A stretch of DNA of 64,000 nucleotides, from NCBI GenBank assembly GCA_000710935.1, contig BAYV01000010.1:1-64000 (forward strand), in the 5' to 3' direction. The notes below the pieces were generated by a model. It was given only the letters and a program-made list of their open reading frames with translations, searched no databases and was not told the origin of the DNA. This stretch comes from Iodidimonas nitroreducens (GTDB taxonomy: Bacteria > Pseudomonadota > Alphaproteobacteria > Sphingomonadales > Rhodothalassiaceae). Positions 1 through 64,000 of this stretch are shown here, in pieces (position 1 is the first letter of the stretch; each line of letters starts with the position of its first letter). A program made the translations under genes and the position numbers.

Positions 1-1367
1 GCCGCCGCCGCCATCGCTGGCGACAACAGATGCGTGCGCGCCCCCGGACCTTGGCGCCCCACGAAATTGCGGTTAGAGGTCGAAGCGCAGCGTTCGCCCG
101 GTGGCACTTTATCCGGGTTCATCCCCAAACACATGGAGCAGCCCGGTTCCCGCCATAAAAATCCGGCATCGGTAAAGATTTTATCCAGGCCTTCCTGCTC
201 GGCCTGATATTTCACAAGGCCCGAGCCGGGCACCACCAGGGCTTCGATGATCCCGGGCGCCACGGCATGACCCTTAACCACGGCCGCTGCCGCCCGCAAA
301 TCCTCGATCCGGCTATTGGTGCACGATCCGATAAACACCCGATCCACCGCCAAACCATCGAGCGCCATCCCCGGTTCCAGCCCCATATAATGAAGGGCAC
401 GTCCGGCGGCTTCGCGCTTGCCTATATCCGCAAAATCATCGGGATCCGGCACCCGCGCGCCAATGGGGGCCACCTGTTCCGGGCTGGTTCCCCATGTTAC
501 ATGCGGCTCTATCCCATTGGCATCGATGGTGATCTCCCGATCGAAATGGGCATCGGGATCGCTATAAAGACTGCGCCACAAAGCCACGGCCCCCTCCCAC
601 TGTCCCGCCTTGGGGGCAAAGGGTCTGCCACGCAGATAATCGAATGTTTTCTCATCGGGGGCGATCAAACCCGAACGCGCCCCGGCTTCGATGGCCATAT
701 TGCACAGGGTCATCCGCCCTTCCATGCTCAGGGCCTGCACGGCATCACCGGCAAATTCAATCACATGGCCAGTACCGCCATTGGTCCCAATCCGGCCGAT
801 GATCGCCAGCGCCATATCTTTGGCCGTAACCCCGATGGGCAAGGCACCGCTCACCGTCACCCGCATATTGCGCTGTTTTTTCAAAGTCAGGGTTTGGGTG
901 ACCAGCACATGTTCGACTTCGGATGTGCCAATGCCAAAGGCCAAAGCCCCAAAAGCCCCATGGGTTGAGGTATGGCTATCCCCGCAAACGATTGTGAGGC
1001 CGGGCTGGGTAAAACCCTGCTCAGGCCCGATGACATGCACAATCCCCTGCCGGATATCATCGATATCATAGATTTCGTGGCCCCATTTTTTGGTATTGCG
1101 GCGCAAAACCTCGATCTGTGTGCGCGACAGGGGATCTTCAATCGGCAAGCTGCGATCCGTGGTGGGGATATTATGATCGGGAACCGCCAAAGCCGCATCG
1201 GGGCGACGCACCCGATTGCCATCGGCCTCCAGCTTTTCAAAAGCCTGCGGGCTGGTGACTTCATGCACCAGATGCCGGTCGATATAGATCAGGCCCGATC
1301 CATCGCCAACATCGGCAACCAGATGCCGACGCCATATCTTGTCATAAAGCGTCAGTCCTTGCGACAT
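1..1367 (-). CDS. leuC: 3-isopropylmalate dehydratase large subunit LeuC (3' end outside window)
   Basis: The protein isomerises 2- and 3-isopropylmalate in leucine biosynthesis, as the large [4Fe-4S] subunit that pairs with LeuD in the cytoplasm. About 455 codons are visible, against roughly 466 in E. coli LeuC, so only the last 10-15 residues run past base 1. The aconitase-type signature [12 protein letters not shown] lies near residue 130. The cluster cysteines sit in IGSCTNSR (near 346) and in PGCSMCLG (near 409 and 412). The start is the ATG at 1367-1365, preceded by an ACCTCC complement (GGAGGT) a few bases upstream. leuD is not visible and would be expected to the left. A terminator-like hairpin separates this gene from the glycosyltransferase upstream, so it probably has its own promoter. 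Confidence 0.95.
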
Positions 1368-1433
1368 GATCCACCTCCATCAACGGCCATTTGTGATATT
1401 TCCTGTGCCTATAGGGATGAAAGGCACTTGGCA

Positions 1434-1466
1434 ATAAAAAAGCGGATGCTGTTGCGCACCCGCTTT
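1434..1466 (-). terminator. Rho-independent terminator after the glycosyltransferase gene
   Basis: Read on the minus strand, an 11-bp stem (arms at 1456-1466 and 1439-1449, one G-T pair) closes a 6-base loop and is followed by a run of T residues interrupted by one A. It lies 37 bases past the stop of the glycosyltransferase and about 70 bases before the leuC start. It would separate the two transcripts. Confidence 0.75.
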
Positions 1467-1502
1467 ATCCTGTTGATTGGCCGAGGCCGGATTGATTGGC
1501 GA

Positions 1503-2252
1503 TCAGCGGGTTTGCGTGGGCCAATAACCTGATAGCAATCGCTCGCCAGTATGGCCCCCGCCGATTTCATCAATCACCCGACTGCCAATGCCCGACAGAT
1601 TATCGCCATGCATGCGATAGGAAAACAGCGGTTCGGCGATATGCGTGCCGCGCCAGCCATTATCGATGATCCGCCGCCATTTATGATGCTTGGTCCCCTT
1701 GCGGATGCCTTCATCAAAAGGGCTGGCTTCCATCACGGCAGCCATCAGGGTCAACGCCGGTTCGGGAATGAAACTGAACCGTTCGATCAGGGTTGGATCG
1801 AAAGCGGTGGATTTACCGCGACCGATCTCGGCTCCGGTTTCATCCACCAATGTGCAATTGGTATAGATAAACCCAAGCTGCGGATCTGATTTCCGTGCCA
1901 GATTAAGCTCGGCAATGCAGCGGCTGGCATAGCTATCCGTCAGCAGATCATCGGCATCGAGAATAATCACATATTCCCCAACGCAATATTTCAGCCCCGC
2001 ATTCATCGCGGCCAGCTTACCGGCATTGGATGGCATTTCCACCACCTCGATCCGCGAAAGATCATTCGGACGCTTGATGGCATCGCGAATGGCTTCCAGC
2101 GAATGATCAGTGCTGCCATCATCAACGATCACCAGTTCGATGGAATCGTAATCCTGACGGAAAACGCTGGCAATGGTATCCGCGATGAAACGGCCATAAT
2201 TATAATTGGGGATGATAACGGACAAAAGGCCCGGTGAAGTCAGTGATTTCAT
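1503..2252 (-). CDS. Family 2 glycosyltransferase
   Basis: This 249-residue enzyme transfers a sugar from a nucleotide-sugar to an unidentified acceptor in the cytoplasm. It has the GT-A fold signature of GT2: SVIIPNYNYG at residues 11-20, the nucleotide-binding DDGSTD at 44-49, and a DADD motif at 99-102 in the place of the metal-binding DXD. There are no predicted membrane spans. Its ATG overlaps the stop of the upstream sulfotransferase by four bases (ATGA), so the two are probably translated together. A glycan that is both glycosylated and sulfated is a reasonable product, but substrate and acceptor cannot be read from the sequence. Confidence 0.85.
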   Translation of the reverse strand: MKSLTSPGLLSVIIPNYNYGRFIADTIASVFRQDYDSIELVIVDDGSTDHSLEAIRDAIKRPNDLSRIEVVEMPSNAGKLAAMNAGLKYCVGEYVIILDADDLLTDSYASRCIAELNLARKSDPQLGFIYTNCTLVDETGAEIGRGKSTAFDPTLIERFSFIPEPALTLMAAVMEASPFDEGIRKGTKHHKWRRIIDNGWRGTHIAEPLFSYRMHGDNLSGIGSRVIDEIGGGHTGERLLSGYWPTQTR

Positions 2253-3379
2253 TGGCGCTGTCTCGCAAAAGTCTCCGAAGAGGTCACGGCCCGGAGGCGG
2301 GTATCGGGAGCGAAAAGATTTCGCGTCGAATGGTCAAGTTGGTTCAAAAGGTCAGAGCATCGCATTTTGATCCGAGCCTTTTCTTCGTCAGTCAAAGCCA
2401 TTTGCTTGGCTTTTCGGTCATCTTCAAAGCGGCTGGCATTGTTATCATCTTTCGAGTGATAACGAAATTGTTCAAGCATTTCCAGACGCTCATGATCATC
2501 GGGGAAAAGCCCAAGCCCCCGCTCGATGATCTGTGTAAAGCTGTTTGGACCCAAATCACGGTAATTCACAAGAGAAAGATTGGCTTTGCACCCCAGAACA
2601 GCTTCAAAATATTGTGCGTAGCATGCTGCCAGATAATCCACATCACTTAATTTTTTGCCAATATCCACGGGCAATCCGCTTAAAAAAGCCCCTTGCGCTG
2701 TTCCTTTGGTCAATAAAACGGCGGTCGTCTCTTTTTTCACCGAGGCGATCACCTCGATCGGATCGCGATAGAGAAAAAGCCCCGGAACATCGGGAAAGGC
2801 GGCGGCGATCAAATCGGCATAAACCACATTCCAGCTGATGAACTTCACAAAAGCCCGCCGCTCATTGCCCACGCGCCGCCGTGTCATCGCCAGAACAAGA
2901 TTGCGCAGGCGCCGGAGCACCGTTGGGGTCGGCTCGGCCCTGTGCTGCCAATTCTGCGTGATCAAGGCCCAGAAGCCGCGCTGCAGGGGGGCACCCTGGC
3001 TGATCATCATATGATGGGCCGGACGGGCCAAGGCCTTGGTGGTCAGGGTCGAGCCACAACGCGACACATGATGAATGAAGGCCGATGGGTAAAGGCTATC
3101 GGCAAAAAGATCGTCCTGATCAAGAATATCCACAGGGCAAGAAAATGCCGTGCCGATCGCCTGCGCGCGGGCCAGTTCGGCAATCGTGAAAATATATTGC
3201 CATTCCCGAAATGGATGCTGGCCCAGATCGCCCCAGATCACCCGCCCCGCGCCCGCCGGGTCGATCGCCAAAGGCACCAGACCGGGGGTCAAACGGATCA
3301 GGCGCGCCGCCTCATCCACGTCCACATGGCGCTGGAACGCATGGGGGACGAGATCAGCCACGACCTCATGATCGGGCAA
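2249..3379 (-). CDS. Sulfotransferase family protein
   Basis: This 376-residue protein resembles PAPS-dependent sulfotransferases. The P-loop-like 5'-phosphosulfate motif is SRCGSTLT at residues 106-113, and the 3'-phosphate-binding stretch LYRDPIEVIAS lies at 203-213. The first 95 residues do not match the core I know and may be an added domain. The only start in this frame close to the conserved region is a TTG at 3379 with a weak ribosome-binding site. The frame stays open for about 13 more codons upstream without an ATG, so the start is uncertain. It forms a two-gene unit with the downstream glycosyltransferase. The sulfate acceptor is unknown; a surface polysaccharide or glycolipid is likely. 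Confidence 0.7.
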   Translation of the reverse strand: MPDHEVVADLVPHAFQRHVDVDEAARLIRLTPGLVPLAIDPAGAGRVIWGDLGQHPFREWQYIFTIAELARAQAIGTAFSCPVDILDQDDLFADSLYPSAFIHHVSRCGSTLTTKALARPAHHMMISQGAPLQRGFWALITQNWQHRAEPTPTVLRRLRNLVLAMTRRRVGNERRAFVKFISWNVVYADLIAAAFPDVPGLFLYRDPIEVIASVKKETTAVLLTKGTAQGAFLSGLPVDIGKKLSDVDYLAACYAQYFEAVLGCKANLSLVNYRDLGPNSFTQIIERGLGLFPDDHERLEMLEQFRYHSKDDNNASRFEDDRKAKQMALTDEEKARIKMRCSDLLNQLDHSTRNLFAPDTRLRAVTSSETFARQRQ

Positions 3380-3598
3380 GGCATATAAAACATCACGGGG
3401 CTTTATGGGTAGAGCCTTTCATGCTGCGCGCTTTCAGAGCCAGCTTATAATTCTAATGGACAAAAAACGTCGCAAAAAAGATGGCCCAAAGACGGGAAAG
3501 ACAAAAGCCACCGAAAAAAGGCAAAAAAATGGCAATTTCTGTCATTAAGGCGTTTTTGGGCGATGAGCGTTGATTTTGCAAGGCATCTGAGCGCCAAA

Positions 3599-4063
3599 TC
3601 AACCCCGCCCCCGATAGGGCTGCACCCCGGTATCAGGAATCCAGAGGCCCAAGGGCGGCTTGCCGCTTTGGAAAAACACATCGATGGGAATGCCGCCCCG
3701 AGGATACCAATAGCCGCCAAGGCGCAACCATTTTGGCTGCAATTCTTCGATCAGCCGCTCGGCTATTCCAACGGTGCAATCCTCGTGAAAAGCCTGATGA
3801 TTGCGAAAGCTGCTGAGATAAAGCTTCAGCGATTTGCTTTCCACCAGCAAACGCGCCGGCGCATAATCGATCACCAGATGGGCAAAATCGGGCTGGCCGG
3901 TGACCGGGCACAGGCTGGTGAATTCAGGACAGGTAAAGCGCACCAGATAATCCGAGCCCGGGCGTGGATTGGCGACCGTTTCCAAAATGGCATCTTCGGG
4001 CTTTTCCGGCTGCGAAGCGCTGCCGCCAAGCTGTGAGAGATTTTCATAAATATTATTTGACAT
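3599..4063 (-). CDS. queF: NADPH-dependent 7-cyano-7-deazaguanine reductase QueF (short type)
   Basis: QueF reduces preQ0 to preQ1 in queuosine biosynthesis. The 154-residue protein is the short, unimodular type. The active-site cysteine is C52 in [12 protein letters not shown], and the family-typical stretches [17 protein letters not shown] (74-90) and FHED (92-95) bind substrate and NADPH. The frame extends upstream to 4150, but the ATG at 4063 follows an AAGGAGG sequence 13 bases away, and the extra 29 residues do not resemble the family. The gene stands alone, with hspQ divergent across about 270 bases. Confidence 0.93.
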
Positions 4064-4331
4064 GGATCGGTGTTTGCCTCCTTCAAAACGGCCTGATACA
4101 GGAAATAAAAGCTGAATGGTCAATGATCTGCTGACTTGGCACATTATCATAAAGTTTGTTCAGTTTTCGTTCAGAATATGATTGGCACAATAAGATCATG
4201 CGCGGCAATGGGGTGAAACGGGCTGTTTTGATCCCATGCACTGGTAAAATGCAGGCGGCTATCTGCATGATCGGAATTTGCAACACGACCTATGAAACGC
4301 CGGAGCAACATTTTTGATGCAGGAGCAACAT

Positions 4332-4655
4332 ATGGCTGAGCTGCCTCAGGCCCGTTTTTCAATCGGACAGGTCGTGCGTCACAGGATGTTTGGCTATCGG
4401 GGCCTGATTTTTGATGTCGATCCGTTTTTCTTCAATACTGAAACATGGTATGAGTCGGTCAAGGCGTCGCGCCCGCCCAAAGATTCGCCCTGGTATCATG
4501 TGATGGTGGATGGGGCCGATCACGTCACCTTTGTGGCCGAACGCAATCTGATTGCCTCGGATGATAGCGCCAGCCCCATCAGGCATCCGCTGGTGCCGGA
4601 ATTTTTCCGTAATGGGCAATATGGCAGTTATCATCTGCGCACTCTGCCCAATTAA
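4332..4655 (+). CDS. hspQ: Heat shock protein HspQ (hemimethylated-DNA-binding YccV family)
   Basis: HspQ homologues bind hemimethylated DNA and, in enterobacteria, act as specificity factors for Lon protease. The 107-residue product carries the family core: FSIGQVVRHRMFGYRGLIFDVDP near the N-terminus, then SPWYHVMVDG and TFVAERNL. I chose the ATG at 4332 because AGGAG at 4321-4325 is six bases upstream. A second ATG at 4317 in the same frame has its own GGAGCAACAT upstream, so the ten-base leader sequence occurs twice in tandem and either start might be used. No clear heat-shock promoter was recognised upstream. Confidence 0.9.
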   Translation: MAELPQARFSIGQVVRHRMFGYRGLIFDVDPFFFNTETWYESVKASRPPKDSPWYHVMVDGADHVTFVAERNLIASDDSASPIRHPLVPEFFRNGQYGSYHLRTLPN

Positions 4656-4770
4656 TCGCTCTTGGCGTTTATCGGTTTTCTCCCTATGCGTTGCATCCTG
4701 AAGCATGCCATCTTAATGTGCTGGCTTTGATGGCCATGTCATCTTTCTCACTCGCTTCAAAGGTTGCCCG

Positions 4771-5670
4771 ATGAAACGCCAAGCACCATCGCCACTGGTT
4801 TCCACCGATTGGCTGGAGCAGCATTTGTCTGCCCCCGATATTCGCGTTCTTGATGCCTCCTGGCACCTGCCGGATTCTGATCATGATGCCCGCGCCGATT
4901 ATCGTACCGCCCATATTCCGGGGGCGGTTTTTTTCGATCTTGATGAAATTTCCGATCCCGATGCCGGATTGCCGCATATGCTGCCCTCCCTTGAAGCCTT
5001 TTCCAGTGCCATGCGGCGATTGGGGATCGGCGATGGCAGCACGATCATTGTTTATGATACCGGCGATCTGCATTCTGCCGCGCGGGCATGGTGGATGTTT
5101 CGGGTTTTTGGCCAGCGCGATGTGTTTGTGCTCGATGGCGGGCTCGGCAAATGGCGGCGCGAAGGCCGGCCATTAGAAGATTTACCCCCCGGCCCGCGGG
5201 AGCGGCATTTTTCCGCCCGGCGTCATGATAATCTGGTGGCCGATCTGGATGCCGTGATCAAAGCCAGCACCAAAAATACCGCCCAAATCCTTGATGCCCG
5301 TGGAAATCCCCGCTTTTTGGGGCTTCAGCCCGAACCGCGTGCGGGGGTGGAGCCCGGCCATATTCCCGGTGCCATCAATGTGCCCTATGCCAGCCTTTAT
5401 CAGCCCGATGGCACGCTCAAATCACCGCAGGATCTGCAACAGATTCTTGAATCCGCAGGGGTCGATCTCAAAAAACCGGTCATCACAAGCTGTGGTTCTG
5501 GGGTCACCGCCTGCTCCATCGCTTTGGCCCTCACCGCCATCGGCCATCGGGATTGGTCGGTTTATGATGGCTCCTGGGCCGAATATGGCAGTCAGCCTGC
5601 CCTCCCTAAAGTTACCGCTGCCAAAGTCACCGAGGCCAATATCAGGGCGGATAGCGCTCGTCCCGCCTGA
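4771..5670 (+). CDS. sseA: 3-mercaptopyruvate sulfurtransferase SseA
   Basis: The enzyme transfers sulfur from 3-mercaptopyruvate to thiols or cyanide. Its 299 residues form two rhodanese domains: a non-catalytic N-terminal one (about 8-130) and a catalytic C-terminal one (about 160-285). The active-site cysteine is C241 in the loop CGSGVTA, the form typical of mercaptopyruvate sulfurtransferases rather than thiosulfate sulfurtransferases. The start ATG has AAAGG seven bases upstream. metC follows 50 bases downstream on the same strand, so the two cysteine/methionine-related genes may be co-transcribed. Confidence 0.93.
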   Translation: MKRQAPSPLVSTDWLEQHLSAPDIRVLDASWHLPDSDHDARADYRTAHIPGAVFFDLDEISDPDAGLPHMLPSLEAFSSAMRRLGIGDGSTIIVYDTGDLHSAARAWWMFRVFGQRDVFVLDGGLGKWRREGRPLEDLPPGPRERHFSARRHDNLVADLDAVIKASTKNTAQILDARGNPRFLGLQPEPRAGVEPGHIPGAINVPYASLYQPDGTLKSPQDLQQILESAGVDLKKPVITSCGSGVTACSIALALTAIGHRDWSVYDGSWAEYGSQPALPKVTAAKVTEANIRADSARPA

Positions 5671-5720
5671 TCTTCAATCTTTCTGATCTTTCAGAATAAT
5701 AAGACCGGACCCCCAATTCC

Positions 5721-6890
5721 ATGAAACGCGATACCCAGATCATTGAAGCCGGACGCCGGTCTGATTGGACCCATGGCATTGTCAATCCGCCTGTTTTTCG
5801 GGCATCGACCTGCCTTTTTGAAACCATGGATGATCTGCGGGCGGGGATCAAAAATCCTGATGCCAAGCTTTTTTATGGCCGCCGGGGCACCCCCACCCAT
5901 TGGGCCTTGCGCGATGCCATCACCCAATTGGAAGGGGGCGTGGATAGCTGGCTTTATCCATCGGGCATGGCGGCCATCGCCGGGTCTATATTGGCTGTGG
6001 TGGCAAGCGGCGATCATATCCTGGTCACCGATAGTGTTTATGAACCCACCCGGGCTTTATGTGATCATATGCTCAAACGTTTCGGTATCGAAACAACATA
6101 TTATGATCCCTGCATTGGGGCTGGATTCGCTGAGCTTTTCAAGAAAAACACCAAACTTGTGGTGACCGAATCCCCCGGTTCATTGACCTTGGAAATCCAG
6201 GATCTGCCCGCCATCTGTGCCATTGCCCATGATCATGATGCTTTGGTGCTTTTGGATAATACCTGGGCCACCCCCCTCAATATGAAGGCGCTGGAGCTGG
6301 GTATTGATATTTCGGTTCATGCCGCCACCAAATATATTGTTGGCCATTCCGATGTGATGCTCGGCATTGCCACGGCCAATGCCCGGGCCTGGCCAAAGCT
6401 GCAACAGGGCGCGGTGCAATTGGGGCAAACCACCAGCCCTGATGATGCATGGCTTGCTCTGCGCGGGCTTAGAACCCTGCCCATTCGCTTGAAGCAGCAT
6501 GAAAAAAGCGCGCTCCAGATTGCCCACTGGCTGCAAAAGCACCCCATGGTTGATCGCGTGCTGCATCCAGCCCTGCCTGAAATGCCGGGCCATGACCTTT
6601 TCAGGCGAGATTTCACCGGCTCCTGCGGTCTGTTTTCCTTTATCTTAAAGCAGGGCAGCTATCAGCAGATCGATCATTTTGTTGATGATATGCGCCTGTT
6701 TAAGCTTGGTTTTTCATGGGGCGGTTTTGAAAGCCTGATCCTGCCCACCGATCCCGCACGGGTGCGCAGCGCCACCCGATGGCAGGCTATGGGCCCCCTT
6801 GTAAGGCTTCACATCGGCCTTGAAGATCCCGATGATCTGATTGATGATCTGGCTGCGGGCTTTGAGCGGTTTGAAAAGGCTATCGCTTAA
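5721..6890 (+). CDS. metC: Cystathionine beta-lyase MetC
   Basis: This PLP enzyme cleaves cystathionine to homocysteine, pyruvate and ammonia in methionine biosynthesis. The 389-residue protein belongs to the Cys/Met metabolism (fold type I) family. YGRRGTPTH (52-60) supplies phosphate-binding residues from the partner subunit, LLDNTWATP lies at 177-185, and the PLP lysine is K204 in HAATKYIVGHSD. The stop overlaps the stop of the convergent DUF502 gene by four bases. Cystathionine gamma-lyase or gamma-synthase activity cannot be ruled out, but the motif around K204 fits beta-lyase better. Confidence 0.9.
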   Translation: MKRDTQIIEAGRRSDWTHGIVNPPVFRASTCLFETMDDLRAGIKNPDAKLFYGRRGTPTHWALRDAITQLEGGVDSWLYPSGMAAIAGSILAVVASGDHILVTDSVYEPTRALCDHMLKRFGIETTYYDPCIGAGFAELFKKNTKLVVTESPGSLTLEIQDLPAICAIAHDHDALVLLDNTWATPLNMKALELGIDISVHAATKYIVGHSDVMLGIATANARAWPKLQQGAVQLGQTTSPDDAWLALRGLRTLPIRLKQHEKSALQIAHWLQKHPMVDRVLHPALPEMPGHDLFRRDFTGSCGLFSFILKQGSYQQIDHFVDDMRLFKLGFSWGGFESLILPTDPARVRSATRWQAMGPLVRLHIGLEDPDDLIDDLAAGFERFEKAIA

Positions 6891-7552
6891 GGTGCAGACG
6901 ATTTTGCGGCTTCTGATGGGCGCTTGTTCGGGCTGGCAAGGGGTAATTCCGACGGGCTAACCAAGCCGGCCGAAATGATATATTTGATCGCCTGTTCGAT
7001 GGTCATATCCAGATAGATACAATCACTTTTTCTCACAAACAGCAAAAATCCCGAGGTGGGATTGGGCGTTGTGGGCAGAAAAACATTCAGCATATCTTCC
7101 TTGGCGGTTTTCTGCTGAATTTCATTGGTGGTGTTCGACGAAACAAAGGCAATCGCCCATAAACCCGGGCGCGGATATTCGATCATCACCACATCGCGGA
7201 AGGTGGTGGAGCTTTGCGCCATCACCGTTTGGGCAATCTGTTTCACCGTTGTGTAAATACCGCGAATGACCGGCGTCCGCTCCACCAGCGCTTCGCCAAG
7301 CCTGATCAGGGATCGGCCGAGAAAATTGGCGGCCAGTGCCCCCAGCATGGTGAGAAAGACAAAAGTGATGAAAAGCCCGATACCGGGGATATTCACCGCC
7401 AGGTAGGTTTCAGGATTATAAGCCGTGGGCAAAAGACCGCGAACAAAGCCATCGATGCCCCCGATCACCTTCCAGGTCAGAAAAATCGTGATGGAAATGG
7501 GCGCAAAGACAACGAGCCCAGCAAGAAAATACGTCCTCAGCCGATGCCACAC
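6887..7552 (-). CDS. DUF502 family inner-membrane protein
   Basis: A 221-residue protein of the DUF502 family, whose function is not established. Two hydrophobic segments near residues 8-28 and 55-80 would anchor it in the inner membrane, followed by a soluble region with the family's SxxRDVVMIEYPRPGLWAIAF-like stretch around 115-140. The start appears to be GTG at 7552. It lies 42 bases downstream of the GNAT gene of the lipid locus on the same strand and could be the last gene of that transcript. Its link to lipid export is only by position. Confidence 0.85.
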   Translation of the reverse strand: MWHRLRTYFLAGLVVFAPISITIFLTWKVIGGIDGFVRGLLPTAYNPETYLAVNIPGIGLFITFVFLTMLGALAANFLGRSLIRLGEALVERTPVIRGIYTTVKQIAQTVMAQSSTTFRDVVMIEYPRPGLWAIAFVSSNTTNEIQQKTAKEDMLNVFLPTTPNPTSGFLLFVRKSDCIYLDMTIEQAIKYIISAGLVSPSELPLASPNKRPSEAAKSSAP

Positions 7553-7594
7553 AAGCCTATCCGTTTCTATAAAATCCGGTTTCAGATCGCGCTC

Positions 7595-8743
7595 TTATAG
7601 CAGTGATTTCTGATAGATTCGATAGGTCTTGTAGATTTCACAGCCAATCTCGTCGAGAATATTTCGCATGCCAAAATTATCTTCCAAAATCCAGGATAAT
7701 TCCGCCCATCGCGCCCCCCGGCGCACCACATCGCGGCGAGTATGTTCGATCATCATCAGTGCCAATGCTGCGGAATAGCGGCTTTTTTGCATGATCTTGC
7801 GCACACCCATCAGGGGAACCCGTAATCGTTTCGGATAGGATATGAATAATCCGCTGAGCAATCGCAGCCACCCCAAAGGAAGGAGCCTGCCATTAAAGGA
7901 GCGCAAAACCATATTCACATCCGGCAAGGTGACAAACATCCCCATGGGCTTTCCATCCACCTCGCATAGGCGCACACGATGCGGGGCAACGATCGGTTTG
8001 ATGTCCTGCGCCAGATGGGTGGCTTCTTCTGCCGTCAGGGGCACAAAGCCCCAATTATCCGACCAGGCATCATTATAAATATCGATGATCTTATGCAATT
8101 CATCCTGATAGCGTCGCATATCGATCTGGCGCAGGGTAATTTTTTCATTCTGCTCAACCGTTTTGATAAAGCGCGCCAAGCGGGGCGGCAAAGGCTTGAG
8201 CAGATCAAGCTCATAAGCCAATAAATCCTTTGCCTTCGCATAGCCCAAAGCCATTAAATGCTTTTGGTAATAAGGCCGGGCATGGCCCATCATCAAAACC
8301 GGCGGGGTATCAAACCCATCCACCAAAAGCCCGCATTCGCCATTGCTCGATAGATTATAGGGCCCCTCAATCCGCGTGCAGCCTGCGGCCTTCAGCCAAT
8401 CTTCGGCCTTGCCCAGCAAGGTGGCAAAAACCGCGCGATCATCGATGGCTTCGATCATGCCGAAATGGCCGATGCTGTCGCCCCTGTGCTTTTGTGCCAA
8501 TTGATCGATCTGGGCACTGATCCGCCCCACCGGGCGACCATTTTTCCAAGCAATCCAATAGGCAGCCCGGGCATGATCGAAATAGGGATTTTTGGTGCGA
8601 TCCAAAAGCGCCAGACGTTCGATCATCAATGGCTTCACCCAGCAGGGGTCCTGCGCATAGATTTCTTCGGCAACCCGAATGAATGTTTTAAGGTCTTTTT
8701 TCGCCTTCACTTCGGATAAAGCGATGGCTCCATATAATGACAT
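7595..8743 (-). CDS. bcerS: GNAT-family N-acyltransferase, probable bacterial ceramide synthase
   Basis: This 382-residue protein belongs to the large GNAT-fold group once mislabelled as dATP pyrophosphohydrolase. In Caulobacter a member of this group N-acylates the sphingoid base and was named bacterial ceramide synthase (bCerS). Supporting features are the early RVAEEIYAQDPCWVKPL and GPYNLSSNGECGLLVDGFD blocks, and a second GNAT-like half with ALMMIEHTRRDVVRRGARWAELSWILEDN-type sequence near residues 330-355. The locus contains serine palmitoyltransferase, an acyl carrier protein and a ceramide-reductase-like SDR, which supports the assignment. It would acylate the sphinganine amine with a fatty-acyl donor. 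It lies 37 bases after the flippase gene in the same transcript. The assignment rests on family and neighbourhood, without an alignment. Confidence 0.75.
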   Translation of the reverse strand: MSLYGAIALSEVKAKKDLKTFIRVAEEIYAQDPCWVKPLMIERLALLDRTKNPYFDHARAAYWIAWKNGRPVGRISAQIDQLAQKHRGDSIGHFGMIEAIDDRAVFATLLGKAEDWLKAAGCTRIEGPYNLSSNGECGLLVDGFDTPPVLMMGHARPYYQKHLMALGYAKAKDLLAYELDLLKPLPPRLARFIKTVEQNEKITLRQIDMRRYQDELHKIIDIYNDAWSDNWGFVPLTAEEATHLAQDIKPIVAPHRVRLCEVDGKPMGMFVTLPDVNMVLRSFNGRLLPLGWLRLLSGLFISYPKRLRVPLMGVRKIMQKSRYSAALALMMIEHTRRDVVRRGARWAELSWILEDNFGMRNILDEIGCEIYKTYRIYQKSLL

Positions 8744-8780
8744 GATCGGTCGCCCAGTTGATTAATGGGCGGGCCCATCA

Positions 8781-10349
8781 TCAATGAAGCCCGCGCCGCG
8801 CAAAACGTGCAAGCCGCCCGAGCGCTTTGGCATCAGGGGCCGATAAACCATATCGGAGAAAAGCAAGAATACTCAAGACGAGGAGCATCAAAAGCACGAG
8901 GATTTGAACGGGCGCGAGCGTATTTTTCAGTAAAACCCCTGCAGTGAACAAGATAAGTGATAAACAAATAGAAACAAATAAAGGCTTCAACATTTCTTTA
9001 CTATAGGGCCATAGACGGGAGAGAAAATAAACCTCGATCAATGCCACGCCCCGGCTGAGAATAAGGCCCGCCGCCGCTGCCAGCGCCGCCCCTGCCGGGC
9101 CATGGCTTTCCACCAGCAGATAAAGCAGCCCAAGCATCGCCAGCAAACCAAACAGGCCATTGCCCAATGTCCAATAAGTTGAGGACAGGCTGCGGACCAT
9201 GGCCGGGGCCTGTCCGAAAAAGAAGGTGAGCAATCGCCCCAGAACCAGAATAACCAGCGCCACCGCCGCGGGTTCGGATTCAGGCCCCAGCATATCAAGC
9301 AAGGCATGATGGCTGCCCACCATGGCACCGGCCAAAATCACCCCAAAGGCAACCATCAGGCGGGTTGAATAGGCATACATATCCGCAAGGGTTTCGCGAT
9401 CCCCCCGCCCTTTTTGGAAAGCCGCAAGGGGTGCCACCACATAATCAAAGCTATTGTGGATCACCTGCATAACACTGGAAAGCTTACGGGCGATGGAATA
9501 AAAGCCCGCCGCCGAAGCGCCCGCAGCGCCCGGAATGATGATATTGAGCACCAGCACCGGAAATTCTGAAAAAATGCGCTGGATCAGGGTTGCAGGCATC
9601 ATCGGCAGGGCAAAATGCAGCATGGCTTTAGCAAGCTTTGGATCATAGCCAGCCATGAACAAGCGCTTATAATCATAAAAGCGGGCGACCAGAAAAAACG
9701 ACAGAAGGGCCGCAATGGCCAAAGACAGTATATGCGCCAGAAAAAGCCCATAAATGGTGAAACCGGCAAAGGCTAAACCAACCGCAATCAGAATACGCAA
9801 AATCTGTTCGTAGAAAAACCTGATCCTGATTTCCGGCCCGAATTTCCGCCGCGATCTCACACTGGCGGTCAGCACTTCAACACTGGTCCAAAGCGGCAGG
9901 GTCACGGCATAAAGGCGGATCACCGTCACGATATGCTGGTTATCCTCGCCATTGCCATTGATCATCTGCGCCAGCAGCGGCGCATAGATGATCAAGAAAA
10001 GCGCGCCGATGATCCCCGCACCCATAGTGATGACAAGGGCAATCGCCAAAGTGCGGTGGATCACATCTTCATCATCATAAGACGGGATAAAGCGCTGCAA
10101 AGCCACATCCATGCCCATCTGCGTCACCCCGCTGGCCATGCGCACAATGGCATAAAGGGTGGCAAACAAGCCAAAGGTGACAGACCCATAAAGCCACAAA
10201 AAGATCGGAAATCCAGCCGCTTCAACCAAAGCCCCCATCCGCCCGAGCAAGGCAAGCCCCGCGCCTCGGGTCATTTCCTTTCTGGATTGATCCTGCCCCG
10301 CCCGGCTCGGCGCGGACTCCTCCGCGCCGGATGGACCGCCCTTTTTCAT
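8781..10349 (-). CDS. Wzx/MATE-like lipid or oligosaccharide flippase
   Basis: This polytopic protein of 522 residues has about 12-14 hydrophobic segments and the layout of polysaccharide-biosynthesis (Wzx, MOP superfamily) flippases, which move lipid-linked substrates across the inner membrane. The first 30 residues are hydrophilic. The ATG at 10355 overlaps the stop of the LptG-like gene as ATGA. The ATG at 10349 has GAGGA at a better distance and is preferred. Neighbours are LptF/G-like permeases upstream and the ceramide-synthase-like gene downstream. A plausible role is to flip a sphingolipid or a glycosylated derivative, but an O-antigen-type substrate is also possible. Confidence 0.8.
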   Translation of the reverse strand: MKKGGPSGAEESAPSRAGQDQSRKEMTRGAGLALLGRMGALVEAAGFPIFLWLYGSVTFGLFATLYAIVRMASGVTQMGMDVALQRFIPSYDDEDVIHRTLAIALVITMGAGIIGALFLIIYAPLLAQMINGNGEDNQHIVTVIRLYAVTLPLWTSVEVLTASVRSRRKFGPEIRIRFFYEQILRILIAVGLAFAGFTIYGLFLAHILSLAIAALLSFFLVARFYDYKRLFMAGYDPKLAKAMLHFALPMMPATLIQRIFSEFPVLVLNIIIPGAAGASAAGFYSIARKLSSVMQVIHNSFDYVVAPLAAFQKGRGDRETLADMYAYSTRLMVAFGVILAGAMVGSHHALLDMLGPESEPAAVALVILVLGRLLTFFFGQAPAMVRSLSSTYWTLGNGLFGLLAMLGLLYLLVESHGPAGAALAAAAGLILSRGVALIEVYFLSRLWPYSKEMLKPLFVSICLSLILFTAGVLLKNTLAPVQILVLLMLLVLSILAFLRYGLSAPDAKALGRLARFARRGLH

Positions 10350-10351
10350 GC

Positions 10352-11473
10352 TCATTCCTCGGAATAGAAAATAACGGCGAGCCCGAGGCTTGTAAAAATC
10401 AGCATCGGGCCAAAAGCCGCCAGAAAGGCAGGTGCGGCCCCGAATTTCCCCATCGCCAGCATGAAATTATCCGCCACGAAAAAAGCAAAGCCAAGCCCCA
10501 TCCCGGCAGCCACGCGGGCAAAGATTTTGCCGCCCCTTTGCACCCCGAAACCTGCAATCGCCCCCAAAATCGGCATCAACAAAGTGGCGAGCGGACCGGC
10601 AATTTTTTGATAAAGGGCGGCTTGCAGTTCCGCCACGGGCTTGCCTTCCAGTTTTAATTGATCAATCTGTTCCTCCAAGCGGCTGAAAGAAAGCTGTTCG
10701 GGGATCACGCGCAAGGAAAAAAACCGTTCCGGTGGGGATTGCAGGGTCCAGGGCAAAGATGGCTCGGTGGTGATAGCGTGGGTTTCAGCATCAAAGCGGC
10801 GCACGGCATATAAGGTCCAGGCGCCATCGGTATGCCATGCAAAATCGGCCCGCACGATCCCGGCAAGCTGGCCTTGATCATTGCGCTGATAGATCGTCAC
10901 CTTATCCAGAATGACCCGGCTGCCCGATCGGCTGACCGCCTTCACCAAAACCAGCGCATTGCCATCCACCAGCCACAGATCATCAAGAATATCGGGTGCA
11001 GGGGGCAGATCAGACGCATAATCAAAGCGCTTCCAATATTCCAGTTCCGCCGTGGAAGGTGCCACCAGCTTTTGATCGAGAATGAAATGCACCACAGAAA
11101 TCGCTGCTGATGCCAGCAATAAAGGCAGCAAAATGCGGTGCGCCGACATGCCCGACGCCTTCATCACCACAATCTCGCTATGCTGGGAAAGGCTTGATAA
11201 GGTCAAAAGCACGGCAAGCAGCGCGCTGAAGGGAATGAAGCGGCTGAGCAATTCGGGAAAGCGCAGGCCGATATAGCGCCATAATTCTGCATCGCCATTG
11301 CCCGGCGCGGCCAGAATGGCATCGGATTGCGCCAGCAGATCCAGCATCTGCAACACCACCACAACCCCGATGACAAGCCCCAGAAAGCGGACGAAAAAAA
11401 CCTTGCCAATATAGCGCCCCATGGTGCGGGACGGCAGAAAATAGCGCCGCAATGGCCGCAAAATGCTCATCAT
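10352..11473 (-). CDS. LptG-like permease (YjgP/YjgQ family)
   Basis: A 373-residue member of the LptF/LptG family. In the LPS exporter these proteins form the inner-membrane core that, with the LptB ATPase, extracts lipid into a periplasmic bridge. Six membrane segments are evident, three before and three after a periplasmic beta-rich domain (about residues 120-270). EIVVMKASGMSAHRI, near residue 100, is the cytoplasmic coupling-helix region typical of the family. The ATG at 11473 overlaps the stop of the LptF-like gene as TGATG, with AAGGG just upstream; an alternative start at 11515 is less likely. It may be the cell's general LPS exporter or, given the genes around it, a paralogue dedicated to sphingolipids. 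Confidence 0.85.
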   Translation of the reverse strand: MMSILRPLRRYFLPSRTMGRYIGKVFFVRFLGLVIGVVVVLQMLDLLAQSDAILAAPGNGDAELWRYIGLRFPELLSRFIPFSALLAVLLTLSSLSQHSEIVVMKASGMSAHRILLPLLLASAAISVVHFILDQKLVAPSTAELEYWKRFDYASDLPPAPDILDDLWLVDGNALVLVKAVSRSGSRVILDKVTIYQRNDQGQLAGIVRADFAWHTDGAWTLYAVRRFDAETHAITTEPSLPWTLQSPPERFFSLRVIPEQLSFSRLEEQIDQLKLEGKPVAELQAALYQKIAGPLATLLMPILGAIAGFGVQRGGKIFARVAAGMGLGFAFFVADNFMLAMGKFGAAPAFLAAFGPMLIFTSLGLAVIFYSEE

Positions 11474-12777
11474 CAAGCCCTTTTCATGGCCGCGAAAACC
11501 TGCCGCACCGGCCACAGGATCACTTCAAAGCCGCGATCGATGATCCCGGCGGCCCCGCGCCCGGGGCGGATCACCGAAGACCAGAATAAAAAGCCGCTGA
11601 AGCCCGCAAAAAGTGCAAATGGCCCCCATAAGGCGAGATAAGGGGACATGCCATCAAACCCCACCAATCTTTCCCCGGCTTCCAGAAATTCGTTAAACAC
11701 AATCAGCCCGGATAATCCGGCAACCAGCCCCCCGGCCCCACCGGTTCGTTTATTGGCCAGGCCCAAAGGCGCCGCCAGAAAGGGAATGACCAGCAAAATC
11801 ATAATATTGATCACCCGCCAATGATAGGTCGCCCGATAGCGCTGCTGCATGGTTTGTGCATCGGATTGCACACTCTTTTTTTCCGATGATCGGCCCATAT
11901 CCTGAGCCGCCGCGCCATTGGGTGCGATGCCCTTGTTTGGCTGCACATTCGTGGCAGCGGTTTGGGGCATGATGCCGTGCATGGCCCAATAAAGTTCGGG
12001 CAGGGTCATTTCCAATTCCTCGCCACCCCGGCGGCGAAATTCCTCGATTTCGGGCAGATTGATGACAATGTCTTGGGATTCAAAGGATAAAACACGGGGC
12101 TTTATCTTACCCGGATCAAAATCGATCAGCCGTCCATCATAAAGCCGCAACAAAACCGTTTGCGTATTATTGGTGGCAAAAAAAGCGCCCCGCTTGGCGG
12201 TAGCAACGATTTCTTCCGCGCTTCCCACCCCACGTCGGAGAAAAATATCCTTCAGTTCCTGCCCATCGGATTGGGTGCCGCCAACCCGCAGCAACAGGCC
12301 ATCCGACAAGGACACAAATTCCCCAACATCGACGCTGGCCCCCAAAGCCCCACTGCGCAGTTCGAAATCCAGATGCCGATATTCATAGCGGCTATGGGGC
12401 TGCACAAAACCCAAAAGGCCAAATTCAAGCAAAGCCAGAAACAGGCTCAAAAAAACCATCGGACGCACCAATCGGGGCAAGCCGGCACCGCTGGCCATCA
12501 TGCCATCAAGCTCGCTATTCAAGGATAAGGTGCGAAATGCCAGCAAAGTGCCTAGAAACAACCCAACCGGCAAAGCCATTCCCATATAATGAGGCACAAG
12601 ATGCGCCAGCATCTGCCATACGATATCGATGGGGCCATTTTCATTGACCACGAAATCGAACAAACGCAGCATCCGCTCCAGCAAAAGCAGGGCGGCAGTA
12701 ATGACTACGGTGGATAGCAGGGGCACGACCGCCTTGCGCAACACATAATGATCAAGACGGCTAAATCCTGGCAGCAT
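11473..12777 (-). CDS. LptF-like permease (YjgP/YjgQ family)
   Basis: A 434-residue partner of the downstream LptG-like protein, with the same six-helix layout. SELDGMMASGAGLPRLVRP, around residues 88-106, is the coupling region. Its periplasmic domain carries an extra hydrophilic insertion near residues 270-315 (QTAATNVQPNKGIAPNG and following) that is unusual for LptF. The ATG at 12777 has AAGGGGG about six bases upstream; a longer form from 12798 lacks such a site. It is the first gene of the minus-strand arm that continues through the flippase and ceramide-synthase-like genes. No LptB, LptC, LptD or LptA gene is visible nearby. Confidence 0.83.
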   Translation of the reverse strand: MLPGFSRLDHYVLRKAVVPLLSTVVITAALLLLERMLRLFDFVVNENGPIDIVWQMLAHLVPHYMGMALPVGLFLGTLLAFRTLSLNSELDGMMASGAGLPRLVRPMVFLSLFLALLEFGLLGFVQPHSRYEYRHLDFELRSGALGASVDVGEFVSLSDGLLLRVGGTQSDGQELKDIFLRRGVGSAEEIVATAKRGAFFATNNTQTVLLRLYDGRLIDFDPGKIKPRVLSFESQDIVINLPEIEEFRRRGGEELEMTLPELYWAMHGIMPQTAATNVQPNKGIAPNGAAAQDMGRSSEKKSVQSDAQTMQQRYRATYHWRVINIMILLVIPFLAAPLGLANKRTGGAGGLVAGLSGLIVFNEFLEAGERLVGFDGMSPYLALWGPFALFAGFSGFLFWSSVIRPGRGAAGIIDRGFEVILWPVRQVFAAMKRA

Positions 12778-13152
12778 CAAAGCCCCCTTCAAAGGCAATC
12801 AGATCGAACAACACACCCACAGGGATCAGAAAAGCGTGAGATTGACGCCTGATCATGTGATTAAGGCCGGAAAAGGCTGGTAAAAGGGCTTTAATTATGA
12901 GCAAACAGCAGTTCAACATATTTATGACACGAAGATCCTATCATGAACACCCGAGCAAGGCGCGAAAGGCTCTTTCTCTTTTGCCGCCGGATCAAAGCCC
13001 TTCAAAGGCTATAGCAGAGGTTTAAAAGCAAAGCGATCCCTATGCCTCAACCCTGTTGCATTTGCAGTCACCTGCTTAATGCGCATATTGGTTCAGATCA
13101 CTTTTGATTTTTCTGATAAACCCTTATCGACCGAGGAAGCGACAGACCACAA
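12778..13152. other. Divergent intergenic region between the two lipid-gene arms
   Basis: This 375-base stretch separates the LptF-like gene (minus) from the lipid kinase gene (plus). I found no gene longer than about 30 codons with a ribosome-binding site. It must hold promoters for both arms, but no convincing -35/-10 pair stands out. GAGGAAG at 13133-13139 serves the kinase start. Confidence 0.5.
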
Positions 13153-14148
13153 ATGCGGCAACAATCTTTTTCAGCAACAAGCCACCGGCCCTCGCAGGCC
13201 CTGATCGGTATCATCTCCAATTGTGTAAGCAGCACCAATCGCGAGCAGCTTGACCGCGTGCGGACAGTGATCGGTAAAAGCCCGCATCTGTTTCATTATG
13301 AATTCGACGATATCAACGCCCTGCCCGAAGGCCTGCAATTAATGGCCGATGCCGGTGTTGCCCTGCTCATCATCAATGGCGGCGATGGCACCATTCAGGC
13401 AACGCTCACCCATATCATCAATGATCGGCCCTTCACCATCATTCCCCCCATCGCCATTCTGCCCGGCGGCAAAACCAATCTCATTGCCGATGATCTGAAA
13501 TGCAAAGGCAGCCCGGCCAGCGTGCTCAAGCGCGTGATCAAAACCGTGCGCCGAGGCAAATTAAAAAAACATCTGGTTGAACGAAATCTGATCGCCCTTG
13601 ATCTGGCGGATGGAAAGCCCCCTCGCTATGGGATGTTTTTTGGCGGTGCTGCGGTGATCAAAGGTATTTTATGGAGCCGCACCCATATCCATCAAAGCAA
13701 AGTTCCCACCCGCTTTGGCCATGCTCTGGCAATTATTCGGCTGATTTTAAAGGCCGCTTTCAGCAATGAGGCGTCGCCCTTGCGCTCGGGCCAAACCACG
13801 ATCACTATGGGTGATGAACAGCGTTATGATGGCGAATTTTATCTCATCCTCGTCACCACCCTCTCCCGGCTGATGCTGGGTTTGCGTCCCTTTGGCCGAG
13901 ACGGCAATGGGGGATTGAAAACCGCAATCATCGATTCCCGGCCCAAAGTGATGCGCCAAGCCTTGCTGGCCCTTCTGACCCGCCGTTTTCATCAGGGAAA
14001 AGTAGCCGGGGTTTATACCGCGCGCACCGATCATATGCTGATCGATGGGGATGATCCGGTGACCCTGGATGGGGAAATCTATACCCCCACCCCGGGCAAA
14101 CCGATCCACCTTGATTGCGAAAAATCATTGAATTTTTTACGCCTCTAG
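13153..14148 (+). CDS. Diacylglycerol-kinase-family lipid kinase, candidate ceramide kinase
   Basis: A 331-residue protein of the DAGK catalytic / NAD-kinase-like superfamily. The glycine-rich nucleotide motif is INGGDGTIQATL at residues 74-85, followed by ILPGGKTNL at 102-110, in the position of the PxGTxND element of YegS and DgkB. It would phosphorylate a lipid hydroxyl at the inner face of the cytoplasmic membrane. In Caulobacter a kinase of this family in the sphingolipid locus makes ceramide 1-phosphate. Here it sits between the ceramide-synthase arm and the serine-palmitoyltransferase arm, so ceramide is the best guess for substrate. The Tam41-like gene starts 15 bases downstream. Confidence 0.78.
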   Translation: MRQQSFSATSHRPSQALIGIISNCVSSTNREQLDRVRTVIGKSPHLFHYEFDDINALPEGLQLMADAGVALLIINGGDGTIQATLTHIINDRPFTIIPPIAILPGGKTNLIADDLKCKGSPASVLKRVIKTVRRGKLKKHLVERNLIALDLADGKPPRYGMFFGGAAVIKGILWSRTHIHQSKVPTRFGHALAIIRLILKAAFSNEASPLRSGQTTITMGDEQRYDGEFYLILVTTLSRLMLGLRPFGRDGNGGLKTAIIDSRPKVMRQALLALLTRRFHQGKVAGVYTARTDHMLIDGDDPVTLDGEIYTPTPGKPIHLDCEKSLNFLRL

Positions 14149-14163
14149 GGCCATAAACCGGCC

Positions 14164-15177
14164 ATGAACACATCACTGACAAGGACCAACCCCCATCCAT
14201 CGGCGGGTTCCAATGCCGATCAGCGGCTGGAAAGCCTGATTGCCGCCGAATTATGCCGCCCGCAGCCCGAAGCGGTGTTGGCCGCCGCCCGCCATGCTGC
14301 AGCCCGGCTTCAGGGGGCGGATGCTGAACGATCCTGCGTTTTGGGTGTTTTATTTTATGGATCATGTCTGCGCACCGGGCTTTTAACCGACAAAATCCTC
14401 GATTTTTATGTGATCGTCAGCGATTATCCCTCAGCTTATGATAAACGCTGGCTGGCCGCAGCCAATCAATGGCTGCCCCCCAATGTTTTTTATGATGAAT
14501 GCCAATATGATGGCCAGATCATCCGCAGCAAATACAATATCATCAGCCGCGATCATCTCCATCAACTGGTCCGCCCCGAATGCCGCACCGTTTCTTTATG
14601 GGCGCGCTTTGCCCAGCCTTTGGCGCTGCTCATCCCCCGCGATGATCGGGTGCTGCCCGATATGACCAAAGCGGTGGCGCAGGCCATTCGCACCACATTG
14701 GGGGCCACCCTGCCCCTGTGCAGCCATGGGGATGGGCCGGATCGGATTTGGCCCAAAGCTTTTTCCCATACATATGGCGCCGAATTGCGATCCGAACCGC
14801 CCGGCAAGGGCGCAGAGCTTTATGCACTGGATGCCACGCGCTATCAGCGCTTTTTTGCACCGGCGCTTGATGGTTTGGGCATCGCTTATGGCCGCGATGA
14901 AAACGGCAAGCCCATCATGGCCCAAAAATTTTCAGAGTCCGCCCGGGGCCGGGCCCGGCGCGCCTGGGCGCAGCGGCGGATGGCTGGCAAGATCATTACT
15001 TTCCTGCGCCTGATCAAGGCCAGCGCCACCTTTGATGGCGGCATCGATTATCTGGCCTGGAAGATCGAGCGCCATTCAGGCGTGAAGCTGGTCGTCAGCC
15101 CGTGGCAACGGCGGCATCCCGTGCTTGCGGGGCTTTTGCATTTTCTGAAGCTGAAGCGGCGCGGAGCTTTTCGTTGA
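14164..15177 (+). CDS. Tam41-like (mitochondrial-type CDP-DAG synthase) nucleotidyltransferase
   Basis: A 337-residue protein with a nucleotidyltransferase-like signature: FYGSCLR at 64-70 followed by KILDFYVIV at 77-85. This resembles the GSG...D-x-hydrophobic motif of mitochondrial Tam41 CDP-diacylglycerol synthase. The resemblance is motif-level only. If it holds, the enzyme would join CTP to a phosphorylated lipid, and the kinase gene 15 bases upstream suggests ceramide 1-phosphate as that lipid. Similar genes, labelled phosphatidate cytidylyltransferase, occur in the Caulobacter region for ceramide phosphoglycerate. The last 83 bases overlap, on the opposite strand, the 3' end of serine palmitoyltransferase. 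Confidence 0.65.
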   Translation: MNTSLTRTNPHPSAGSNADQRLESLIAAELCRPQPEAVLAAARHAAARLQGADAERSCVLGVLFYGSCLRTGLLTDKILDFYVIVSDYPSAYDKRWLAAANQWLPPNVFYDECQYDGQIIRSKYNIISRDHLHQLVRPECRTVSLWARFAQPLALLIPRDDRVLPDMTKAVAQAIRTTLGATLPLCSHGDGPDRIWPKAFSHTYGAELRSEPPGKGAELYALDATRYQRFFAPALDGLGIAYGRDENGKPIMAQKFSESARGRARRAWAQRRMAGKIITFLRLIKASATFDGGIDYLAWKIERHSGVKLVVSPWQRRHPVLAGLLHFLKLKRRGAFR

Positions 15178-16369
15178 GCGGCAATTGAAGGGTGTGTGCC
15201 GCCGCCTTGAAGGCCTCCAGAATGCGATCCACCTGATCAGCGCTATGCCCGGCACCTAAGCTGCACCGCAAAAGATAAAGCCCCGTAGGCGTTGCGGGTG
15301 GGCGGGCAACATTCACATAAACCCCTTCCAGCAGCAAAGCCCGGCACATGCCAAAAAGCTGATCCTGCGTTTCCAGACACACCGCAACAATCGGGCTTTC
15401 AACGCTTTCGGTACCCAAATTAAAGCCCAGCTTTTTCAGCCCGCCATGCAGGCGTTCCACATTGCCCCACAGATGCGCCCGCTTGTTATGCGCATTTTTT
15501 AACGAGCGAATGGAACTGATCGCCGACGCCACCACCGATGGCGGAAGCGATGCGGTGAACATATAAGGGCGGCAGGCAAAGCGCAGCACCTCGAATTTCG
15601 GGTGGTTTGAAAGGCAAAAACCCCCCACAGTGCCAACACTTTTGGAAAAGGTGCCGACGATGAAATCGACCTGATCCTCAACCCCCAATTCCTGCGCCAC
15701 ACCGCGCCCGGTTTCGCCGCAAAAACCCATGGAATGCGCTTCATCCACCAGAACCTGCGCGCCGGCCGCCTTGGCCACCGCGATCAATTCACGCAATGGC
15801 GCGCGATCCCCCAGCATCGAATAAATGCCTTCCAGCACTACGAGCTTGGCGCTCTCGGCTGGCAGCCTTTTCAGGCGCTTTTCCAAATCCTCGACACTAT
15901 TATGGCGGAAACGCAGCACATCCGCATTGCCCATGGCGCAGGCATCATAGATCGAGGCATGGCTATCGGCATCGATGATCACATAATCGCCCCGCCCGGC
16001 CAAGGTGGAGATCATCCCCAGATTGGCCTGATAGCCGGTGGTAAAGACCATGGCATGATCCATGCCGTAAAAATCCATCAGCGCCTGTTCCAGCGCTTTA
16101 TGGCCCTGATAGGTGCCATTCAGAATACGGCTGCCGGTGGTGCCGGTACCAAAGGCATCCAAGGCATCCTTCGCGGCTTCGATGGCATCGGGATCAAAGG
16201 TCATGCCCATATAATTATTGGTGCCGGCCAAAATGATCTTGCGACCGCCGATCATCGCTTCGGTGGCCGAAAGCATCTCATCCATCACGATATTCAAGGG
16301 ATCGGGCTGGCTATCGCCCATCCGGGCGCGCTCGGCGATAAGGGGATCAAATTTATCGAGCAAATCCAT
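15095..16369 (-). CDS. spt: Serine palmitoyltransferase
   Basis: Serine palmitoyltransferase condenses serine with a fatty-acyl thioester to 3-ketosphinganine, the first step of sphingolipid synthesis. This 424-residue alpha-oxoamine synthase has LAGTNNYMG at 48-56, GTGTTGSRILNGTYQGH at 74-90, DEAHSMG at 209-215 and the PLP lysine K243 in GTFSKSVGT. 8-amino-7-oxononanoate synthase and glycine C-acetyltransferase share this fold. The adjoining acyl carrier protein and ceramide-type genes favour SPT. The ATG at 16369 lies seven bases after the ACP stop and has AAAGG upstream; a longer reading from 16405 would run into the ACP gene. The C-terminal tail of about 25 residues is low-complexity and is the part overlapped by the convergent Tam41-like gene. 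Confidence 0.88.
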   Translation of the reverse strand: MDLLDKFDPLIAERARMGDSQPDPLNIVMDEMLSATEAMIGGRKIILAGTNNYMGMTFDPDAIEAAKDALDAFGTGTTGSRILNGTYQGHKALEQALMDFYGMDHAMVFTTGYQANLGMISTLAGRGDYVIIDADSHASIYDACAMGNADVLRFRHNSVEDLEKRLKRLPAESAKLVVLEGIYSMLGDRAPLRELIAVAKAAGAQVLVDEAHSMGFCGETGRGVAQELGVEDQVDFIVGTFSKSVGTVGGFCLSNHPKFEVLRFACRPYMFTASLPPSVVASAISSIRSLKNAHNKRAHLWGNVERLHGGLKKLGFNLGTESVESPIVAVCLETQDQLFGMCRALLLEGVYVNVARPPATPTGLYLLRCSLGAGHSADQVDRILEAFKAAAHTLQLPLNEKLRAASASENAKAPQARDAAVATG

Positions 16370-16376
16370 GAGATGA

Positions 16377-16634
16377 TTACCTTTTGATGATCTTTTCGAC
16401 AGCATCGCTCAATTGCTGAATGGTTTCCAGATCGGGCAACATATTCAAGGGCAAAACAATATCAAACTCATCCTCGATGGCCGCAACCAGATCCATCACC
16501 GTCAGTGAATCGAAATCAAGATCATTGGCAAAGCTTGTGGCCGGGAAAAGCGACACATCTTTCTGATTGAAAGGGGCAACGATCTTGCAAATACGCTCAT
16601 AGATGTCTTTGTTGGTCAAATCTTTATTGCTCAT
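16377..16634 (-). CDS. Dedicated acyl carrier protein
   Basis: An 85-residue acyl carrier protein. The phosphopantetheine attachment serine is S43 in NDLDFDSLTVMDLV. The body is acidic and helical, as expected. The ATG at 16634 follows GAGGA; the longer frame to 16703 adds an unrelated 23 residues. Its stop is seven bases from the serine palmitoyltransferase start. In Caulobacter the equivalent ACP next to spt supplies the acyl chain. Here the fatty acyl-AMP ligase encoded two genes upstream is the likely loader. Confidence 0.9.
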   Translation of the reverse strand: MSNKDLTNKDIYERICKIVAPFNQKDVSLFPATSFANDLDFDSLTVMDLVAAIEDEFDIVLPLNMLPDLETIQQLSDAVEKIIKR

Positions 16635-16747
16635 CGCTGCATGGTCCTCATCAAATATCAAAATATCAGCCGCGCCAAAATGCCCTTTGGCAAAGCCAGC
16701 CACTGCCCTTCATGCCATATAAAGGCCCTAAGCTGAAAAAAACAGGG

Positions 16748-17797
16748 CTAATCGCCCCGCTTCAGCCAAGCCAGGGTCTCAGCCAGCCCGGCCTTAAAAT
16801 CGCGCGGGCGCGGCATAAGATCGGCCAAAGCCGGTGGCAAGGGCCGCGCCACCCAATCCCCATGGGCCAATTCGCGCATCTTGCCACGGCTGATGATCAG
16901 CGGCTGACCGCTCAGCTTTGAAAAAGCGTCCCCAGCACCGCCGATCAGCGACAAAAGCCCCTTTGGCACCGGCACTGCCCGCACCCGCCGCCGCAAAAGC
17001 GCTGACAAAATAGCCGCCAGATCCCGATAATCATAGCCGCCCCGCCCATCAGCCCCGCAGGCTTGATCATCGATCTCCCATATGCTGCCCGACCAGAACG
17101 CGGCATCGCCCAGATTAGCGCTTTCGCCGCTTACCTGTTTGGCAAGGGCGCATAGAAATGCGGCAAGATCAGGGGCATAAATCAGGGAAACCCGATGATC
17201 AACTGCAATCGGTGCGGGCAAAAAGCCGCCTCTGGCTGTGCGGATGAGCTTCAAAATCTCCACATCCCCCGGCCCGTAAATGCCCGGCGGGCGCAGGATT
17301 AATCGCCGCAATGCTGTTGCCGGGCCTTCCAGCAAAAGCTGCTCTGCGGCCTGTTTGCTGGCAGCATAGGGGGAAAGATGCGGATGCCGAGCCGCCAAGC
17401 TTGACACATGAATGATCCGCGCCTGCGGTGCTTTTTTGACAATCGCCGCCAAAAGTCTTGCTGTTCCATCGCGATTGGTGACCATGAAATCCGATGCCCG
17501 CCGCGCCTTCACCAGCCCTGCCAGATGCAGCACCAGATCGGACCCATCCACCAAAGCTTCAAGGGCTGCGGACTGCTCCAATGAGCCGGTGATCCAGCGC
17601 ACATGAGCCGACATTGCCTGCCCGGGAGGAGGCGCAGACCGCGCCAAAGCACGAACATCAAAACCGGCATCAACCAAGGCGGCAATCAGATGGCGGCCTA
17701 AAAACCCGGTTCCACCCGTGACCGCAACCCTTTTCGGATGCGGACCTGTGGGGGAGACGGAAGACACCGAACCCCCGGGATCAGTATGCAAGGGCAA
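16748..17797 (-). CDS. cerR: Extended-SDR NAD(P)-dependent reductase, candidate ceramide reductase CerR
   Basis: A 349-residue extended short-chain dehydrogenase. The Rossmann glycine motif is VTGGTGFLG at 26-34, and the catalytic YAASK appears near residue 149. In Caulobacter the homologously placed protein, annotated as an epimerase, reduces the 3-keto group after N-acylation and is called CerR. The gene overlaps the 3' end of the acyl-AMP ligase gene by 17 bases if translation begins at the TTG at 17797. A GTG at 17767, after a G-rich stretch, is an alternative start that would remove the overlap. Nucleotide-sugar epimerase activity is the main alternative and is less likely in this context. 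Confidence 0.75.
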   Translation of the reverse strand: MPLHTDPGGSVSSVSPTGPHPKRVAVTGGTGFLGRHLIAALVDAGFDVRALARSAPPPGQAMSAHVRWITGSLEQSAALEALVDGSDLVLHLAGLVKARRASDFMVTNRDGTARLLAAIVKKAPQARIIHVSSLAARHPHLSPYAASKQAAEQLLLEGPATALRRLILRPPGIYGPGDVEILKLIRTARGGFLPAPIAVDHRVSLIYAPDLAAFLCALAKQVSGESANLGDAAFWSGSIWEIDDQACGADGRGGYDYRDLAAILSALLRRRVRAVPVPKGLLSLIGGAGDAFSKLSGQPLIISRGKMRELAHGDWVARPLPPALADLMPRPRDFKAGLAETLAWLKRGD

Positions 17798-19637
17798 TAA
17801 GGCTGCCAGCCAGAAACTGCTGCCGTGCTTTCGACCGGCTCAGTTTGCCCGATGAGGTGCGCGGCAAGGAACGCGGCTGCACCAGTTCGATCCGGCACTG
17901 CACGCCCGTAACGCTAAGAATCTGCTTTTTGATCTGTTCGACAAAAGCCTGACGTTCATGGCTTTCGCGCAAGCGGCATTGGACCAGAACGGTGGCGATT
18001 TCCAGATGATCGGGGCCGGGTAAAGACAAAGCGGCCACATCGCCACTACGTACCCCGGCCAATTGCTCCACCGCCCATTCGATATCCTGCGGCCAATGAT
18101 TGCGACCATTGATGATGATCATATCCTTGGCGCGACCAATCACATAAAGCGCGCCTTCGCCCATATAGCCCATATCGCCGGTATCGAGCCAGCCACTTTC
18201 CGATAAAACCGCCGCCGTGGTATCGGGATCGCCAAAATATTCGGTCATCACACTGGCGCCGCGCACATAGATACGGCCAATTTCGCGTTCATTCAAAACG
18301 GCGCCATCCTCATCGCGGATTTCAATGTCATATTCCGGCAAAGGAATGCCGCAATTAACGATCTCGCGATAGCGGGTGCCTTGGGATTCATGATGTTTGA
18401 GCGCCGCCCCCGCAGCCCCCCGCAGGGCCTCGGATGTGGCCTCAAAATGCCGGGCAACCCTGATGCTGCCGTCATATTCGCCCGACAACACCCGCTCATC
18501 GACCAGATCCACCTCCATCCCCCGGCCGATTGGCGCGAAGCTCACCGCAAGGGTGCATTCCGCAAGGCCATAGCTGGGCACGAAGGTAGTGGGCTTGAAT
18601 CCCGCCGGACCATAGATATCGGCAAAGCGGCGGATCACTTCAGGGCGGATCATATCGCCCCCGATCCCCGCCACCCGCCAGGCCGAGAGATCGAGTTCCT
18701 TCAGCTGATCATTGCCCACCCGCCGGGCGCAGATATCATAGCCAAAGCTGGGGCTATAGGTGATGGTGCCGCGATTGCGCGACATCAGGCCAAGCCATTG
18801 CATCGGCCGTCTGGCAAAATCTTCAGTGGCCAGAAAATCAACCGAAACCTGATTGGCAATCGGCGTGAGCAAGGTGCCCACAAGGCCCATATCATGGTAA
18901 AAAGGCAGCCACGAAATGCAGCGATCATCATCGATAAGCTGCACACCATCCCGGCCCTGGCCCGCACAATTGGCCATCAGGGCCTTATGGGTGATGGCAA
19001 TACCATGGGGAAAACGCGTGGAGCCGGAAGAATATTGCAAATAGGCAAGGCTACCCGCCATGGGCCGGATCGGCTGGCCATCGCTATCGGCAAAAGGCCC
19101 ATCCAGATCAACCGGCAAAGCATCGAAATCTTCATAAGAGCCACAGAATTTAAGGCCCAATCCGGCAGAAGCCGCTTTGCCGAAATCATCCATGGCATCA
19201 GGGCCGATGATGGCGCTGGCCCGGCAGCTTTCCATTTGGGTATGCAATTGGCTGATATAGCCATCCCGGCCGCCAAAAGACGTAGGCAAAGGCAAGGGCA
19301 CCGGCAGCACTGTGGCATATTGGCAGCCGAGAAAAAAGGCAACGAAATCAACATGGGTAACGGCGATCAAAGCCACCCGGTCACCCGGCGCAAATCCCAT
19401 CGCGATCAGCTTGCGGCCAATTTTTTCCGCCCGCACTCGCAAATCCGCATAGCGCGCCGAGACCAGAAGGTCCCCGCGTGCCGAATAAAAATTCACCCCG
19501 CGCGCGCCCAAGGCAGCATATTCCAAAGCATCGATCAGGGTCGGAAAATCACCAAAACGACGCGGAAGATCATCCTGCGTCGGGGTTGGCAATGCCTCTG
19601 TCGCGCCATGGGTTTCTTTTAAAGCCGTCAAATTCAA
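17781..19637 (-). CDS. Fatty acyl-AMP ligase (FadD/FAAL family)
   Basis: A 618-residue adenylate-forming enzyme that activates a fatty acid as acyl-AMP and can pass it to an acyl carrier protein. The P-loop motif AYLQYSSGSTRFPHG lies at 198-212, and the D-rich WLDTGDMGYM motif lies near 485. The YSSGSTRFP form, with an arginine after GST, is typical of FAAL/FadD-like ligases found with lipid and polyketide genes. Translation most likely begins at TTG 19637, with GAGG about seven bases upstream. It is the first gene of the arm that continues to the reductase, ACP and serine palmitoyltransferase, so loading that ACP is its probable job. Confidence 0.88.
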   Translation of the reverse strand: MNLTALKETHGATEALPTPTQDDLPRRFGDFPTLIDALEYAALGARGVNFYSARGDLLVSARYADLRVRAEKIGRKLIAMGFAPGDRVALIAVTHVDFVAFFLGCQYATVLPVPLPLPTSFGGRDGYISQLHTQMESCRASAIIGPDAMDDFGKAASAGLGLKFCGSYEDFDALPVDLDGPFADSDGQPIRPMAGSLAYLQYSSGSTRFPHGIAITHKALMANCAGQGRDGVQLIDDDRCISWLPFYHDMGLVGTLLTPIANQVSVDFLATEDFARRPMQWLGLMSRNRGTITYSPSFGYDICARRVGNDQLKELDLSAWRVAGIGGDMIRPEVIRRFADIYGPAGFKPTTFVPSYGLAECTLAVSFAPIGRGMEVDLVDERVLSGEYDGSIRVARHFEATSEALRGAAGAALKHHESQGTRYREIVNCGIPLPEYDIEIRDEDGAVLNEREIGRIYVRGASVMTEYFGDPDTTAAVLSESGWLDTGDMGYMGEGALYVIGRAKDMIIINGRNHWPQDIEWAVEQLAGVRSGDVAALSLPGPDHLEIATVLVQCRLRESHERQAFVEQIKKQILSVTGVQCRIELVQPRSLPRTSSGKLSRSKARQQFLAGSLIALAY

Positions 19638-19751
19638 TGAAAAGCCTCAGATTTGGATCATGATAAGGATAGAAAGGCCGGATCGATACATCTGTAAAAA
19701 ATCTGAAAGAAAGCAAACCGATCCTGCCCGATAGCAAGCTTGGCTTCCAAT

Positions 19752-19779
19752 CACTCTCATGGTCAAATACAAGAGAGTG
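19752..19779. promoter_or_regulatory. Inverted repeat in the divergent region before the aminotransferase gene
   Basis: CACTCTC (19752-19758) and GAGAGTG (19773-19779) are perfect complements separated by 14 bases. They lie between the acyl-AMP ligase start (minus) and the aminotransferase start (plus). This could be an operator or part of a leader hairpin; nothing else in the 216-base gap was recognised. Confidence 0.3.
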
Positions 19780-19853
19780 CAGATGATCCGCAAGCTTTTT
19801 GTCTGCCTACATCTTATTGATGAGGCCGCTTAAATGGGAAATATGACCAAAGC

Positions 19854-21068
19854 ATGACCAATCCACCGAATGACCAACGGAACAACGACCCATCCAATAA
19901 TCTGGATCTGGACAGGATCTACGCCGATATTGTGGGCTTGGAAAACCGGCTGCATTTCGATCATGCGGGATCATCGCTGATGCCGCGCCCGGTGGTGCAA
20001 TGCATGGTCGATCATCTGGAATTGGAATCAAGGCTTGGCGGCTATGTGGCACAGGAACGCAAAAGCGCCGCACTGGCCGAAAGCTATAGCCTGATTGCCC
20101 AACTGATCCATGCCCAGCCATCCGAGATCGCCTTCCTGCCCAGCGCCACCGATGCCTGGGGGCGGGCTTTTTACAGCCTGAAACTCGGGCCCGGCGATAA
20201 GGTCGTCACCGCCTTCAACGAATATTGCTCGAATTTCGTCAGCCTGCTTGATCGGCAGCGAAAATCGGGGATCGAGATCATCGTGATCGGCCCCGATGAG
20301 TCGGGCGATCTGGATTTGGCAGCGATGGAAGCGGCCCTTGATGATCGCGTGAAAGTGATCGCTATCAGCCATGTTCCCTCATCCTCGGGGCAGATCAATC
20401 CGGTTCATGAAGTGGGCCGGTTGGCCCGCCGCCAACAGATCCCCTTTTTGCTCGATGCCTGCCAATCGGTGGGGCAATTGCCCATCGATGTAGAGGCCAT
20501 CGGCTGCGATATGCTCACCGCCACCGGCCGCAAATTTTTGCGCGGCCCGCGGGGATGCGGATTTTTATATATCCGCAAAAGCCTGCAATCCCGGCTCGAA
20601 CCGGTGATGCTGACCAATCAGGCAGCTCTTTGGGTTTCCGCCCACAGCTATCAGCTTCGCACCGATGCACAGGTTATGGAAGCATGGGAGCGCAATGTGG
20701 CAGCCCAGCTTGGCTTGGCTGAGGCGGTTCGCTATTTGCTGAACATTGGCGTGGAAGCGGCATCGGATCGCAGCCAGATGTTGGCCCGCAAGCTGCGGAA
20801 AAAGCTGCACGACCTGCCTGGCATTCGCCTGACTGATCCGGGCCGCCAACATTCAGCGATCATCACCTGCCAGCATGATCGGTTGTCGCCTCAAGAGATC
20901 AAAGAGGCCCTTGAGCAGCGCAATATCGCCGTGCAGGTGGCATCGGTAATGCACACGCGCCTTGATCTGGAGGCCCGGGGGATTGAAAGCGCCCTGCGCC
21001 TATCGCCCCATTATATCAATCATGATGAAGATATCGGCCTTTTGTGCAAGGCTTTAGCCGCTTTATAA
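19854..21068 (+). CDS. Class V aminotransferase-fold PLP enzyme (cysteine desulfurase-like)
   Basis: A 404-residue fold-type I PLP protein of the class V (SufS/NifS, isopenicillin N epimerase) group. HFDHAGSSLMP lies at 34-44, the cofactor-binding DACQSVGQ at 201-208 and the PLP lysine K227 in TATGRKFLRGPRGCGFLYI. The last motif resembles the lyase branch that includes EgtE and selenocysteine lyase-like enzymes. I see no obvious catalytic-loop cysteine of the NifS type, so a true desulfurase role is unproven. It is divergent from the lipid arm and converges with an EamA transporter only 12 bases downstream. Confidence 0.75.
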   Translation: MTNPPNDQRNNDPSNNLDLDRIYADIVGLENRLHFDHAGSSLMPRPVVQCMVDHLELESRLGGYVAQERKSAALAESYSLIAQLIHAQPSEIAFLPSATDAWGRAFYSLKLGPGDKVVTAFNEYCSNFVSLLDRQRKSGIEIIVIGPDESGDLDLAAMEAALDDRVKVIAISHVPSSSGQINPVHEVGRLARRQQIPFLLDACQSVGQLPIDVEAIGCDMLTATGRKFLRGPRGCGFLYIRKSLQSRLEPVMLTNQAALWVSAHSYQLRTDAQVMEAWERNVAAQLGLAEAVRYLLNIGVEAASDRSQMLARKLRKKLHDLPGIRLTDPGRQHSAIITCQHDRLSPQEIKEALEQRNIAVQVASVMHTRLDLEARGIESALRLSPHYINHDEDIGLLCKALAAL

Positions 21069-21080
21069 TGCCGGCCCCGC

Positions 21081-22010
21081 TTATAAACTTTTGCGCAGGC
21101 GGCGTAATTGGCGGCGCTGCACATATTGGGTGAGCAAAATACCCGACAGGATGAGCAAAAGGCCAAAGCCCCGCAGCAGGCCGAAATCTTCCCCCAAAAT
21201 GAACACACCGAGCAGGCTGCCCACCACCGGCACCAGATAATTATTGAGCGCCACAAAGGTGGCCCCGATCCGCCCCAGCAAAATCACCAGCACCAGAACC
21301 GCCAGCGCCGAAGGCATCAGCCCCAGCCAGATCACTGCCAAAAGACTGCGGATATCAACATGCGATAGCTGCAAGGGATTATCGAAAACAAGGGCAAAGG
21401 GGATGATCATCACGGCGCTCACGATCATCACCCCGGCTGCGCTGGAAAAGCTCGACATCCGGCTGGCCTTGCGCAAAAGCAGGCTGGAAAAGCCATAGCC
21501 AAGGGCGGCTGTCAGCACTGCGATCCGCCCCAGAACAGGCCAAAGCCCGCCATCTAGATCAAGGGCCTCACTGCCCCCAACCAGAATGATCACCCCGATA
21601 AAACCCAGCAAAAGACCGAAAATCTTACCGCCGGTGATTTTTTCATCCCGTGTCATGAAATGCGCAAAAAACAGGGTGGAAAGGGGCGAAAAGGCCATCA
21701 AAATAGCGGCATCCGAGCTGTTGATATGGGTTTGCCCCCAGGCAATCAGGCTGAACGGGATGCTGGTGCCCACAGCGCCTGCCAAAATCAGCAGGCCCCA
21801 ATCCTTGCGATTATCCGGCAGGCGATGGCCCTTTATGCGGGCGATCAGGAAAAGAACGAGTGCGGCAATGCTGATGCGGCTGGCGGCAATGGCCAGCGGG
21901 CCAAAGCTGATCAGGGCAAATTCCACAAAAAAGAAAGACGACCCCCAAGACAGTGCAAGGAGCGCAAGCCCCATAAAATCAGCCGGTTTTGGGGCATTGA
22001 TCGGTTTCAC
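21081..22010 (-). CDS. EamA (DMT) family transporter
   Basis: A 309-residue membrane protein with about ten hydrophobic segments in two repeated EamA halves. The N-terminal half carries LALSWGSSFFFVEFAL, and the second half begins near residue 150. Members export amino acids or small metabolites across the inner membrane; substrate cannot be assigned. The start appears to be GTG at 22010. Its stop lies 12 bases from the stop of the convergent aminotransferase gene. Confidence 0.85.
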   Translation of the reverse strand: MKPINAPKPADFMGLALLALSWGSSFFFVEFALISFGPLAIAASRISIAALVLFLIARIKGHRLPDNRKDWGLLILAGAVGTSIPFSLIAWGQTHINSSDAAILMAFSPLSTLFFAHFMTRDEKITGGKIFGLLLGFIGVIILVGGSEALDLDGGLWPVLGRIAVLTAALGYGFSSLLLRKASRMSSFSSAAGVMIVSAVMIIPFALVFDNPLQLSHVDIRSLLAVIWLGLMPSALAVLVLVILLGRIGATFVALNNYLVPVVGSLLGVFILGEDFGLLRGFGLLLILSGILLTQYVQRRQLRRLRKSL

Positions 22011-22050
22011 GATAATCCATTTCTTGCTGATCTTGTCTTAAGGCCAATTT

Positions 22051-22782
22051 ATGCGCCATGCTGGGGCCATGAAACAGCGAATGACCATGCGGCCCGCCTC
22101 AGGCCGAACCGATCCCCGCGCCCAGCGCCCCTTAAAGCCCCAGCGCCCCTTAAAGCCAATGACGGCGGAAAGGCTGGAAAAGGCGGCCTATCATTATCTG
22201 GAACGCTTTGCCAGTTCCAGCGGCAATTTGAAGCGGGTGCTGGAAGGCAAGATCAGACGCCGCAATGATGATTTTGCCCCCTTGAGCGCAGAACAAGCGG
22301 GGTGGATCGATGATCTGGTGGAAAAATGCATTCGCCTTGAATTGATCGATGATGAAGCCTATGCCCGCGCCCGGGTGAATGGTTTGCGGCGGCAGGGGAA
22401 ATCTTCCCGCGCCATTCGCCAATGGCTCAAATCCCGCTTCATCCCTGATGATCTGATCGAACAGGCAATAGAGGAAGCCGATGCGGCGGGTTCCTTCTTG
22501 ATGGGAGACACAGATGATGATCTGCATCCCGATGCCGAGGCCGCCCTCACCCATGCCCGCAAAAAACGCCTTGGCCCCTGGAGGCGATCAGACAAAGAAA
22601 AGCCTGATAGAGAGCCAGAGGACAGGAAAGCGATGCTAAACCGCCGAAACAGGGAAGTTGCCTCTTTTGCCCGGGCCGGGTTCTCTTTTGATCTGGCGCA
22701 GAAAATCATCGATAGCCCCGATCAGGAAACGGCCCGATCGCGTTTATTGGGTGAACCATCTTTTCATGAGGATTTAGAATGA
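22051..22782 (+). CDS. recX: Regulatory protein RecX
   Basis: RecX inhibits RecA filament growth and activity. The 243-residue protein contains the three-helix repeats of the family: AERLEKAAYHYLERF near residue 39, then DDEAYARARVNGLRRQGKSSRAIRQWL around 107-133 and FARAGFSFDLAQKII at the C-terminus. The start at 22051 has AAGG seven bases upstream. The N-terminal extension contains a six-residue tandem repeat encoded by an 18-bp duplication. A hydrophilic insert (residues about 155-195) lengthens it compared with most RecX. The stop overlaps the next start as ATGA. recA is not in the window. Confidence 0.85.
   Translation: MRHAGAMKQRMTMRPASGRTDPRAQRPLKPQRPLKPMTAERLEKAAYHYLERFASSSGNLKRVLEGKIRRRNDDFAPLSAEQAGWIDDLVEKCIRLELIDDEAYARARVNGLRRQGKSSRAIRQWLKSRFIPDDLIEQAIEEADAAGSFLMGDTDDDLHPDAEAALTHARKKRLGPWRRSDKEKPDREPEDRKAMLNRRNREVASFARAGFSFDLAQKIIDSPDQETARSRLLGEPSFHEDLE
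22123..22157 (+). repeat. 18-bp tandem duplication inside recX
   Basis: The unit CAGCGCCCCTTAAAGCC(C) occurs at 22123-22140 and again at 22141-22157. It encodes two copies of QRPLKP in the poorly conserved N-terminal extension of RecX and keeps the frame. It looks like a recent slippage event. Confidence 0.85.
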
Positions 22783-23804
22783 CCCAAACCCAATGGCAGC
22801 TTGATGGCGGTCTTGGCCTTGATCATCTGGCGCAAAAGCCCTGCCACCCCATCGATCCCGGCCCTGATGAGGTGCGGGTGCGCATGACCGCGCTCAGCCT
22901 GAATTTTCGCGATACGCTGATCGTGCATGGCATGTATGGCGGCAAACAGCCTTTGCCCCTCACCCCCTTGTCCGATGGGGCGGGCGTGGTCGAGGCGGTG
23001 GGGGAAAATGTGCGCGATCTGAAAGTGGGAGATCGGGTGAGCGGCGTTTTTCATCAGGGCTGGCAGGCCGGTCCGCCTGATCGGGAGCGCCTGAGCCATG
23101 CTTTAGGGGCAGGGGAAACCCCCGGCCTTGCATCTTATTGGCGGGTGTTTCCGGCTTTGGGCCTTGTGAAAACGCCTGATTATCTCAGCGATCTGGAAGC
23201 CGCCACCCTGCCCTGTGCGGCCCTCACGGCCTGGGCGGCGCTGGTCGAGGATTGCCCGGCAAAACCGGGGGAATGCGTGCTGATCGAAGGCACCGGCGGA
23301 GTTTCGATCTTTGCGCTGCAAATCGCCCATGCCATGGGCCTGCGCACCCTTATCACCTCATCATCCGATGAAAAGCTCGAGCGCGCCAGGGCTTTGGGGG
23401 CCGATGAAACGATCAATTACAAAACCAACCCGCAATGGAGCAAAAACGTCCGCGATCTGACCGATGGCCGGGGCGTTGATCATGTGATCGAAGTGGGCGG
23501 CGCCGGAACGCTGGAACAGGCCCTGCGATCCATTCGGATCGGCGGGCGCATCGCCTCGATCGGGGTTTTGAGCGGGATCAAAACCGATTTGACCCTGCCC
23601 CTTTTATTCATGCAGCATGCGCATATCCAAGGCATCAGCGTGGGCAGCCGCGATATGCAGATCAATATGAACCGCTTTTTCAGCCATCATCAGATCAGGC
23701 CGGTTCTGGATGAACGCACATTCAGCTATCCTGAATTGCCCCAAAGCTATCAGCATATGATCAGCCGCAAACATTTTGGCAAAATCGCCATCAGCATCGA
23801 TTGA
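22779..23804 (+). CDS. Zinc-independent MDR oxidoreductase (quinone oxidoreductase-like)
   Basis: A 341-residue medium-chain dehydrogenase/reductase. The GroES-like N-terminal half carries LSLNFRDTLIVHGMYG, and the Rossmann NAD(P)-binding half has GTGGVSIFALQIA at 171-183. The catalytic zinc ligands of alcohol dehydrogenases are absent, as in quinone or enoyl reductases. It probably uses NADPH to reduce an alkenal or quinone-like substrate. It is translationally coupled to recX by a four-base overlap, though no functional link is obvious. Confidence 0.85.
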   Translation: MTQTQWQLDGGLGLDHLAQKPCHPIDPGPDEVRVRMTALSLNFRDTLIVHGMYGGKQPLPLTPLSDGAGVVEAVGENVRDLKVGDRVSGVFHQGWQAGPPDRERLSHALGAGETPGLASYWRVFPALGLVKTPDYLSDLEAATLPCAALTAWAALVEDCPAKPGECVLIEGTGGVSIFALQIAHAMGLRTLITSSSDEKLERARALGADETINYKTNPQWSKNVRDLTDGRGVDHVIEVGGAGTLEQALRSIRIGGRIASIGVLSGIKTDLTLPLLFMQHAHIQGISVGSRDMQINMNRFFSHHQIRPVLDERTFSYPELPQSYQHMISRKHFGKIAISID

Positions 23805-23933
23805 TCCCTCATTCTGTGTTCATTTCGCGCCGATTGCTCCACGGCCTTGAAAAGGACGCAAGGGGCCCTTAATGATTGCAATATCGCCGGGATGGCCATA
23901 AAGCCGGGGCGGTGATGGATCTGGAAGAATGAT

Positions 23934-25064
23934 ATGGCACGGCAGGATACCGAACTGAAAGCCCCGGAGCAGGACTTTCCCCTGAAAGAAGCGCGCGAGA
24001 TCGTCAAGGGTCTGGCGCGGCCAAAGCCCCTCATTTACTGGGTGGATTTTTTGTTCAGCGCCGGGCTTGGCTGGGCAGCCTTCATCTATGCCGTGATCGC
24101 CCCCAGCTTTAGCGCCGGGCAGTTTGCTGCTATTTTCATCGCCACCTTTGCCCTTTATCGGGCGGTGATCTTCATTCATGAACTGGCGCATTTAAAGCGC
24201 GGCACCTTTAAATTCTTTCGTCTGGCATGGAATATTCTGTGCGGCTTTCCCATGCTGGTGCCGGCCTATACCTATTCCGGCGTGCATACCGATCATCATC
24301 TGCGCAAGATTTACGGCACCCATGAAGATGGTGAATATGTGCCCTTTGCCACCGGCTCGGGGCTGAAGCTGATCGGCTATGTTTTGCTGTCGTTCTTTTT
24401 GCCGCTTTTATTTGTTGGGCGCTTTCTCATTCTCACCCCGATCAGCTATCTGCTGCCACCATTGCGGCGCTGGCTCTGGGCCCGCGCCTCATCGCTGACC
24501 ATTGATATGAGCTATGAACGCCCGCCGCCTGCCAAGCGCGATGATAAAAGCTGGGCCTGGCAGGAAGCCGCCACCATGCTCACCGCCATCGGCTTTACCA
24601 TCCTGTTTATCAACGGGATTTTGCCGCTGGCCGCCCTTGCCATCTGGTATGTGGTGACGGTTCTGGTGTTTTTGTTCAATTCCCTGCGCACCCTATGTGC
24701 CCATGCCTATCGCAATCCCGGCGATCAGCCCATGAGCACGGCCGAGGAATTTCTCGATAGCGTGAATGTGCCGGGCAATCCTTTATGGACCCCTTTATGG
24801 GCGCCGGTGGGGCTGCGCTATCATGCCACCCATCATCTGTTTCCATCTCTGCCCTATCATGCTCTGGGCGCGGCCCATCGCAAGCTGGTGGCCGAATTGC
24901 CCGATAATCGGCTTTATCTGAAGGCCAGCCGCAACAGCATGTTCGATGCCCTGAAACGAATCTGGGCCGAAGCCGAAGCGGCGAAAAAAAACCGCCGCAC
25001 ACCCATCAGCCCGGGGCCTTCTTCTCTCTCTTCATCTGATCCATCGTCATCCACGCCCGTCTGA
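23934..25064 (+). CDS. Membrane fatty-acid desaturase
   Basis: A 376-residue di-iron membrane enzyme of the FA_desaturase family. The three histidine boxes are HELAH (82-86), HTDHH (118-122) and HATHH (297-301), with hydrophobic segments around 40-75, 145-175 and 215-250. It would introduce a double bond into an acyl or sphingoid chain. GGAAG precedes the start. The last 59 bases overlap the 3' end of the convergent mocA gene, encoding a Ser/Pro-rich tail that is probably not conserved. Its distance of about 4 kb from the sphingolipid arm makes a sphingolipid substrate possible but unproven. Confidence 0.87.
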   Translation: MARQDTELKAPEQDFPLKEAREIVKGLARPKPLIYWVDFLFSAGLGWAAFIYAVIAPSFSAGQFAAIFIATFALYRAVIFIHELAHLKRGTFKFFRLAWNILCGFPMLVPAYTYSGVHTDHHLRKIYGTHEDGEYVPFATGSGLKLIGYVLLSFFLPLLFVGRFLILTPISYLLPPLRRWLWARASSLTIDMSYERPPPAKRDDKSWAWQEAATMLTAIGFTILFINGILPLAALAIWYVVTVLVFLFNSLRTLCAHAYRNPGDQPMSTAEEFLDSVNVPGNPLWTPLWAPVGLRYHATHHLFPSLPYHALGAAHRKLVAELPDNRLYLKASRNSMFDALKRIWAEAEAAKKNRRTPISPGPSSLSSSDPSSSTPV

Positions 25065-25674
25065 GGGCTTCGGGATCATCCACATCCCAATGAATGGCGG
25101 GATCATTCACCGCCACCTGCAATAGCGCATCGGGCTTGGAGCGAAGCAGCGCCCCCGCGCCATGGTCCCCTTCAAGGCGGCGGAGATCATCAAACATCGC
25201 CGCCCCGCACAGCACCGGATTGCCCGCGCCCCCGGCGGCCATCGGCCTTGCGGCGATGATCCCGGCAGTCTGCAACCCGGCCTTCGCCCTACAAAATCCA
25301 TTATAAACCGCCCGGATGGTGGCGGCCCGCACAAGCGGCATATCCCCCAGATGGATCATCAAACCGGGGCTATGTGCTGGCACAAGGGCCATGGCCGCAC
25401 GGATCGAGGTGGAAAGCCCCTGCCCATGATCGGGATTATCCACAATCTGCACGGGATAGGCCGCAAGGGCTGCCCGCACGCTTTCGGCTTCATGCCCCAC
25501 AATCACCCACACCGGGCCAATATCGGCTTCAAGGGCAGCCGCAACGCTATGTGCCAGCACCGGATGCCCGTGCAAATCCGCTAAAAGCTTGTTCGGCCCG
25601 CCCATGCGCCGGGACAGGCCCGCCGCCAGAATGGCGCAAGGAATTGGCCAAAGGTTTGGAGGATAATCGGCCAT
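25006..25674 (-). CDS. mocA: MobA-like nucleotidyltransferase (molybdenum cofactor cytidylyltransferase MocA type)
   Basis: A 222-residue NTP-transferase that attaches CMP (or GMP) to molybdopterin for molybdenum hydroxylases. The nucleotide-binding motif is AILAAGLSRRMGGPNK at 14-29, and the metal-binding region LGDMPLV follows near residue 107. The ATG at 25674 overlaps the stop of xdhC as TGATG, so the two are coupled; the longer frame to 25812 lies inside xdhC. Association with XdhC and CoxG points to a CO-dehydrogenase/xanthine-dehydrogenase-type enzyme that needs molybdopterin cytosine dinucleotide. The structural subunits are not in this window. Confidence 0.85.
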   Translation of the reverse strand: MADYPPNLWPIPCAILAAGLSRRMGGPNKLLADLHGHPVLAHSVAAALEADIGPVWVIVGHEAESVRAALAAYPVQIVDNPDHGQGLSTSIRAAMALVPAHSPGLMIHLGDMPLVRAATIRAVYNGFCRAKAGLQTAGIIAARPMAAGGAGNPVLCGAAMFDDLRRLEGDHGAGALLRSKPDALLQVAVNDPAIHWDVDDPEALRRAWMTMDQMKREKKAPG

Positions 25675-26768
25675 CAGGCGTCTTTTGGCCTTGGCGCGAA
25701 AGGAATCGGGTTCTCCGGGCCTGATCGCAGATATTGGGTCATCTGAGCCATGATGGAAATGGCGATTTCCGCCGGTGTTCGCGCCCCGATTGCAAGGCCA
25801 ACGGGCCCGCATATTCTTAAAAGTGTGTCATTCTTGCCAAAATCAGCAGAAAGTCGTTCCAATCGTGCTTTATGGGTCTTTCGGCTGCCTAGGGAACCGA
25901 TGTAAAAGACTTTTGAGTCGAGCGCCACCCTGAGCGCCGCATCGTCCAGTTTCGGATCGTGGGTCAGCGTAACCACAGCGGATCGTTCATCGGGGCGCTC
26001 GGCCAACAAAGCCTCATCAGGCCAGGCTTCCAAAAGCCGCACATCGCTAAAGCGGGCGCTGGTGGCAAAGGCCCCGCGCGGATCGATCACCGTCACATCA
26101 TAGCCCACAGCTTTTGCCATGGGGGCCAAAGCCTGGGCGATATGCACGGCACCAATCAGATAAAGCCGCAGGGCGGGTTGCTCGATCTGGAAAAACAGGC
26201 GTTCACCATCCTGTTCGATCAGCTGCGACCGGGCTGATTGCAGGGCCTGAACCAGCGCTGCACTGGATAAAAGTGGATCAGGATCGGATGGCGGCCCATC
26301 TGCCGGATCAAAGAACCATGATTTTTGCTGCCTGAGATCGATCAGCCGAACAAGACTGCGCCGGGCTTTTTTTGCCGCCAGCAGGGCCTTGGCCGCTTTG
26401 AAGCCATCGCTTTTCAGGGATAAAGGCTCGATAAAAATGGCGATCCGCCCGCCGCAGGCCAGCCCCACTTCAAAAGCGGTGGCATCGGCCACCCCGAATT
26501 CAACGATTTTCGGCACGCCGCTTTTCATCACATCAAGGGCATCAAGGATCACCGCCCCTTCCACACAGCCCCCCGATACCGAGCCTTCAAACGCTTCGTC
26601 ATCGCGAATGACAAGCTGGCTACCCACCGGGCGCGGGGCCGATCCCCATGTGGAAATCACCGTCGCCAGTGCCACGCCATGGTCCTGTTCCGCCCAAGCC
26701 ACCCCATGAACCAGCGGATCATCCGCCCCCCTACCGTGATCCGGCCCGAAATCATGCTGCGCTTTCAT
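25674..26768 (-). CDS. xdhC: XdhC family protein, molybdenum-cofactor insertion factor
   Basis: XdhC-type proteins bind sulfurated molybdenum cofactor and deliver it to molybdenum hydroxylases. The 364-residue form has an N-terminal XdhC/CoxI domain with STWGSAPRPVGSQLV (39-53) and GSVSGGCVEGAV (62-73), then a Rossmann-like C-terminal domain with YLIGAVHIAQALAP and IGSLGSRKTHKAR. The ATG at 26768 is four bases past the coxG stop. The frame continues upstream to 27017, but that part is only the complement of the coxG gene in another frame. It is the middle gene of coxG-xdhC-mocA. Confidence 0.88.
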   Translation of the reverse strand: MKAQHDFGPDHGRGADDPLVHGVAWAEQDHGVALATVISTWGSAPRPVGSQLVIRDDEAFEGSVSGGCVEGAVILDALDVMKSGVPKIVEFGVADATAFEVGLACGGRIAIFIEPLSLKSDGFKAAKALLAAKKARRSLVRLIDLRQQKSWFFDPADGPPSDPDPLLSSAALVQALQSARSQLIEQDGERLFFQIEQPALRLYLIGAVHIAQALAPMAKAVGYDVTVIDPRGAFATSARFSDVRLLEAWPDEALLAERPDERSAVVTLTHDPKLDDAALRVALDSKVFYIGSLGSRKTHKARLERLSADFGKNDTLLRICGPVGLAIGARTPAEIAISIMAQMTQYLRSGPENPIPFAPRPKDA

Positions 26769-26772
26769 GATC

Positions 26773-27411
26773 TCAAGCCCCATAGGCATAAAGCACGGCC
26801 AGGATGAGCAGCAGCAAAACCGAAACCCATATCCAGGAGGACAGCCCCGGGCGCAGCTTTGGCTCCAGCTTTGCTGATGATGGCTGATCTTCGACCGTTT
26901 CGGCCTGCGCTGCATCCTCGACGGCACGAGTCTGGGCTTCAAGCGCCTCTGCTTCACGCGCTTGGGCCGCGCGGTCCTCGGTGAGGGCGGAAAAACTGCC
27001 GAAAAATCCTTCGGCATATTTTTTGGCAGTGCTATCGATCAGTCGCGCCCCCATCTGCGCCAGCTTGCCGCCAATACTGGCTTCTGCCGACCAATCAAGG
27101 CGGGTTTGATCATCCGATAGCGCATGCAAAGCCACATCGGCGCGGCCCCGGGCAAAGCCCGCCGCCCCCTTGCCCTGCCCGATCAGGGTATAAGACAGCG
27201 GCGGATTGACATTCTCAAGGCGCACCTCGCCTTTGAATTTTGCCGTAACCGGCCCCACTTTCGCGGTGATCGCTGCAGCCAGTTCATCATCGCTGATGCG
27301 TTCCAAAGCCTCGCACCCCGGAATGCATTCGATCAGCAGGGTTTCATCATTCAAGGCATCCCACACAATCGCGCGCGGGGCTTTTATCACCGTTTCGCCG
27401 CTCAATTTCAT
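26773..27411 (-). CDS. coxG: CoxG family (CO dehydrogenase subunit G-like) protein
   Basis: A 212-residue SRPBCC-fold protein. The conserved start is MKLSGETVIKAP, followed by NDETLLIECIPGCEAL (21-36) and GKGAAGFARGRADV near 80. A single hydrophobic segment at about 192-210 anchors the C-terminus. CoxG recruits CO dehydrogenase to the membrane in Oligotropha, and homologues accompany other molybdenum hydroxylases. The coiled, acidic linker before the membrane segment is long. It is the first gene of a three-gene set with xdhC and mocA, divergent from the cold-shock gene. Confidence 0.85.
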   Translation of the reverse strand: MKLSGETVIKAPRAIVWDALNDETLLIECIPGCEALERISDDELAAAITAKVGPVTAKFKGEVRLENVNPPLSYTLIGQGKGAAGFARGRADVALHALSDDQTRLDWSAEASIGGKLAQMGARLIDSTAKKYAEGFFGSFSALTEDRAAQAREAEALEAQTRAVEDAAQAETVEDQPSSAKLEPKLRPGLSSWIWVSVLLLLILAVLYAYGA

Positions 27412-27639
27412 CTCTCGCTCCTAAAAAGCTGAGCCCATCAAGGCAGATTTCGAGTCAGGCTTGAAGGCCCATCAAGCCCGGCTGATGAACACCACCATCC
27501 AACCTGATAAAATCACCCGCTATGATTTAAGCGCTTTCTCGCCGATTACAAAGCCTTGGCTTTGCCTTGAGGATTGCAGCATTCTTTTTTCTGGTGATAC
27601 TATTTGAAGAACAGATAGACGTGATGAGGGAAGCAGAGG

Positions 27640-28221
27640 ATGGCACCTCTTGGGCACAAGCCTTTAAAGGATATCGAGGCATCGGCCGTTACGGTGAGCG
27701 GCGTTGTCAAATGGTTTGATGCGATGAAAGGCTTTGGCTTCATCGAAACCGATGATGATAAAGGGGATATTCTGCTGCATTTCTCGGTTTTGCGCGATGT
27801 GGGGCGGCGCTCGGTTCCCGAAGGCACCAGCGTTGTCTGCAAGGCTGCAAAACAGGCGCGGGGATGGCAGGCCGTGCGGGTGATCACCCTTGATCTTTCC
27901 ACGGCCCGATCCCCCGATGATGAACAGATCAACCATCGGGATGGTTTTATCCGGCAATCCCCGGCCCGGCAGATGGATGATCACCCGCCGCCACCGAAAT
28001 CCACCGATGATCCGGTTGATTGCACGGTCAAATGGTTCAATCGCTTGAAGGGCTATGGCTTTGTTTCGCAAGGTGATGGCTATCAGGATATCTTCGTGCA
28101 TATGGAAACCGTGCGCCAAGCCGGATTTCTGGAACTTTTTCCCGGCCAAAAGGTGAGAGCCATTCTGGGCCACAGCGAGCGCGGCCCGCTTGTGACCCAT
28201 ATCCTTCCCCCTGCCGATTGA
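27640..28221 (+). CDS. Two-domain cold-shock protein
   Basis: A 193-residue protein with two cold-shock (OB-fold) domains, at about 17-85 and 125-190. Both carry the RNP-1-type motif: [16 protein letters not shown] in the first and [16 protein letters not shown] in the second. They are joined by an acidic/proline-rich linker. Such tandem proteins are usual in alphaproteobacteria and bind single-stranded RNA or DNA. The 228-base leader region between this gene and coxG may contain a cold-responsive 5' UTR, but no element was recognised. GGGAAG lies six bases before the start. Confidence 0.92.
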
Positions 28222-28244
28222 AATCAGCGCCGCAAAGCGCCCAA

Positions 28245-28805
28245 ATGGATCTGAACATGTCCTTTTTTGCCCATCTTCTCCGCTCTTCTCATGCCTTGCC
28301 CAAAGCCTTGCAGCCGCGCATTTTTCTGCTTGGTCTTTTGCTGCTTTTGGTGCCTTTGTCTTATGCCAATGCCCAGGAGCCGCAATCCCTGCCCCTTTCG
28401 GATCTTTTGATCGAAACCGATCAGGGGCCGGTGCATTTTTCCGTGCAACTGGCCAATGACGAGGAGAAACGCACCATCGGGCTGATGTATCGCCGGGACA
28501 TGCCCGAAAATGAAGGCATGCTTTTTGATATGGGCATGCCGGTGCGCGCCAGCTTCTGGATGAAAAATACCTTTCTGCCCCTTGATCTGATTTTTATCCG
28601 CTCGGATGGGCGGATTGCCAATATCGAGCCGGGCACCCCGCATCAGATCAGCCCGCCGGTGCAGTCTCGCGGCCGGGTTTTAGGCGTTTTGGAGCTTAAT
28701 CAGGGCACCGCCCAAAAGCTTGGGATCAAGCCCGGCGATCTGGTTCGCCATGCTATTTTTGGCAATATGGAGCCTGAAAGCAAAGCCGACCAACCACAGC
28801 CTTGA
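28245..28805 (+). CDS. DUF192 family secreted or membrane-anchored protein
   Basis: The DUF192 domain covers roughly the last 120 of 186 residues, with GLMYRRDMPENEGMLFDMG-type sequence, ASFWMKNTFLPLDLIF and GTPHQISPPVQSRGRVLGVLEL. An N-terminal hydrophobic stretch (about residues 25-45) ending in AQEPQ looks like a signal peptide. Candidate starts are 28218 (TTG overlapping the cold-shock stop), 28245 and 28257; none has a strong ribosome-binding site. The order cold-shock protein, DUF192, tRNA-Pro is common in alphaproteobacteria. Function is not established. Confidence 0.85.
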   Translation: MDLNMSFFAHLLRSSHALPKALQPRIFLLGLLLLLVPLSYANAQEPQSLPLSDLLIETDQGPVHFSVQLANDEEKRTIGLMYRRDMPENEGMLFDMGMPVRASFWMKNTFLPLDLIFIRSDGRIANIEPGTPHQISPPVQSRGRVLGVLELNQGTAQKLGIKPGDLVRHAIFGNMEPESKADQPQP

Positions 28806-28837
28806 GATTTTCCAGAGCGATCAGCGCAGATCGCCCC

Positions 28838-28866
28838 TTGCGCTGGGCTTTGATGCGCCTTATGAA
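28838..28866 (+). promoter_or_regulatory. Possible tRNA-Pro promoter
   Basis: TTGCGC at 28838-28843 and TATGAA at 28861-28866, 17 bases apart, lie about ten bases before the tRNA. The match to consensus is partial, and the tRNA could instead be read through from the DUF192 gene. Confidence 0.35.
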
Positions 28867-28875
28867 CGGCGCTGT

Positions 28876-28954
<79 letters not shown>

Positions 28955-28982
28955 CCCCCCCTTAAAAGCCTGTGATCCGGCG

Positions 28983-29011
28983 CTTGAACATTTCAAGACC
29001 TGTGCTAAGAT
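28983..29011 (+). promoter_or_regulatory. Promoter with overlapping palindrome for the MFS gene
   Basis: TTGAAC (28984-28989) and TAAGAT (29006-29011) are 16 bases apart, close to a sigma-70-type promoter. The -35 box lies inside the perfect 6-3-6 palindrome CTTGAACATTTCAAG (28983-28997), a good position for a repressor. The MFS start is about 90 bases downstream. Confidence 0.45.
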
Positions 29012-29102
29012 GCGTCAACACAAACGTTTGCGTTCTCACCACAAGGAAGCATTTCAGAAGAAGCGAACACGCATCCATAACATAAAGCATAAGGGACAAA
29101 TG

Positions 29103-30395
29103 ATGACAGGGGCCAAATCCAGCGATCTGCCGCAGCTTTCCTTCGTCGGAAAAATCACCATCCTGCTGGCGACAGCCGTGGCGCTGCTGTCCACCCCATT
29201 GGCGGCCCCCGCCATGACCGGGATCGTTGAAGCCTTTACCGATCAGGCACAGAACGAGCCCTTCGCGCTGGCCATCATGGCCCTTGTGGAAGCTATTTTT
29301 GGGGAAACCGGGCCGCGCTTTCTGGTTAAATTCGTGCTGCTTTCGGTGCCCGCTTTGTTCATCATCATCGGGGCGCCGATTACCGGCTGGATCTGCGATC
29401 GCTGGGGGCGGAAATCCCTGCTCAATGTCTCTTTGGTGGTATTTGGCATCAGCGGTGTTTCCACCTATTGGGCCGATAGCTTCCTCTTCATGTTCATCGG
29501 CCGCGCCATCCTTGGGATTGCCATTGCCGGGATCAAAACATCCACCGTTGCCATGGTTGGCGATTATTTTGTCGGCGAAGAGCGCAAAAAATTTCTGGGC
29601 TGGCAGGGTTCGGCGGTCAAATTCGGCGGCCTTGGTTTCATGCTCATCGGTGGCTATCTGGCCGAACTGGATTGGCAATCGCCCTTTTTGGGCTATTTGC
29701 TGAGCTTCGTGCTTTTGCCCTTCGTGATTTTCAAAATTACCGAAAGCATGCCCGAAAAAGGCCCCTCCACCATAGCATCCCGCGCCGCCTACAAGCTCGA
29801 GGCCATCCCCAAAGGCCCGGCTTTGTTCGTGTTCATTTCCGCCACATTGGCCTCTGCGTTGTTTTTTGTAACGCCCGTGCAATTGCGCTTTTTTTACGAA
29901 GATAAATTCGGGCTTTCACCGCTTTATTTCAGCTGGGCCGTGGTTGTGGCCAATGGCATGGGGGCGCTGGTTTCGATCTGGTATAACAAGGTCAAGGCGC
30001 GGCTCAATTACACGTCGATCTATGCACTGATCTTTGGCACCATGGGGTTTGGTTATCTGATCCTCACTTTAATGCCAGGCTATTATTCAACTTTGCTCGG
30101 CATGTTGATCGCCGGAATTGGATTTGGGCTTTTTATCCCTAATCAAAGCGATTGGATCATGTCCTTTACCGCCCCCAGCCGCCGGGGCATGGCCGTGGGG
30201 CTCGTGACCACAGCCATGTTCATGGGGCAGTTTCTCTCTGCCTTGCTGATCGAGCCTTTTGTGGTTGAAAATAATCCCGATGCCGTATGGCAATCTTTGG
30301 CCGTCTTTTTGGCTGTGCTCACCGTGATTTACATAATTTTCGGCCTGATCGAAAAGAAGCGCGGAAGCTGGCAGGTCAAAAAACACCCGTCATAG
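29103..30395 (+). CDS. Major facilitator superfamily transporter
   Basis: A 430-residue MFS permease with about 12 hydrophobic segments. The loop 2-3 signature is GWICDRWGRKSLL, followed by FMFIGRAILGIAIAGI in helix 4. The second half begins near residue 210 after a short hydrophilic loop. ATGs at 29100 and 29103 are both possible; AAGGGA lies at 29091-29096, and spacing favours 29103. The longer frame from 29010 contains a basic, uncharacteristic leader. Drug or metabolite export is likely, but no substrate can be named. The stop is ten bases from that of convergent copA. Confidence 0.88.
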   Translation: MTGAKSSDLPQLSFVGKITILLATAVALLSTPLAAPAMTGIVEAFTDQAQNEPFALAIMALVEAIFGETGPRFLVKFVLLSVPALFIIIGAPITGWICDRWGRKSLLNVSLVVFGISGVSTYWADSFLFMFIGRAILGIAIAGIKTSTVAMVGDYFVGEERKKFLGWQGSAVKFGGLGFMLIGGYLAELDWQSPFLGYLLSFVLLPFVIFKITESMPEKGPSTIASRAAYKLEAIPKGPALFVFISATLASALFFVTPVQLRFFYEDKFGLSPLYFSWAVVVANGMGALVSIWYNKVKARLNYTSIYALIFGTMGFGYLILTLMPGYYSTLLGMLIAGIGFGLFIPNQSDWIMSFTAPSRRGMAVGLVTTAMFMGQFLSALLIEPFVVENNPDAVWQSLAVFLAVLTVIYIIFGLIEKKRGSWQVKKHPS

Positions 30396-30404
30396 ACTTG
30401 CCAA

Positions 30405-32627
30405 TCACAGCCTTGCGGTGCGGAGCCGCAAGGCATTGGCGATCACCGAAACCGATGACAGGCTCATGGCCGCTGCCGCCACCATGGGAGAGAGCAAAAA
30501 TCCAAAAAACGGATAAAGCACCCCCGCCGCCACGGGCACACCCAATCCATTGTAGATGAACGCGAAAAAAAGATTCTGGCGGATATTGCGCATGGTCGCC
30601 AAGGCCAATCTTCGGGCCCGCACGATCCCGTTCAGATCGCCCTTTACCAAGGTGATCCCGGCACTTTCGATGGCCACATCAGCGCCGGTGCCCATGGCGA
30701 TCCCCACATCGGCCTGCGCCAGGGCCGGGGCATCATTCACCCCATCCCCGGCCATGGCCACCCGATGGCCCTGAGCCTGAAAATCCTTGATGATGCGGGC
30801 CTTATCTTCCGGCAATACCTCGGCACGAATATCATCGATCCCCAGCTTTCCGGCCACCGCTTTGGCCGTGCGCTGATGATCGCCCGTCGCCATCACGATC
30901 CTGAACCCCAGTTCATGCAAGGCGGTAAGGGCTGCGGGCGTGCTTTCTTTCACCGGGTCGGCCACGCGCACCAATCCCGCCACAGCCCCATCGATCACCA
31001 CAAACATCACGGTTTCGCCCTCATCGCGCCGGGCGTCGGCCCGGGCAGACCAATCACCGGCCTTGAGCCCCAAATCATCGAGCAAAAGAGCCGTGCCCAA
31101 GGCAATATCATGATCATCCACCCGGCCTTTCACGCCTTTGCCGGTGATGGCTTCAAAATCCACTGTTTTGGAAAGTTCATGCCCGCGATCCATGGCTCCT
31201 TTCACGATAGCTTCGGCCAGCGGATGTTCCGATCCCCGTTCAAGGCTTGCGGCAAAATGTAAAAGATCCTGCTCCTTATAATCGGCCCCGGCCTCGATCC
31301 CCACCAGCCTTGGATGGCCTTCGGTCAGCGTGCCGGTTTTATCAAGGATCAGGATATCAACCCTGGCAAAGCGCTCCAGCGCTTCGGCATTGCGGATCAA
31401 AACCCCCGCCTCGGCGCCGCGCCCGGTCGCGGTCATGATCGACATCGGGGTGGCCAAACCAAGGGCACAGGGGCAGGCAATGATCAAAACCGCAATCGCC
31501 GAAACCAGCGCATAGGCATAAGCCGGGGATGGCCCGAAAACCGCCCATGCCATAAATGCCAAAACAGATGCCCCGATCACCGCAGGCACAAATTTGCCCG
31601 CCACCGCATCGGCCAGTTTTTGAATGGGCGCGCGCGACCGCCTCGCATTCGCAACCATCTCAACAATCTGGCTCAGCGTGCTGTCTTCGCCTATTCTTTT
31701 AGCCTCGATCACCAGCGCGCCGGTGCCATTGAGGGTCGCCCCCGTGACCGGATCGCCCGCTGTTTTCTCGACCGGCACGGCTTCCCCCGTGATCATCGAT
31801 TCATCAACCGATGATCGCCCTTCGATCACCACCCCATCGGCGGGCACCTTTTCCCCGGGGCGCACGCGCAGATGATCACCCACGGCCACATCCTCGATGG
31901 CGATCATCTCCTCGCGGCCATCCGCACGGATCACCAAAGCCTGTTTGGCGGCCAGATCAAGCAGAGCCGAAAGCGCCGCACCGGTGCGATCCCGCGCCCC
32001 CAATTCCAATATCTGCCCCAGCAAAACCAGCACCACGATCACCGCCCCGGCCTCGAAATAAACGCCCACATGGCCATCGGCCCCGCGAAAGCCCGGCGGG
32101 AAGACCTCTGGTGCCAATACCGCCACCACGCTGAAGCCCCAGGCCGCCAGCACCCCGATGGCAATCAGGCTGAACATATTGAGATGGCCGGTTTTAAAGG
32201 ATATCGCCCCGCGCTTGAGGAACACCCAGCCGGAATAAAAAATCACCGGGGTTGCCAGCAGCATTTCAAGCCAAAGGGCAAAGCTCGTGCCCAGCCAATC
32301 GCGGATCGGCAGGCCCAGCATCGGCCCCATGGCCAGCAGCAGAACCGGCAAGGTGAGCGCCACCCCCACAAAAAAGCGGCGTTTGAAATCGCGCAGTTCG
32401 GGATTATCGGGCTCTTCCCCTGTGGGCAGACCGGATCGTTCCAAAGCCATACCGCAAATGGGGCAGGATCCGGGGGTGGATTGGCGGATTTCAGGATGCA
32501 TCGGGCAGGTGTAAAGGGCATCTGCGGATGGATCATCCTTGACAGTTTTGGGGGCCTTGTTTGATGCTGGACCGGATGCTGCCGCGCAACAGGCATGATC
32601 GGAATGTGGATGCGCTTGTTGGGTCAT
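30405..32627 (-). CDS. copA: Copper-translocating P1B-type ATPase CopA
   Basis: A 740-residue P1B-1 ATPase that pumps Cu(I) out of the cytoplasm. It has the copper-selective CPC motif at 385-387, the phosphorylated aspartate D429 in [14 protein letters not shown] at 280-282 and [10 protein letters not shown] in the hinge. No ferredoxin-like HMA domain is present. The N-terminus instead has a His/Cys-rich leader ([12 protein letters not shown]) and the heavy-metal-binding [22 protein letters not shown] region (39-60), as in CopA-like pumps of CusCBA loci. It is transcribed away from the secreted Cys/Met/His-rich protein and cusCBA, forming a divergent copper module. Confidence 0.93.
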
Positions 32628-32698
32628 TTAAAATCCTGAATTCACGATTTTTTTCTGTTCCATGATTAAGATGCAAACAAGGATCGGCAAATTCAAGG

Positions 32699-32728
32699 CT
32701 GACAAGCATCGCCAAGCCATGCTAAGCA
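32699..32728 (+). promoter_or_regulatory. Possible MerR-type copper-responsive promoter
   Basis: CTGACA (32699-32704) and TAAGCA (32723-32728) are 18 bases apart. A dyad, AGCAT (32705-32709) and ATGCT (32719-32723), essentially fills the spacer. A dyad between the boxes with a long spacer is the layout used by MerR/CueR activators. No such regulator gene is in the window, and the match is weak. Confidence 0.3.
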
Positions 32729-32801
32729 CAATGAAAGCGTGATGGCCGATCCGCATTTTCATGTTTGCATTTTCATGGATGACGCAAAGCAAATTGACGA
32801 C

Positions 32802-33170
32802 ATGAGCACAGCAAGACAGCATAAAATGCGCTTGAGCGCTGTGATCGGCTTGCTCTCTATGCTGCTGTCAATCCTTGTTGCGCCTTCAGCCTATGCCTTT
32901 TGCTCTATGGAAAGCGGGATGCATTCCGTTGATATGGCGACAGACAGCACTGCATCCCAGGGCCTTCCCGATTGCACAGCCGCGGCGCAAAGCTGCGATA
33001 TGTCGGCCACCGATTGCGCCCAGCATTGCGCACAAGCCCTGACGGGCATTACCCCCTTGAGCCCACAACAGGCCGATCATCCGATCCCCCAAAGCATTGC
33101 CCATCATAGCGGATTTCATCTCATCGGGATGACGATGGCAACCATGCTCCGCCCCCCGCGAACCGCCTGA
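32802..33170 (+). CDS. Small secreted Cys/His/Met-rich protein, probable periplasmic copper binder
   Basis: About 122 residues. A signal peptide is evident from the basic start and the hydrophobic run LSAVIGLLSMLLSILVAPSA, ending near AYA. The mature part is rich in cysteine, methionine and histidine: FCSMESGMHS, CDMSATDCAQHC and IAHHSGFHLIGMTM. I do not recognise a family. Its place directly before cusCBA and divergent from copA suggests copper binding or sensing. The start is uncertain: ATGs at 32742, 32802 and 32826 are in frame and none has a strong ribosome-binding site. The 32826 start gives the most typical signal peptide. Confidence 0.55.
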   Translation: MSTARQHKMRLSAVIGLLSMLLSILVAPSAYAFCSMESGMHSVDMATDSTASQGLPDCTAAAQSCDMSATDCAQHCAQALTGITPLSPQQADHPIPQSIAHHSGFHLIGMTMATMLRPPRTA

Positions 33171-33257
33171 CAATGAACCCATAGGCGCGCCCCGATAAAG
33201 GCGGCGCAAAGCCTGTGATCCTCATCAAAATGTCAGACACCCTCTTTGAGGTGCGGT

Positions 33258-34517
33258 ATGCAATCGATCCGTCTCCCCTTCTACCTGCCGGGGCTTTTGA
33301 GCGCGTTATTCGCTTTCAGTGCGCCACAGGCTTTAGCCCAAACACAGCCGCTTCATCTTGATGAGGCGGTGATGACAGCACTGCAAATCGATGATCCATC
33401 GGTCGTGCTCCATCGCGAACAGGCAAAAGCCCTTGATGATCAATCGGTGGCGCAATCCCAGCTTCCCGATCCGCAGATTTCGGTCAGGATGCAAAATCTT
33501 CCCACCAGCTTTGATCCCGATCAGGAAGCCATGACGCAATATCAAACCATGGTGCGGCAAAGCTTTCCGGCTGGTCGCACCCTTGCCCTGCGCCATGATC
33601 AAAAACAGGCCGAGGCCCGGGGTGCCAACCTTGCCGCCAGCTTGCGGCAATTGGAAATCATCCGTGATACCCGGCTGGCGTGGCTTGAAATCTTTTATTG
33701 GACCCGGGCCCGGGAACGCATTTTAAAAAGCCGGGACGCCGTAACCGATCTGCTGCAATCGAGCGCGGCCAGCTATGGATCGGGTTCGGGAAGCAGCCAA
33801 AGCGTGTGGCGCACGGATCTGGAATTGAGCCTCTTGGATGATCGCCTGATCGAAGCCGAACGCAAGCTCGATATGGCCAAAGCCGATCTCGCCCGCGCCA
33901 TCGGTGCCACAGAGGCAAGCCGCCCTGTGCCGCCCAATCTGCCCCCCTTGAAACACCCCGAGATGATCGATGCGCTGGAAGCCGGCCTGATCAACCATCC
34001 GGTGATTTTAGCGGCCGATAGCCAGATTGAAGCACAGGATCATGCCGTGGATCTGGCCCGCCAGCACTATAAGCCCGATTGGTCGGTTGAGGCGGGATAT
34101 GGTGTGCGCGGCGGCAATCGGGATGATTTCATCAGCGCCGGGATCACCCTTGATATTCCCCTTTTCACAGCTAAGCGACAGGATCGCAGCCTTTCTGCCG
34201 CCCGCCATGAGCGACAAGCGGCCCGGCTTTCCCGCGAAGCCCGCCTTCTTGATCTGAAGCAGCTTTTGCAGCGCAGCCATGCCGCCTGGCAAAGGCTGGC
34301 CGAGCGCAAGGCCCTGTATCAAAAGGCGGTCATCATCAAGGCCGAGCAAACCGCACAGGCCTCCGCGCTCGCCTATCAGAACGGGCTGGCCGATTTCCCC
34401 GAACTGATCCGCGCCCGTTTGGCCGAGCTTGATGCCCAGCTCACTTTGGATCGGCTCAGCATCGATCATCTGCAAGCCCAAGCGCATTTATTGTTTTTTG
34501 AAGGCCGCCTGCCATGA
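33258..34517 (+). CDS. cusC: Outer-membrane efflux protein of the TolC/CusC family
   Basis: A 419-residue outer-membrane factor with a signal peptide ending near ALAQTQ. It has two repeated OEP halves, each with a long helical hairpin (around 45-215 and 245-415) and the conserved LDEAV opening. No lipobox cysteine is seen after the signal. The ATG at 33258 follows GAGGTG. It provides the outer-membrane duct for the CusBA pump encoded next, overlapping cusB by four bases. Confidence 0.88.
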   Translation: MQSIRLPFYLPGLLSALFAFSAPQALAQTQPLHLDEAVMTALQIDDPSVVLHREQAKALDDQSVAQSQLPDPQISVRMQNLPTSFDPDQEAMTQYQTMVRQSFPAGRTLALRHDQKQAEARGANLAASLRQLEIIRDTRLAWLEIFYWTRARERILKSRDAVTDLLQSSAASYGSGSGSSQSVWRTDLELSLLDDRLIEAERKLDMAKADLARAIGATEASRPVPPNLPPLKHPEMIDALEAGLINHPVILAADSQIEAQDHAVDLARQHYKPDWSVEAGYGVRGGNRDDFISAGITLDIPLFTAKRQDRSLSAARHERQAARLSREARLLDLKQLLQRSHAAWQRLAERKALYQKAVIIKAEQTAQASALAYQNGLADFPELIRARLAELDAQLTLDRLSIDHLQAQAHLLFFEGRLP

Positions 34518-35779
34518 GCCTGTATTCCAAGCCTTATTTAATGCCCATCCTGATCACAATCATCATGATGGCTATCCTCGTCTTTTGTTATTTTGCGCCG
34601 ATCAGTGGCTTTGGGAGCGGTGAAAGAAATCTGGCACGAAGCACCGATTGCCCCTCCGGGCGCGAAGCCCTTTATTGGCAGGCCCCGATGGACCCAGCTT
34701 TTCGATCCAGCAAACCGGGCAAATCGCCCATGGGGATGGACCTGATCCCGATCTGCGATGATCCCGCCAATGGCCGCGATCCCACCAGCATTCAGATCGA
34801 CCCAAGGATGGTGCAAAATCTGGGTATTCGCACGGCACCGGTTGAGGAGGGCCCCATCGCCCGCAGGATCAGCGCCGTGGGGATGCTCACTTATGATGAA
34901 AGCACCATCATCAGCATCGATGTGCGCAGCGAAGGCTGGGTGGAAGATTTAAAGGCCAATGAAACAGGCCAGCCTGTCGCCAAAGGGGATCTGTTGTTCC
35001 GGCTTTATTCCCGCCCGCTGATCGCCAGCCAGGCCGATTATCTGCAAGCCCTGGATGCGGGCCATCCTATGGTGCGCGATGCCGCCAAAGAACGGCTGTT
35101 GTCTTTGGGCATGACCAAAGCCCAGATCGACATGGTGCGGCGCGAGGGCAAGGTGATACCCCATATCGATATTCTGGCACCCCGGGATGGCATTCTTCTC
35201 TCTCTCAATATCAGCGAAGGGGCCTTCATCAAGCCGAGCGAGCCCGCCATGCGCATTGCCGGGCTGGAACGGGTCTGGGCCCGGATGGCGGTGCATGAAA
35301 GCCGGATCAACTGGGTCAAAAAAGACCAGCAGGCCATCATGACCCTGCCAGCGCAACCGGGTGTGCGCTTATCGGCCAGCGTTGATTATGTGTATCCCGC
35401 CATCGACCCCAAAAGCCGCACGGGACAGGTGCGGCTGGTGCTAAACAATCCGGATCAGGCCCTGATGCCGGGGATGTATGCGAGCTTTGAAATCATGGCC
35501 GATCCCCAGCCAAACCGCCTTTCCATCCCATCCATGGCCCTTATCCGCACCGGCGATATGGAGCGGGTGATCGTGGCGCTGGGGGAAGGCCGCTTTCGCC
35601 CGGTCGAGGTCAGATCAGGGATTTTATCGGGCGATGAGATCGAAATTCTCGAAGGCCTCGCACCCGGAGACCGCGTGGTGACATCGGGGCAATTCCTGCT
35701 CGATTCCGAAGCCAGCATCCAAGGCGGGCTGCTGCGTCTTTTGAGCCATGAAGACCAAGGGGCCAGCCGCCATGATTGA
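34514..35779 (+). CDS. cusB: CusB-like membrane-fusion protein
   Basis: A 421-residue periplasmic adaptor, anchored by a hydrophobic N-terminal segment at about 10-28. A heavy-metal-binding segment follows: YWQAPMDPAFRSSKPGKSPMGMDLIP (54-79) resembles the CPMHP-type copper site found in CusB-like adaptors. The barrel-sandwich and beta-barrel domains occupy roughly 110-400, with VYPAIDPKSRTGQVRLVLNNP-type sequence near 295. It links the RND pump to CusC. The start overlaps the cusC stop by four bases. Confidence 0.9.
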   Translation: MSLYSKPYLMPILITIIMMAILVFCYFAPISGFGSGERNLARSTDCPSGREALYWQAPMDPAFRSSKPGKSPMGMDLIPICDDPANGRDPTSIQIDPRMVQNLGIRTAPVEEGPIARRISAVGMLTYDESTIISIDVRSEGWVEDLKANETGQPVAKGDLLFRLYSRPLIASQADYLQALDAGHPMVRDAAKERLLSLGMTKAQIDMVRREGKVIPHIDILAPRDGILLSLNISEGAFIKPSEPAMRIAGLERVWARMAVHESRINWVKKDQQAIMTLPAQPGVRLSASVDYVYPAIDPKSRTGQVRLVLNNPDQALMPGMYASFEIMADPQPNRLSIPSMALIRTGDMERVIVALGEGRFRPVEVRSGILSGDEIEILEGLAPGDRVVTSGQFLLDSEASIQGGLLRLLSHEDQGASRHD

Positions 35780-38700
35780 TTTCATCATCCGCTGGTCGGT
35801 CAAAAATCGCTTTGCCATGATCCTGCTTGCCTTATTGCTCACCGGCTGGGGGATCAACAGCCTGATGCGCACCCCCCTCGATGCGATCCCCGATATCTCG
35901 GATGTGCAGGTGATCATCAAAACCACCTATGCCGGACAAGCCCCGCAGGTGGTGGAGGATCAGGTGACCTATCCCCTGACCACAGCCATGCTGGCGGTGC
36001 CGGGGGCGGTGACGGTGCGGGGCTTTTCCTTTTTCAATGATTCCTTTGTTTATGTGATCTTTGAAGAAGGAACCGATCTTTATTGGGCACGGTCGCGGGT
36101 TTTGGAATATCTTTCCCAGGTGGTGCCCAATCTGCCCGACGGCGCACGCCCGGCTTTGGGCCCCGATGCCACAGGGGTTGGCTGGGTTTATCAATATGCC
36201 CTGATAGATCGCAGCGGCACCCATGATCTGGCGGCCCTTACCAGCCTGCAGAACTGGTTCTTGAAATTCGAGCTGCAAATGGTTGAGGGCGTGGCCGAAG
36301 TGGCCAGCATCGGCGGCATGGTTCGCGAATATCAGGTGGTGGTCGAACCTGATCGTTTGCGGGCGCATCAAATTCCCTTAAGCCGGGTGATCAGCGCCAT
36401 CCGCCGGGGCAATCAGGAAACCGGCGGGCGGGTGATCGAGATGGCCGAGGCCGATTATATGATCCGGGCATCGGGCTATATCGATGATCTGGATGATCTG
36501 CGCGCCATTCCCTTGGGCGTTGATGCGATGGATACGCCCATCACCCTTGCCGATGTGGCCGAAATCCGCTTCGGACCGGATCTGCGGCGCGGCATCGGAG
36601 AATTGAATGGCCAAGGCGAAGCGGTGGGCGGTGTGGTGATCATGCGCTTTGGGGAAAACGCCCTTGCCACCATCGATCGGGTGAAAGAGCGGATCAAGGC
36701 GCTGGAAGCGGGCCTGCCCGAAGGGGTCGAGATCGTTGAAACCTATGATCGATCGGATCTGATCGATCGGGCGGTAAAAACCCTGGGCACAACGCTGACC
36801 GAGGAACTGATCATCGTGGCCCTGATCTGTGCCCTGTTCCTGTTTCATCCCGGATCATCGCTGGTGATCATCATCAGCCTGCCTTTGGGGGTGCTCACCG
36901 CTTTCATCCTGATGCATATCCAAGGGATCAACGCCAATATCATGTCACTGGGCGGGATCGCCATTGCCATCGGGGCGATGGTGGATGGAGCCATCGTGAT
37001 GATCGAAAATTATCACAAACATCTGGATCGTGCCCAGAAAGGCGATCCGCGCTGGCCCATCGTGGCCCATGCCGCGGCCGAGGTAGGACCTTCGATCTTT
37101 TTCTCGCTATTGATCATCGCGCTGAGCTTTGCCCCCATTTTCGCCCTTGAAGCGCAGGAAGGGCGGTTGTTTCACCCCCTGGCCTTCACCAAAACCTATG
37201 CCATGGCGGCGGCAGCGGGCATTGCCATTACGATCTTGCCGGTTCTGATGGGGCTTTTGGTGCGAAGGCCCTATGGGAAAAAGCGGGATAATCCGGTCAG
37301 CCGCGCTGTGATCGCAGGCTATCGGCCGCTTTTGCATTTTGTTTTGCACCACCGAAAAGCAACCCTCGCTTTATGTTTTCTCGCCCTGATCAGCATCCTC
37401 ATCCCGTTCACCCGCATCGGCAATGAATTCATGCCTGCCCTTGATGAAGGTGATCTTTTATATATGCCCAGTGCTTTTCCCGCAGTTTCAGCCGGGAAAA
37501 TGGCGCAGATCGTGCAGCAAACCGATAAGCTGATCAAAAGCCTGCCCGAAGTGGCGAGCGTTTATGGCAAGGCGGGGCGGGCCACCAGCGCCACCGATCC
37601 CGCCCCCCTTTCGATGATGGAAACCACCATCAGGCTGAAACCGCGATCCGAATGGCGACCGGGATTAAGCATGAAAGACCTGATTGCCGAGCTTGATGCG
37701 CGGGTGCAGATACCGGGGCTGGTGAATGTGTGGACCATGCCCATCAAAAATCGCACGGACATGCTGGCAACCGGCATCAAAACCCCGGTGGGCATCAAGA
37801 TTTCCGGGCCTGATCTTTCGGTCATCGCGGATTTGGGCCAGCGGATCGAAACGGTAATCGCCCCCCTTCCCGGTGTGGCTTCGGTGTTTGCGGATCGGGT
37901 GGTTGGCGGGCGCTATGTGGATATGTCCATTGATCGCCAGGCCGCCGCGCGCCATGGGCTCAATATTGCGGATATTCATGATATCGTGCGATCCGCCATC
38001 GGTGGGATGACGATTGGCGAAAGCATCGAAGGCCGTGAACGCTATCCGATCAATATCCGCTATCCCCAATCCCTGCGTGATCAGATCGACCATCTGCGCC
38101 TGCTGCCCATCCTCACCGCCGATGGCGCGGATATTCCCCTTTCTGCTGTGGCAGATTTGCAAATCACCGATGGCCCGGGGATGATTCGCAGTGAAAATGC
38201 CCGGTTGAATGGCTGGGTCACCATCGATATCGCCGATTATGATCTGGGCCAATTCGTGGATGAGGCGAAAAAGGCGGTGGCCCAAAAAATCGATCTGCCC
38301 GCGGGCTATGCCCTTAAATGGTCGGGGCAATATGAATATATGGAGCGCGCACAAAAGCGCCTTTTGACCATCATTCCGCTGGTTCTGGCAATCATCGCCT
38401 TCCTGCTTTATCTCAATTTCCGGGCTTTCAGTGCTGTGGTGATGATCATGGGCACCCTGCCTTTGGCGCTGGTGGGGGGCTATTGGCTGATGTATGGGCT
38501 TGGTTATAAAATGTCGGTGGCATCGGCGGCGGGCTTTATCGCTTTGGCCGGGGTGGCGGTGGAAATCGGCGTTTTGATGATCGTCTATCTGGATCAATCC
38601 GTGGCACGGAAAAAGCTTGAAATGAGCGAGTCCGGTAAGATATTTGGCCCCAATGATCTATTGGCGGCGGTCAGCGATGGGGCCTTGCAAAGAATCCGCC

Positions 38701-38897
38701 CGATTGTGATGACGGTCGCCTCCACCATGATCGGGCTTTTCCCGGTGATGCTGGGGGATGGCACGGGGTCTGAGGTGATGCGCCGGATTGCCGCCCCCAT
38801 GATCGGCGGGCTTGGCAGTGCCTTGCTGCTGACAACGCTCTTGCTGCCGGTTGTTTATTACGAATGGAAGAAATATCTGATGGAGAGGACAAACTGA
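35772..38897 (+). CDS. cusA: CusA-like heavy-metal RND efflux pump
   Basis: A 1041-residue HME-RND proton antiporter. It has the usual two sets of six membrane helices with large periplasmic loops. GAMVDGAIVMIENYHKHL in helix 4 carries the proton-relay aspartate and resembles CusA more than CzcA, pointing to Cu(I)/Ag(I). The ATG at 35772 overlaps the cusB stop by eight bases; the frame also opens at 35748. It completes the tripartite system with CusB and CusC and works with CopA in copper export. Confidence 0.93.
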   Translation: MIDFIIRWSVKNRFAMILLALLLTGWGINSLMRTPLDAIPDISDVQVIIKTTYAGQAPQVVEDQVTYPLTTAMLAVPGAVTVRGFSFFNDSFVYVIFEEGTDLYWARSRVLEYLSQVVPNLPDGARPALGPDATGVGWVYQYALIDRSGTHDLAALTSLQNWFLKFELQMVEGVAEVASIGGMVREYQVVVEPDRLRAHQIPLSRVISAIRRGNQETGGRVIEMAEADYMIRASGYIDDLDDLRAIPLGVDAMDTPITLADVAEIRFGPDLRRGIGELNGQGEAVGGVVIMRFGENALATIDRVKERIKALEAGLPEGVEIVETYDRSDLIDRAVKTLGTTLTEELIIVALICALFLFHPGSSLVIIISLPLGVLTAFILMHIQGINANIMSLGGIAIAIGAMVDGAIVMIENYHKHLDRAQKGDPRWPIVAHAAAEVGPSIFFSLLIIALSFAPIFALEAQEGRLFHPLAFTKTYAMAAAAGIAITILPVLMGLLVRRPYGKKRDNPVSRAVIAGYRPLLHFVLHHRKATLALCFLALISILIPFTRIGNEFMPALDEGDLLYMPSAFPAVSAGKMAQIVQQTDKLIKSLPEVASVYGKAGRATSATDPAPLSMMETTIRLKPRSEWRPGLSMKDLIAELDARVQIPGLVNVWTMPIKNRTDMLATGIKTPVGIKISGPDLSVIADLGQRIETVIAPLPGVASVFADRVVGGRYVDMSIDRQAAARHGLNIADIHDIVRSAIGGMTIGESIEGRERYPINIRYPQSLRDQIDHLRLLPILTADGADIPLSAVADLQITDGPGMIRSENARLNGWVTIDIADYDLGQFVDEAKKAVAQKIDLPAGYALKWSGQYEYMERAQKRLLTIIPLVLAIIAFLLYLNFRAFSAVVMIMGTLPLALVGGYWLMYGLGYKMSVASAAGFIALAGVAVEIGVLMIVYLDQSVARKKLEMSESGKIFGPNDLLAAVSDGALQRIRPIVMTVASTMIGLFPVMLGDGTGSEVMRRIAAPMIGGLGSALLLTTLLLPVVYYEWKKYLMERTN

Positions 38898-38928
38898 GCG
38901 AAAAATATGGCTTTGTCCCTTTAATAAT

Positions 38929-38953
38929 TCTATAAGACGATGTGTTTTATAGA
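38929..38953. promoter_or_regulatory. Inverted repeat before the Rrf2 gene, candidate operator
   Basis: TCTATAA (38929-38935) and TTATAGA (38947-38953) are perfect complements 11 bases apart, about 55 bases before the regulator start. A related inverted repeat lies before sbp, so both could bind the Rrf2 protein. Confidence 0.4.
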
Positions 38954-39007
38954 GTGTTCTCGTCGTCCTGATTTTTTCTTATGGTCTAAAGAAAGCTACG
39001 CTCTAGA

Positions 39008-39478
39008 ATGATTTCGCAAAAAGCCAAATATGCCTTGCGGGCGCTGATCGAATTGGCCCGAGCCAAAGAAGGCGATGCGCAATTGATCACGGATATTGCC
39101 TCGCATCAGCGGATCCCCAAAAAATTTCTGGAACAAATCCTGCTCGATCTCAAGCATGATGGCCTTGTTTATAGTCGTCGCGGACGGAATGGCGGCTATG
39201 GTCTTTTGAAAGATCCGTGCCACATCACCTTTGGCCAGATCATGCGGATCATCGATGGCCCCATGGCCCCCTTGCCCTGTTTGAGCCGGATGGCCTATCG
39301 CCGCTGCGAAGATTGCCATGATGAAACGATCTGCGAAATCCGACGGGTTTTTTCCCGCGCCTATGATCAATCAGCCAAAATTCTCGATAGCACCACCTTG
39401 GCCGATGCCCTGATCAACCGCCCGAAAGACCTGCTCACGGATGGCGAAATCGAGAGCGCCGAGCGCGTTACCGCCTAA
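39008..39478 (+). CDS. Rrf2-family transcriptional regulator
   Basis: A 156-residue winged-helix regulator. The family-typical start is MISQKAKYALRALIELA, followed by recognition-helix sequence IPKKFLEQILLDLKHDGLVYSRRGRNGGYGL. Cysteines at 91, 100, 103 and 109 could hold an Fe-S cluster as in IscR or NsrR, although the spacing differs from IscR. Rrf2 proteins such as CymR control cysteine metabolism, and this gene directly precedes a sulfate-uptake operon. I infer that it senses sulfur status or Fe-S supply and regulates sbp-cysTWA. Confidence 0.87.
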   Translation: MISQKAKYALRALIELARAKEGDAQLITDIASHQRIPKKFLEQILLDLKHDGLVYSRRGRNGGYGLLKDPCHITFGQIMRIIDGPMAPLPCLSRMAYRRCEDCHDETICEIRRVFSRAYDQSAKILDSTTLADALINRPKDLLTDGEIESAERVTA

Positions 39479-39572
39479 TCGGCGGGCCTTGCAACGTCCA
39501 CCGCAATAAATCACATAATTAATTGTTTTTTTGTGTTTAGATGTTCTTATGCATCTACATAAAATTTTTTGA

Positions 39573-39602
39573 TTGATAATCTCTATTAATTCTGTAGAGA
39601 TT
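39573..39602 (+). promoter_or_regulatory. Candidate sbp promoter with overlapping operator
   Basis: AATCTCTA (39578-39585) and TAGAGATT (39595-39602) are perfect 8-bp complements around a 9-base AT-rich centre. TTGATA at 39573-39578 and the weak -10 TAGAGA at 39595-39600 are 16 bases apart, so a protein on the repeat would cover the promoter. The repeat resembles the one before the Rrf2 gene. Confidence 0.45.
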
Positions 39603-39632
39603 TAAAAGTAATCAAAAAACAAGGATCAACTC

Positions 39633-40679
39633 ATGTCTCTTATGCGTCATATTCTCAATCGTGGCTCTGGTCTGGCCTTGGCCATAGGCCTTGCCACAAG
39701 CCTGTCCTTGCCCACCCTCAGCACCAGCGCAATGGCCAAAGATGTGACATTGCTCAATGTTTCTTATGATCCTACGCGGGAACTCTATCGCGATTTCAAC
39801 GCGGCTTTCGCCAAATACTGGAAAGACAAAACCGGAGACGACCTATCGGTGCGGATGTCTCATGGCGGATCGGGTAAACAGGCGAGATCGGTGATCGATG
39901 GTCTGCAAGCCGATGTGGTCACTTTGGCTTTAGAAGCCGATATCAATGCCATAGCCGAAAAAACCGGCAAAATCCCTGCCGATTGGCGCGGCCAGCTTCC
40001 CAATAACAGCGCCCCTTATACCTCCACCATCGTTTTTCTGGTGCGCAAGGGTAATCCCAAAAATCTCAAAGATTGGGATGATCTGATCAGGCAGGATGTG
40101 GCCGTTATCACCCCCAATCCGAAAACATCAGGCGGGGCGCGCTGGAATTTTCTGGCCGCATGGAGTTGGGCTTTGAGGGCCTATGATGGCGATGAAACCA
40201 AAGCCCGCGCCTATGTCGGCAAGCTTTATAAAAATGTTCCCGTATTAGATACCGGCGCCCGGGGATCAACCACGACCTTTGTACGCAGAGGCATCGGCGA
40301 TGTTTTATTGGCCTGGGAAAATGAAGCCTTTCTGGCTTTAGAAGAACTTGGCCCCGATGCCTTTGAAATTATCGTGCCTTCGGTCTCGATCAAGGCCGAA
40401 CCGCCTGTGACACTGGTGGCTGGCAATGTTGATGAACGGGGCACCCGCACCGAAGGCGAAGCTTATTTGAACTATCTTTACAGCCCCATCGGTCAGCGCT
40501 TGGCGGCGAAGCATTATTATCGCCCCTATCAGCCCGAATATGCCGATCCCAAGGATTTAGAACGCTTTCCCGATCTCGATCTCGCGTCCGTTGATGATTT
40601 CGGGGGATGGCCCAAAGCCCAACCGCATTTTTTTGGCGAGGGCGGCGTTTTCGACCAAATCTATCAGCCGCAGCGTTAA
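39633..40679 (+). CDS. sbp: Sulfate/thiosulfate ABC transporter substrate-binding protein
   Basis: A 348-residue periplasmic binding protein with a signal peptide ending at AMAKD. Family hallmarks are [20 protein letters not shown] (40-59), [27 protein letters not shown] (about 74-100), a [17 protein letters not shown]-like stretch ([14 protein letters not shown]) and [25 protein letters not shown]. It delivers sulfate or thiosulfate to the CysTWA permease encoded downstream. It is the first gene of the operon, behind a candidate operator. Confidence 0.95.
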
Positions 40680-40711
40680 GCGGCTCCACCCACGAGCAAA
40701 TGAGATCAATC

Positions 40712-40960
40712 ATGCACAAGCACGTTTCTTCCATCACAAGGACGACCTCCCCCAATCTTCGTCTCGTTGTCAATGCCTCAGCCGCATTGCCTGCCTGTCG
40801 TTCGATGATGGGAGAAACGTGCACGGACCGGCTGCAATGGCTTGAGGAGCAGATGTCTGTTGCTCAGGCTCGTCTGGAAAGCCTGCAAAAAGAACGCAAA
40901 CAGCTTTTGCTGGCACGCTGGCGTGGTCTTGATGCCGATGGCAAAAGCCCGCTCGCCTGA
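40712..40960 (+). CDS. Small hypothetical protein with helical C-terminus
   Basis: An 82-residue protein between sbp and the porin gene. The N-terminal half is basic and serine/threonine-rich, with a CRSMMGETC segment. The C-terminal half, RLQWLEEQMSVAQARLESLQ and beyond, has heptad-like spacing that suggests a coiled coil. I do not recognise the family. ATGs at 40700 and 40712 are possible; GAGA lies about seven bases before 40712. Its position in the sulfate operon suggests co-expression, but coding status rests only on the open frame and spacing. Confidence 0.4.
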   Translation: MHKHVSSITRTTSPNLRLVVNASAALPACRSMMGETCTDRLQWLEEQMSVAQARLESLQKERKQLLLARWRGLDADGKSPLA

Positions 40961-41006
40961 TCAATCATAAAATCTGACAAAAAATCTGAAAAAATTGGAA
41001 ACGCTT

Positions 41007-42476
41007 ATGTTCCCCCATGATCAAACAGGCACGCGTCATGCCCAAAATCCATCCAAGCTGCGGCCTTCGCGCCGCCTGTCCTCTCTGGCGCTGACCACGG
41101 CCATCTCTGTACTTGGGGTGTCCTTTGCCTTTGGCGCATTGCCCGCGCAGGCCGAAGATGGAAAGCCCTTTCGGATTGATGAGATTCTCGATACACCGGA
41201 CTGGCTGACTTTAAGCGGCGAACATCGGGTACGCTATGCAACCTTACACAATCAGTTTCGTGCCAATCTTGATGAGAATGATGAAGCGCTGAGCTTTCGC
41301 ACCCTTCTGAAGGCCGAAGCCAAATTCGGCAATATCAGTTTTGTTGGTGAAATGCAGGATAGCCGCGCCGCATTGACCGATGAGAACAGTGCGATTTCCC
41401 GATCGGATGTCAATACGGTCGAGCTGTTGCAAGGCTATATGAATCTGCGTCTGGATGATGCTGTAACTCCAGGGTCGACACTGGATGTCACCATCGGGCG
41501 GCAAACCTTCGATCTGGGCAGCCGCAGATTGGTGGCAAGAAATCGGCACCGCAATGCCATTCAATCCTATACGGGCATCAGATCGCTATGGAAAGGTGCC
41601 GATAAATCCGAACTGACAACATTCTTTCTCTTGCCAATCACCACCCGCCCCAGTGATAGCGATAGCGTGAGGCGCAATGCGTCTCAATTTGATGAGGAAG
41701 ATTTCGATCTGCGCTTTTGGGGCGCATTTTACAAACGTCCTGATGTCTTCTTGGGTGCCAGTGCTGAATTTTATATTTTTGGCCTCAATGAAGATGATGA
41801 CGAGGAAAGACAGACCCGTAACCGCGAGATTTTCACTCCGGGTTTTAGATTAATTAAAGCGGATAAGCCCGGGCAGTGGGATTTCGACATTGAAAACACC
41901 CTGCAATTTGGCACAAGGCGCGCGTCAACAGCGGTGACCGACACCGAAGATCTCGATGTGTTTGCACATTTCCATCATTTCGAGATTGGCTATACATGGA
42001 AGGCCCCCTGGTCGCCGCGTCTTGATTTCGAGTTTGATTTTGCCAGCGGTGAAAGCTCCACCACCGATGGTGACGCGAATCGCTTTGATACTCTGTTCGG
42101 CCCGCGTCGTTCAGATTTCGGTCCCACTGGTATTTTTGGGATATTGGGGCGCGAAAACCTGATTTCTCCCGGCTTGAGAATATCGGCAAAGCCCAATGCC
42201 CGAACCACCGGATTCATTTCCTATCGCGCAAACTGGCTCGATGAAAATAACGACACCTTCGCGCGTTCGGGTGTTCGCGATGCCAGCGGCCAATCCGGCA
42301 GCTTTGGCGGCCATCAGATCGAGGGGCGTGTACGCTATTGGTTGCTCAAAGATTCGGTGAGACTTGAAACAGGCGCTGCCTATTTCATTGAAGGCAATTT
42401 TTTGAGAAATGCGCCTGCAGCCTCCGGCAATGGCGATCCCCTGTTTTTCTACACCGACATCACTTTACGCTTCTAA
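41007..42476 (+). CDS. Outer-membrane porin, alginate-export (AlgE-like) family
   Basis: A 489-residue beta-barrel protein. A long N-terminal leader with a hydrophobic signal ends near AQAEDG. The body has alternating beta strands with SGEHRVRYATL, VTIGRQTFDLGSRRLVARNRHRNAIQSYTGIR and a C-terminal phenylalanine in ITLRF, the barrel-assembly signal. The motif around IGRQ...GSRRLV is typical of the alginate-export superfamily, whose members include general anion or sugar porins. Inside a sulfate operon it could be an anion channel. The ATG at 41007 follows GGAAAC; the frame also opens at TTG 40995. Confidence 0.8.
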   Translation: MFPHDQTGTRHAQNPSKLRPSRRLSSLALTTAISVLGVSFAFGALPAQAEDGKPFRIDEILDTPDWLTLSGEHRVRYATLHNQFRANLDENDEALSFRTLLKAEAKFGNISFVGEMQDSRAALTDENSAISRSDVNTVELLQGYMNLRLDDAVTPGSTLDVTIGRQTFDLGSRRLVARNRHRNAIQSYTGIRSLWKGADKSELTTFFLLPITTRPSDSDSVRRNASQFDEEDFDLRFWGAFYKRPDVFLGASAEFYIFGLNEDDDEERQTRNREIFTPGFRLIKADKPGQWDFDIENTLQFGTRRASTAVTDTEDLDVFAHFHHFEIGYTWKAPWSPRLDFEFDFASGESSTTDGDANRFDTLFGPRRSDFGPTGIFGILGRENLISPGLRISAKPNARTTGFISYRANWLDENNDTFARSGVRDASGQSGSFGGHQIEGRVRYWLLKDSVRLETGAAYFIEGNFLRNAPAASGNGDPLFFYTDITLRF

Positions 42477-42487
42477 CAAAAAAATAA

Positions 42488-42529
42488 ATGGGCAGATGGA
42501 AAATCCTTGCATAAGGACCGTCTGCCCAT
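42488..42529 (+). terminator. Long hairpin between porin and cysT
   Basis: ATGGGCAGA (42488-42496) pairs with TCTGCCCAT (42521-42529), and the stem continues through a T-G and two G-C pairs. An inner stem, TCCTT with AAGGA, caps it. No T-run follows, so it may be a processing or attenuation structure that lowers cysTWA expression relative to sbp and the porin, rather than a full terminator. Confidence 0.5.
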
Positions 42530-42590
42530 CATCATATCTCGACAAAATCAATAGATATTATTGGTTAAAAGAGAACAGCCCTTTAACAAG

Positions 42591-43463
42591 ATGAAAGCCA
42601 TGCGCATGACTTTATCTGCCGCACAGTCCCAAAGCTGGTTTCGCGCCCCAAGCATCCTGCCCGGCTTTGGCCTGACCATGGGGGTCACGATTTTCTGGCT
42701 CGGCTTCATCGTGCTCATTCCATTGGGTGCCCTTCTTTTTAAAAGCGCCTCTTTGGGGTGGACAGAATTTTGGGAAATCGCCTTCAGTTCTCGCACCCTT
42801 GGGGCCTTGAAACTCAGCTTTGGCACCGCTTTTGCCGCCGCCATGGTCAATGCCGTAATGGGTTTGTTATTGGCCTTTGTGCTGGTGCGGTATCAGTTTA
42901 TCGGGAAAAGGATCATTGATGCCGCCATTGATCTGCCCTTCGCCCTGCCAACGGCGGTCGCCGGTATTGCGCTCGCCACATTGTACGGGCCAAATGGCTG
43001 GATCGGCAGCCTGCTGGCCCCATTGGGGATCAAGGTCGCCTATACGCCTTTGGGGATTACCATCGCTCTCATCTTCATCGGCCTGCCTTTCGTGGTGCGG
43101 ACCGTGCAACCGGTTTTGGAAGAAGTTGAAGTCGAACTGGAAGAAGCCGCCGCAACCTTAGGTGCGAACCGTTTTCAAACCATCACAAAAGTCATTCTCC
43201 CCACAGTTCTGCCTGCTCTTCTCACCGGCTTCGCCCTCGCCTTGGCGCGCGGCGTGGGGGAATATGGCTCGGTCATCTTCATTGCCGGCAATATCCCTTA
43301 TGTCAGTGAAATTGCGCCTCTTCTGATCGTGATCAGGCTCGAAGAATTTGACGTGCCCGCTGCCACCGTTGTTGCGGCAACCATGTTGATGATTTCATTC
43401 TCCATTCTTTTGCTTATCAATCTCATCCAAACTATTAGCCGGCGGAGATTTGGCCGTGGATAA
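42591..43463 (+). CDS. cysT: Sulfate/thiosulfate ABC permease CysT
   Basis: A 290-residue inner-membrane permease with six hydrophobic segments. The EAA-like loop [30 protein letters not shown] contacts the ATPase Cys[21 protein letters not shown] is typical of CysT (CysU). ATGs at 42591, 42600 and 42606 are possible and none has a strong ribosome-binding site. cysW overlaps its end. Confidence 0.93.
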
Positions 43464-44340
43464 TCCCACCCATTATGATGGCCATCCGGGCGCAAAACTG
43501 CGCCGTGGCAGCCTGCAGGAAAGCCGCTTGGTCACCGGGCTTTTGATCGGAACCGCCCTTATTTTTCTGGCGCTCCTGCTTTTTTTACCCCTGATCATCG
43601 TTTTTACCGAAGCCCTGCGCGAAGGCTGGGGCCGGTTTTTCGAAGCCTGGGGTGAAGCCGATGCCATCGCAGCCATGAAACTGACTGTGCTGGTCGCAGC
43701 CATTTCGGTTCCCCTTAATATGGTGTTCGGGGTGTGCGCGGCATGGGCCATTGCCAAATTTGAATTCAAGGGCAAAAGCCTGCTCACCACCTTGATCGAT
43801 CTGCCTTTTTCCGTCTCTCCGGTGATTTCGGGCCTGATCTATATCCTGCTGTTCGGGGCTCAGGGGCTTTTGGGTCCATGGCTGCATCGGCATGGGATCG
43901 AGATTATTTTTGCTGTTCCGGGTATCGTTCTGGCCACCATCTTTGTCACCTTTCCTTTCGTGGCGCGGGAATTGATCCCCCTGATGCAGGAACAGGGCAC
44001 CGAAGAAGAAGAAGCGGCGATTTCCCTTGGTGCCGGGGGCTGGCAAAGCTTTTGGCTTGTCACCCTGCCCAATATCAAATGGGGCCTGCTTTATGGCGTT
44101 TTGCTGTGCAATGCCCGCGCCATGGGGGAATTTGGCGCGGTTTCCGTTGTTTCCGGCCATATTCGGGGGCTGACCAACACCCTGCCCCTCCATGTGGAGA
44201 TTCTTTATAACGAATATAATTTCATGGCGGCCTTCGCCATTGCCTCTTTGCTTGCCTTGCTGGCGCTTGTCACTTTGGGGCTGAAAACAGCCTTGGAATG
44301 GCGGCATGGGGCCGAACTGGCTGCCAATAAAACTCATTAG
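43456..44340 (+). CDS. cysW: Sulfate/thiosulfate ABC permease CysW
   Basis: A 294-residue permease partner of CysT. It has six hydrophobic segments, [20 protein letters not shown], and the EAA loop [27 protein letters not shown]. There is no ATG at the start. GTG at 43456 lies eight bases after GGAG and overlaps the cysT stop by eight bases; TTG at 43450 is the alternative. Together with CysT it forms the channel for sulfate brought by Sbp. Confidence 0.93.
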
Positions 44341-44349
44341 GAAGCCGAT

Positions 44350-45501
44350 ATGGATGTCAGCATCAAAAATATTCGCAAGGAATTTCAGGGTGCCATTGCC
44401 TTGAAGGATGTCAGCCTCGATATCCGCTCGGGAGAATTGATCGCCCTTTTGGGGCCATCGGGCTCGGGCAAAACCACCCTGCTCAGATTGATCGCCGGGC
44501 TGGAATTTTCCACCCGTGGTTCGATTTATTTCGGGGGCGAGGATGCCAGCGCCAAAAGCGTGCGGGATCGCCATATTGGTTTTGTTTTTCAGCATTATGC
44601 ACTGTTCAAACATATGACCGTGTTTGACAATATCGCCTTTGGCCTCAAGGTTCGGAAAAAAGCGGTGCGGCCCGATAAGATGCTGATCGCGAAAAAGGTT
44701 TATGAATTGCTTGAACTGGTGCAATTGCAGGGCCTTGAAAAGCGCTATCCATCCCAGCTTTCCGGCGGTCAGCGACAGCGTGTGGCCCTGGCCCGGGCGC
44801 TTGCCATCGATCCCACGGTTTTATTACTCGATGAACCGTTCGGGGCTTTGGATGCACAGGTCAGGAAGGATCTGCGGCGTTGGCTTCGCGCCCTTCATGC
44901 CCAAACCAAACACACCACGGTTTTTGTCACCCATGATCAGGAAGAAGCTTTGGAACTGGCTGATCGCGTGGTGGTGATGAGCGCGGGGGCCATCGAGCAG
45001 GTGGGTACCCCCAATGAGGTTTATGATCATCCGGCCACGCCTTTTGTTTATGAATTTCTCGGCTCGGCGAATGTTCTGCCCGTTCATGTGCGCGATGGGC
45101 ACATTCGCCTCGAGGGCTTTGAAACCACCATCGCCACCCATCATCCCAATGGATCGCATCAAACGCTGGTTGACGGGCGCGGCGAGCTTTTTGTCCGCCC
45201 CCATGATTTTGAGCTTTGCGATGAACGCCATCATGCCATTCCCGGTATCATTCGGATGATCCGCTCTTTCTCAGGGATGACCCGATTGGAAATTGCGGTG
45301 ACCGGGCTGGAGCGGCTGATAACTGTCGAAATGCAACGCAATCATGCCAAAGAAAGCGCAGCCTTGGCTGTGGGGGCGCGCATTCTGATCCGTCCGCGCC
45401 AATTCGGGCTTTTCCCCAGCCGCAGTGATTCCGCAGCCAAAAGCGCTGAAATCAGCCAGATCCATCCGCATCTCAGGGTGATCCAGGATGGTGCAGGCTG
45501 A
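44350..45501 (+). CDS. cysA: Sulfate/thiosulfate ABC transporter ATPase CysA
   Basis: A 383-residue ATPase. Walker A is GPSGSGKTT (35-43), the signature is [16 protein letters not shown] near 137, Walker B is [11 protein letters not shown], and the H-loop is [16 protein letters not shown]-terminal TOBE-like regulatory domain follows residue 235, with [10 protein letters not shown] region of about 25 residues beyond the usual end has no recognised role. It starts nine bases after cysW. Confidence 0.95.
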
Positions 45502-45549
45502 ACCCATGAACGCGCGCATGAGGATCGAAATATAATTGATGGAGGCTTG

Positions 45550-46935
45550 ATGACCTATCCGCCAATAAAGGATATGAAGGATGGACGCAATCCCCGCTAT
45601 GCCATCATCGGCGGTGGTCTGACTGGCATTGCCACGGCGATTGCCTGCCTCAAACATATCGAAAATCCGGCTGAACTCTGGCTTTTCGAGCCAAGCGGCT
45701 GTGTCAGTGGGGGCATTGCTTATGGTGAAGCGGCTCCCTATCATCTGCTCAATATCCGCGCTCATGAAGTCTCGGTGATCCCCGATCAGCCCGATGATTT
45801 TCTCGTCTGGTGTTTGGGGCGCCTGGGATGCGGCCATGAAGAAAGCGATCTGAAGACGGAACTCAGCCATCGCTTCCTGCCACGAAAATTGCTGCGTGAT
45901 TATCTCGAAGATCGGCTCAATGAAGCGCGCCTGGAAAATCCCCATGTCAATATTTTATATGTGAACCAATCTGTTGATGCCATTCATCCTGATGCTGAAG
46001 GCTATCATCTTGATGTTGCCGATGGTGATGGCCTGTCTGTTGATAAGGTTATGCTGGCTGCGGGCTATCATCGCCCGCTCAGCCGCCATCGCAAAGGACT
46101 GCTGGGCCCTTATGATCGGATCACCAAAGATATGGCCGCAGAAGCCCAATCAGCCCTGCTTTTAGGCACCGGGCTTTCCATGGTTGATGCTTATCTGTCC
46201 TTGCGCGAGGCGGGTTATGAGGGTGTAGTCACAGCCTTATCGCGCCGGGCTCTGATGCCCCAACCCCATGAGCCGGTTTGCGCCCCGGATTATAAGCTGC
46301 CTAATCTCAAGGGCCTGAGCATCAATCAAGTGACTCGCCTTGTTCGCACCGAGGCCCGCCGCCTGCAGGATTCAGGCTATGGCGAACAGGCTATTTTCCG
46401 CAGTCTGCGCAAACAGGCCAGAATCTTATGGCAAAATATTGATATTAAACAACAAAAAAGATTTTTGCGGCATATCAAACCCTATTGGGACAGCTTCCGC
46501 CATCGGATGCCCACGCATCTGCGCAAGCGCTTATTGAAAGATATGGAAAAAGGCAACCTTCGGATCGAACGCGGCCGCATCACCGGGCTCGACCCCGAAA
46601 AAGGCAGTGTTTCCTTTCGCCGCAAAGGGGCGCAGCCCGACCAGAAAGATGAACAACTGCAATCGGATATTATCATTGATTGCCGAGGCCATCGCCCGAA
46701 TATTGCGCATAGTGCGGTCCAAACGCTCATCAATCAGGAACTCGCCTTTATCGATGATCATCATCTGGGATTGAAAGTGAATCAGCGCGGCGCGATCATC
46801 AAGGCCGATGGCACAGCATCAAAGGATCTCTTTGCCCTTGGTCCTTTGGGCCTTGGCAGCCTGTTTGAAATCAGCGGAATCCCTGAAATTATCTCTCAAG
46901 TCGATCAAACCGCCCGGTTTTTAGCGGCAAAATAA
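45550..46935 (+). CDS. FAD/NAD(P)-binding protein (PF13454-type)
   Basis: A 461-residue flavoprotein-like gene, last in the sulfate operon. The dinucleotide fold IIGGGLTGIATAIACLKH begins near residue 18. ISGGIAYG-like sequence (CVSGGIAYGEAAPYHLLNIRA) follows, then a second nucleotide-binding motif, LLLGTGLSMVDAYLSL, near residue 204 and a closing LFALGPLGLGSLFEIS. This layout fits the FAD-NAD(P)-binding family related to hydroxylases and sulfide/siderophore-linked oxidoreductases. Its reaction is unknown; co-location hints at sulfur oxidation state. GGAGG is five to nine bases before the ATG. Confidence 0.75.
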   Translation: MTYPPIKDMKDGRNPRYAIIGGGLTGIATAIACLKHIENPAELWLFEPSGCVSGGIAYGEAAPYHLLNIRAHEVSVIPDQPDDFLVWCLGRLGCGHEESDLKTELSHRFLPRKLLRDYLEDRLNEARLENPHVNILYVNQSVDAIHPDAEGYHLDVADGDGLSVDKVMLAAGYHRPLSRHRKGLLGPYDRITKDMAAEAQSALLLGTGLSMVDAYLSLREAGYEGVVTALSRRALMPQPHEPVCAPDYKLPNLKGLSINQVTRLVRTEARRLQDSGYGEQAIFRSLRKQARILWQNIDIKQQKRFLRHIKPYWDSFRHRMPTHLRKRLLKDMEKGNLRIERGRITGLDPEKGSVSFRRKGAQPDQKDEQLQSDIIIDCRGHRPNIAHSAVQTLINQELAFIDDHHLGLKVNQRGAIIKADGTASKDLFALGPLGLGSLFEISGIPEIISQVDQTARFLAAK

Positions 46936-46970
46936 ATGCTATCATGGTTTGATCGATCGCTATGGCAAAA

Positions 46971-46998
46971 CGGCCCCGGGTGATCCGGGGCCGCTTTT
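46971..46998. terminator. Bidirectional Rho-independent terminator
   Basis: CGGCCCCGG (46971-46979) and CCGGGGCCG (46985-46993) form a perfect 9-bp GC stem with a 5-base loop. CTTTTA follows on the plus strand and a four-T run on the minus strand. It ends both the sulfate operon and the convergent TonB receptor gene. Confidence 0.88.
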
Positions 46999-47019
46999 AC
47001 CTGGTTATTGGGAAATGAT

Positions 47020-50000
47020 CTAGAAGCGCATCGTGGCGTTCATGAAGAATGTACGCCCAAGCAGATCAAAACCCGATGAGGTCACAGCATTATTGCGATT
47101 GGGGCCTTCGCTTTCATCAATCAGGGGTGGCGATTGATCGGTGACATTATTAACACCCACTGTGAGCACAAATTTGCTGTAATCGGCAGACAGCGAGATA
47201 TCATTATAAAGGCGCCGATCCGCAATTTCGTCATCACGGGTGAGGATGCTTCCGGCCAAATCAGGATTATCGAGGAAATTTTCCACCGGATCCTGAATAT
47301 CCTCGTCAAATTCCGTTTGGCCAATATAGCGCGATTGCCAAAGCAGTTGATACCGATCCCACAGTAGTGAAACTGTAGAATTAAACTGCCATTCCGGATT
47401 GCCGATACGACCGGCATTATCCACCAGATCATCACGGGTAAAGGTTAGGCGGTTGGTTTCGATCAGATAATTCCCCCCAAAAGCCCAAGTGAAATCAAGG
47501 GGTTTACCCAAAACATCATCGAAAACCTTGTGGAATCGTGAGGTCAGATCCACACCCGTTGTGGTTTCAAGGCCCACATTGATGAAAGACGCATCAACGA
47601 GTGAAATCGAATTATTCCCCCGATTACCGGTATCCGCACGGGTCACCCGATCACAGAAAGGACTGGCGAGATTGGGATCATCAAGGAAGCACCGGGCAAC
47701 GATGACGCCGGCATCAAGTTCAGACACCGTATTTTTGATCTCGATATCATAATAAGTGGCTGCGATATCCCAATCAAAGCTTTTGAACCATGGCTGGCTG
47801 AATTGCACCGTTCCCGTGACCGAGGTTGACGTTTCCGCAACGAGATCATCAGCCCCCCCAACCGTGACAGGAATGGTGACAACACCTGTTTCACCAAGCG
47901 ATGTGGTATCGGCACCGCTCAATTCACAATTGTTGATCAGAATTTCCGTCGTCGGGTCATTGGGATCGAGGGTGATGATATTCTGAGCCCGGCATGGATC
48001 AATGGCACCGGAAACCCCCTGCCCCTGATCAGCCAGGAATTGTTCGCGCAAATTGGGCGCGCGGAAGGATGTGCTGCGCGAACCGATGAAGGTGATATAA
48101 TCGATCGGCCGATAAATCGCCATCAGCCGCCATGTTACTTCCGAGCCGAAATTTTCTTCTTCGGTATAACGCAGGGCCCCATCAATCTGGAACAGATTAA
48201 CCAAGGGCTTATTGGTGACCAAAGGCGCTGAAAATTCGCCATAAACATCATAGATCCAGCGCTGGCCAATGGTTTGACCTTCCTGCAGCGGATTTTCCGC
48301 AGCATTAAGGCCATTCGTGCCCACGATACCATTTTGGGAATTGATTGTATCCTTGCGCCATTCAAGACCAAAGGCGGTTCCGATAGTATCCCCCCACGGG
48401 CTTTCCATCACATCCCCAGTCACGAAAAGCTGAGCATTATATTGCTGTGTGATCGTGCGATTGCTGCGCAGGCCAAAGAGAAAATCACGTTCTTCCTGGC
48501 TAGAAAAGCGACCATCCCCATCTTCAAAGACCGATGGAGCAAAGAAATTCACCGGCACACATTGATTGGGGGTAAGGAACCCATTGGCATTTTCCCGCAA
48601 AGCCACGCCGCAAATGGGATTGCCATCCGCATCCAATCGAAGCGTTTGCTGCGACAGGATCAGATTGGGCTCAAACAGAATAGTTTGGGTTTGGTTGCCC
48701 GTGCCACGGTCATAGGCAAAGAAAGCATCATAGGTCCAATTTCTTTCTTTGAACCAATCTGCGCCCACATCGCCCCGGAAGCCCGCAACACCGCGAAATT
48801 GTTGAACATTCACATTAAATTCTTGCGGTAAGTCATCCAAAGTGATGATGGGCGCAATCGCAACCGGGAAGGGATTGAGCGGATTATCCGCAAGAACCGG
48901 ATTGCCATCGGCATCCACGATGATATTCCCATTGGCATCTTCTTGTGGGATCAGCGCCGGGATATCGGGAAAGATCTGTTCTTTTGCAGCAATCACATCA
49001 TTACGACGGTTGAAATAATAACCTTCATAATAAAATTCTTCGTTATTGCCCCAATCCATATTCAAATGGCCGTTCAGCACCAGCGAAAAACGCTCGACTG
49101 GCCGCACCAGATCGGCTTGACGTCGTTCGTCCTGATCATTGAAAAAATCAAGAAAGGGAAAAACCGAACCGGCATCGGGGTCTTCACCGGGAAAGGCACC
49201 AATTTGTGGATCAGGAGCCGGAGGCAGTGCAAAGCCAGACGAGAAATTCGGCACGCCAATATCTGATTGACCGGGGGTATAGAAAAAGAATGAGGAATCA
49301 AACCCTGTCAGCCCATCGGCTCCAGCCCCGGGAAAGGGCGTTCCGGGCTCCAATCCGGGCAGGAAATCATTGCCCACCACAACGATATTATCGAAAAATC
49401 CGCTGCGGCAGGGATCAAAGCGCTGCCCATCTTCGGAAACTTCGATATCGCGCTGGCACTCAGAAAATTTCCGATTTCCCGTGGCAACATTCTCTTGCCT
49501 GAAATACTCAAAACCCAAAGTGATATTGCCGCGTTCACTGGAAATCCCACTGACCAATGATGTCTGATAGATTTCGCCGCCACCCGCTTCAGGAAGCTCG
49601 ACATTACCAAAAATCTCCAGCCCTTCCACATCCGAACGCAAGCGCACATTAACGACCCCGGCAACGGCATCCGCCCCATAAATCGTGGAATAACCACCGG
49701 TCAAAAGATCAACACCTTCAACCATGCCCAAAGGAATGAGGCCAATATCAGGCTGTGCCGGTGCGCCGCGCGCCCCTGCCGTGCCAAGCCGGCGACCATT
49801 AACCAGCACCAATGTGCGTTCCGGCCCCAAGCCGCGCAAATCGATATTGGATGAGCCGATCCCCCCATCGGGTGGGGCTTCCGTGGCATTGGAATTGCCC
49901 GCATTCGTATTCAGGGTGCCATCGATCTGCTGACCAGACGACACGGTGGAGCGTTGCAGCATTTCGGTCAGTGAACTCACCCCAAGCTTGCGATTTTCCG

Positions 50001-50226
50001 ATGCATCGAGCACCTGAATAGGGGTTGTTGCCGAAAAAGCATCGCGGCGGATACGCGAGCCAGTGATAACGATCTGCTCGACCTCGCCCGAAGCATTTTC
50101 ATCCTCATCATTAGAAGCATCGGCCTCTTGTGCCTGTGCGCCAACCGCTCCGGTCACAGCCATCAGTGCCATGGCAGCAGAGCCCAAAAGAAGCCGCCGC
50201 CAATCAGCATGCACTGTCTTTGTCAT
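47020..50226 (-). CDS. TonB-dependent outer-membrane receptor
   Basis: A 1068-residue receptor. A signal peptide ends near AQAQE. The TonB-box/plug region begins with EQIVITGSRIRRDAFSATTPIQVLD and continues through DLRGLGPERTLVLVNGRRLG and STIYGADAVAGVVNV. The long C-terminal barrel ends in FFMNATMRF with terminal phenylalanine. It takes up an unidentified large or scarce ligand. AGGGAGAATATT precedes the start. Its length, and the plug without siderophore-specific features, resemble carbohydrate- or peptide-type receptors of freshwater and marine alphaproteobacteria. The neighbouring GH116 gene is on the same strand, about 220 bases upstream of this start. Confidence 0.93.
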   Translation of the reverse strand: MTKTVHADWRRLLLGSAAMALMAVTGAVGAQAQEADASNDEDENASGEVEQIVITGSRIRRDAFSATTPIQVLDASENRKLGVSSLTEMLQRSTVSSGQQIDGTLNTNAGNSNATEAPPDGGIGSSNIDLRGLGPERTLVLVNGRRLGTAGARGAPAQPDIGLIPLGMVEGVDLLTGGYSTIYGADAVAGVVNVRLRSDVEGLEIFGNVELPEAGGGEIYQTSLVSGISSERGNITLGFEYFRQENVATGNRKFSECQRDIEVSEDGQRFDPCRSGFFDNIVVVGNDFLPGLEPGTPFPGAGADGLTGFDSSFFFYTPGQSDIGVPNFSSGFALPPAPDPQIGAFPGEDPDAGSVFPFLDFFNDQDERRQADLVRPVERFSLVLNGHLNMDWGNNEEFYYEGYYFNRRNDVIAAKEQIFPDIPALIPQEDANGNIIVDADGNPVLADNPLNPFPVAIAPIITLDDLPQEFNVNVQQFRGVAGFRGDVGADWFKERNWTYDAFFAYDRGTGNQTQTILFEPNLILSQQTLRLDADGNPICGVALRENANGFLTPNQCVPVNFFAPSVFEDGDGRFSSQEERDFLFGLRSNRTITQQYNAQLFVTGDVMESPWGDTIGTAFGLEWRKDTINSQNGIVGTNGLNAAENPLQEGQTIGQRWIYDVYGEFSAPLVTNKPLVNLFQIDGALRYTEEENFGSEVTWRLMAIYRPIDYITFIGSRSTSFRAPNLREQFLADQGQGVSGAIDPCRAQNIITLDPNDPTTEILINNCELSGADTTSLGETGVVTIPVTVGGADDLVAETSTSVTGTVQFSQPWFKSFDWDIAATYYDIEIKNTVSELDAGVIVARCFLDDPNLASPFCDRVTRADTGNRGNNSISLVDASFINVGLETTTGVDLTSRFHKVFDDVLGKPLDFTWAFGGNYLIETNRLTFTRDDLVDNAGRIGNPEWQFNSTVSLLWDRYQLLWQSRYIGQTEFDEDIQDPVENFLDNPDLAGSILTRDDEIADRRLYNDISLSADYSKFVLTVGVNNVTDQSPPLIDESEGPNRNNAVTSSGFDLLGRTFFMNATMRF

Positions 50227-50244
50227 AATATTCTCCCTATTAAG

Positions 50245-50295
50245 ATTATACTTTTCGATTGAGTGCCAAATAGCCTGACACTGTTTCCGATTATA
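50245..50295 (-). promoter_or_regulatory. AT-rich promoter region of the TonB receptor gene
   Basis: Two TATAAT sequences on the minus strand (50250-50245 and 50295-50290) lie upstream of the receptor start. Neither has a good TTGACA at 17 bases, so the exact promoter is open. Confidence 0.4.
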
Positions 50296-50374
50296 TTTAA
50301 CGTTTTAGAAAGGTAAATAAGAGCCTGACCAATCAGTAAAATTACAAATTTATGATGCTATTTTGCCACAGCGT

Positions 50375-50405
50375 AAAATCCCCCCATAAGCCCTGCTTTG
50401 GGGGG
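50375..50405 (-). terminator. Terminator after the GH116 gene
   Basis: On the minus strand, seven bases CCCCCCA (50405-50399) pair with TGGGGGG (50386-50380) around a 12-base loop and are followed by ATTTT. It sits 42 bases after the GH116 stop and separates that gene from the receptor gene. Confidence 0.7.
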
Positions 50406-50446
50406 AGCAAAATCAGCCATCAGATTTGAAGGGGCGAAGGCCCAGA

Positions 50447-52870
50447 TCAGGGGGTATCGAGCCAGATGGCCAGAGGTCGCAGATTAAAAGCAGCACGATA
50501 AACCGGACGCGAAGGCTCAAAAGCTGCGGGGGTGCGAAAACACAGATGCCGCTGTGTATAAAGCGTTTCATAAAGGGTGCGGCGCAGATGATCGGCGTGC
50601 GTGATCAGCCCATAGGTTCGGCATTGCGCAGCAAAGCTCATGGCAATACCGGTGATCACCTCATGGCGCTGCACGTCGGGATCGCCATGATCGCCGGTTT
50701 TATCCTCTACCGGCAGGCCACTGAGCAGCACAGGGCCAATCCCGTCCCCCGCTTCGATAAAATTATGCTGATAAAGATGCATGAGTGCCGTGCGGGCATG
50801 ATCCACGGGCACGATATCACCAAGCCCATATTTTCGCGCCAGAAAGGGGCCAAAAAGCTGCTCCAGAAACAACGCATCCCGATAGGGTCCATCGCGATCA
50901 AGGCGATAATGGCTGCCGGTCCATAACAGGCATTCAAAGGCCGCGCGTCCCTTTTCCAAAAGGCCCGCCCAATGCGCCTCTCGCGCCTTTTCCCCCGCAA
51001 TGGCAGCGATCCGCACACCGGCGCTGAGGGCCGCAAGCCACAGCCCCCCGCAATAGCTGCCCGGCCCCAACATGGGAAGATTATCAAAGGTTTGATCGGG
51101 GAACCCCTCATGCTCGATCAAACCATCCCCATCCCGATCAAAAACAGCCAGATGATCGATGGCCATGGCCACCGCAGGAAACTGCGCGCGCAAAAAATCA
51201 TCGTCAGCCCGCAGCCCCACCCGCCACACAGCCAGCACGAACTGGCTGTTAAGATCTTTCCATCGGGTGGAATCCGCCAAAGCATAGCCATTGAGAATGC
51301 GGAAAGGCGCTTCCCCGGGCGCGCCCATATCATGGGGCAGAAAGCCGCTTTTCTTGATCCGAAAACGCGCATCGCTGTTCATCGCTTTGCGCATGCGGGG
51401 ATCATCGAGCGCCACCGTTGCGGCATAATCCTCGATCACCCGATGATCAAGGCCGGGAAAACAGGCCGCCAAGGCAGGGCCAGCATAGCCATAAAGATCA
51501 AGGGTATTATAATAAGGATAATCCGGACATTCGAGCAGACCGAAATGTTTTCCGCCCCCTTTGTCACCGGTTTCATCATCTGGAATTCGATCAGCGGTGG
51601 CATGATGGGTTGCGCCATCGACCAAAAGATAAAGCTCATTCAGGGCAAAGCCAGCCTGATGGGGGGCGGGGCCCAGCGTCTGCTCGATCTGGCCATGCCA
51701 ATCATCGATCGCCGACGACCAACATACCTGATGCTTTAACCCATAGGCCCCAATGGCTGCCGCTGCTTTGCCCGCACGGCCCCATTGATCGCTGTAGGCA
51801 CGCCAATGGCGATCCCCCAAGGCATAGCACATGGCAGGCTGATCCCACACCAGAGCCATATCTATCTGGCACTGCGCGCCGGGGGCCAGATTGCAGCCGG
51901 CACTGATCGCCGCTGTTGGCAGCCCGGTTTCATCGGTACTAAAGCCACAATCGGCCAGCCATTGGCGATCATCAGGGCCAATCCGGCCGGTGGTTAGAAA
52001 ATCGTTCCAAAGATCGGCCCCATCGCCCAAGCCATCAAACATCACCACCCGACCAAGCCGCAAAGACGGATCGCATCGGGTCAGCAAAGCCCATTGCCCA
52101 TGCCCCGGCGCGATGGGATCATCAAGAGCGGCGCTTTCAAATAAAACACCAAAATGATCGCCATCATCATAGGCCCGATTGCTACGCCCGGCACTATTGC
52201 CACCCGAACGCCGATCCTCATGAGTTTGAAATCGGCCCAGCATATTCGCCCAATGGCCCAATAAAGCCACATCGCGCGGCGCATCGCTGATATTTTCGAT
52301 CTGCCAGCGAAACAGGGCCAAAGGCAGGCTGGCAGAATCAAGATCACCGGCGACCACCGGCGAAAATGCCTCGCAGGAAAGCCGCAGCCCCATGTCCGGC
52401 AGGATAAAGCTTCGCCAGATTTTGGGAAACAACGCCGCATAATCACCGGGCATCTGATCATCGGCAAAATGAAAAGCCGCAAGCTGGCCCACCCGCTGGG
52501 GCGGTGGCTGCAAAGCGCTGGCAATGGGGGCACGGCCCGGCTGCTGGCTGCGGATGGCAAATCCGCAGGCGGGCTCGGAAAAATGCTGCACCACCCTTGA
52601 TCCCAATGACCAGCGATTGAAACGGCCATCGGGGCTCCAGCCAACACCGCCGGTGCCGATGCCGCCTAAGGGCAGACCGCTGATGGACGCGGGATCATCG
52701 GGCACGATCCGCCGCAACCGCTTATCAGCCGAAGAAATTTTCCGCGCCTGAGGGATAGGCACATGCCGCCAGCCCATGCGAAATGCCGAAGCCGCTATAG
52801 CTTTCGTGCCGGCCTGTTTTGTGGCTCTATCCATGTGGGGTGCACTTTTTTCCAAGGCCATGACAATCAT
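50447..52870 (-). CDS. GH116 family hydrolase, glucosylceramidase (GBA2)-type
   Basis: An 807-residue glycoside hydrolase. Recognisable GH116 features are ISGLPLGGIGTGGVGW (63-78) at the N-domain, FALNELYLLVDGAT (408-421), whose E412 matches the family nucleophile in NELY, ECPDYPYYNTLDLYGYAG (447-464), and DRDGDGLIEHEGFPDQTFD (578-596) in the acid/base region. Human GBA2 and the bacterial TxGH116 remove beta-glucose from glucosylceramide or glucosides. No signal peptide is clear, so it is probably cytoplasmic. Start codons at 52870, 52861 and 52834 are all weak. In a genome with sphingolipid genes, the substrate may be the cell's own glycosphingolipid or an imported glycoside. Confidence 0.82.
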   Translation of the reverse strand: MIVMALEKSAPHMDRATKQAGTKAIAASAFRMGWRHVPIPQARKISSADKRLRRIVPDDPASISGLPLGGIGTGGVGWSPDGRFNRWSLGSRVVQHFSEPACGFAIRSQQPGRAPIASALQPPPQRVGQLAAFHFADDQMPGDYAALFPKIWRSFILPDMGLRLSCEAFSPVVAGDLDSASLPLALFRWQIENISDAPRDVALLGHWANMLGRFQTHEDRRSGGNSAGRSNRAYDDGDHFGVLFESAALDDPIAPGHGQWALLTRCDPSLRLGRVVMFDGLGDGADLWNDFLTTGRIGPDDRQWLADCGFSTDETGLPTAAISAGCNLAPGAQCQIDMALVWDQPAMCYALGDRHWRAYSDQWGRAGKAAAAIGAYGLKHQVCWSSAIDDWHGQIEQTLGPAPHQAGFALNELYLLVDGATHHATADRIPDDETGDKGGGKHFGLLECPDYPYYNTLDLYGYAGPALAACFPGLDHRVIEDYAATVALDDPRMRKAMNSDARFRIKKSGFLPHDMGAPGEAPFRILNGYALADSTRWKDLNSQFVLAVWRVGLRADDDFLRAQFPAVAMAIDHLAVFDRDGDGLIEHEGFPDQTFDNLPMLGPGSYCGGLWLAALSAGVRIAAIAGEKAREAHWAGLLEKGRAAFECLLWTGSHYRLDRDGPYRDALFLEQLFGPFLARKYGLGDIVPVDHARTALMHLYQHNFIEAGDGIGPVLLSGLPVEDKTGDHGDPDVQRHEVITGIAMSFAAQCRTYGLITHADHLRRTLYETLYTQRHLCFRTPAAFEPSRPVYRAAFNLRPLAIWLDTP

Positions 52871-52927
52871 AGTCTACGGAAAATAAGTGCAGATTACACT
52901 CTAAAAGCCCACTGAATTTCTATAGGC

Positions 52928-53779
52928 CTAGCGTAAAACCAGCAGGGGGCGCAGGGTGTTTTCGATCATTTTCAAGGTGTTGCTGCCCAGAAAAACGGTG
53001 GCCAATTTAGAGCGTGAAAAAGCCCCCATCACCAGCAAATCCACATGCTGATCTTTTTTGTAATCCATCAGCACATTAAAAACATTGCCTTCCAGAAAGC
53101 TGGACTGCACATCAAATCCATGCGCCACCAGCATGGCTTCGGTGCTTTTGAATTTATCGAACAGGCCCGCCTGATTATTATTCACCGTCACCAGATGGCA
53201 GGTCATATTATAAAGCAATCCGCCTTCGATGATCCGTTTAACGGCTTTATCCGCCGTTTCCCGGCCATCATAGGCCAGCATGAAATTTTTGGGTTCAACA
53301 AAATCCCGGCTCACGATCAAAACCGGCGTGTGAACCCGACGAATGATCTGTTCGATATGCGATCCAAGCGCCTTCACATTCTCGCCGCTGCCTGCCCCCT
53401 TTCGCCCCATAACGATGATCCGCGCATCCGCTTCCAGGTCGCAAATAGCATCCACAATCCCGCCATGGCGCTGAATTTTTTCGATATGCTCCCGGGCTTG
53501 GGCTGATGCCATTTGGGCGGCATGGTCAAGGATTTCCCTGCCAAGCTCCAAAGCCACTTTGCCGCGCTGCTCATCCAAAGACACCATTTCCTGCAAAAGC
53601 GTGGTACGCGCCCCCAGGCCGATGGCTCCGCTCAGATCTTCAGCCGAAGGCGTGTTCGATTTTTCAATGGCATGAAGGAGTAAAAGGGTTTTGCTGAGTT
53701 TATTAGAGGCCCAAACGCCTGCCTGACACACCCCATGAGACAAGGCCGAGCCATCGATACATGTGATTATTTTATTCAT
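52928..53779 (-). CDS. Tandem universal stress protein
   Basis: A 283-residue protein with two UspA domains (about 1-150 and 160-283). The first ends in the nucleotide-binding pattern MGRKGAGSGENVKALGSHIEQIIRRV; the second has MGAFSRSKLATVFLGSNTLKMI. It starts nine bases after the SulP stop, so the two are co-transcribed. USP genes often accompany SulP transporters and may regulate them through ATP/AMP binding. Confidence 0.9.
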   Translation of the reverse strand: MNKIITCIDGSALSHGVCQAGVWASNKLSKTLLLLHAIEKSNTPSAEDLSGAIGLGARTTLLQEMVSLDEQRGKVALELGREILDHAAQMASAQAREHIEKIQRHGGIVDAICDLEADARIIVMGRKGAGSGENVKALGSHIEQIIRRVHTPVLIVSRDFVEPKNFMLAYDGRETADKAVKRIIEGGLLYNMTCHLVTVNNNQAGLFDKFKSTEAMLVAHGFDVQSSFLEGNVFNVLMDYKKDQHVDLLVMGAFSRSKLATVFLGSNTLKMIENTLRPLLVLR

Positions 53780-53788
53780 TCTATGTCC

Positions 53789-55276
53789 TTAATGACCAGC
53801 CATCAGCTTTTCAACTTTTTCGGGATCATTATAAACCCCGAATTTGTCAACAATCGTTTCGGTGGCTTTGCTCATCCCCACGATTTCAACCTGCGCCCCT
53901 TCGCGCCTGAACTTGATCACCACCTTATCCAAAGTCGCCACGGCGGTAATATCCCAAAAATGCGCGCCATCAAGATCGATGATCACCCGGGGCACCGCTT
54001 CCTTGAAATCAAATGAGCCGATAAAGGATTGCGACGAGGCAAAGAAAACCTGCCCGATGACCTCATAAACGCGCGTATCTTCATCGGCTTTCCGTGATTT
54101 CACCACCATGAAACGGCCAATTTTATGGGCAAAGAACAAGGTCGCCAAAAGCACGCCCACCAAAACGCCAATCGCCAGATTATGCGTGGCCACCACCACG
54201 ATCACCGTGGCAATCATCACGATATTCGTTGAAAAGGGGTGTTTTTTGATATCTTTGATCGAGCTCCAGGAAAAAGTACCGATGGCCACCATGATCATCA
54301 CCGAAACCAAAGCGGCCATAGGGATTTGTTGCAGCCATTCCCCCAAAAACACCACCATCACCAAAAGATAAATCCCGGCGGCAAAGGTCGATAAACGCCC
54401 CCGCCCTCCGGATTTTACATTGATGATCGATTGGCCGATCATGGCGCAACCAGCCATGCCGCCCAGCAATCCGGCCCCGATATTGGCAATCCCCTGGCCT
54501 TTGCATTCACGATTTTTATCGCTGGGCCGGTCTGTCAGATCATCGACGATGGTGGCGGTCATCAGCGATTCCAGCAAACCAACCACCGCAAGCCCTACGG
54601 AATAAGGCAGGATGATCATCAGTGTTTCAAGATTAAGCGGCACTTCGGGCCATAAAAAGATGGGCAAGGTATCAGGCAACTGCCCCATATCGCCCACAGT
54701 GCGGATCTCAAGGCCAAAGAAAATAGCCGCCAATGTCAGAACCACAATCGAGACCAAAGGCGACGGAATGCTTTTCCCGATATAGGGCAGATAGGGGAAC
54801 AGATAGATGATCCCCAGCCCCGCCGCAGTCATGGCATAAACATGCCATGTCACATGGGTCAGCTCGGGCAGTTGCGCGATGAAAATCAGAATGGCCAGGG
54901 CATTGACAAAGCCGGTGACCACCGAGCGCGAAACAAAGCGCATCAAACTGCCCAGCTTCAAAGTCCCGGCCAGAATCTGGATCACCCCGGTTAAAAGGGT
55001 GGCGGCCAGCAGATATTCCAGCCCATGTTCTTTGACCAAAGTGACCATCAACAGGGCCATCGCCCCGGTAGCCGCAGAAATCATCCCCGGTCGCCCGCCA
55101 ACAATGGCGATGATCACGGAAATTGAGAATGAAGCATATAATCCCACCTTGGGATCAACCCCGGCGATGATGGAAAAGGCAATGGCTTCCGGTATCAGGG
55201 CTAAAGCAACGACAAGCCCGGCCAGCAGATCCCCCCTGATATTAGAGAACCATTCTTCTTTTAATTTCAGCAGCAT
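53789..55276 (-). CDS. SulP-family anion transporter with STAS domain
   Basis: A 495-residue inner-membrane transporter. [33 protein letters not shown] opens the transmembrane core, [38 protein letters not shown] follows, and a STAS domain occupies about 390-480 ([22 protein letters not shown]). SulP proteins carry sulfate or bicarbonate. Pairing with a USP and absence of sulfate-assimilation genes nearby leave both open. The ATG at 55276 follows AAGGG; the frame extends to 55444 with a cysteine-rich leader that is probably not translated. Confidence 0.92.
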
Positions 55277-55834
55277 AGAAACCCTTATCAATGAATCGAG
55301 AACGCAAGCCCAACACAAACAAAGCGGGCAAAGGCACATATCGGATGCTAGCCCCCCGGATCGGCCGGGGAGATGAATGGCAGATGAAGATGATGCGATG
55401 TTTTTAAAACAAAGATGCCGGTGCACAGGCAGCATAGGCGGCACAGGCTGATATCTTGCTCATTTTTAAAGAGCTAAACGCGACAGAAATTGCGCTTTGC
55501 TCTTTATCTGTTATTTAAATCCCGATCAAAATCCTGTCGTCAATCATCTAACATAAACGGTTTATGATGCGCTGCACCATTTTTCAGGTCTCTCCATATG
55601 CCACTCTGCGCCATCAGGCAAGGCACGATTGCCCCCCTCATGCATAATCGACCCTTGCACTGTAAGAATGCGCGCAAAAGATGGTTTGGATGATAGGAAT
55701 TTTCCGCTTGAAGGTCTCATAGAAAATAGTAAAGATATTTTATTAGTTGTTATTGTTATAAATATTCTCCATTTAAGATATTATGCAGTTAAAATTAGTC
55801 ATATTTTTTATAAAAATCTAGAAAGTGACATAAG
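55277..55834. other. Intergenic region between sulP and tcmP
   Basis: This 558-base gap has no gene I can support. The left part must contain the sulP promoter. From about 55,700 to 55,830 the sequence becomes strongly AT-rich, unlike the rest of the window, and leads directly into tcmP. Confidence 0.5.
55552..55566. promoter_or_regulatory. 15-bp perfect palindrome, candidate operator
   Basis: CATAAAC-G-GTTTATG is a perfect 7-1-7 palindrome in the gap upstream of sulP (minus) and tcmP (plus). Its position about 275 bases from either start makes the target gene unclear. Confidence 0.35.
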
Positions 55835-56950
55835 ATGGCAACAAAGAGATTTTTCGAAGAGCGAACGGATCAATCCGAAGTCAAAGCTCGCATCGTGAAC
55901 AAGTACTTCTCCACTTGGGCGCAGGTCGTCATGCCAACGGTGGCGAAGCGGGGCGGAAAGATCGCGTATATGGACCTCTATGCAGGCCCAGGCCGTTATA
56001 AAGACGGCGCAGCCTCCACACCCCTGCTTGTCCTGCAAACGGCCATCAATCATCCGCAGATGTCGCAAATGCTCACTGCTTATTTCAATGACGCGGATGG
56101 CGATAAAACCTCAACGCTTCAGACGGAAATCGAAAAGCTGCCCGGTATCGAAAAGCTGAAATACAAGCCAGTTGTGACGTGTGGTGAAGTCGATGACGAC
56201 GCTGCCACTTATTTCAACGAAACACGGCTTGTCCCATCATTCTCGTTCGTCGATCCCTTTGGCTACAAAGGCCTATCGTTGCGGATCGTAAAGGGTGTCA
56301 TAAAAGATTGGGGTTGTGACTGCGTCTTCTTCTTCAACTACAATCGGATCAATGCGGGGATCAACAATCCCGGTGTGAAGAAGCATATGGATGCACTGTT
56401 CGGAGAAGAGCGCGCGGATGCCCTGAGGGCAAGGCTGCCCGGTTTGACGCCAGAGTTGCGAGAAGCTGCCATTCTTGAAGAGCTGGCCAACGAAATCCGG
56501 TCTCTCGGCGGCCAGTACGTGCTGCCGTTTACGTTCCGGAACAGTGAAGGCACACGCACCTCGCACAAACTGATTTTCGTCTCAAAGCACTTCAAAGGCT
56601 ATGAAATTATGAAGGATATAATGGCGGCGGAAAGCTCGACGCTCGACGAAGGTGTCCCGTCGCTCGCCTACTCCCCCGCTGATGCGTCGATGCCGCTGCT
56701 TTTTTCGCTGACCCAGCCAATGTCCATGCTGAAGCAAATGTTGCTGGAAGACTTCGCGGGGCAAACTCTGTCGCTCACCGAAATCTACGAGCGACACAGC
56801 GTCAGCAAGCCTTATGTCAAGAAGAATTACAGGGAAGCTCTAAGGGCCTTGGAAGATTCTGGCAACGTGTTAGCATGCTCGACAAAGGATAGACGTCGAA
56901 AAGGCACATATCCTGACCATGTTAAAATTAAATTTAAGGATGGGGATTGA
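55835..56950 (+). CDS. tcmP: Three-Cys-motif partner protein TcmP
   Basis: A 371-residue protein of the TcmP family, named for its constant pairing with a three-Cys-motif protein. The opening [22 protein letters not shown] is typical. [15 protein letters not shown] (45-59) looks like motif I of a Rossmann methyltransferase, and [10 protein letters not shown] (137-146) like its motif IV. The C-terminal 70 residues resemble a winged helix ([28 protein letters not shown]). Function is undescribed; nucleic-acid or protein modification is suggested by the fold. It overlaps or nearly abuts the partner gene. AT-rich flanks suggest horizontal transfer. Confidence 0.85.
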
Positions 56951-56952
56951 GC

Positions 56953-57735
56953 TTGGCCACCAATTCATCAATCGAATGGACAGAAGCCACTTGGAACCCA
57001 GTCGTGGGCTGTAACGTGATCTCGCCAGGCTGCACAAATTGCTACGCCATGCGAATGGCGCGGCGGCTCGAAGCCATGGGGCAACCGAAATACGGGGGCA
57101 CCACGCGGATGTCTGGCGGACGGCCGAAGTGGAACGGAGTTGTGCGGGTTGACGAGGATAGCCTCAAGTTGCCCGCAACATGGCGCACTGGCCGCATGAT
57201 TTTCGTGAACTCAATGTCAGACCTGTTCCACGACAAAGTGCCGCTCGAATTTGTGAAACGGGTTTTCGAGACGATGAGAGCAACCCCACAGCATACCTAC
57301 CAGATTTTGACGAAGCGCGCGGAGCGTCTCGAAGAGATCGCTCTTGATCTCGATTGGCCGCACAATGTCTGGATGGGGGTCAGTGTCGAAAATGCTGATT
57401 ATCTTTACCGCATTGACCATCTGCGTAGGACTGAGGCCGCGATCAAGTTTCTAAGTTTAGAGCCGTTGCTGGGTCCGCTTGAGAATATGAACCTTGATTA
57501 CATTGACTGGGTAATCGCGGGTGGGGAAAGCGGCCCAGGCGCAAGACCGATGAACCCAACTTGGGTGCGATCAATACGCGATCAATGCCTAACAGCTGGT
57601 GTCGCCTTTCATTTTAAGCAATGGGGCGGCGTTAACAAAAAGAAAACAGGACGTACACTCGATGGTCTAACTTGGGACGAATTTCCCAAAAGCCCCCAAA
57701 AAAGCGATGCAAGCTTGGAAACATTATTCGCCTAA
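56953..57735 (+). CDS. Three-Cys-motif protein (DUF5131, phage Gp37/Gp68 family)
   Basis: A 260-residue protein carrying the defining cysteines C20, C27 and C30 in [20 protein letters not shown], which resemble a radical-SAM-like Fe-S site with altered spacing. [11 protein letters not shown] at the start, [34 protein letters not shown] and [15 protein letters not shown] are all family hallmarks. The likely start is TTG 56953, with GGGG seven bases upstream; TTG 56947 would overlap the tcmP stop. Family members occur in phages and in mobile regions. With TcmP it forms a conserved two-gene unit of unknown role. Confidence 0.88.
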
Positions 57736-58108
57736 ACAATATTCCCACTTGAAATAATTTTATATGATTAATGCTGTCTTTTCTTTATTCACTGACCTGA
57801 TTTATATAAAAACTCTCATAGGCAATAAAAAATACATCAGAGTTATTAAGAGTAAAACATCGAAAACATATTGAAACGCATCTATCAATCCATGATTCTC
57901 ACAATCTTAACGAAGCTGCAAACTATCCCTGCAACTCCAAATGCGCCTCAACCCAAATGAAAGCAAGCTGGCACATGTTTAGCCAGAACATCCCCAACCG
58001 CATAACGGGATCGTGAATTGCGCGGGCAAGCGATGCCTCCATATCTCCCGCACGATCAGAGTATAGTCTTGATCGGCTTCAAATAAAATCAAGGGACGGG
58101 AGAGACGA
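57736..58108. other. Intergenic region after the TcmP pair
   Basis: A 373-base gap. The first 160 bases are AT-rich like the flank on the other side of the pair. The second half holds a 39-codon open frame on the minus strand (57923-58042). AAGGGACGGGAGAG at 58091-58104 is the ribosome-binding region of the thioredoxin-like gene. Confidence 0.5.
57923..58042 (-). CDS. Possible 39-residue small protein
   Basis: An open frame begins ATG GAG GCA TCG and ends TAG. The product is amphipathic to hydrophobic in the middle (MRLGMFWLNMCQLAFIWVEA). GGGAG lies only two bases before the ATG, which is too close for an ideal site. It may be a real small membrane protein, a remnant of a larger gene, or chance. 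Confidence 0.25.
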   Translation of the reverse strand: MEASLARAIHDPVMRLGMFWLNMCQLAFIWVEAHLELQG

Positions 58109-58531
58109 ATGCGATTTTTCATTAAGATTCTTTCCAGCATCGGCTTAGCTTTGGTGCTGGGAACCGGGGCAGCCCATGCAGAATGGGTGGATTATTCCAA
58201 AGAAGCCTTTGCGCAGGCGCAGAAAGACGGGCGCACGCAGCTCGTTGATATCAGTGCCGATTGGTGCCCAACCTGTCGGGCGCAAAAGCCGATCCTTGAT
58301 GAACTTGCAACCGAAGATCGTTTGGGGAATGTGGTCTTTGTCAAGCTCGACTATGACACCCATAAGGATTTTCTGCGCACCTATAATGTGCCACGGCAAT
58401 CCACTATCCTGATTTTCGACGGGGCAACCGAGGTGAACCGCTCCATTGCTGAAACCGACCGCGAGCGCCTGCGCAGCTTCGTGTTCGAGAGCGTCGACCA
58501 GATCACCCCTTCGGATCGTTCTGATGGGTAG
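58109..58531 (+). CDS. Periplasmic thioredoxin-like protein
   Basis: A 140-residue thioredoxin-fold protein. A signal peptide (MRFFIKILSSIGLALVLGTG, ending at AHAEW) directs it to the periplasm. The active site is DWCPTC (C53, C56), followed by FLRTYNVPRQSTILIFDG with the cis-proline. It resembles the C-terminal domain of DsbD. The ccdA gene overlaps its end by eight bases, so the pair is probably a split DsbD-like reductant relay in which CcdA passes electrons from cytoplasmic thioredoxin to this protein. Confidence 0.88.
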   Translation: MRFFIKILSSIGLALVLGTGAAHAEWVDYSKEAFAQAQKDGRTQLVDISADWCPTCRAQKPILDELATEDRLGNVVFVKLDYDTHKDFLRTYNVPRQSTILIFDGATEVNRSIAETDRERLRSFVFESVDQITPSDRSDG

Positions 58532-59240
58532 TGCTGCCCTTGCCTATCTCGCAGGCTTGGTGACGATCCTCAATCCCTGTGTGCTGCCGATCCTGCCGAT
58601 CCTTGTTGGATCATCCCTCAGCCAAAGCCGCTATGGTCCGGCGGCGCTGGCTGCGGGCCTGGTGTTTTCGTTCTCAACGTTCGGGCTTCTGATTCTTGCT
58701 TTTGGTTTTTCCATCGGGCTGGATCAGGAGCTTTTACGCATGGGGGCGGGGGTGCTTCTGGTTGCGGCGGGGTTGCTCTTTCTATTGTCCCGCGCCCAGA
58801 TGGCCTTTGTCACGGCCACCGGCCCGTTGGTGAGTGGCGGCAATCGTATGCTTGACCGAATATCGGGGGATGGCCTTGCCGGTCAATTCAGCATTGGGGC
58901 GCTTTTGGGGCTGGTTTGGGCACCTTGTGTGGGCCCAACCCTTGGCGTGGCCATCGCCGCCGCCAGCCGGGGCGAAAATCTCGCCGGCGCCTTTGGCATT
59001 TTTCTGGTTTTCGGCTTGGGGGTCGCCACCTCAATTTTGGCCTTCGCCTATGGCTCACGCAAAGCGCTGGCAGGGCGCAAGCAAAGGCTTCAAGCGCTGG
59101 CGCGCTATGCCAAACCGATATTTGGCATGGCCCTGCTTTTCGTGGGTGTGCTGATCTTATCCGGGATTGATCGCATGATCGAATCCGCGATGCTCGACAT
59201 CATGCCGCAATGGCTCATCGAATTTACCACGCAATTTTAA
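58524..59240 (+). CDS. ccdA: CcdA-family thiol-disulfide transmembrane protein
   Basis: A 238-residue membrane protein with six hydrophobic segments. The redox cysteines lie in NPCVLPILPILVG (near residue 18) and in GLVWAPCVGPTLG (near 134). It carries reducing power across the inner membrane. The ATG at 58524 overlaps the stop of the thioredoxin-like gene; a longer frame from 58446 has no ribosome-binding site. No cytochrome c maturation genes are nearby, so the partner is most likely the adjacent thioredoxin-like protein. Confidence 0.9.
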   Translation: MGSAALAYLAGLVTILNPCVLPILPILVGSSLSQSRYGPAALAAGLVFSFSTFGLLILAFGFSIGLDQELLRMGAGVLLVAAGLLFLLSRAQMAFVTATGPLVSGGNRMLDRISGDGLAGQFSIGALLGLVWAPCVGPTLGVAIAAASRGENLAGAFGIFLVFGLGVATSILAFAYGSRKALAGRKQRLQALARYAKPIFGMALLFVGVLILSGIDRMIESAMLDIMPQWLIEFTTQF

Positions 59241-59246
59241 ATCCAT

Positions 59247-59270
59247 GACCCCCGGGGCCATCCCCGGGGT
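59247..59270. terminator. GC-rich hairpin after ccdA
   Basis: GACCCC pairs with GGGGTC, and GGGG with CCCC, around a CCAT loop with one bulged C. No T-run follows on either strand, so on its own it may only stabilise the 3' end. Confidence 0.4.
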
Positions 59271-59362
59271 CGTGAGGGAAAGACAGCCATCATCGCGTCG
59301 CGCAGCGCATCATCCATTCTGCTCATTTCCCTATGCCATCACTGATTTTATAGTGCATGCTG

Positions 59363-59386
59363 GCCTCTTCATAATGAGGCTTTTTT
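59363..59386 (+). terminator. Rho-independent terminator of the thioredoxin-ccdA unit
   Basis: GCCTC (59363-59367) and GAGGC (59376-59380) form a 5-bp stem with an 8-base loop, directly followed by six T residues. It separates ccdA from the P-type ATPase gene. Confidence 0.7.
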
Positions 59387-59446
59387 GGCACAATATCCAC
59401 AATCTGCTACTCGCCGGTGATGGCATCTTGATTGCATGGGGGATCG

Positions 59447-62179
59447 ATGACTATGCCAAATGCGGATCAGCGCCAGCCATCATGGCACATCTTAACAACC
59501 AAGGAGTCGCTCGACCGCCTAGAGACGCAGGCGGGCGGCCTTTCTGAAGCCGAGGCGACAAATCGGCTGGCAAAATTCGGCCCGAACCGGCTGCCGGAAG
59601 GCCCCCGACAAAGCGACTTCCTGCGCTTTCTCAAGCAATTTCACCATCTTCTGATCTATGTGCTCCTTGGCTCTGCAGTGCTGACAGCAGCGCTCGGCCA
59701 TTGGATCGATACAGGCGTCATTCTGGCCGTGGTCCTTGCCAATGCCCTGATCGGCTTCATTCAGGAAGGCAAGGCGGAAAAGGCGATGGATGCCATTCGC
59801 CATATGCTCGCCCCCCACGCCACTGTGCTCCGCGATGGGGAACGCCACAGCATCAAAGGCGATCACCTCGTTCCCGGTGATATTGTCTTGCTTGAAGCCG
59901 GAGACAAAGTGCCCGCCGATCTGCGCCTTTTGGCCGCGCATGGCATGGCGGTGCAGGAAGCTATCCTGACCGGGGAATCCGTACCCGTTGAGAAACATAT
60001 AGAGCCAGTAGCTGAAAATGCTGCCTTGGGAGACCGATCATGCATGGCATTTTCCGGTACCCTGGTCACGACCGGGCAGGGAAAAGGCGTGGTCGTTGGC
60101 ACCGGCAGCCAAACCGAGATCGGGCGCATCAGCGGACTGCTTTCAAAGGTTGAAACGCTGACCACACCCCTTGTGGCGCAGATGGCTGTTTTTGCCAGAT
60201 GGCTGACCATCTTCATCCTGCTGATTGCCGCGCTCCTGTTGGTTTATGGCTATTTTGTCAGCCGCCATGAGTTCACGGAGACGTTCATGGCGGTGGTCGG
60301 GCTCTCAGTTGCCGCGATTCCCGAAGGATTGCCCGCCGTGCTGACCATCACGCTGGCCATCGGCGTTCAGGCCATGGCGCGCCGCAATGCCATTGTCCGG
60401 CATTTGCCAGCGATTGAAACTTTGGGGTCGGTTTCCGTTATCTGCACCGATAAAACCGGCACCCTCACCCGCAATGAAATGATGGTGGCCTCTATCCTGA
60501 CCGTTCGGCATCTCTTCACTTTGGAAGGTGAAGGCTATGCGCCCATGGGGGCACTCAAGCTTCTCGACGCGCAGGTGGAGCCATCCGATCATGACCTGCT
60601 TTCAGAACTCGGCCGTGCGGCGGCCCTGTGCAATGATGCGGTCCTGCGCCAGCAAGGCGGCCTATGGATGGTGGAAGGCGACCCGATGGAAGGGGCGCTT
60701 CTCGCCTTCGCCGGAAAGATGGAGCAGGATGTTGGCAAGACACAGGCCCTGTGGACACGCGCCGACATCATCCCCTTCGATGCCAAGCACCGCTTCATGG
60801 CGACCCTTAATCATGACCATGAAGGCCGAGCCTTCATTTTCGTCAAAGGCGCACCGGAAAAAATTCTGGCCATGTGCCGGGATCAGCGCGGCATGGATGG
60901 CGAAACGGAAGCGCTGGCGATCCATGACTGGCATGAGAAAGCCTGTTCCATCGCGGCGCTCGGCCAACGGGTGCTTGCCTTTGCCATCAGGCCGGTGGAA
61001 GCCGACCATAAAGCGCTTGAGCATAAAGATGTTGAAGGCACGCTCACGCTTTTGGGCATGACGGGCATGATCGACCCGCCGCGTGCTGAGGCGATAGCCG
61101 CCGTCGAAGACTGCCATCAAGCCGGCATCCGGGTGAAAATGATCACCGGCGACCATGCACAAACGGCCGCCGCGATTGCCAAACAAATTGGCCTGAAAAA
61201 CCCCGAACAGGTTTTGAGCGGACGCAATCTCGACAACATGGATGATGCCACGCTGCATCAGGCCGTTCTGGATTGCGACATTTTCGCCCGGACCAGCCCG
61301 GAACATAAGCTGCGATTGGTGATGGCGCTGCAATCCCATGGCTTGACCGTGGCAATGACCGGAGATGGCGTGAATGATGCACCCGCCCTGAAACGCGCGG
61401 ATGCGGGCATCGCCATGGGGATGAAAGGCAGTGAAGCGGCCAAGGAAGCAGCGGATCTGGTGCTGGCGGATGATAATTTCGTTTCCATCGCCGCCGCCGT
61501 GCGCGAAGGCCGCACTGTTTACGACAATATCAAAAAGGTCATCAGCTGGACGCTCCCAACCAGTGCGGGCGAAGCGATGACCATCATCGTCGCTTTATTG
61601 GCGGGGATGACGCTGCCGATAACCCCGGTCCAGATTTTATGGGTCAATCTGATCACCACTGTAACCCTAGGCATGGCGCTTGCCTTTGAGCCCACAGAAG
61701 AAAGCACCATGCGCCGTCCGCCGCGCCCGCGTGATCAACCGCTGCTGACCGGCGGATTGATCTGGCATATCATTCTGGTCTCGATCCTGTTCCTTTGCGG
61801 CGTGTTCGGCATGTATCACTATGCCATTAATCAGGGCTACACACTGGAACTCGCCCGCACCATCGCCCTCAATACGCTGGTGGTGATGGAAATATTCCAC
61901 CTGTTCTTCATCCGGAATATCTATGGAACATCGCTGACATGGAAGGCGGTGCGCGGAACCAGAATGGTGTGGACAGTGGTCATCGTTATTACTGTCGCGC
62001 AGTTCGCTCTCACCTATCTGCCGTTCATGCAAACCGTTTTTGCCACAAAGCCCATCTCATTGAAGGATGGTATGCTGATTGTCGGCGTTGGCGTGGCCCT
62101 GTTTGCGATCATCGAAACCGAAAAGCAGATCCGCCTTCGGCTGTCGAAAAAAGTGATGAATGATGATGTTCGGGCATAG
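59447..62179 (+). CDS. P2-type cation-transporting ATPase
   Basis: A 910-residue P-type ATPase. It has an N-terminal cation-ATPase domain, TGES in the actuator, PEGLP (292-296) in helix 4, the phosphorylated aspartate D335 in CTDKTGTLTRNEM, and [45 protein letters not shown] in helix 6 resembles Ca2+ or Na+/K+-type (P2) pumps. The bacterial group is usually labelled calcium- or cation-translocating; the ion is not certain. ATG at 59447 follows GGGG; upstream TTG 59432 is less likely. Codon use, with more GAC and GCG, differs from the genes left of 55 kb. Confidence 0.88.
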   Translation: MTMPNADQRQPSWHILTTKESLDRLETQAGGLSEAEATNRLAKFGPNRLPEGPRQSDFLRFLKQFHHLLIYVLLGSAVLTAALGHWIDTGVILAVVLANALIGFIQEGKAEKAMDAIRHMLAPHATVLRDGERHSIKGDHLVPGDIVLLEAGDKVPADLRLLAAHGMAVQEAILTGESVPVEKHIEPVAENAALGDRSCMAFSGTLVTTGQGKGVVVGTGSQTEIGRISGLLSKVETLTTPLVAQMAVFARWLTIFILLIAALLLVYGYFVSRHEFTETFMAVVGLSVAAIPEGLPAVLTITLAIGVQAMARRNAIVRHLPAIETLGSVSVICTDKTGTLTRNEMMVASILTVRHLFTLEGEGYAPMGALKLLDAQVEPSDHDLLSELGRAAALCNDAVLRQQGGLWMVEGDPMEGALLAFAGKMEQDVGKTQALWTRADIIPFDAKHRFMATLNHDHEGRAFIFVKGAPEKILAMCRDQRGMDGETEALAIHDWHEKACSIAALGQRVLAFAIRPVEADHKALEHKDVEGTLTLLGMTGMIDPPRAEAIAAVEDCHQAGIRVKMITGDHAQTAAAIAKQIGLKNPEQVLSGRNLDNMDDATLHQAVLDCDIFARTSPEHKLRLVMALQSHGLTVAMTGDGVNDAPALKRADAGIAMGMKGSEAAKEAADLVLADDNFVSIAAAVREGRTVYDNIKKVISWTLPTSAGEAMTIIVALLAGMTLPITPVQILWVNLITTVTLGMALAFEPTEESTMRRPPRPRDQPLLTGGLIWHIILVSILFLCGVFGMYHYAINQGYTLELARTIALNTLVVMEIFHLFFIRNIYGTSLTWKAVRGTRMVWTVVIVITVAQFALTYLPFMQTVFATKPISLKDGMLIVGVGVALFAIIETEKQIRLRLSKKVMNDDVRA

Positions 62180-62255
62180 CGTCTGATATGCTCTAGAGCC
62201 TGCCGCTATTGGCCAAGCCAAGCGCATTTCAATATAATTTCATGATGTCAGGAAA

Positions 62256-62331
62256 TGGTGACCCCTACGGGACTCGAACCCGTGTTTTCGCCGTGAAAGG
62301 GCGACGTCCTAGACCGCTAGACGAAGGGGCC
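62256..62331 (-). tRNA. tRNA-Glu(TTC)
   Basis: A 76-base cloverleaf on the minus strand. The acceptor GGCCCCT pairs with AGGGGTC (one G-T pair), the anticodon loop CTTTCAC gives TTC, the T-arm is CGGG-TTCGAGT-CCCG, and CCA is encoded. Its 3' end faces the ATPase/TcmP region. Confidence 0.97.
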
Positions 62332-62353
62332 GTGCGGCTTGCGTGGAGCGGTG

Positions 62354-62381
62354 TTTAGACAATGCAGGCATGATCCGTCAA
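62354..62381 (-). promoter_or_regulatory. tRNA-Glu promoter
   Basis: On the minus strand, TTGACG (62381-62376) and TCTAAA (62359-62354) are 16 bases apart, and the -10 box ends about 22 bases before the tRNA. This is the best sigma-70-like match seen in the window. Confidence 0.65.
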
Positions 62382-62452
62382 GCACCCTTCGCCAAAATCC
62401 GAAAAATATTTGATCCCGCGTGCAAAAATACGCGGATTTTGCGCGCATATCC

Positions 62453-62475
62453 GAGAGTGTCCGGTGTTTTGTGTA
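62453..62475 (+). repeat. IS256 left terminal inverted repeat
   Basis: Begins GAGAGTGTCCGG and ends TTTTGTGTA. It pairs with the right end at about 16 of 23 positions. Confidence 0.85.
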
Positions 62476-62512
62476 AGTGGGATTTGGTCCATGTTTCCTG
62501 AAAGAAGCAAGG

Positions 62513-63772
62513 ATGATAACGATTTCGAAAGAACTACTGGACGAATTGCTGAAGGGCTGCGAGCGGCCTGAGGATCTGCTTGGCGATGCCGGGCTGATGA
62601 AAGAGCTCAAGATCAAGCTGATGATCCGAAGGGACCGTGGCCGCAGTGCGGCCGCGTAAGCCCGAAGGATGATGCTGGGGGCCGAGTTGACGGCGCATCT
62701 GGGCTATGAGGAGGGCAAGGACGCGCCGCCCGATCAACCCAACCGGCGCAATGGTTCATCCGCCAAGAGATTAAAGGGCCAAGACGGTGAACTGCCGATC
62801 GCCGTGCTGCGAGACCGGGACGGTAGTTTCACGCCCGAACTGGTGAAGAAGGGCCAGACCCGGATCGACGGGATCGACGACAAGATCGTTGGCCTTTATG
62901 CCGCCGGACTGACAGTGCGCGACATCCGTGCCCACCTTGAGGATGTCTATGGCTTACAGGTCTCGCCAGACCTGATCAGCCGCGTGACCGATGCCGTGCT
63001 GGACGAGGTGCGTGACTGGCAAAGCCGGGCGCTGGAGCGGATGTATCCCATCATCATTTTTGACGCTCTGCGGGTCAAAATCCGTGATGCCGACAGCCGG
63101 ATGGTGAAAAACAAGGCGGTTTACGTGGCCTTAGGCGTCACCCGTGACGGGGTGCGCGAGGTGCTTGGCCTATGGGTTGCTGAGAGCGAGGGTGCCAAAT
63201 TCTGGTTATCCGTGATGACGGAACTGAAGAACCGCGGGGTTCAGGACATCCTGATCGCGGTCGTGGACGGGCTCAAGGGCTTTCCTGACGCCATCACCAC
63301 CGCCTTCCCGGAGGCCACGGTTCAGACCTGTATCGTGCATCTGGTGCGCCATTCTCTGAACGTCTGCGCCTGGAAGGACCGCAAGGCCGTGGCCGCCGAT
63401 CTGCGCCTGATTTACAGCGCCCCAACGGCCGATCAGGCTGCTGCCGAACTGAACGCGTTTGAGGAAAAATGGGCCGGAAAATATGCCTCCATCGCCCCGG
63501 CCTGGCGGCGGGCCTGGCAGGAGGTGATCCCGTTCTTTGCCTTCGATCCGGCCATTCGCAAGATCATCTACACGACCAATGCCATCGAGAGCCTGAACCG
63601 CGTCATCCGTAAATCGATCAAAACCCGGGGATCCTTCCCAACCGAGGAGGCTGCGACCAAGCTGATCTATCTGGCGATCCGAAACTTCGAGAAAGGCGGC
63701 AGGACTGTCCAGAAATGGTTTGCCGCCCGCAATCAGTTCGCCATAATGTTCGATGAACGCTTCAACGCGTGA
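62513..63772 (+). pseudogene. IS256-family transposase interrupted by an in-frame stop
   Basis: A mutator-type DDE transposase. The reading frame starts at 62513 (MITISKELLDELLKGCERPEDLL, first part), is stopped by TAA at 62657-62659, and resumes in the same frame at about 62669 with MLGAELTAHLGYEEGKD. The catalytic residues remain: D in IIFDALRVK, D in AVVDGLKGFPD and E in TNAIESLNRVIRKS. The break is a short insertion with a palindrome and the stop (62626-62661); without it the frame reads through. About 407 residues would result, normal for the family. The 3' part could still be translated from the ATG at 62669 but would lack the N-terminal DNA-binding region. Confidence 0.85.
62626..62661 (+). 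repeat. 36-bp insertion with hairpin inside the transposase gene
   Basis: CCGAAGG occurs at 62626-62632 and again at 62662-62668. The 36 bases from the first copy to the second contain the inverted arms GGCCGCA (62639-62645) and TGCGGCC (62647-62653) and the TAA stop. Removing one 36-bp unit restores an open frame. Confidence 0.65.
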
Positions 63773-63804
63773 CCGTATCTGAAACCCCCATGGGCCAGAC
63801 CAGA

Positions 63805-63827
63805 TACACAAAGGTCATGACACTCCC
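63805..63827 (-). repeat. IS256 right terminal inverted repeat
   Basis: Read on the minus strand it begins GGGAGTGTCATG and ends CTTTGTGTA, mirroring the left end. It is followed by the target repeat GCATATCC at 63828-63835. Confidence 0.85.
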
Positions 63828-63859
63828 GCATATCCAAAGATGCAGCCTGATCGCCCTCC

Positions 63860-64000
63860 TTAAACGAGGGCGGCATCATCGATGGTCATTTCGATTTTTG
63901 GCGTCATGCCCCATTCATCGATCTTGAGCCTGCCTGCCAGATGAAAGCGCTTGCCCACGCCCCCAAGAAGGGCCGCCCCCAAATCCTGATCGGCCGCGCG
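63860..64000 (-). CDS. recJ: C-terminus of a RecJ-like single-strand exonuclease (5' part outside window)
   Basis: Forty-six codons and a TAA stop are visible; the gene enters from the right edge. The tail reads GVGKRFHLAGRLKIDEWGM then PKIEMTIDDAALV. This resembles the C-terminal OB domain of RecJ (a HxAGxLxxxxW pattern followed by a short beta strand and DDAA). The match is short, so the name is tentative. The stop codon lies within a GCCCTC/GAGGGC hairpin at 63854-63871. The IS256 copy sits 24 bases beyond the stop. Confidence 0.55.
   Translation of the reverse strand, partial: RAADQDLGAALLGGVGKRFHLAGRLKIDEWGMTPKIEMTIDDAALV

Follow-up and report, generated by a model that had tools for sequence, protein, structure and literature searches.

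LptF and LptG are inner-membrane proteins that normally extract lipopolysaccharide (LPS) from the inner membrane. What does such a pair do when it stands among sphingolipid genes in a bacterium that appears to make no LPS? The question is raised by positions 10,352 to 12,777 of the window, that is, the whole stretch of 64,000 nucleotides analyzed here. We propose that the pair is a sphingolipid-type inner-membrane extractor of the Lpt system, and that the LPS-type pair, formerly located between pepA and lptD, disappeared together with lipid A; we put the probability of this reading at roughly 0.78.

The pair and its sphingolipid locus

The features of the locus are as follows.

6887..7552, minus strand: DUF502 membrane protein at the end of the gene string that starts with lptF (Pfam, 3.8e-35; same position after cerS in several relatives)
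7595..8743, minus strand: bacterial ceramide synthase, CerS-like, GNAT fold (44% identity to yghO near spt in E. coli BL21)
8781..10355, minus strand: flippase-like polysaccharide/lipid transporter overlapping lptG (Pfam Polysacc_synt, 2.5e-14)
10352..11476, minus strand: lptG, sphingolipid-type (LptG2-like) permease (Pfam, 1.3e-69; full-length match to LptG chains; AlphaFold model matching LptG structures; sphingolipid clade, 100/100)
11473..12777, minus strand: lptF, sphingolipid-type (LptF2-like) permease (PF03739, 3.6e-62; nearest PDB chains are LptF; sphingolipid clade, 100/100)
13153..14148, plus strand: lipid kinase, probable ceramide kinase at the CpgB place (Pfam DAGK_cat, 4.7e-10; gene order as in CC_1162-1161-1160, PMC11324152)
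14164..15177, plus strand: nucleotidyltransferase with a Tam41 fold at the CpgC place (AlphaFold model, VIA-align Z 17.6 to Tam41)
15095..16405, minus strand: serine palmitoyltransferase, spt (NCBIfam serine palmitoyltransferase models, E 4.6e-196 and 5e-186)
16377..16703, minus strand: acyl carrier protein, AcpR-like (Pfam PP-binding)
16748..17797, minus strand: NAD-dependent epimerase/reductase, CerR-like (Pfam Epimerase)
17781..19637, minus strand: acyl-ACP synthetase, AasR-like (Pfam AMP-binding; NCBIfam fatty acyl-AMP ligase)

The preliminary description recognized an LptF/LptG-like pair inside a sphingolipid locus, and both halves of that statement hold. PF03739 (LptF_LptG) covers the two ORFs end to end, scoring 235 and 211 bits (cut-off, 27.9), and the ORFs adjoin the spt/cerS genes. 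The PDB chains and NCBIfam models identify the upstream ORF as LptF-like and the downstream ORF as LptG-like. The AlphaFold model of LptG (pLDDT 82) matches LptG chains and shows the membrane helices, with a periplasmic β-jellyroll between the third and fourth. With a score exceeding its cut-off, the NCBIfam equivalog TIGR04408 labels LptG (10352-11476) a permease for LPS export, despite a genome without LpxC. Automatic annotation therefore assigns LPS export to a protein whose host has no LPS pathway, and the protein is easily misread.

The pair was also described as heading a transcript with a flippase and a ceramide-synthase-like gene. The string itself is tightly coupled: the lptF stop and lptG start have one common base (TGATG), the lptG stop overlaps the start of the flippase gene (ATGA), and 37 bases separate the flippase from cerS, which is followed after a short gap by the DUF502 gene. 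From this coupling, lptF, lptG, the flippase, and cerS probably share one transcript. A scan upstream of lptF for a promoter and a terminator found neither.

Divergent from this string are the lipid kinase and nucleotidyltransferase genes, followed by spt, acpR, cerR, and aasR. A Pfam search with the nucleotidyltransferase (14164-15177) gave no family; the best match of its model is Tam41 (Z 17.6), and the next, unrelated fold scores Z 6.5. Tam41 is a CTP-dependent CDP-DAG synthase. By analogy to this fold, the protein may form CDP-ceramide from ceramide phosphate. The window order spt, nucleotidyltransferase, lipid kinase equals that of spt, CC_1161 (CpgC), and CC_1160 (CpgB, ceramide kinase) in Caulobacter (PMC11324152, PMC12275187, PMC10331486). 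Judged from the gene order and the fold, the likely product is ceramide phosphoglycerate or an anionic lipid like it.

Lpt and lipid A genes in the genome, the order, and the class

In the source genome (3.08 Mb), PF03739 has exactly two matches, both in the window, which thus holds the only LptF/LptG pair. The other components are retained, with one match each for LptD (at C93) and LptC and an lptC-lptA-lptB-rpoN string at C101. Profile searches of this genome for LpxC and LpxB gave no match, and the lipid A pathway is judged absent on these two enzymes.

These results bear on the earlier suggestion that the pair is a paralogous exporter for anionic sphingolipids, for which a second lptF/lptG pair near lptD was to be sought. 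No second pair exists in the source genome, where pepA and lptD adjoin without one. The suggestion was to count as refuted if these were the sole copies and the genome had its normal set of LPS genes; because the LPS genes are absent, this is not the situation here. The sphingolipid part of the idea gains support from the absence of LpxC and LpxB and from the separate branch of sphingolipid-locus proteins described below, and the lack of the second pair is explained if the LPS pair was lost along with LPS.

The same pattern extends over the order. LpxC and LpxB were each found in 0 of 120 genomes, with positive control searches, and LptF/LptG is present in 111 of the 120, usually as one pair. 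In named relatives (Iodidimonas, Kordiimonas, and sphingomonads), wherever the locus is long enough to judge, the pair almost always lies with ceramide genes such as cerS or spt. The closest named relative is Iodidimonas muriae, with an LptG of 74% identity.

LptFG, LpxC, and Spt were then compared in 86 alphaproteobacterial genomes, one per family. Spt and LptFG occur without LpxC in eight of them, with one pair in each (8/8). The pair is near spt in seven; in the eighth (G176), it lies on another contig beside cerS, a kinase, and a nucleotidyltransferase. Four genomes have both Spt and LpxC: three (G135, G136, and G188) carry extra copies, with one pair by sphingolipid genes, and G175 has an LPS-type pair only. 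Of the genomes with neither LpxC nor Spt, four are without LptFG and LptD as well, and two exceptions (G160 and G163) retain LPS-type LptFG.

The survey also bears on the strongest alternative, that the pair feeds the Lpt bridge with some other surface lipid, such as a glycolipid or a polysaccharide-linked lipid, and that its place in the locus reflects shared regulation only. Some LPS-less genomes do keep the sphingolipid locus without lptFG. Three from one family (G009, G022, and G037; loci L190, L191, and L192) retain spt, cerS, and lptD, and lptFG is gone from the locus, with no copy detected elsewhere in these genomes; in the first two (L190 and L191), the gap holds a small protein that may carry a signal peptide. 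A single-contig alphaproteobacterial genome of 5.4 Mb (G166, L174) has spt and cerS and is missing LpxC, LptFG, and LptD. These four genomes indicate that sphingolipid makers can do without the pair, and the three of one family weaken any claim that it is required. Against another lipid, however, stand the association with spt/cerS in several families and orders and the concomitant absence of LptFG and LptD from the four genomes mentioned above, which have neither LpxC nor Spt. We consider this alternative unlikely and return to a sphingolipid substrate below.

Two clades of LptF and LptG and their distinguishing residues

In a first tree of 140 LptF and LptG proteins, Caulobacter LptF2/LptG2 not among them, each half (LptF and LptG) consists of a sphingolipid-locus clade and an LPS clade. 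Careful separate trees of LptF and LptG recovered this split with 100/100 support and in all bootstrap trees, so that the YjgP/YjgQ proteins of sphingolipid loci form their own branch, as the preliminary description had proposed to check. The LPS clade comprises the alphaproteobacterial copies of the pepA-lptF-lptG-lptD locus. G135 and G188, LPS-positive genomes of which the tree includes both pairs, each contribute one pair to each clade. The window pair lies inside the sphingolipid clade with L105, L107, and L110, which are the sphingolipid-locus copies of genomes also holding an LPS pair. The clade does not merely track position, since in a genome of the same family (G013; L112 and L197) a sphingolipid-type pair sits away from the spt locus.

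An ordinary LPS-type pair might instead have moved into the sphingolipid locus and been repurposed upon the loss of LPS, as its status as the sole copies in the genome and the LptG score above the NCBI LPS-export cut-off would allow. Both window proteins, however, belong to a clade that excludes every LPS-type copy (100/100 in both trees), and LPS-positive genomes hold both types; such a transfer is thus very improbable. The proposed loss of the LPS-type pair corresponds to a gap at pepA-lptD. In about 30 LPS-type loci, the gene order is pepA, lptF, lptG, lptD, surA, pdxA, and ksgA. In the source genome, pepA is directly followed by lptD, surA, pdxA, and ksgA; the interval from pepA to lptD measures about 100 bases, and no remnant of lptFG was found in it. 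Seven other LPS-less genomes have the identical gap, making eight in total. On a tree of PepA, KsgA, PdxA, and SurA, a quick tree with several weak branches, the missing pair corresponds to four changes, of which at least three are forced by well-supported branches. The LPS-type pair therefore appears, from these sequences, to have been lost separately at least three times. That an LPS pair and lipid A genes exist but are missing from the assembly (108 contigs, 98.73% complete) has a negligible chance, as two same-genus genomes rated 100% complete give the same outcome, LpxC and LpxB are absent throughout the 120 genomes of the order, and pepA and lptD are contiguous without the pair.

The two types of LptG also differ at one site.

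11318..11323, minus strand: LptG D52-A53, at the end of helix 1, at the place of the LPS-type basic pair (E. coli K40-K41)

In LPS-bound structures, K40 and K41 of LptG contact the 4'-phosphate and the inner core (PMC6744409). They are not essential, as K40E/K41E still allows growth of E. coli (PMC5548808). Of 34 alphaproteobacterial LPS-type LptG proteins, 32 have Arg at the K40 place and 30 have Arg or Lys at the K41 place. In sphingolipid-type LptG, the K40 place is basic in 1/27 and the K41 place is Lys in 5/27. Among copies not used to find the pattern, the K40 place is basic in 0/77 from the order and in 6/8 LPS copies. The LptG model locates this charge-switch site near the end of helix 1. 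Residue 53 (11318-11320) is Lys or Arg in sphingomonads and mostly Asp, Asn, or Glu in Kordiimonas and its relatives; this pattern may follow the lipid head group, and it also follows ancestry. The LPS contacts that have been tested best are K34 and R136 of E. coli; they were rejected as markers because alphaproteobacterial LPS-type LptG proteins are without them too.

LptF carries a further peculiarity, which the preliminary description had noted as an unusual hydrophilic insertion near residues 270-315.

11869..11973, minus strand: private hydrophilic insertion of LptF, residues about 269-303 (71 residues vs 30-48 in all other aligned LptF)

The insertion is real. Nevertheless, the alignment shows it to be missing in I. 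muriae and other close relatives, and it was therefore rejected as a functional mark of the group; it is a loop private to the source genome.

Proposed role and comparison with known systems

An LPS-less genome that keeps only the sphingolipid-linked LptF/LptG suggests that the same bridge now moves sphingolipids. In the proposed mechanism, the sphingolipid-type LptF/LptG would extract sphingolipid from the inner membrane into the Lpt bridge. The bridge of LptB/C/A/D, formerly that of LPS, would then carry it to the cell surface. The LPS-type pair once between pepA and lptD would have been dropped upon the loss of lipid A. The substrate, the direction of transport, the use of the common LptB/C/A/D, and a role of the flippase are all predicted from sequence comparison. 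More broadly, alphaproteobacteria may have two old Lpt extractors, for LPS and for sphingolipid, on one bridge; several lineages would have independently dropped the LPS extractor along with LPS and would now use the bridge for sphingolipid, and the charge switch at the end of LptG helix 1 would account for part of the selectivity. We regard the odds of this wider scheme as even. LPS-less bacteria with a sole sphingolipid-type pair offer a clean natural system for Lpt transport without LPS.

The route of bacterial sphingolipids to the outer membrane has been called unknown (PMC11324152). The same 2024 paper named CC_1168, CC_1156, and CC_1155 of Caulobacter LptC2, LptF2, and LptG2, suggested them, as a proposal only, to be phosphosphingolipid movers, and listed S. 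wittichii and Z. mobilis as carriers of orthologues of this cluster. The idea of an Lpt system for sphingolipids is therefore not new. Of the literature searched on Lpt in sphingomonads and LPS-less alphaproteobacteria, only this paper was relevant. None of the papers searched was found to describe a separate clade, a recurrent disappearance of the LPS pair from between pepA and lptD, or a charge switch in LptG; these three points are new here.

LptF/LptG of E. coli K-12 resemble the window pair in fold, in the arrangement of the pair, and in the presence of LptB/C/A/D partners in the genome. They differ in sequence (21-28% identity) and at K40/K41, which are Asp and Ala here; in addition, the lipid A pathway is absent here, and the window pair belongs to a clade apart from the alphaproteobacterial LPS-type proteins.

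E. coli BL21(DE3) has a second lptG-lptF pair beside spt (ECD_RS14850 and ECD_RS14855), and its LptG has Asp-Asp at the K40-K41 place. Membership of this spt-linked pair in the sphingolipid-type clade is not supported, as the tree groups it with LptF/LptG of K-12, although a common sphingolipid clade is also compatible with the data (AU p 0.27). The BL21(DE3) pair (L206:29921-32067) is annotated as LPS export and is carried by 4060 of 5426 complete E. coli genomes.

The glycosphingolipid loci of sphingomonads are comparable in that these bacteria are LPS-less and have their sole pair in the spt-cerS locus, whereas most of the loci are without the flippase and the kinase and Tam41-like genes. 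Caulobacter crescentus has lipid A, an LPS-type pair, and LptC2, in contrast to the single pair, the one detected LptC, and the absence of LpxC/LpxB in the source genome. Its LptF2/LptG2 are likened to the window pair by gene neighborhood: there, too, cerS and spt accompany a second-type pair, and a flippase gene is close by (PMC11324152).
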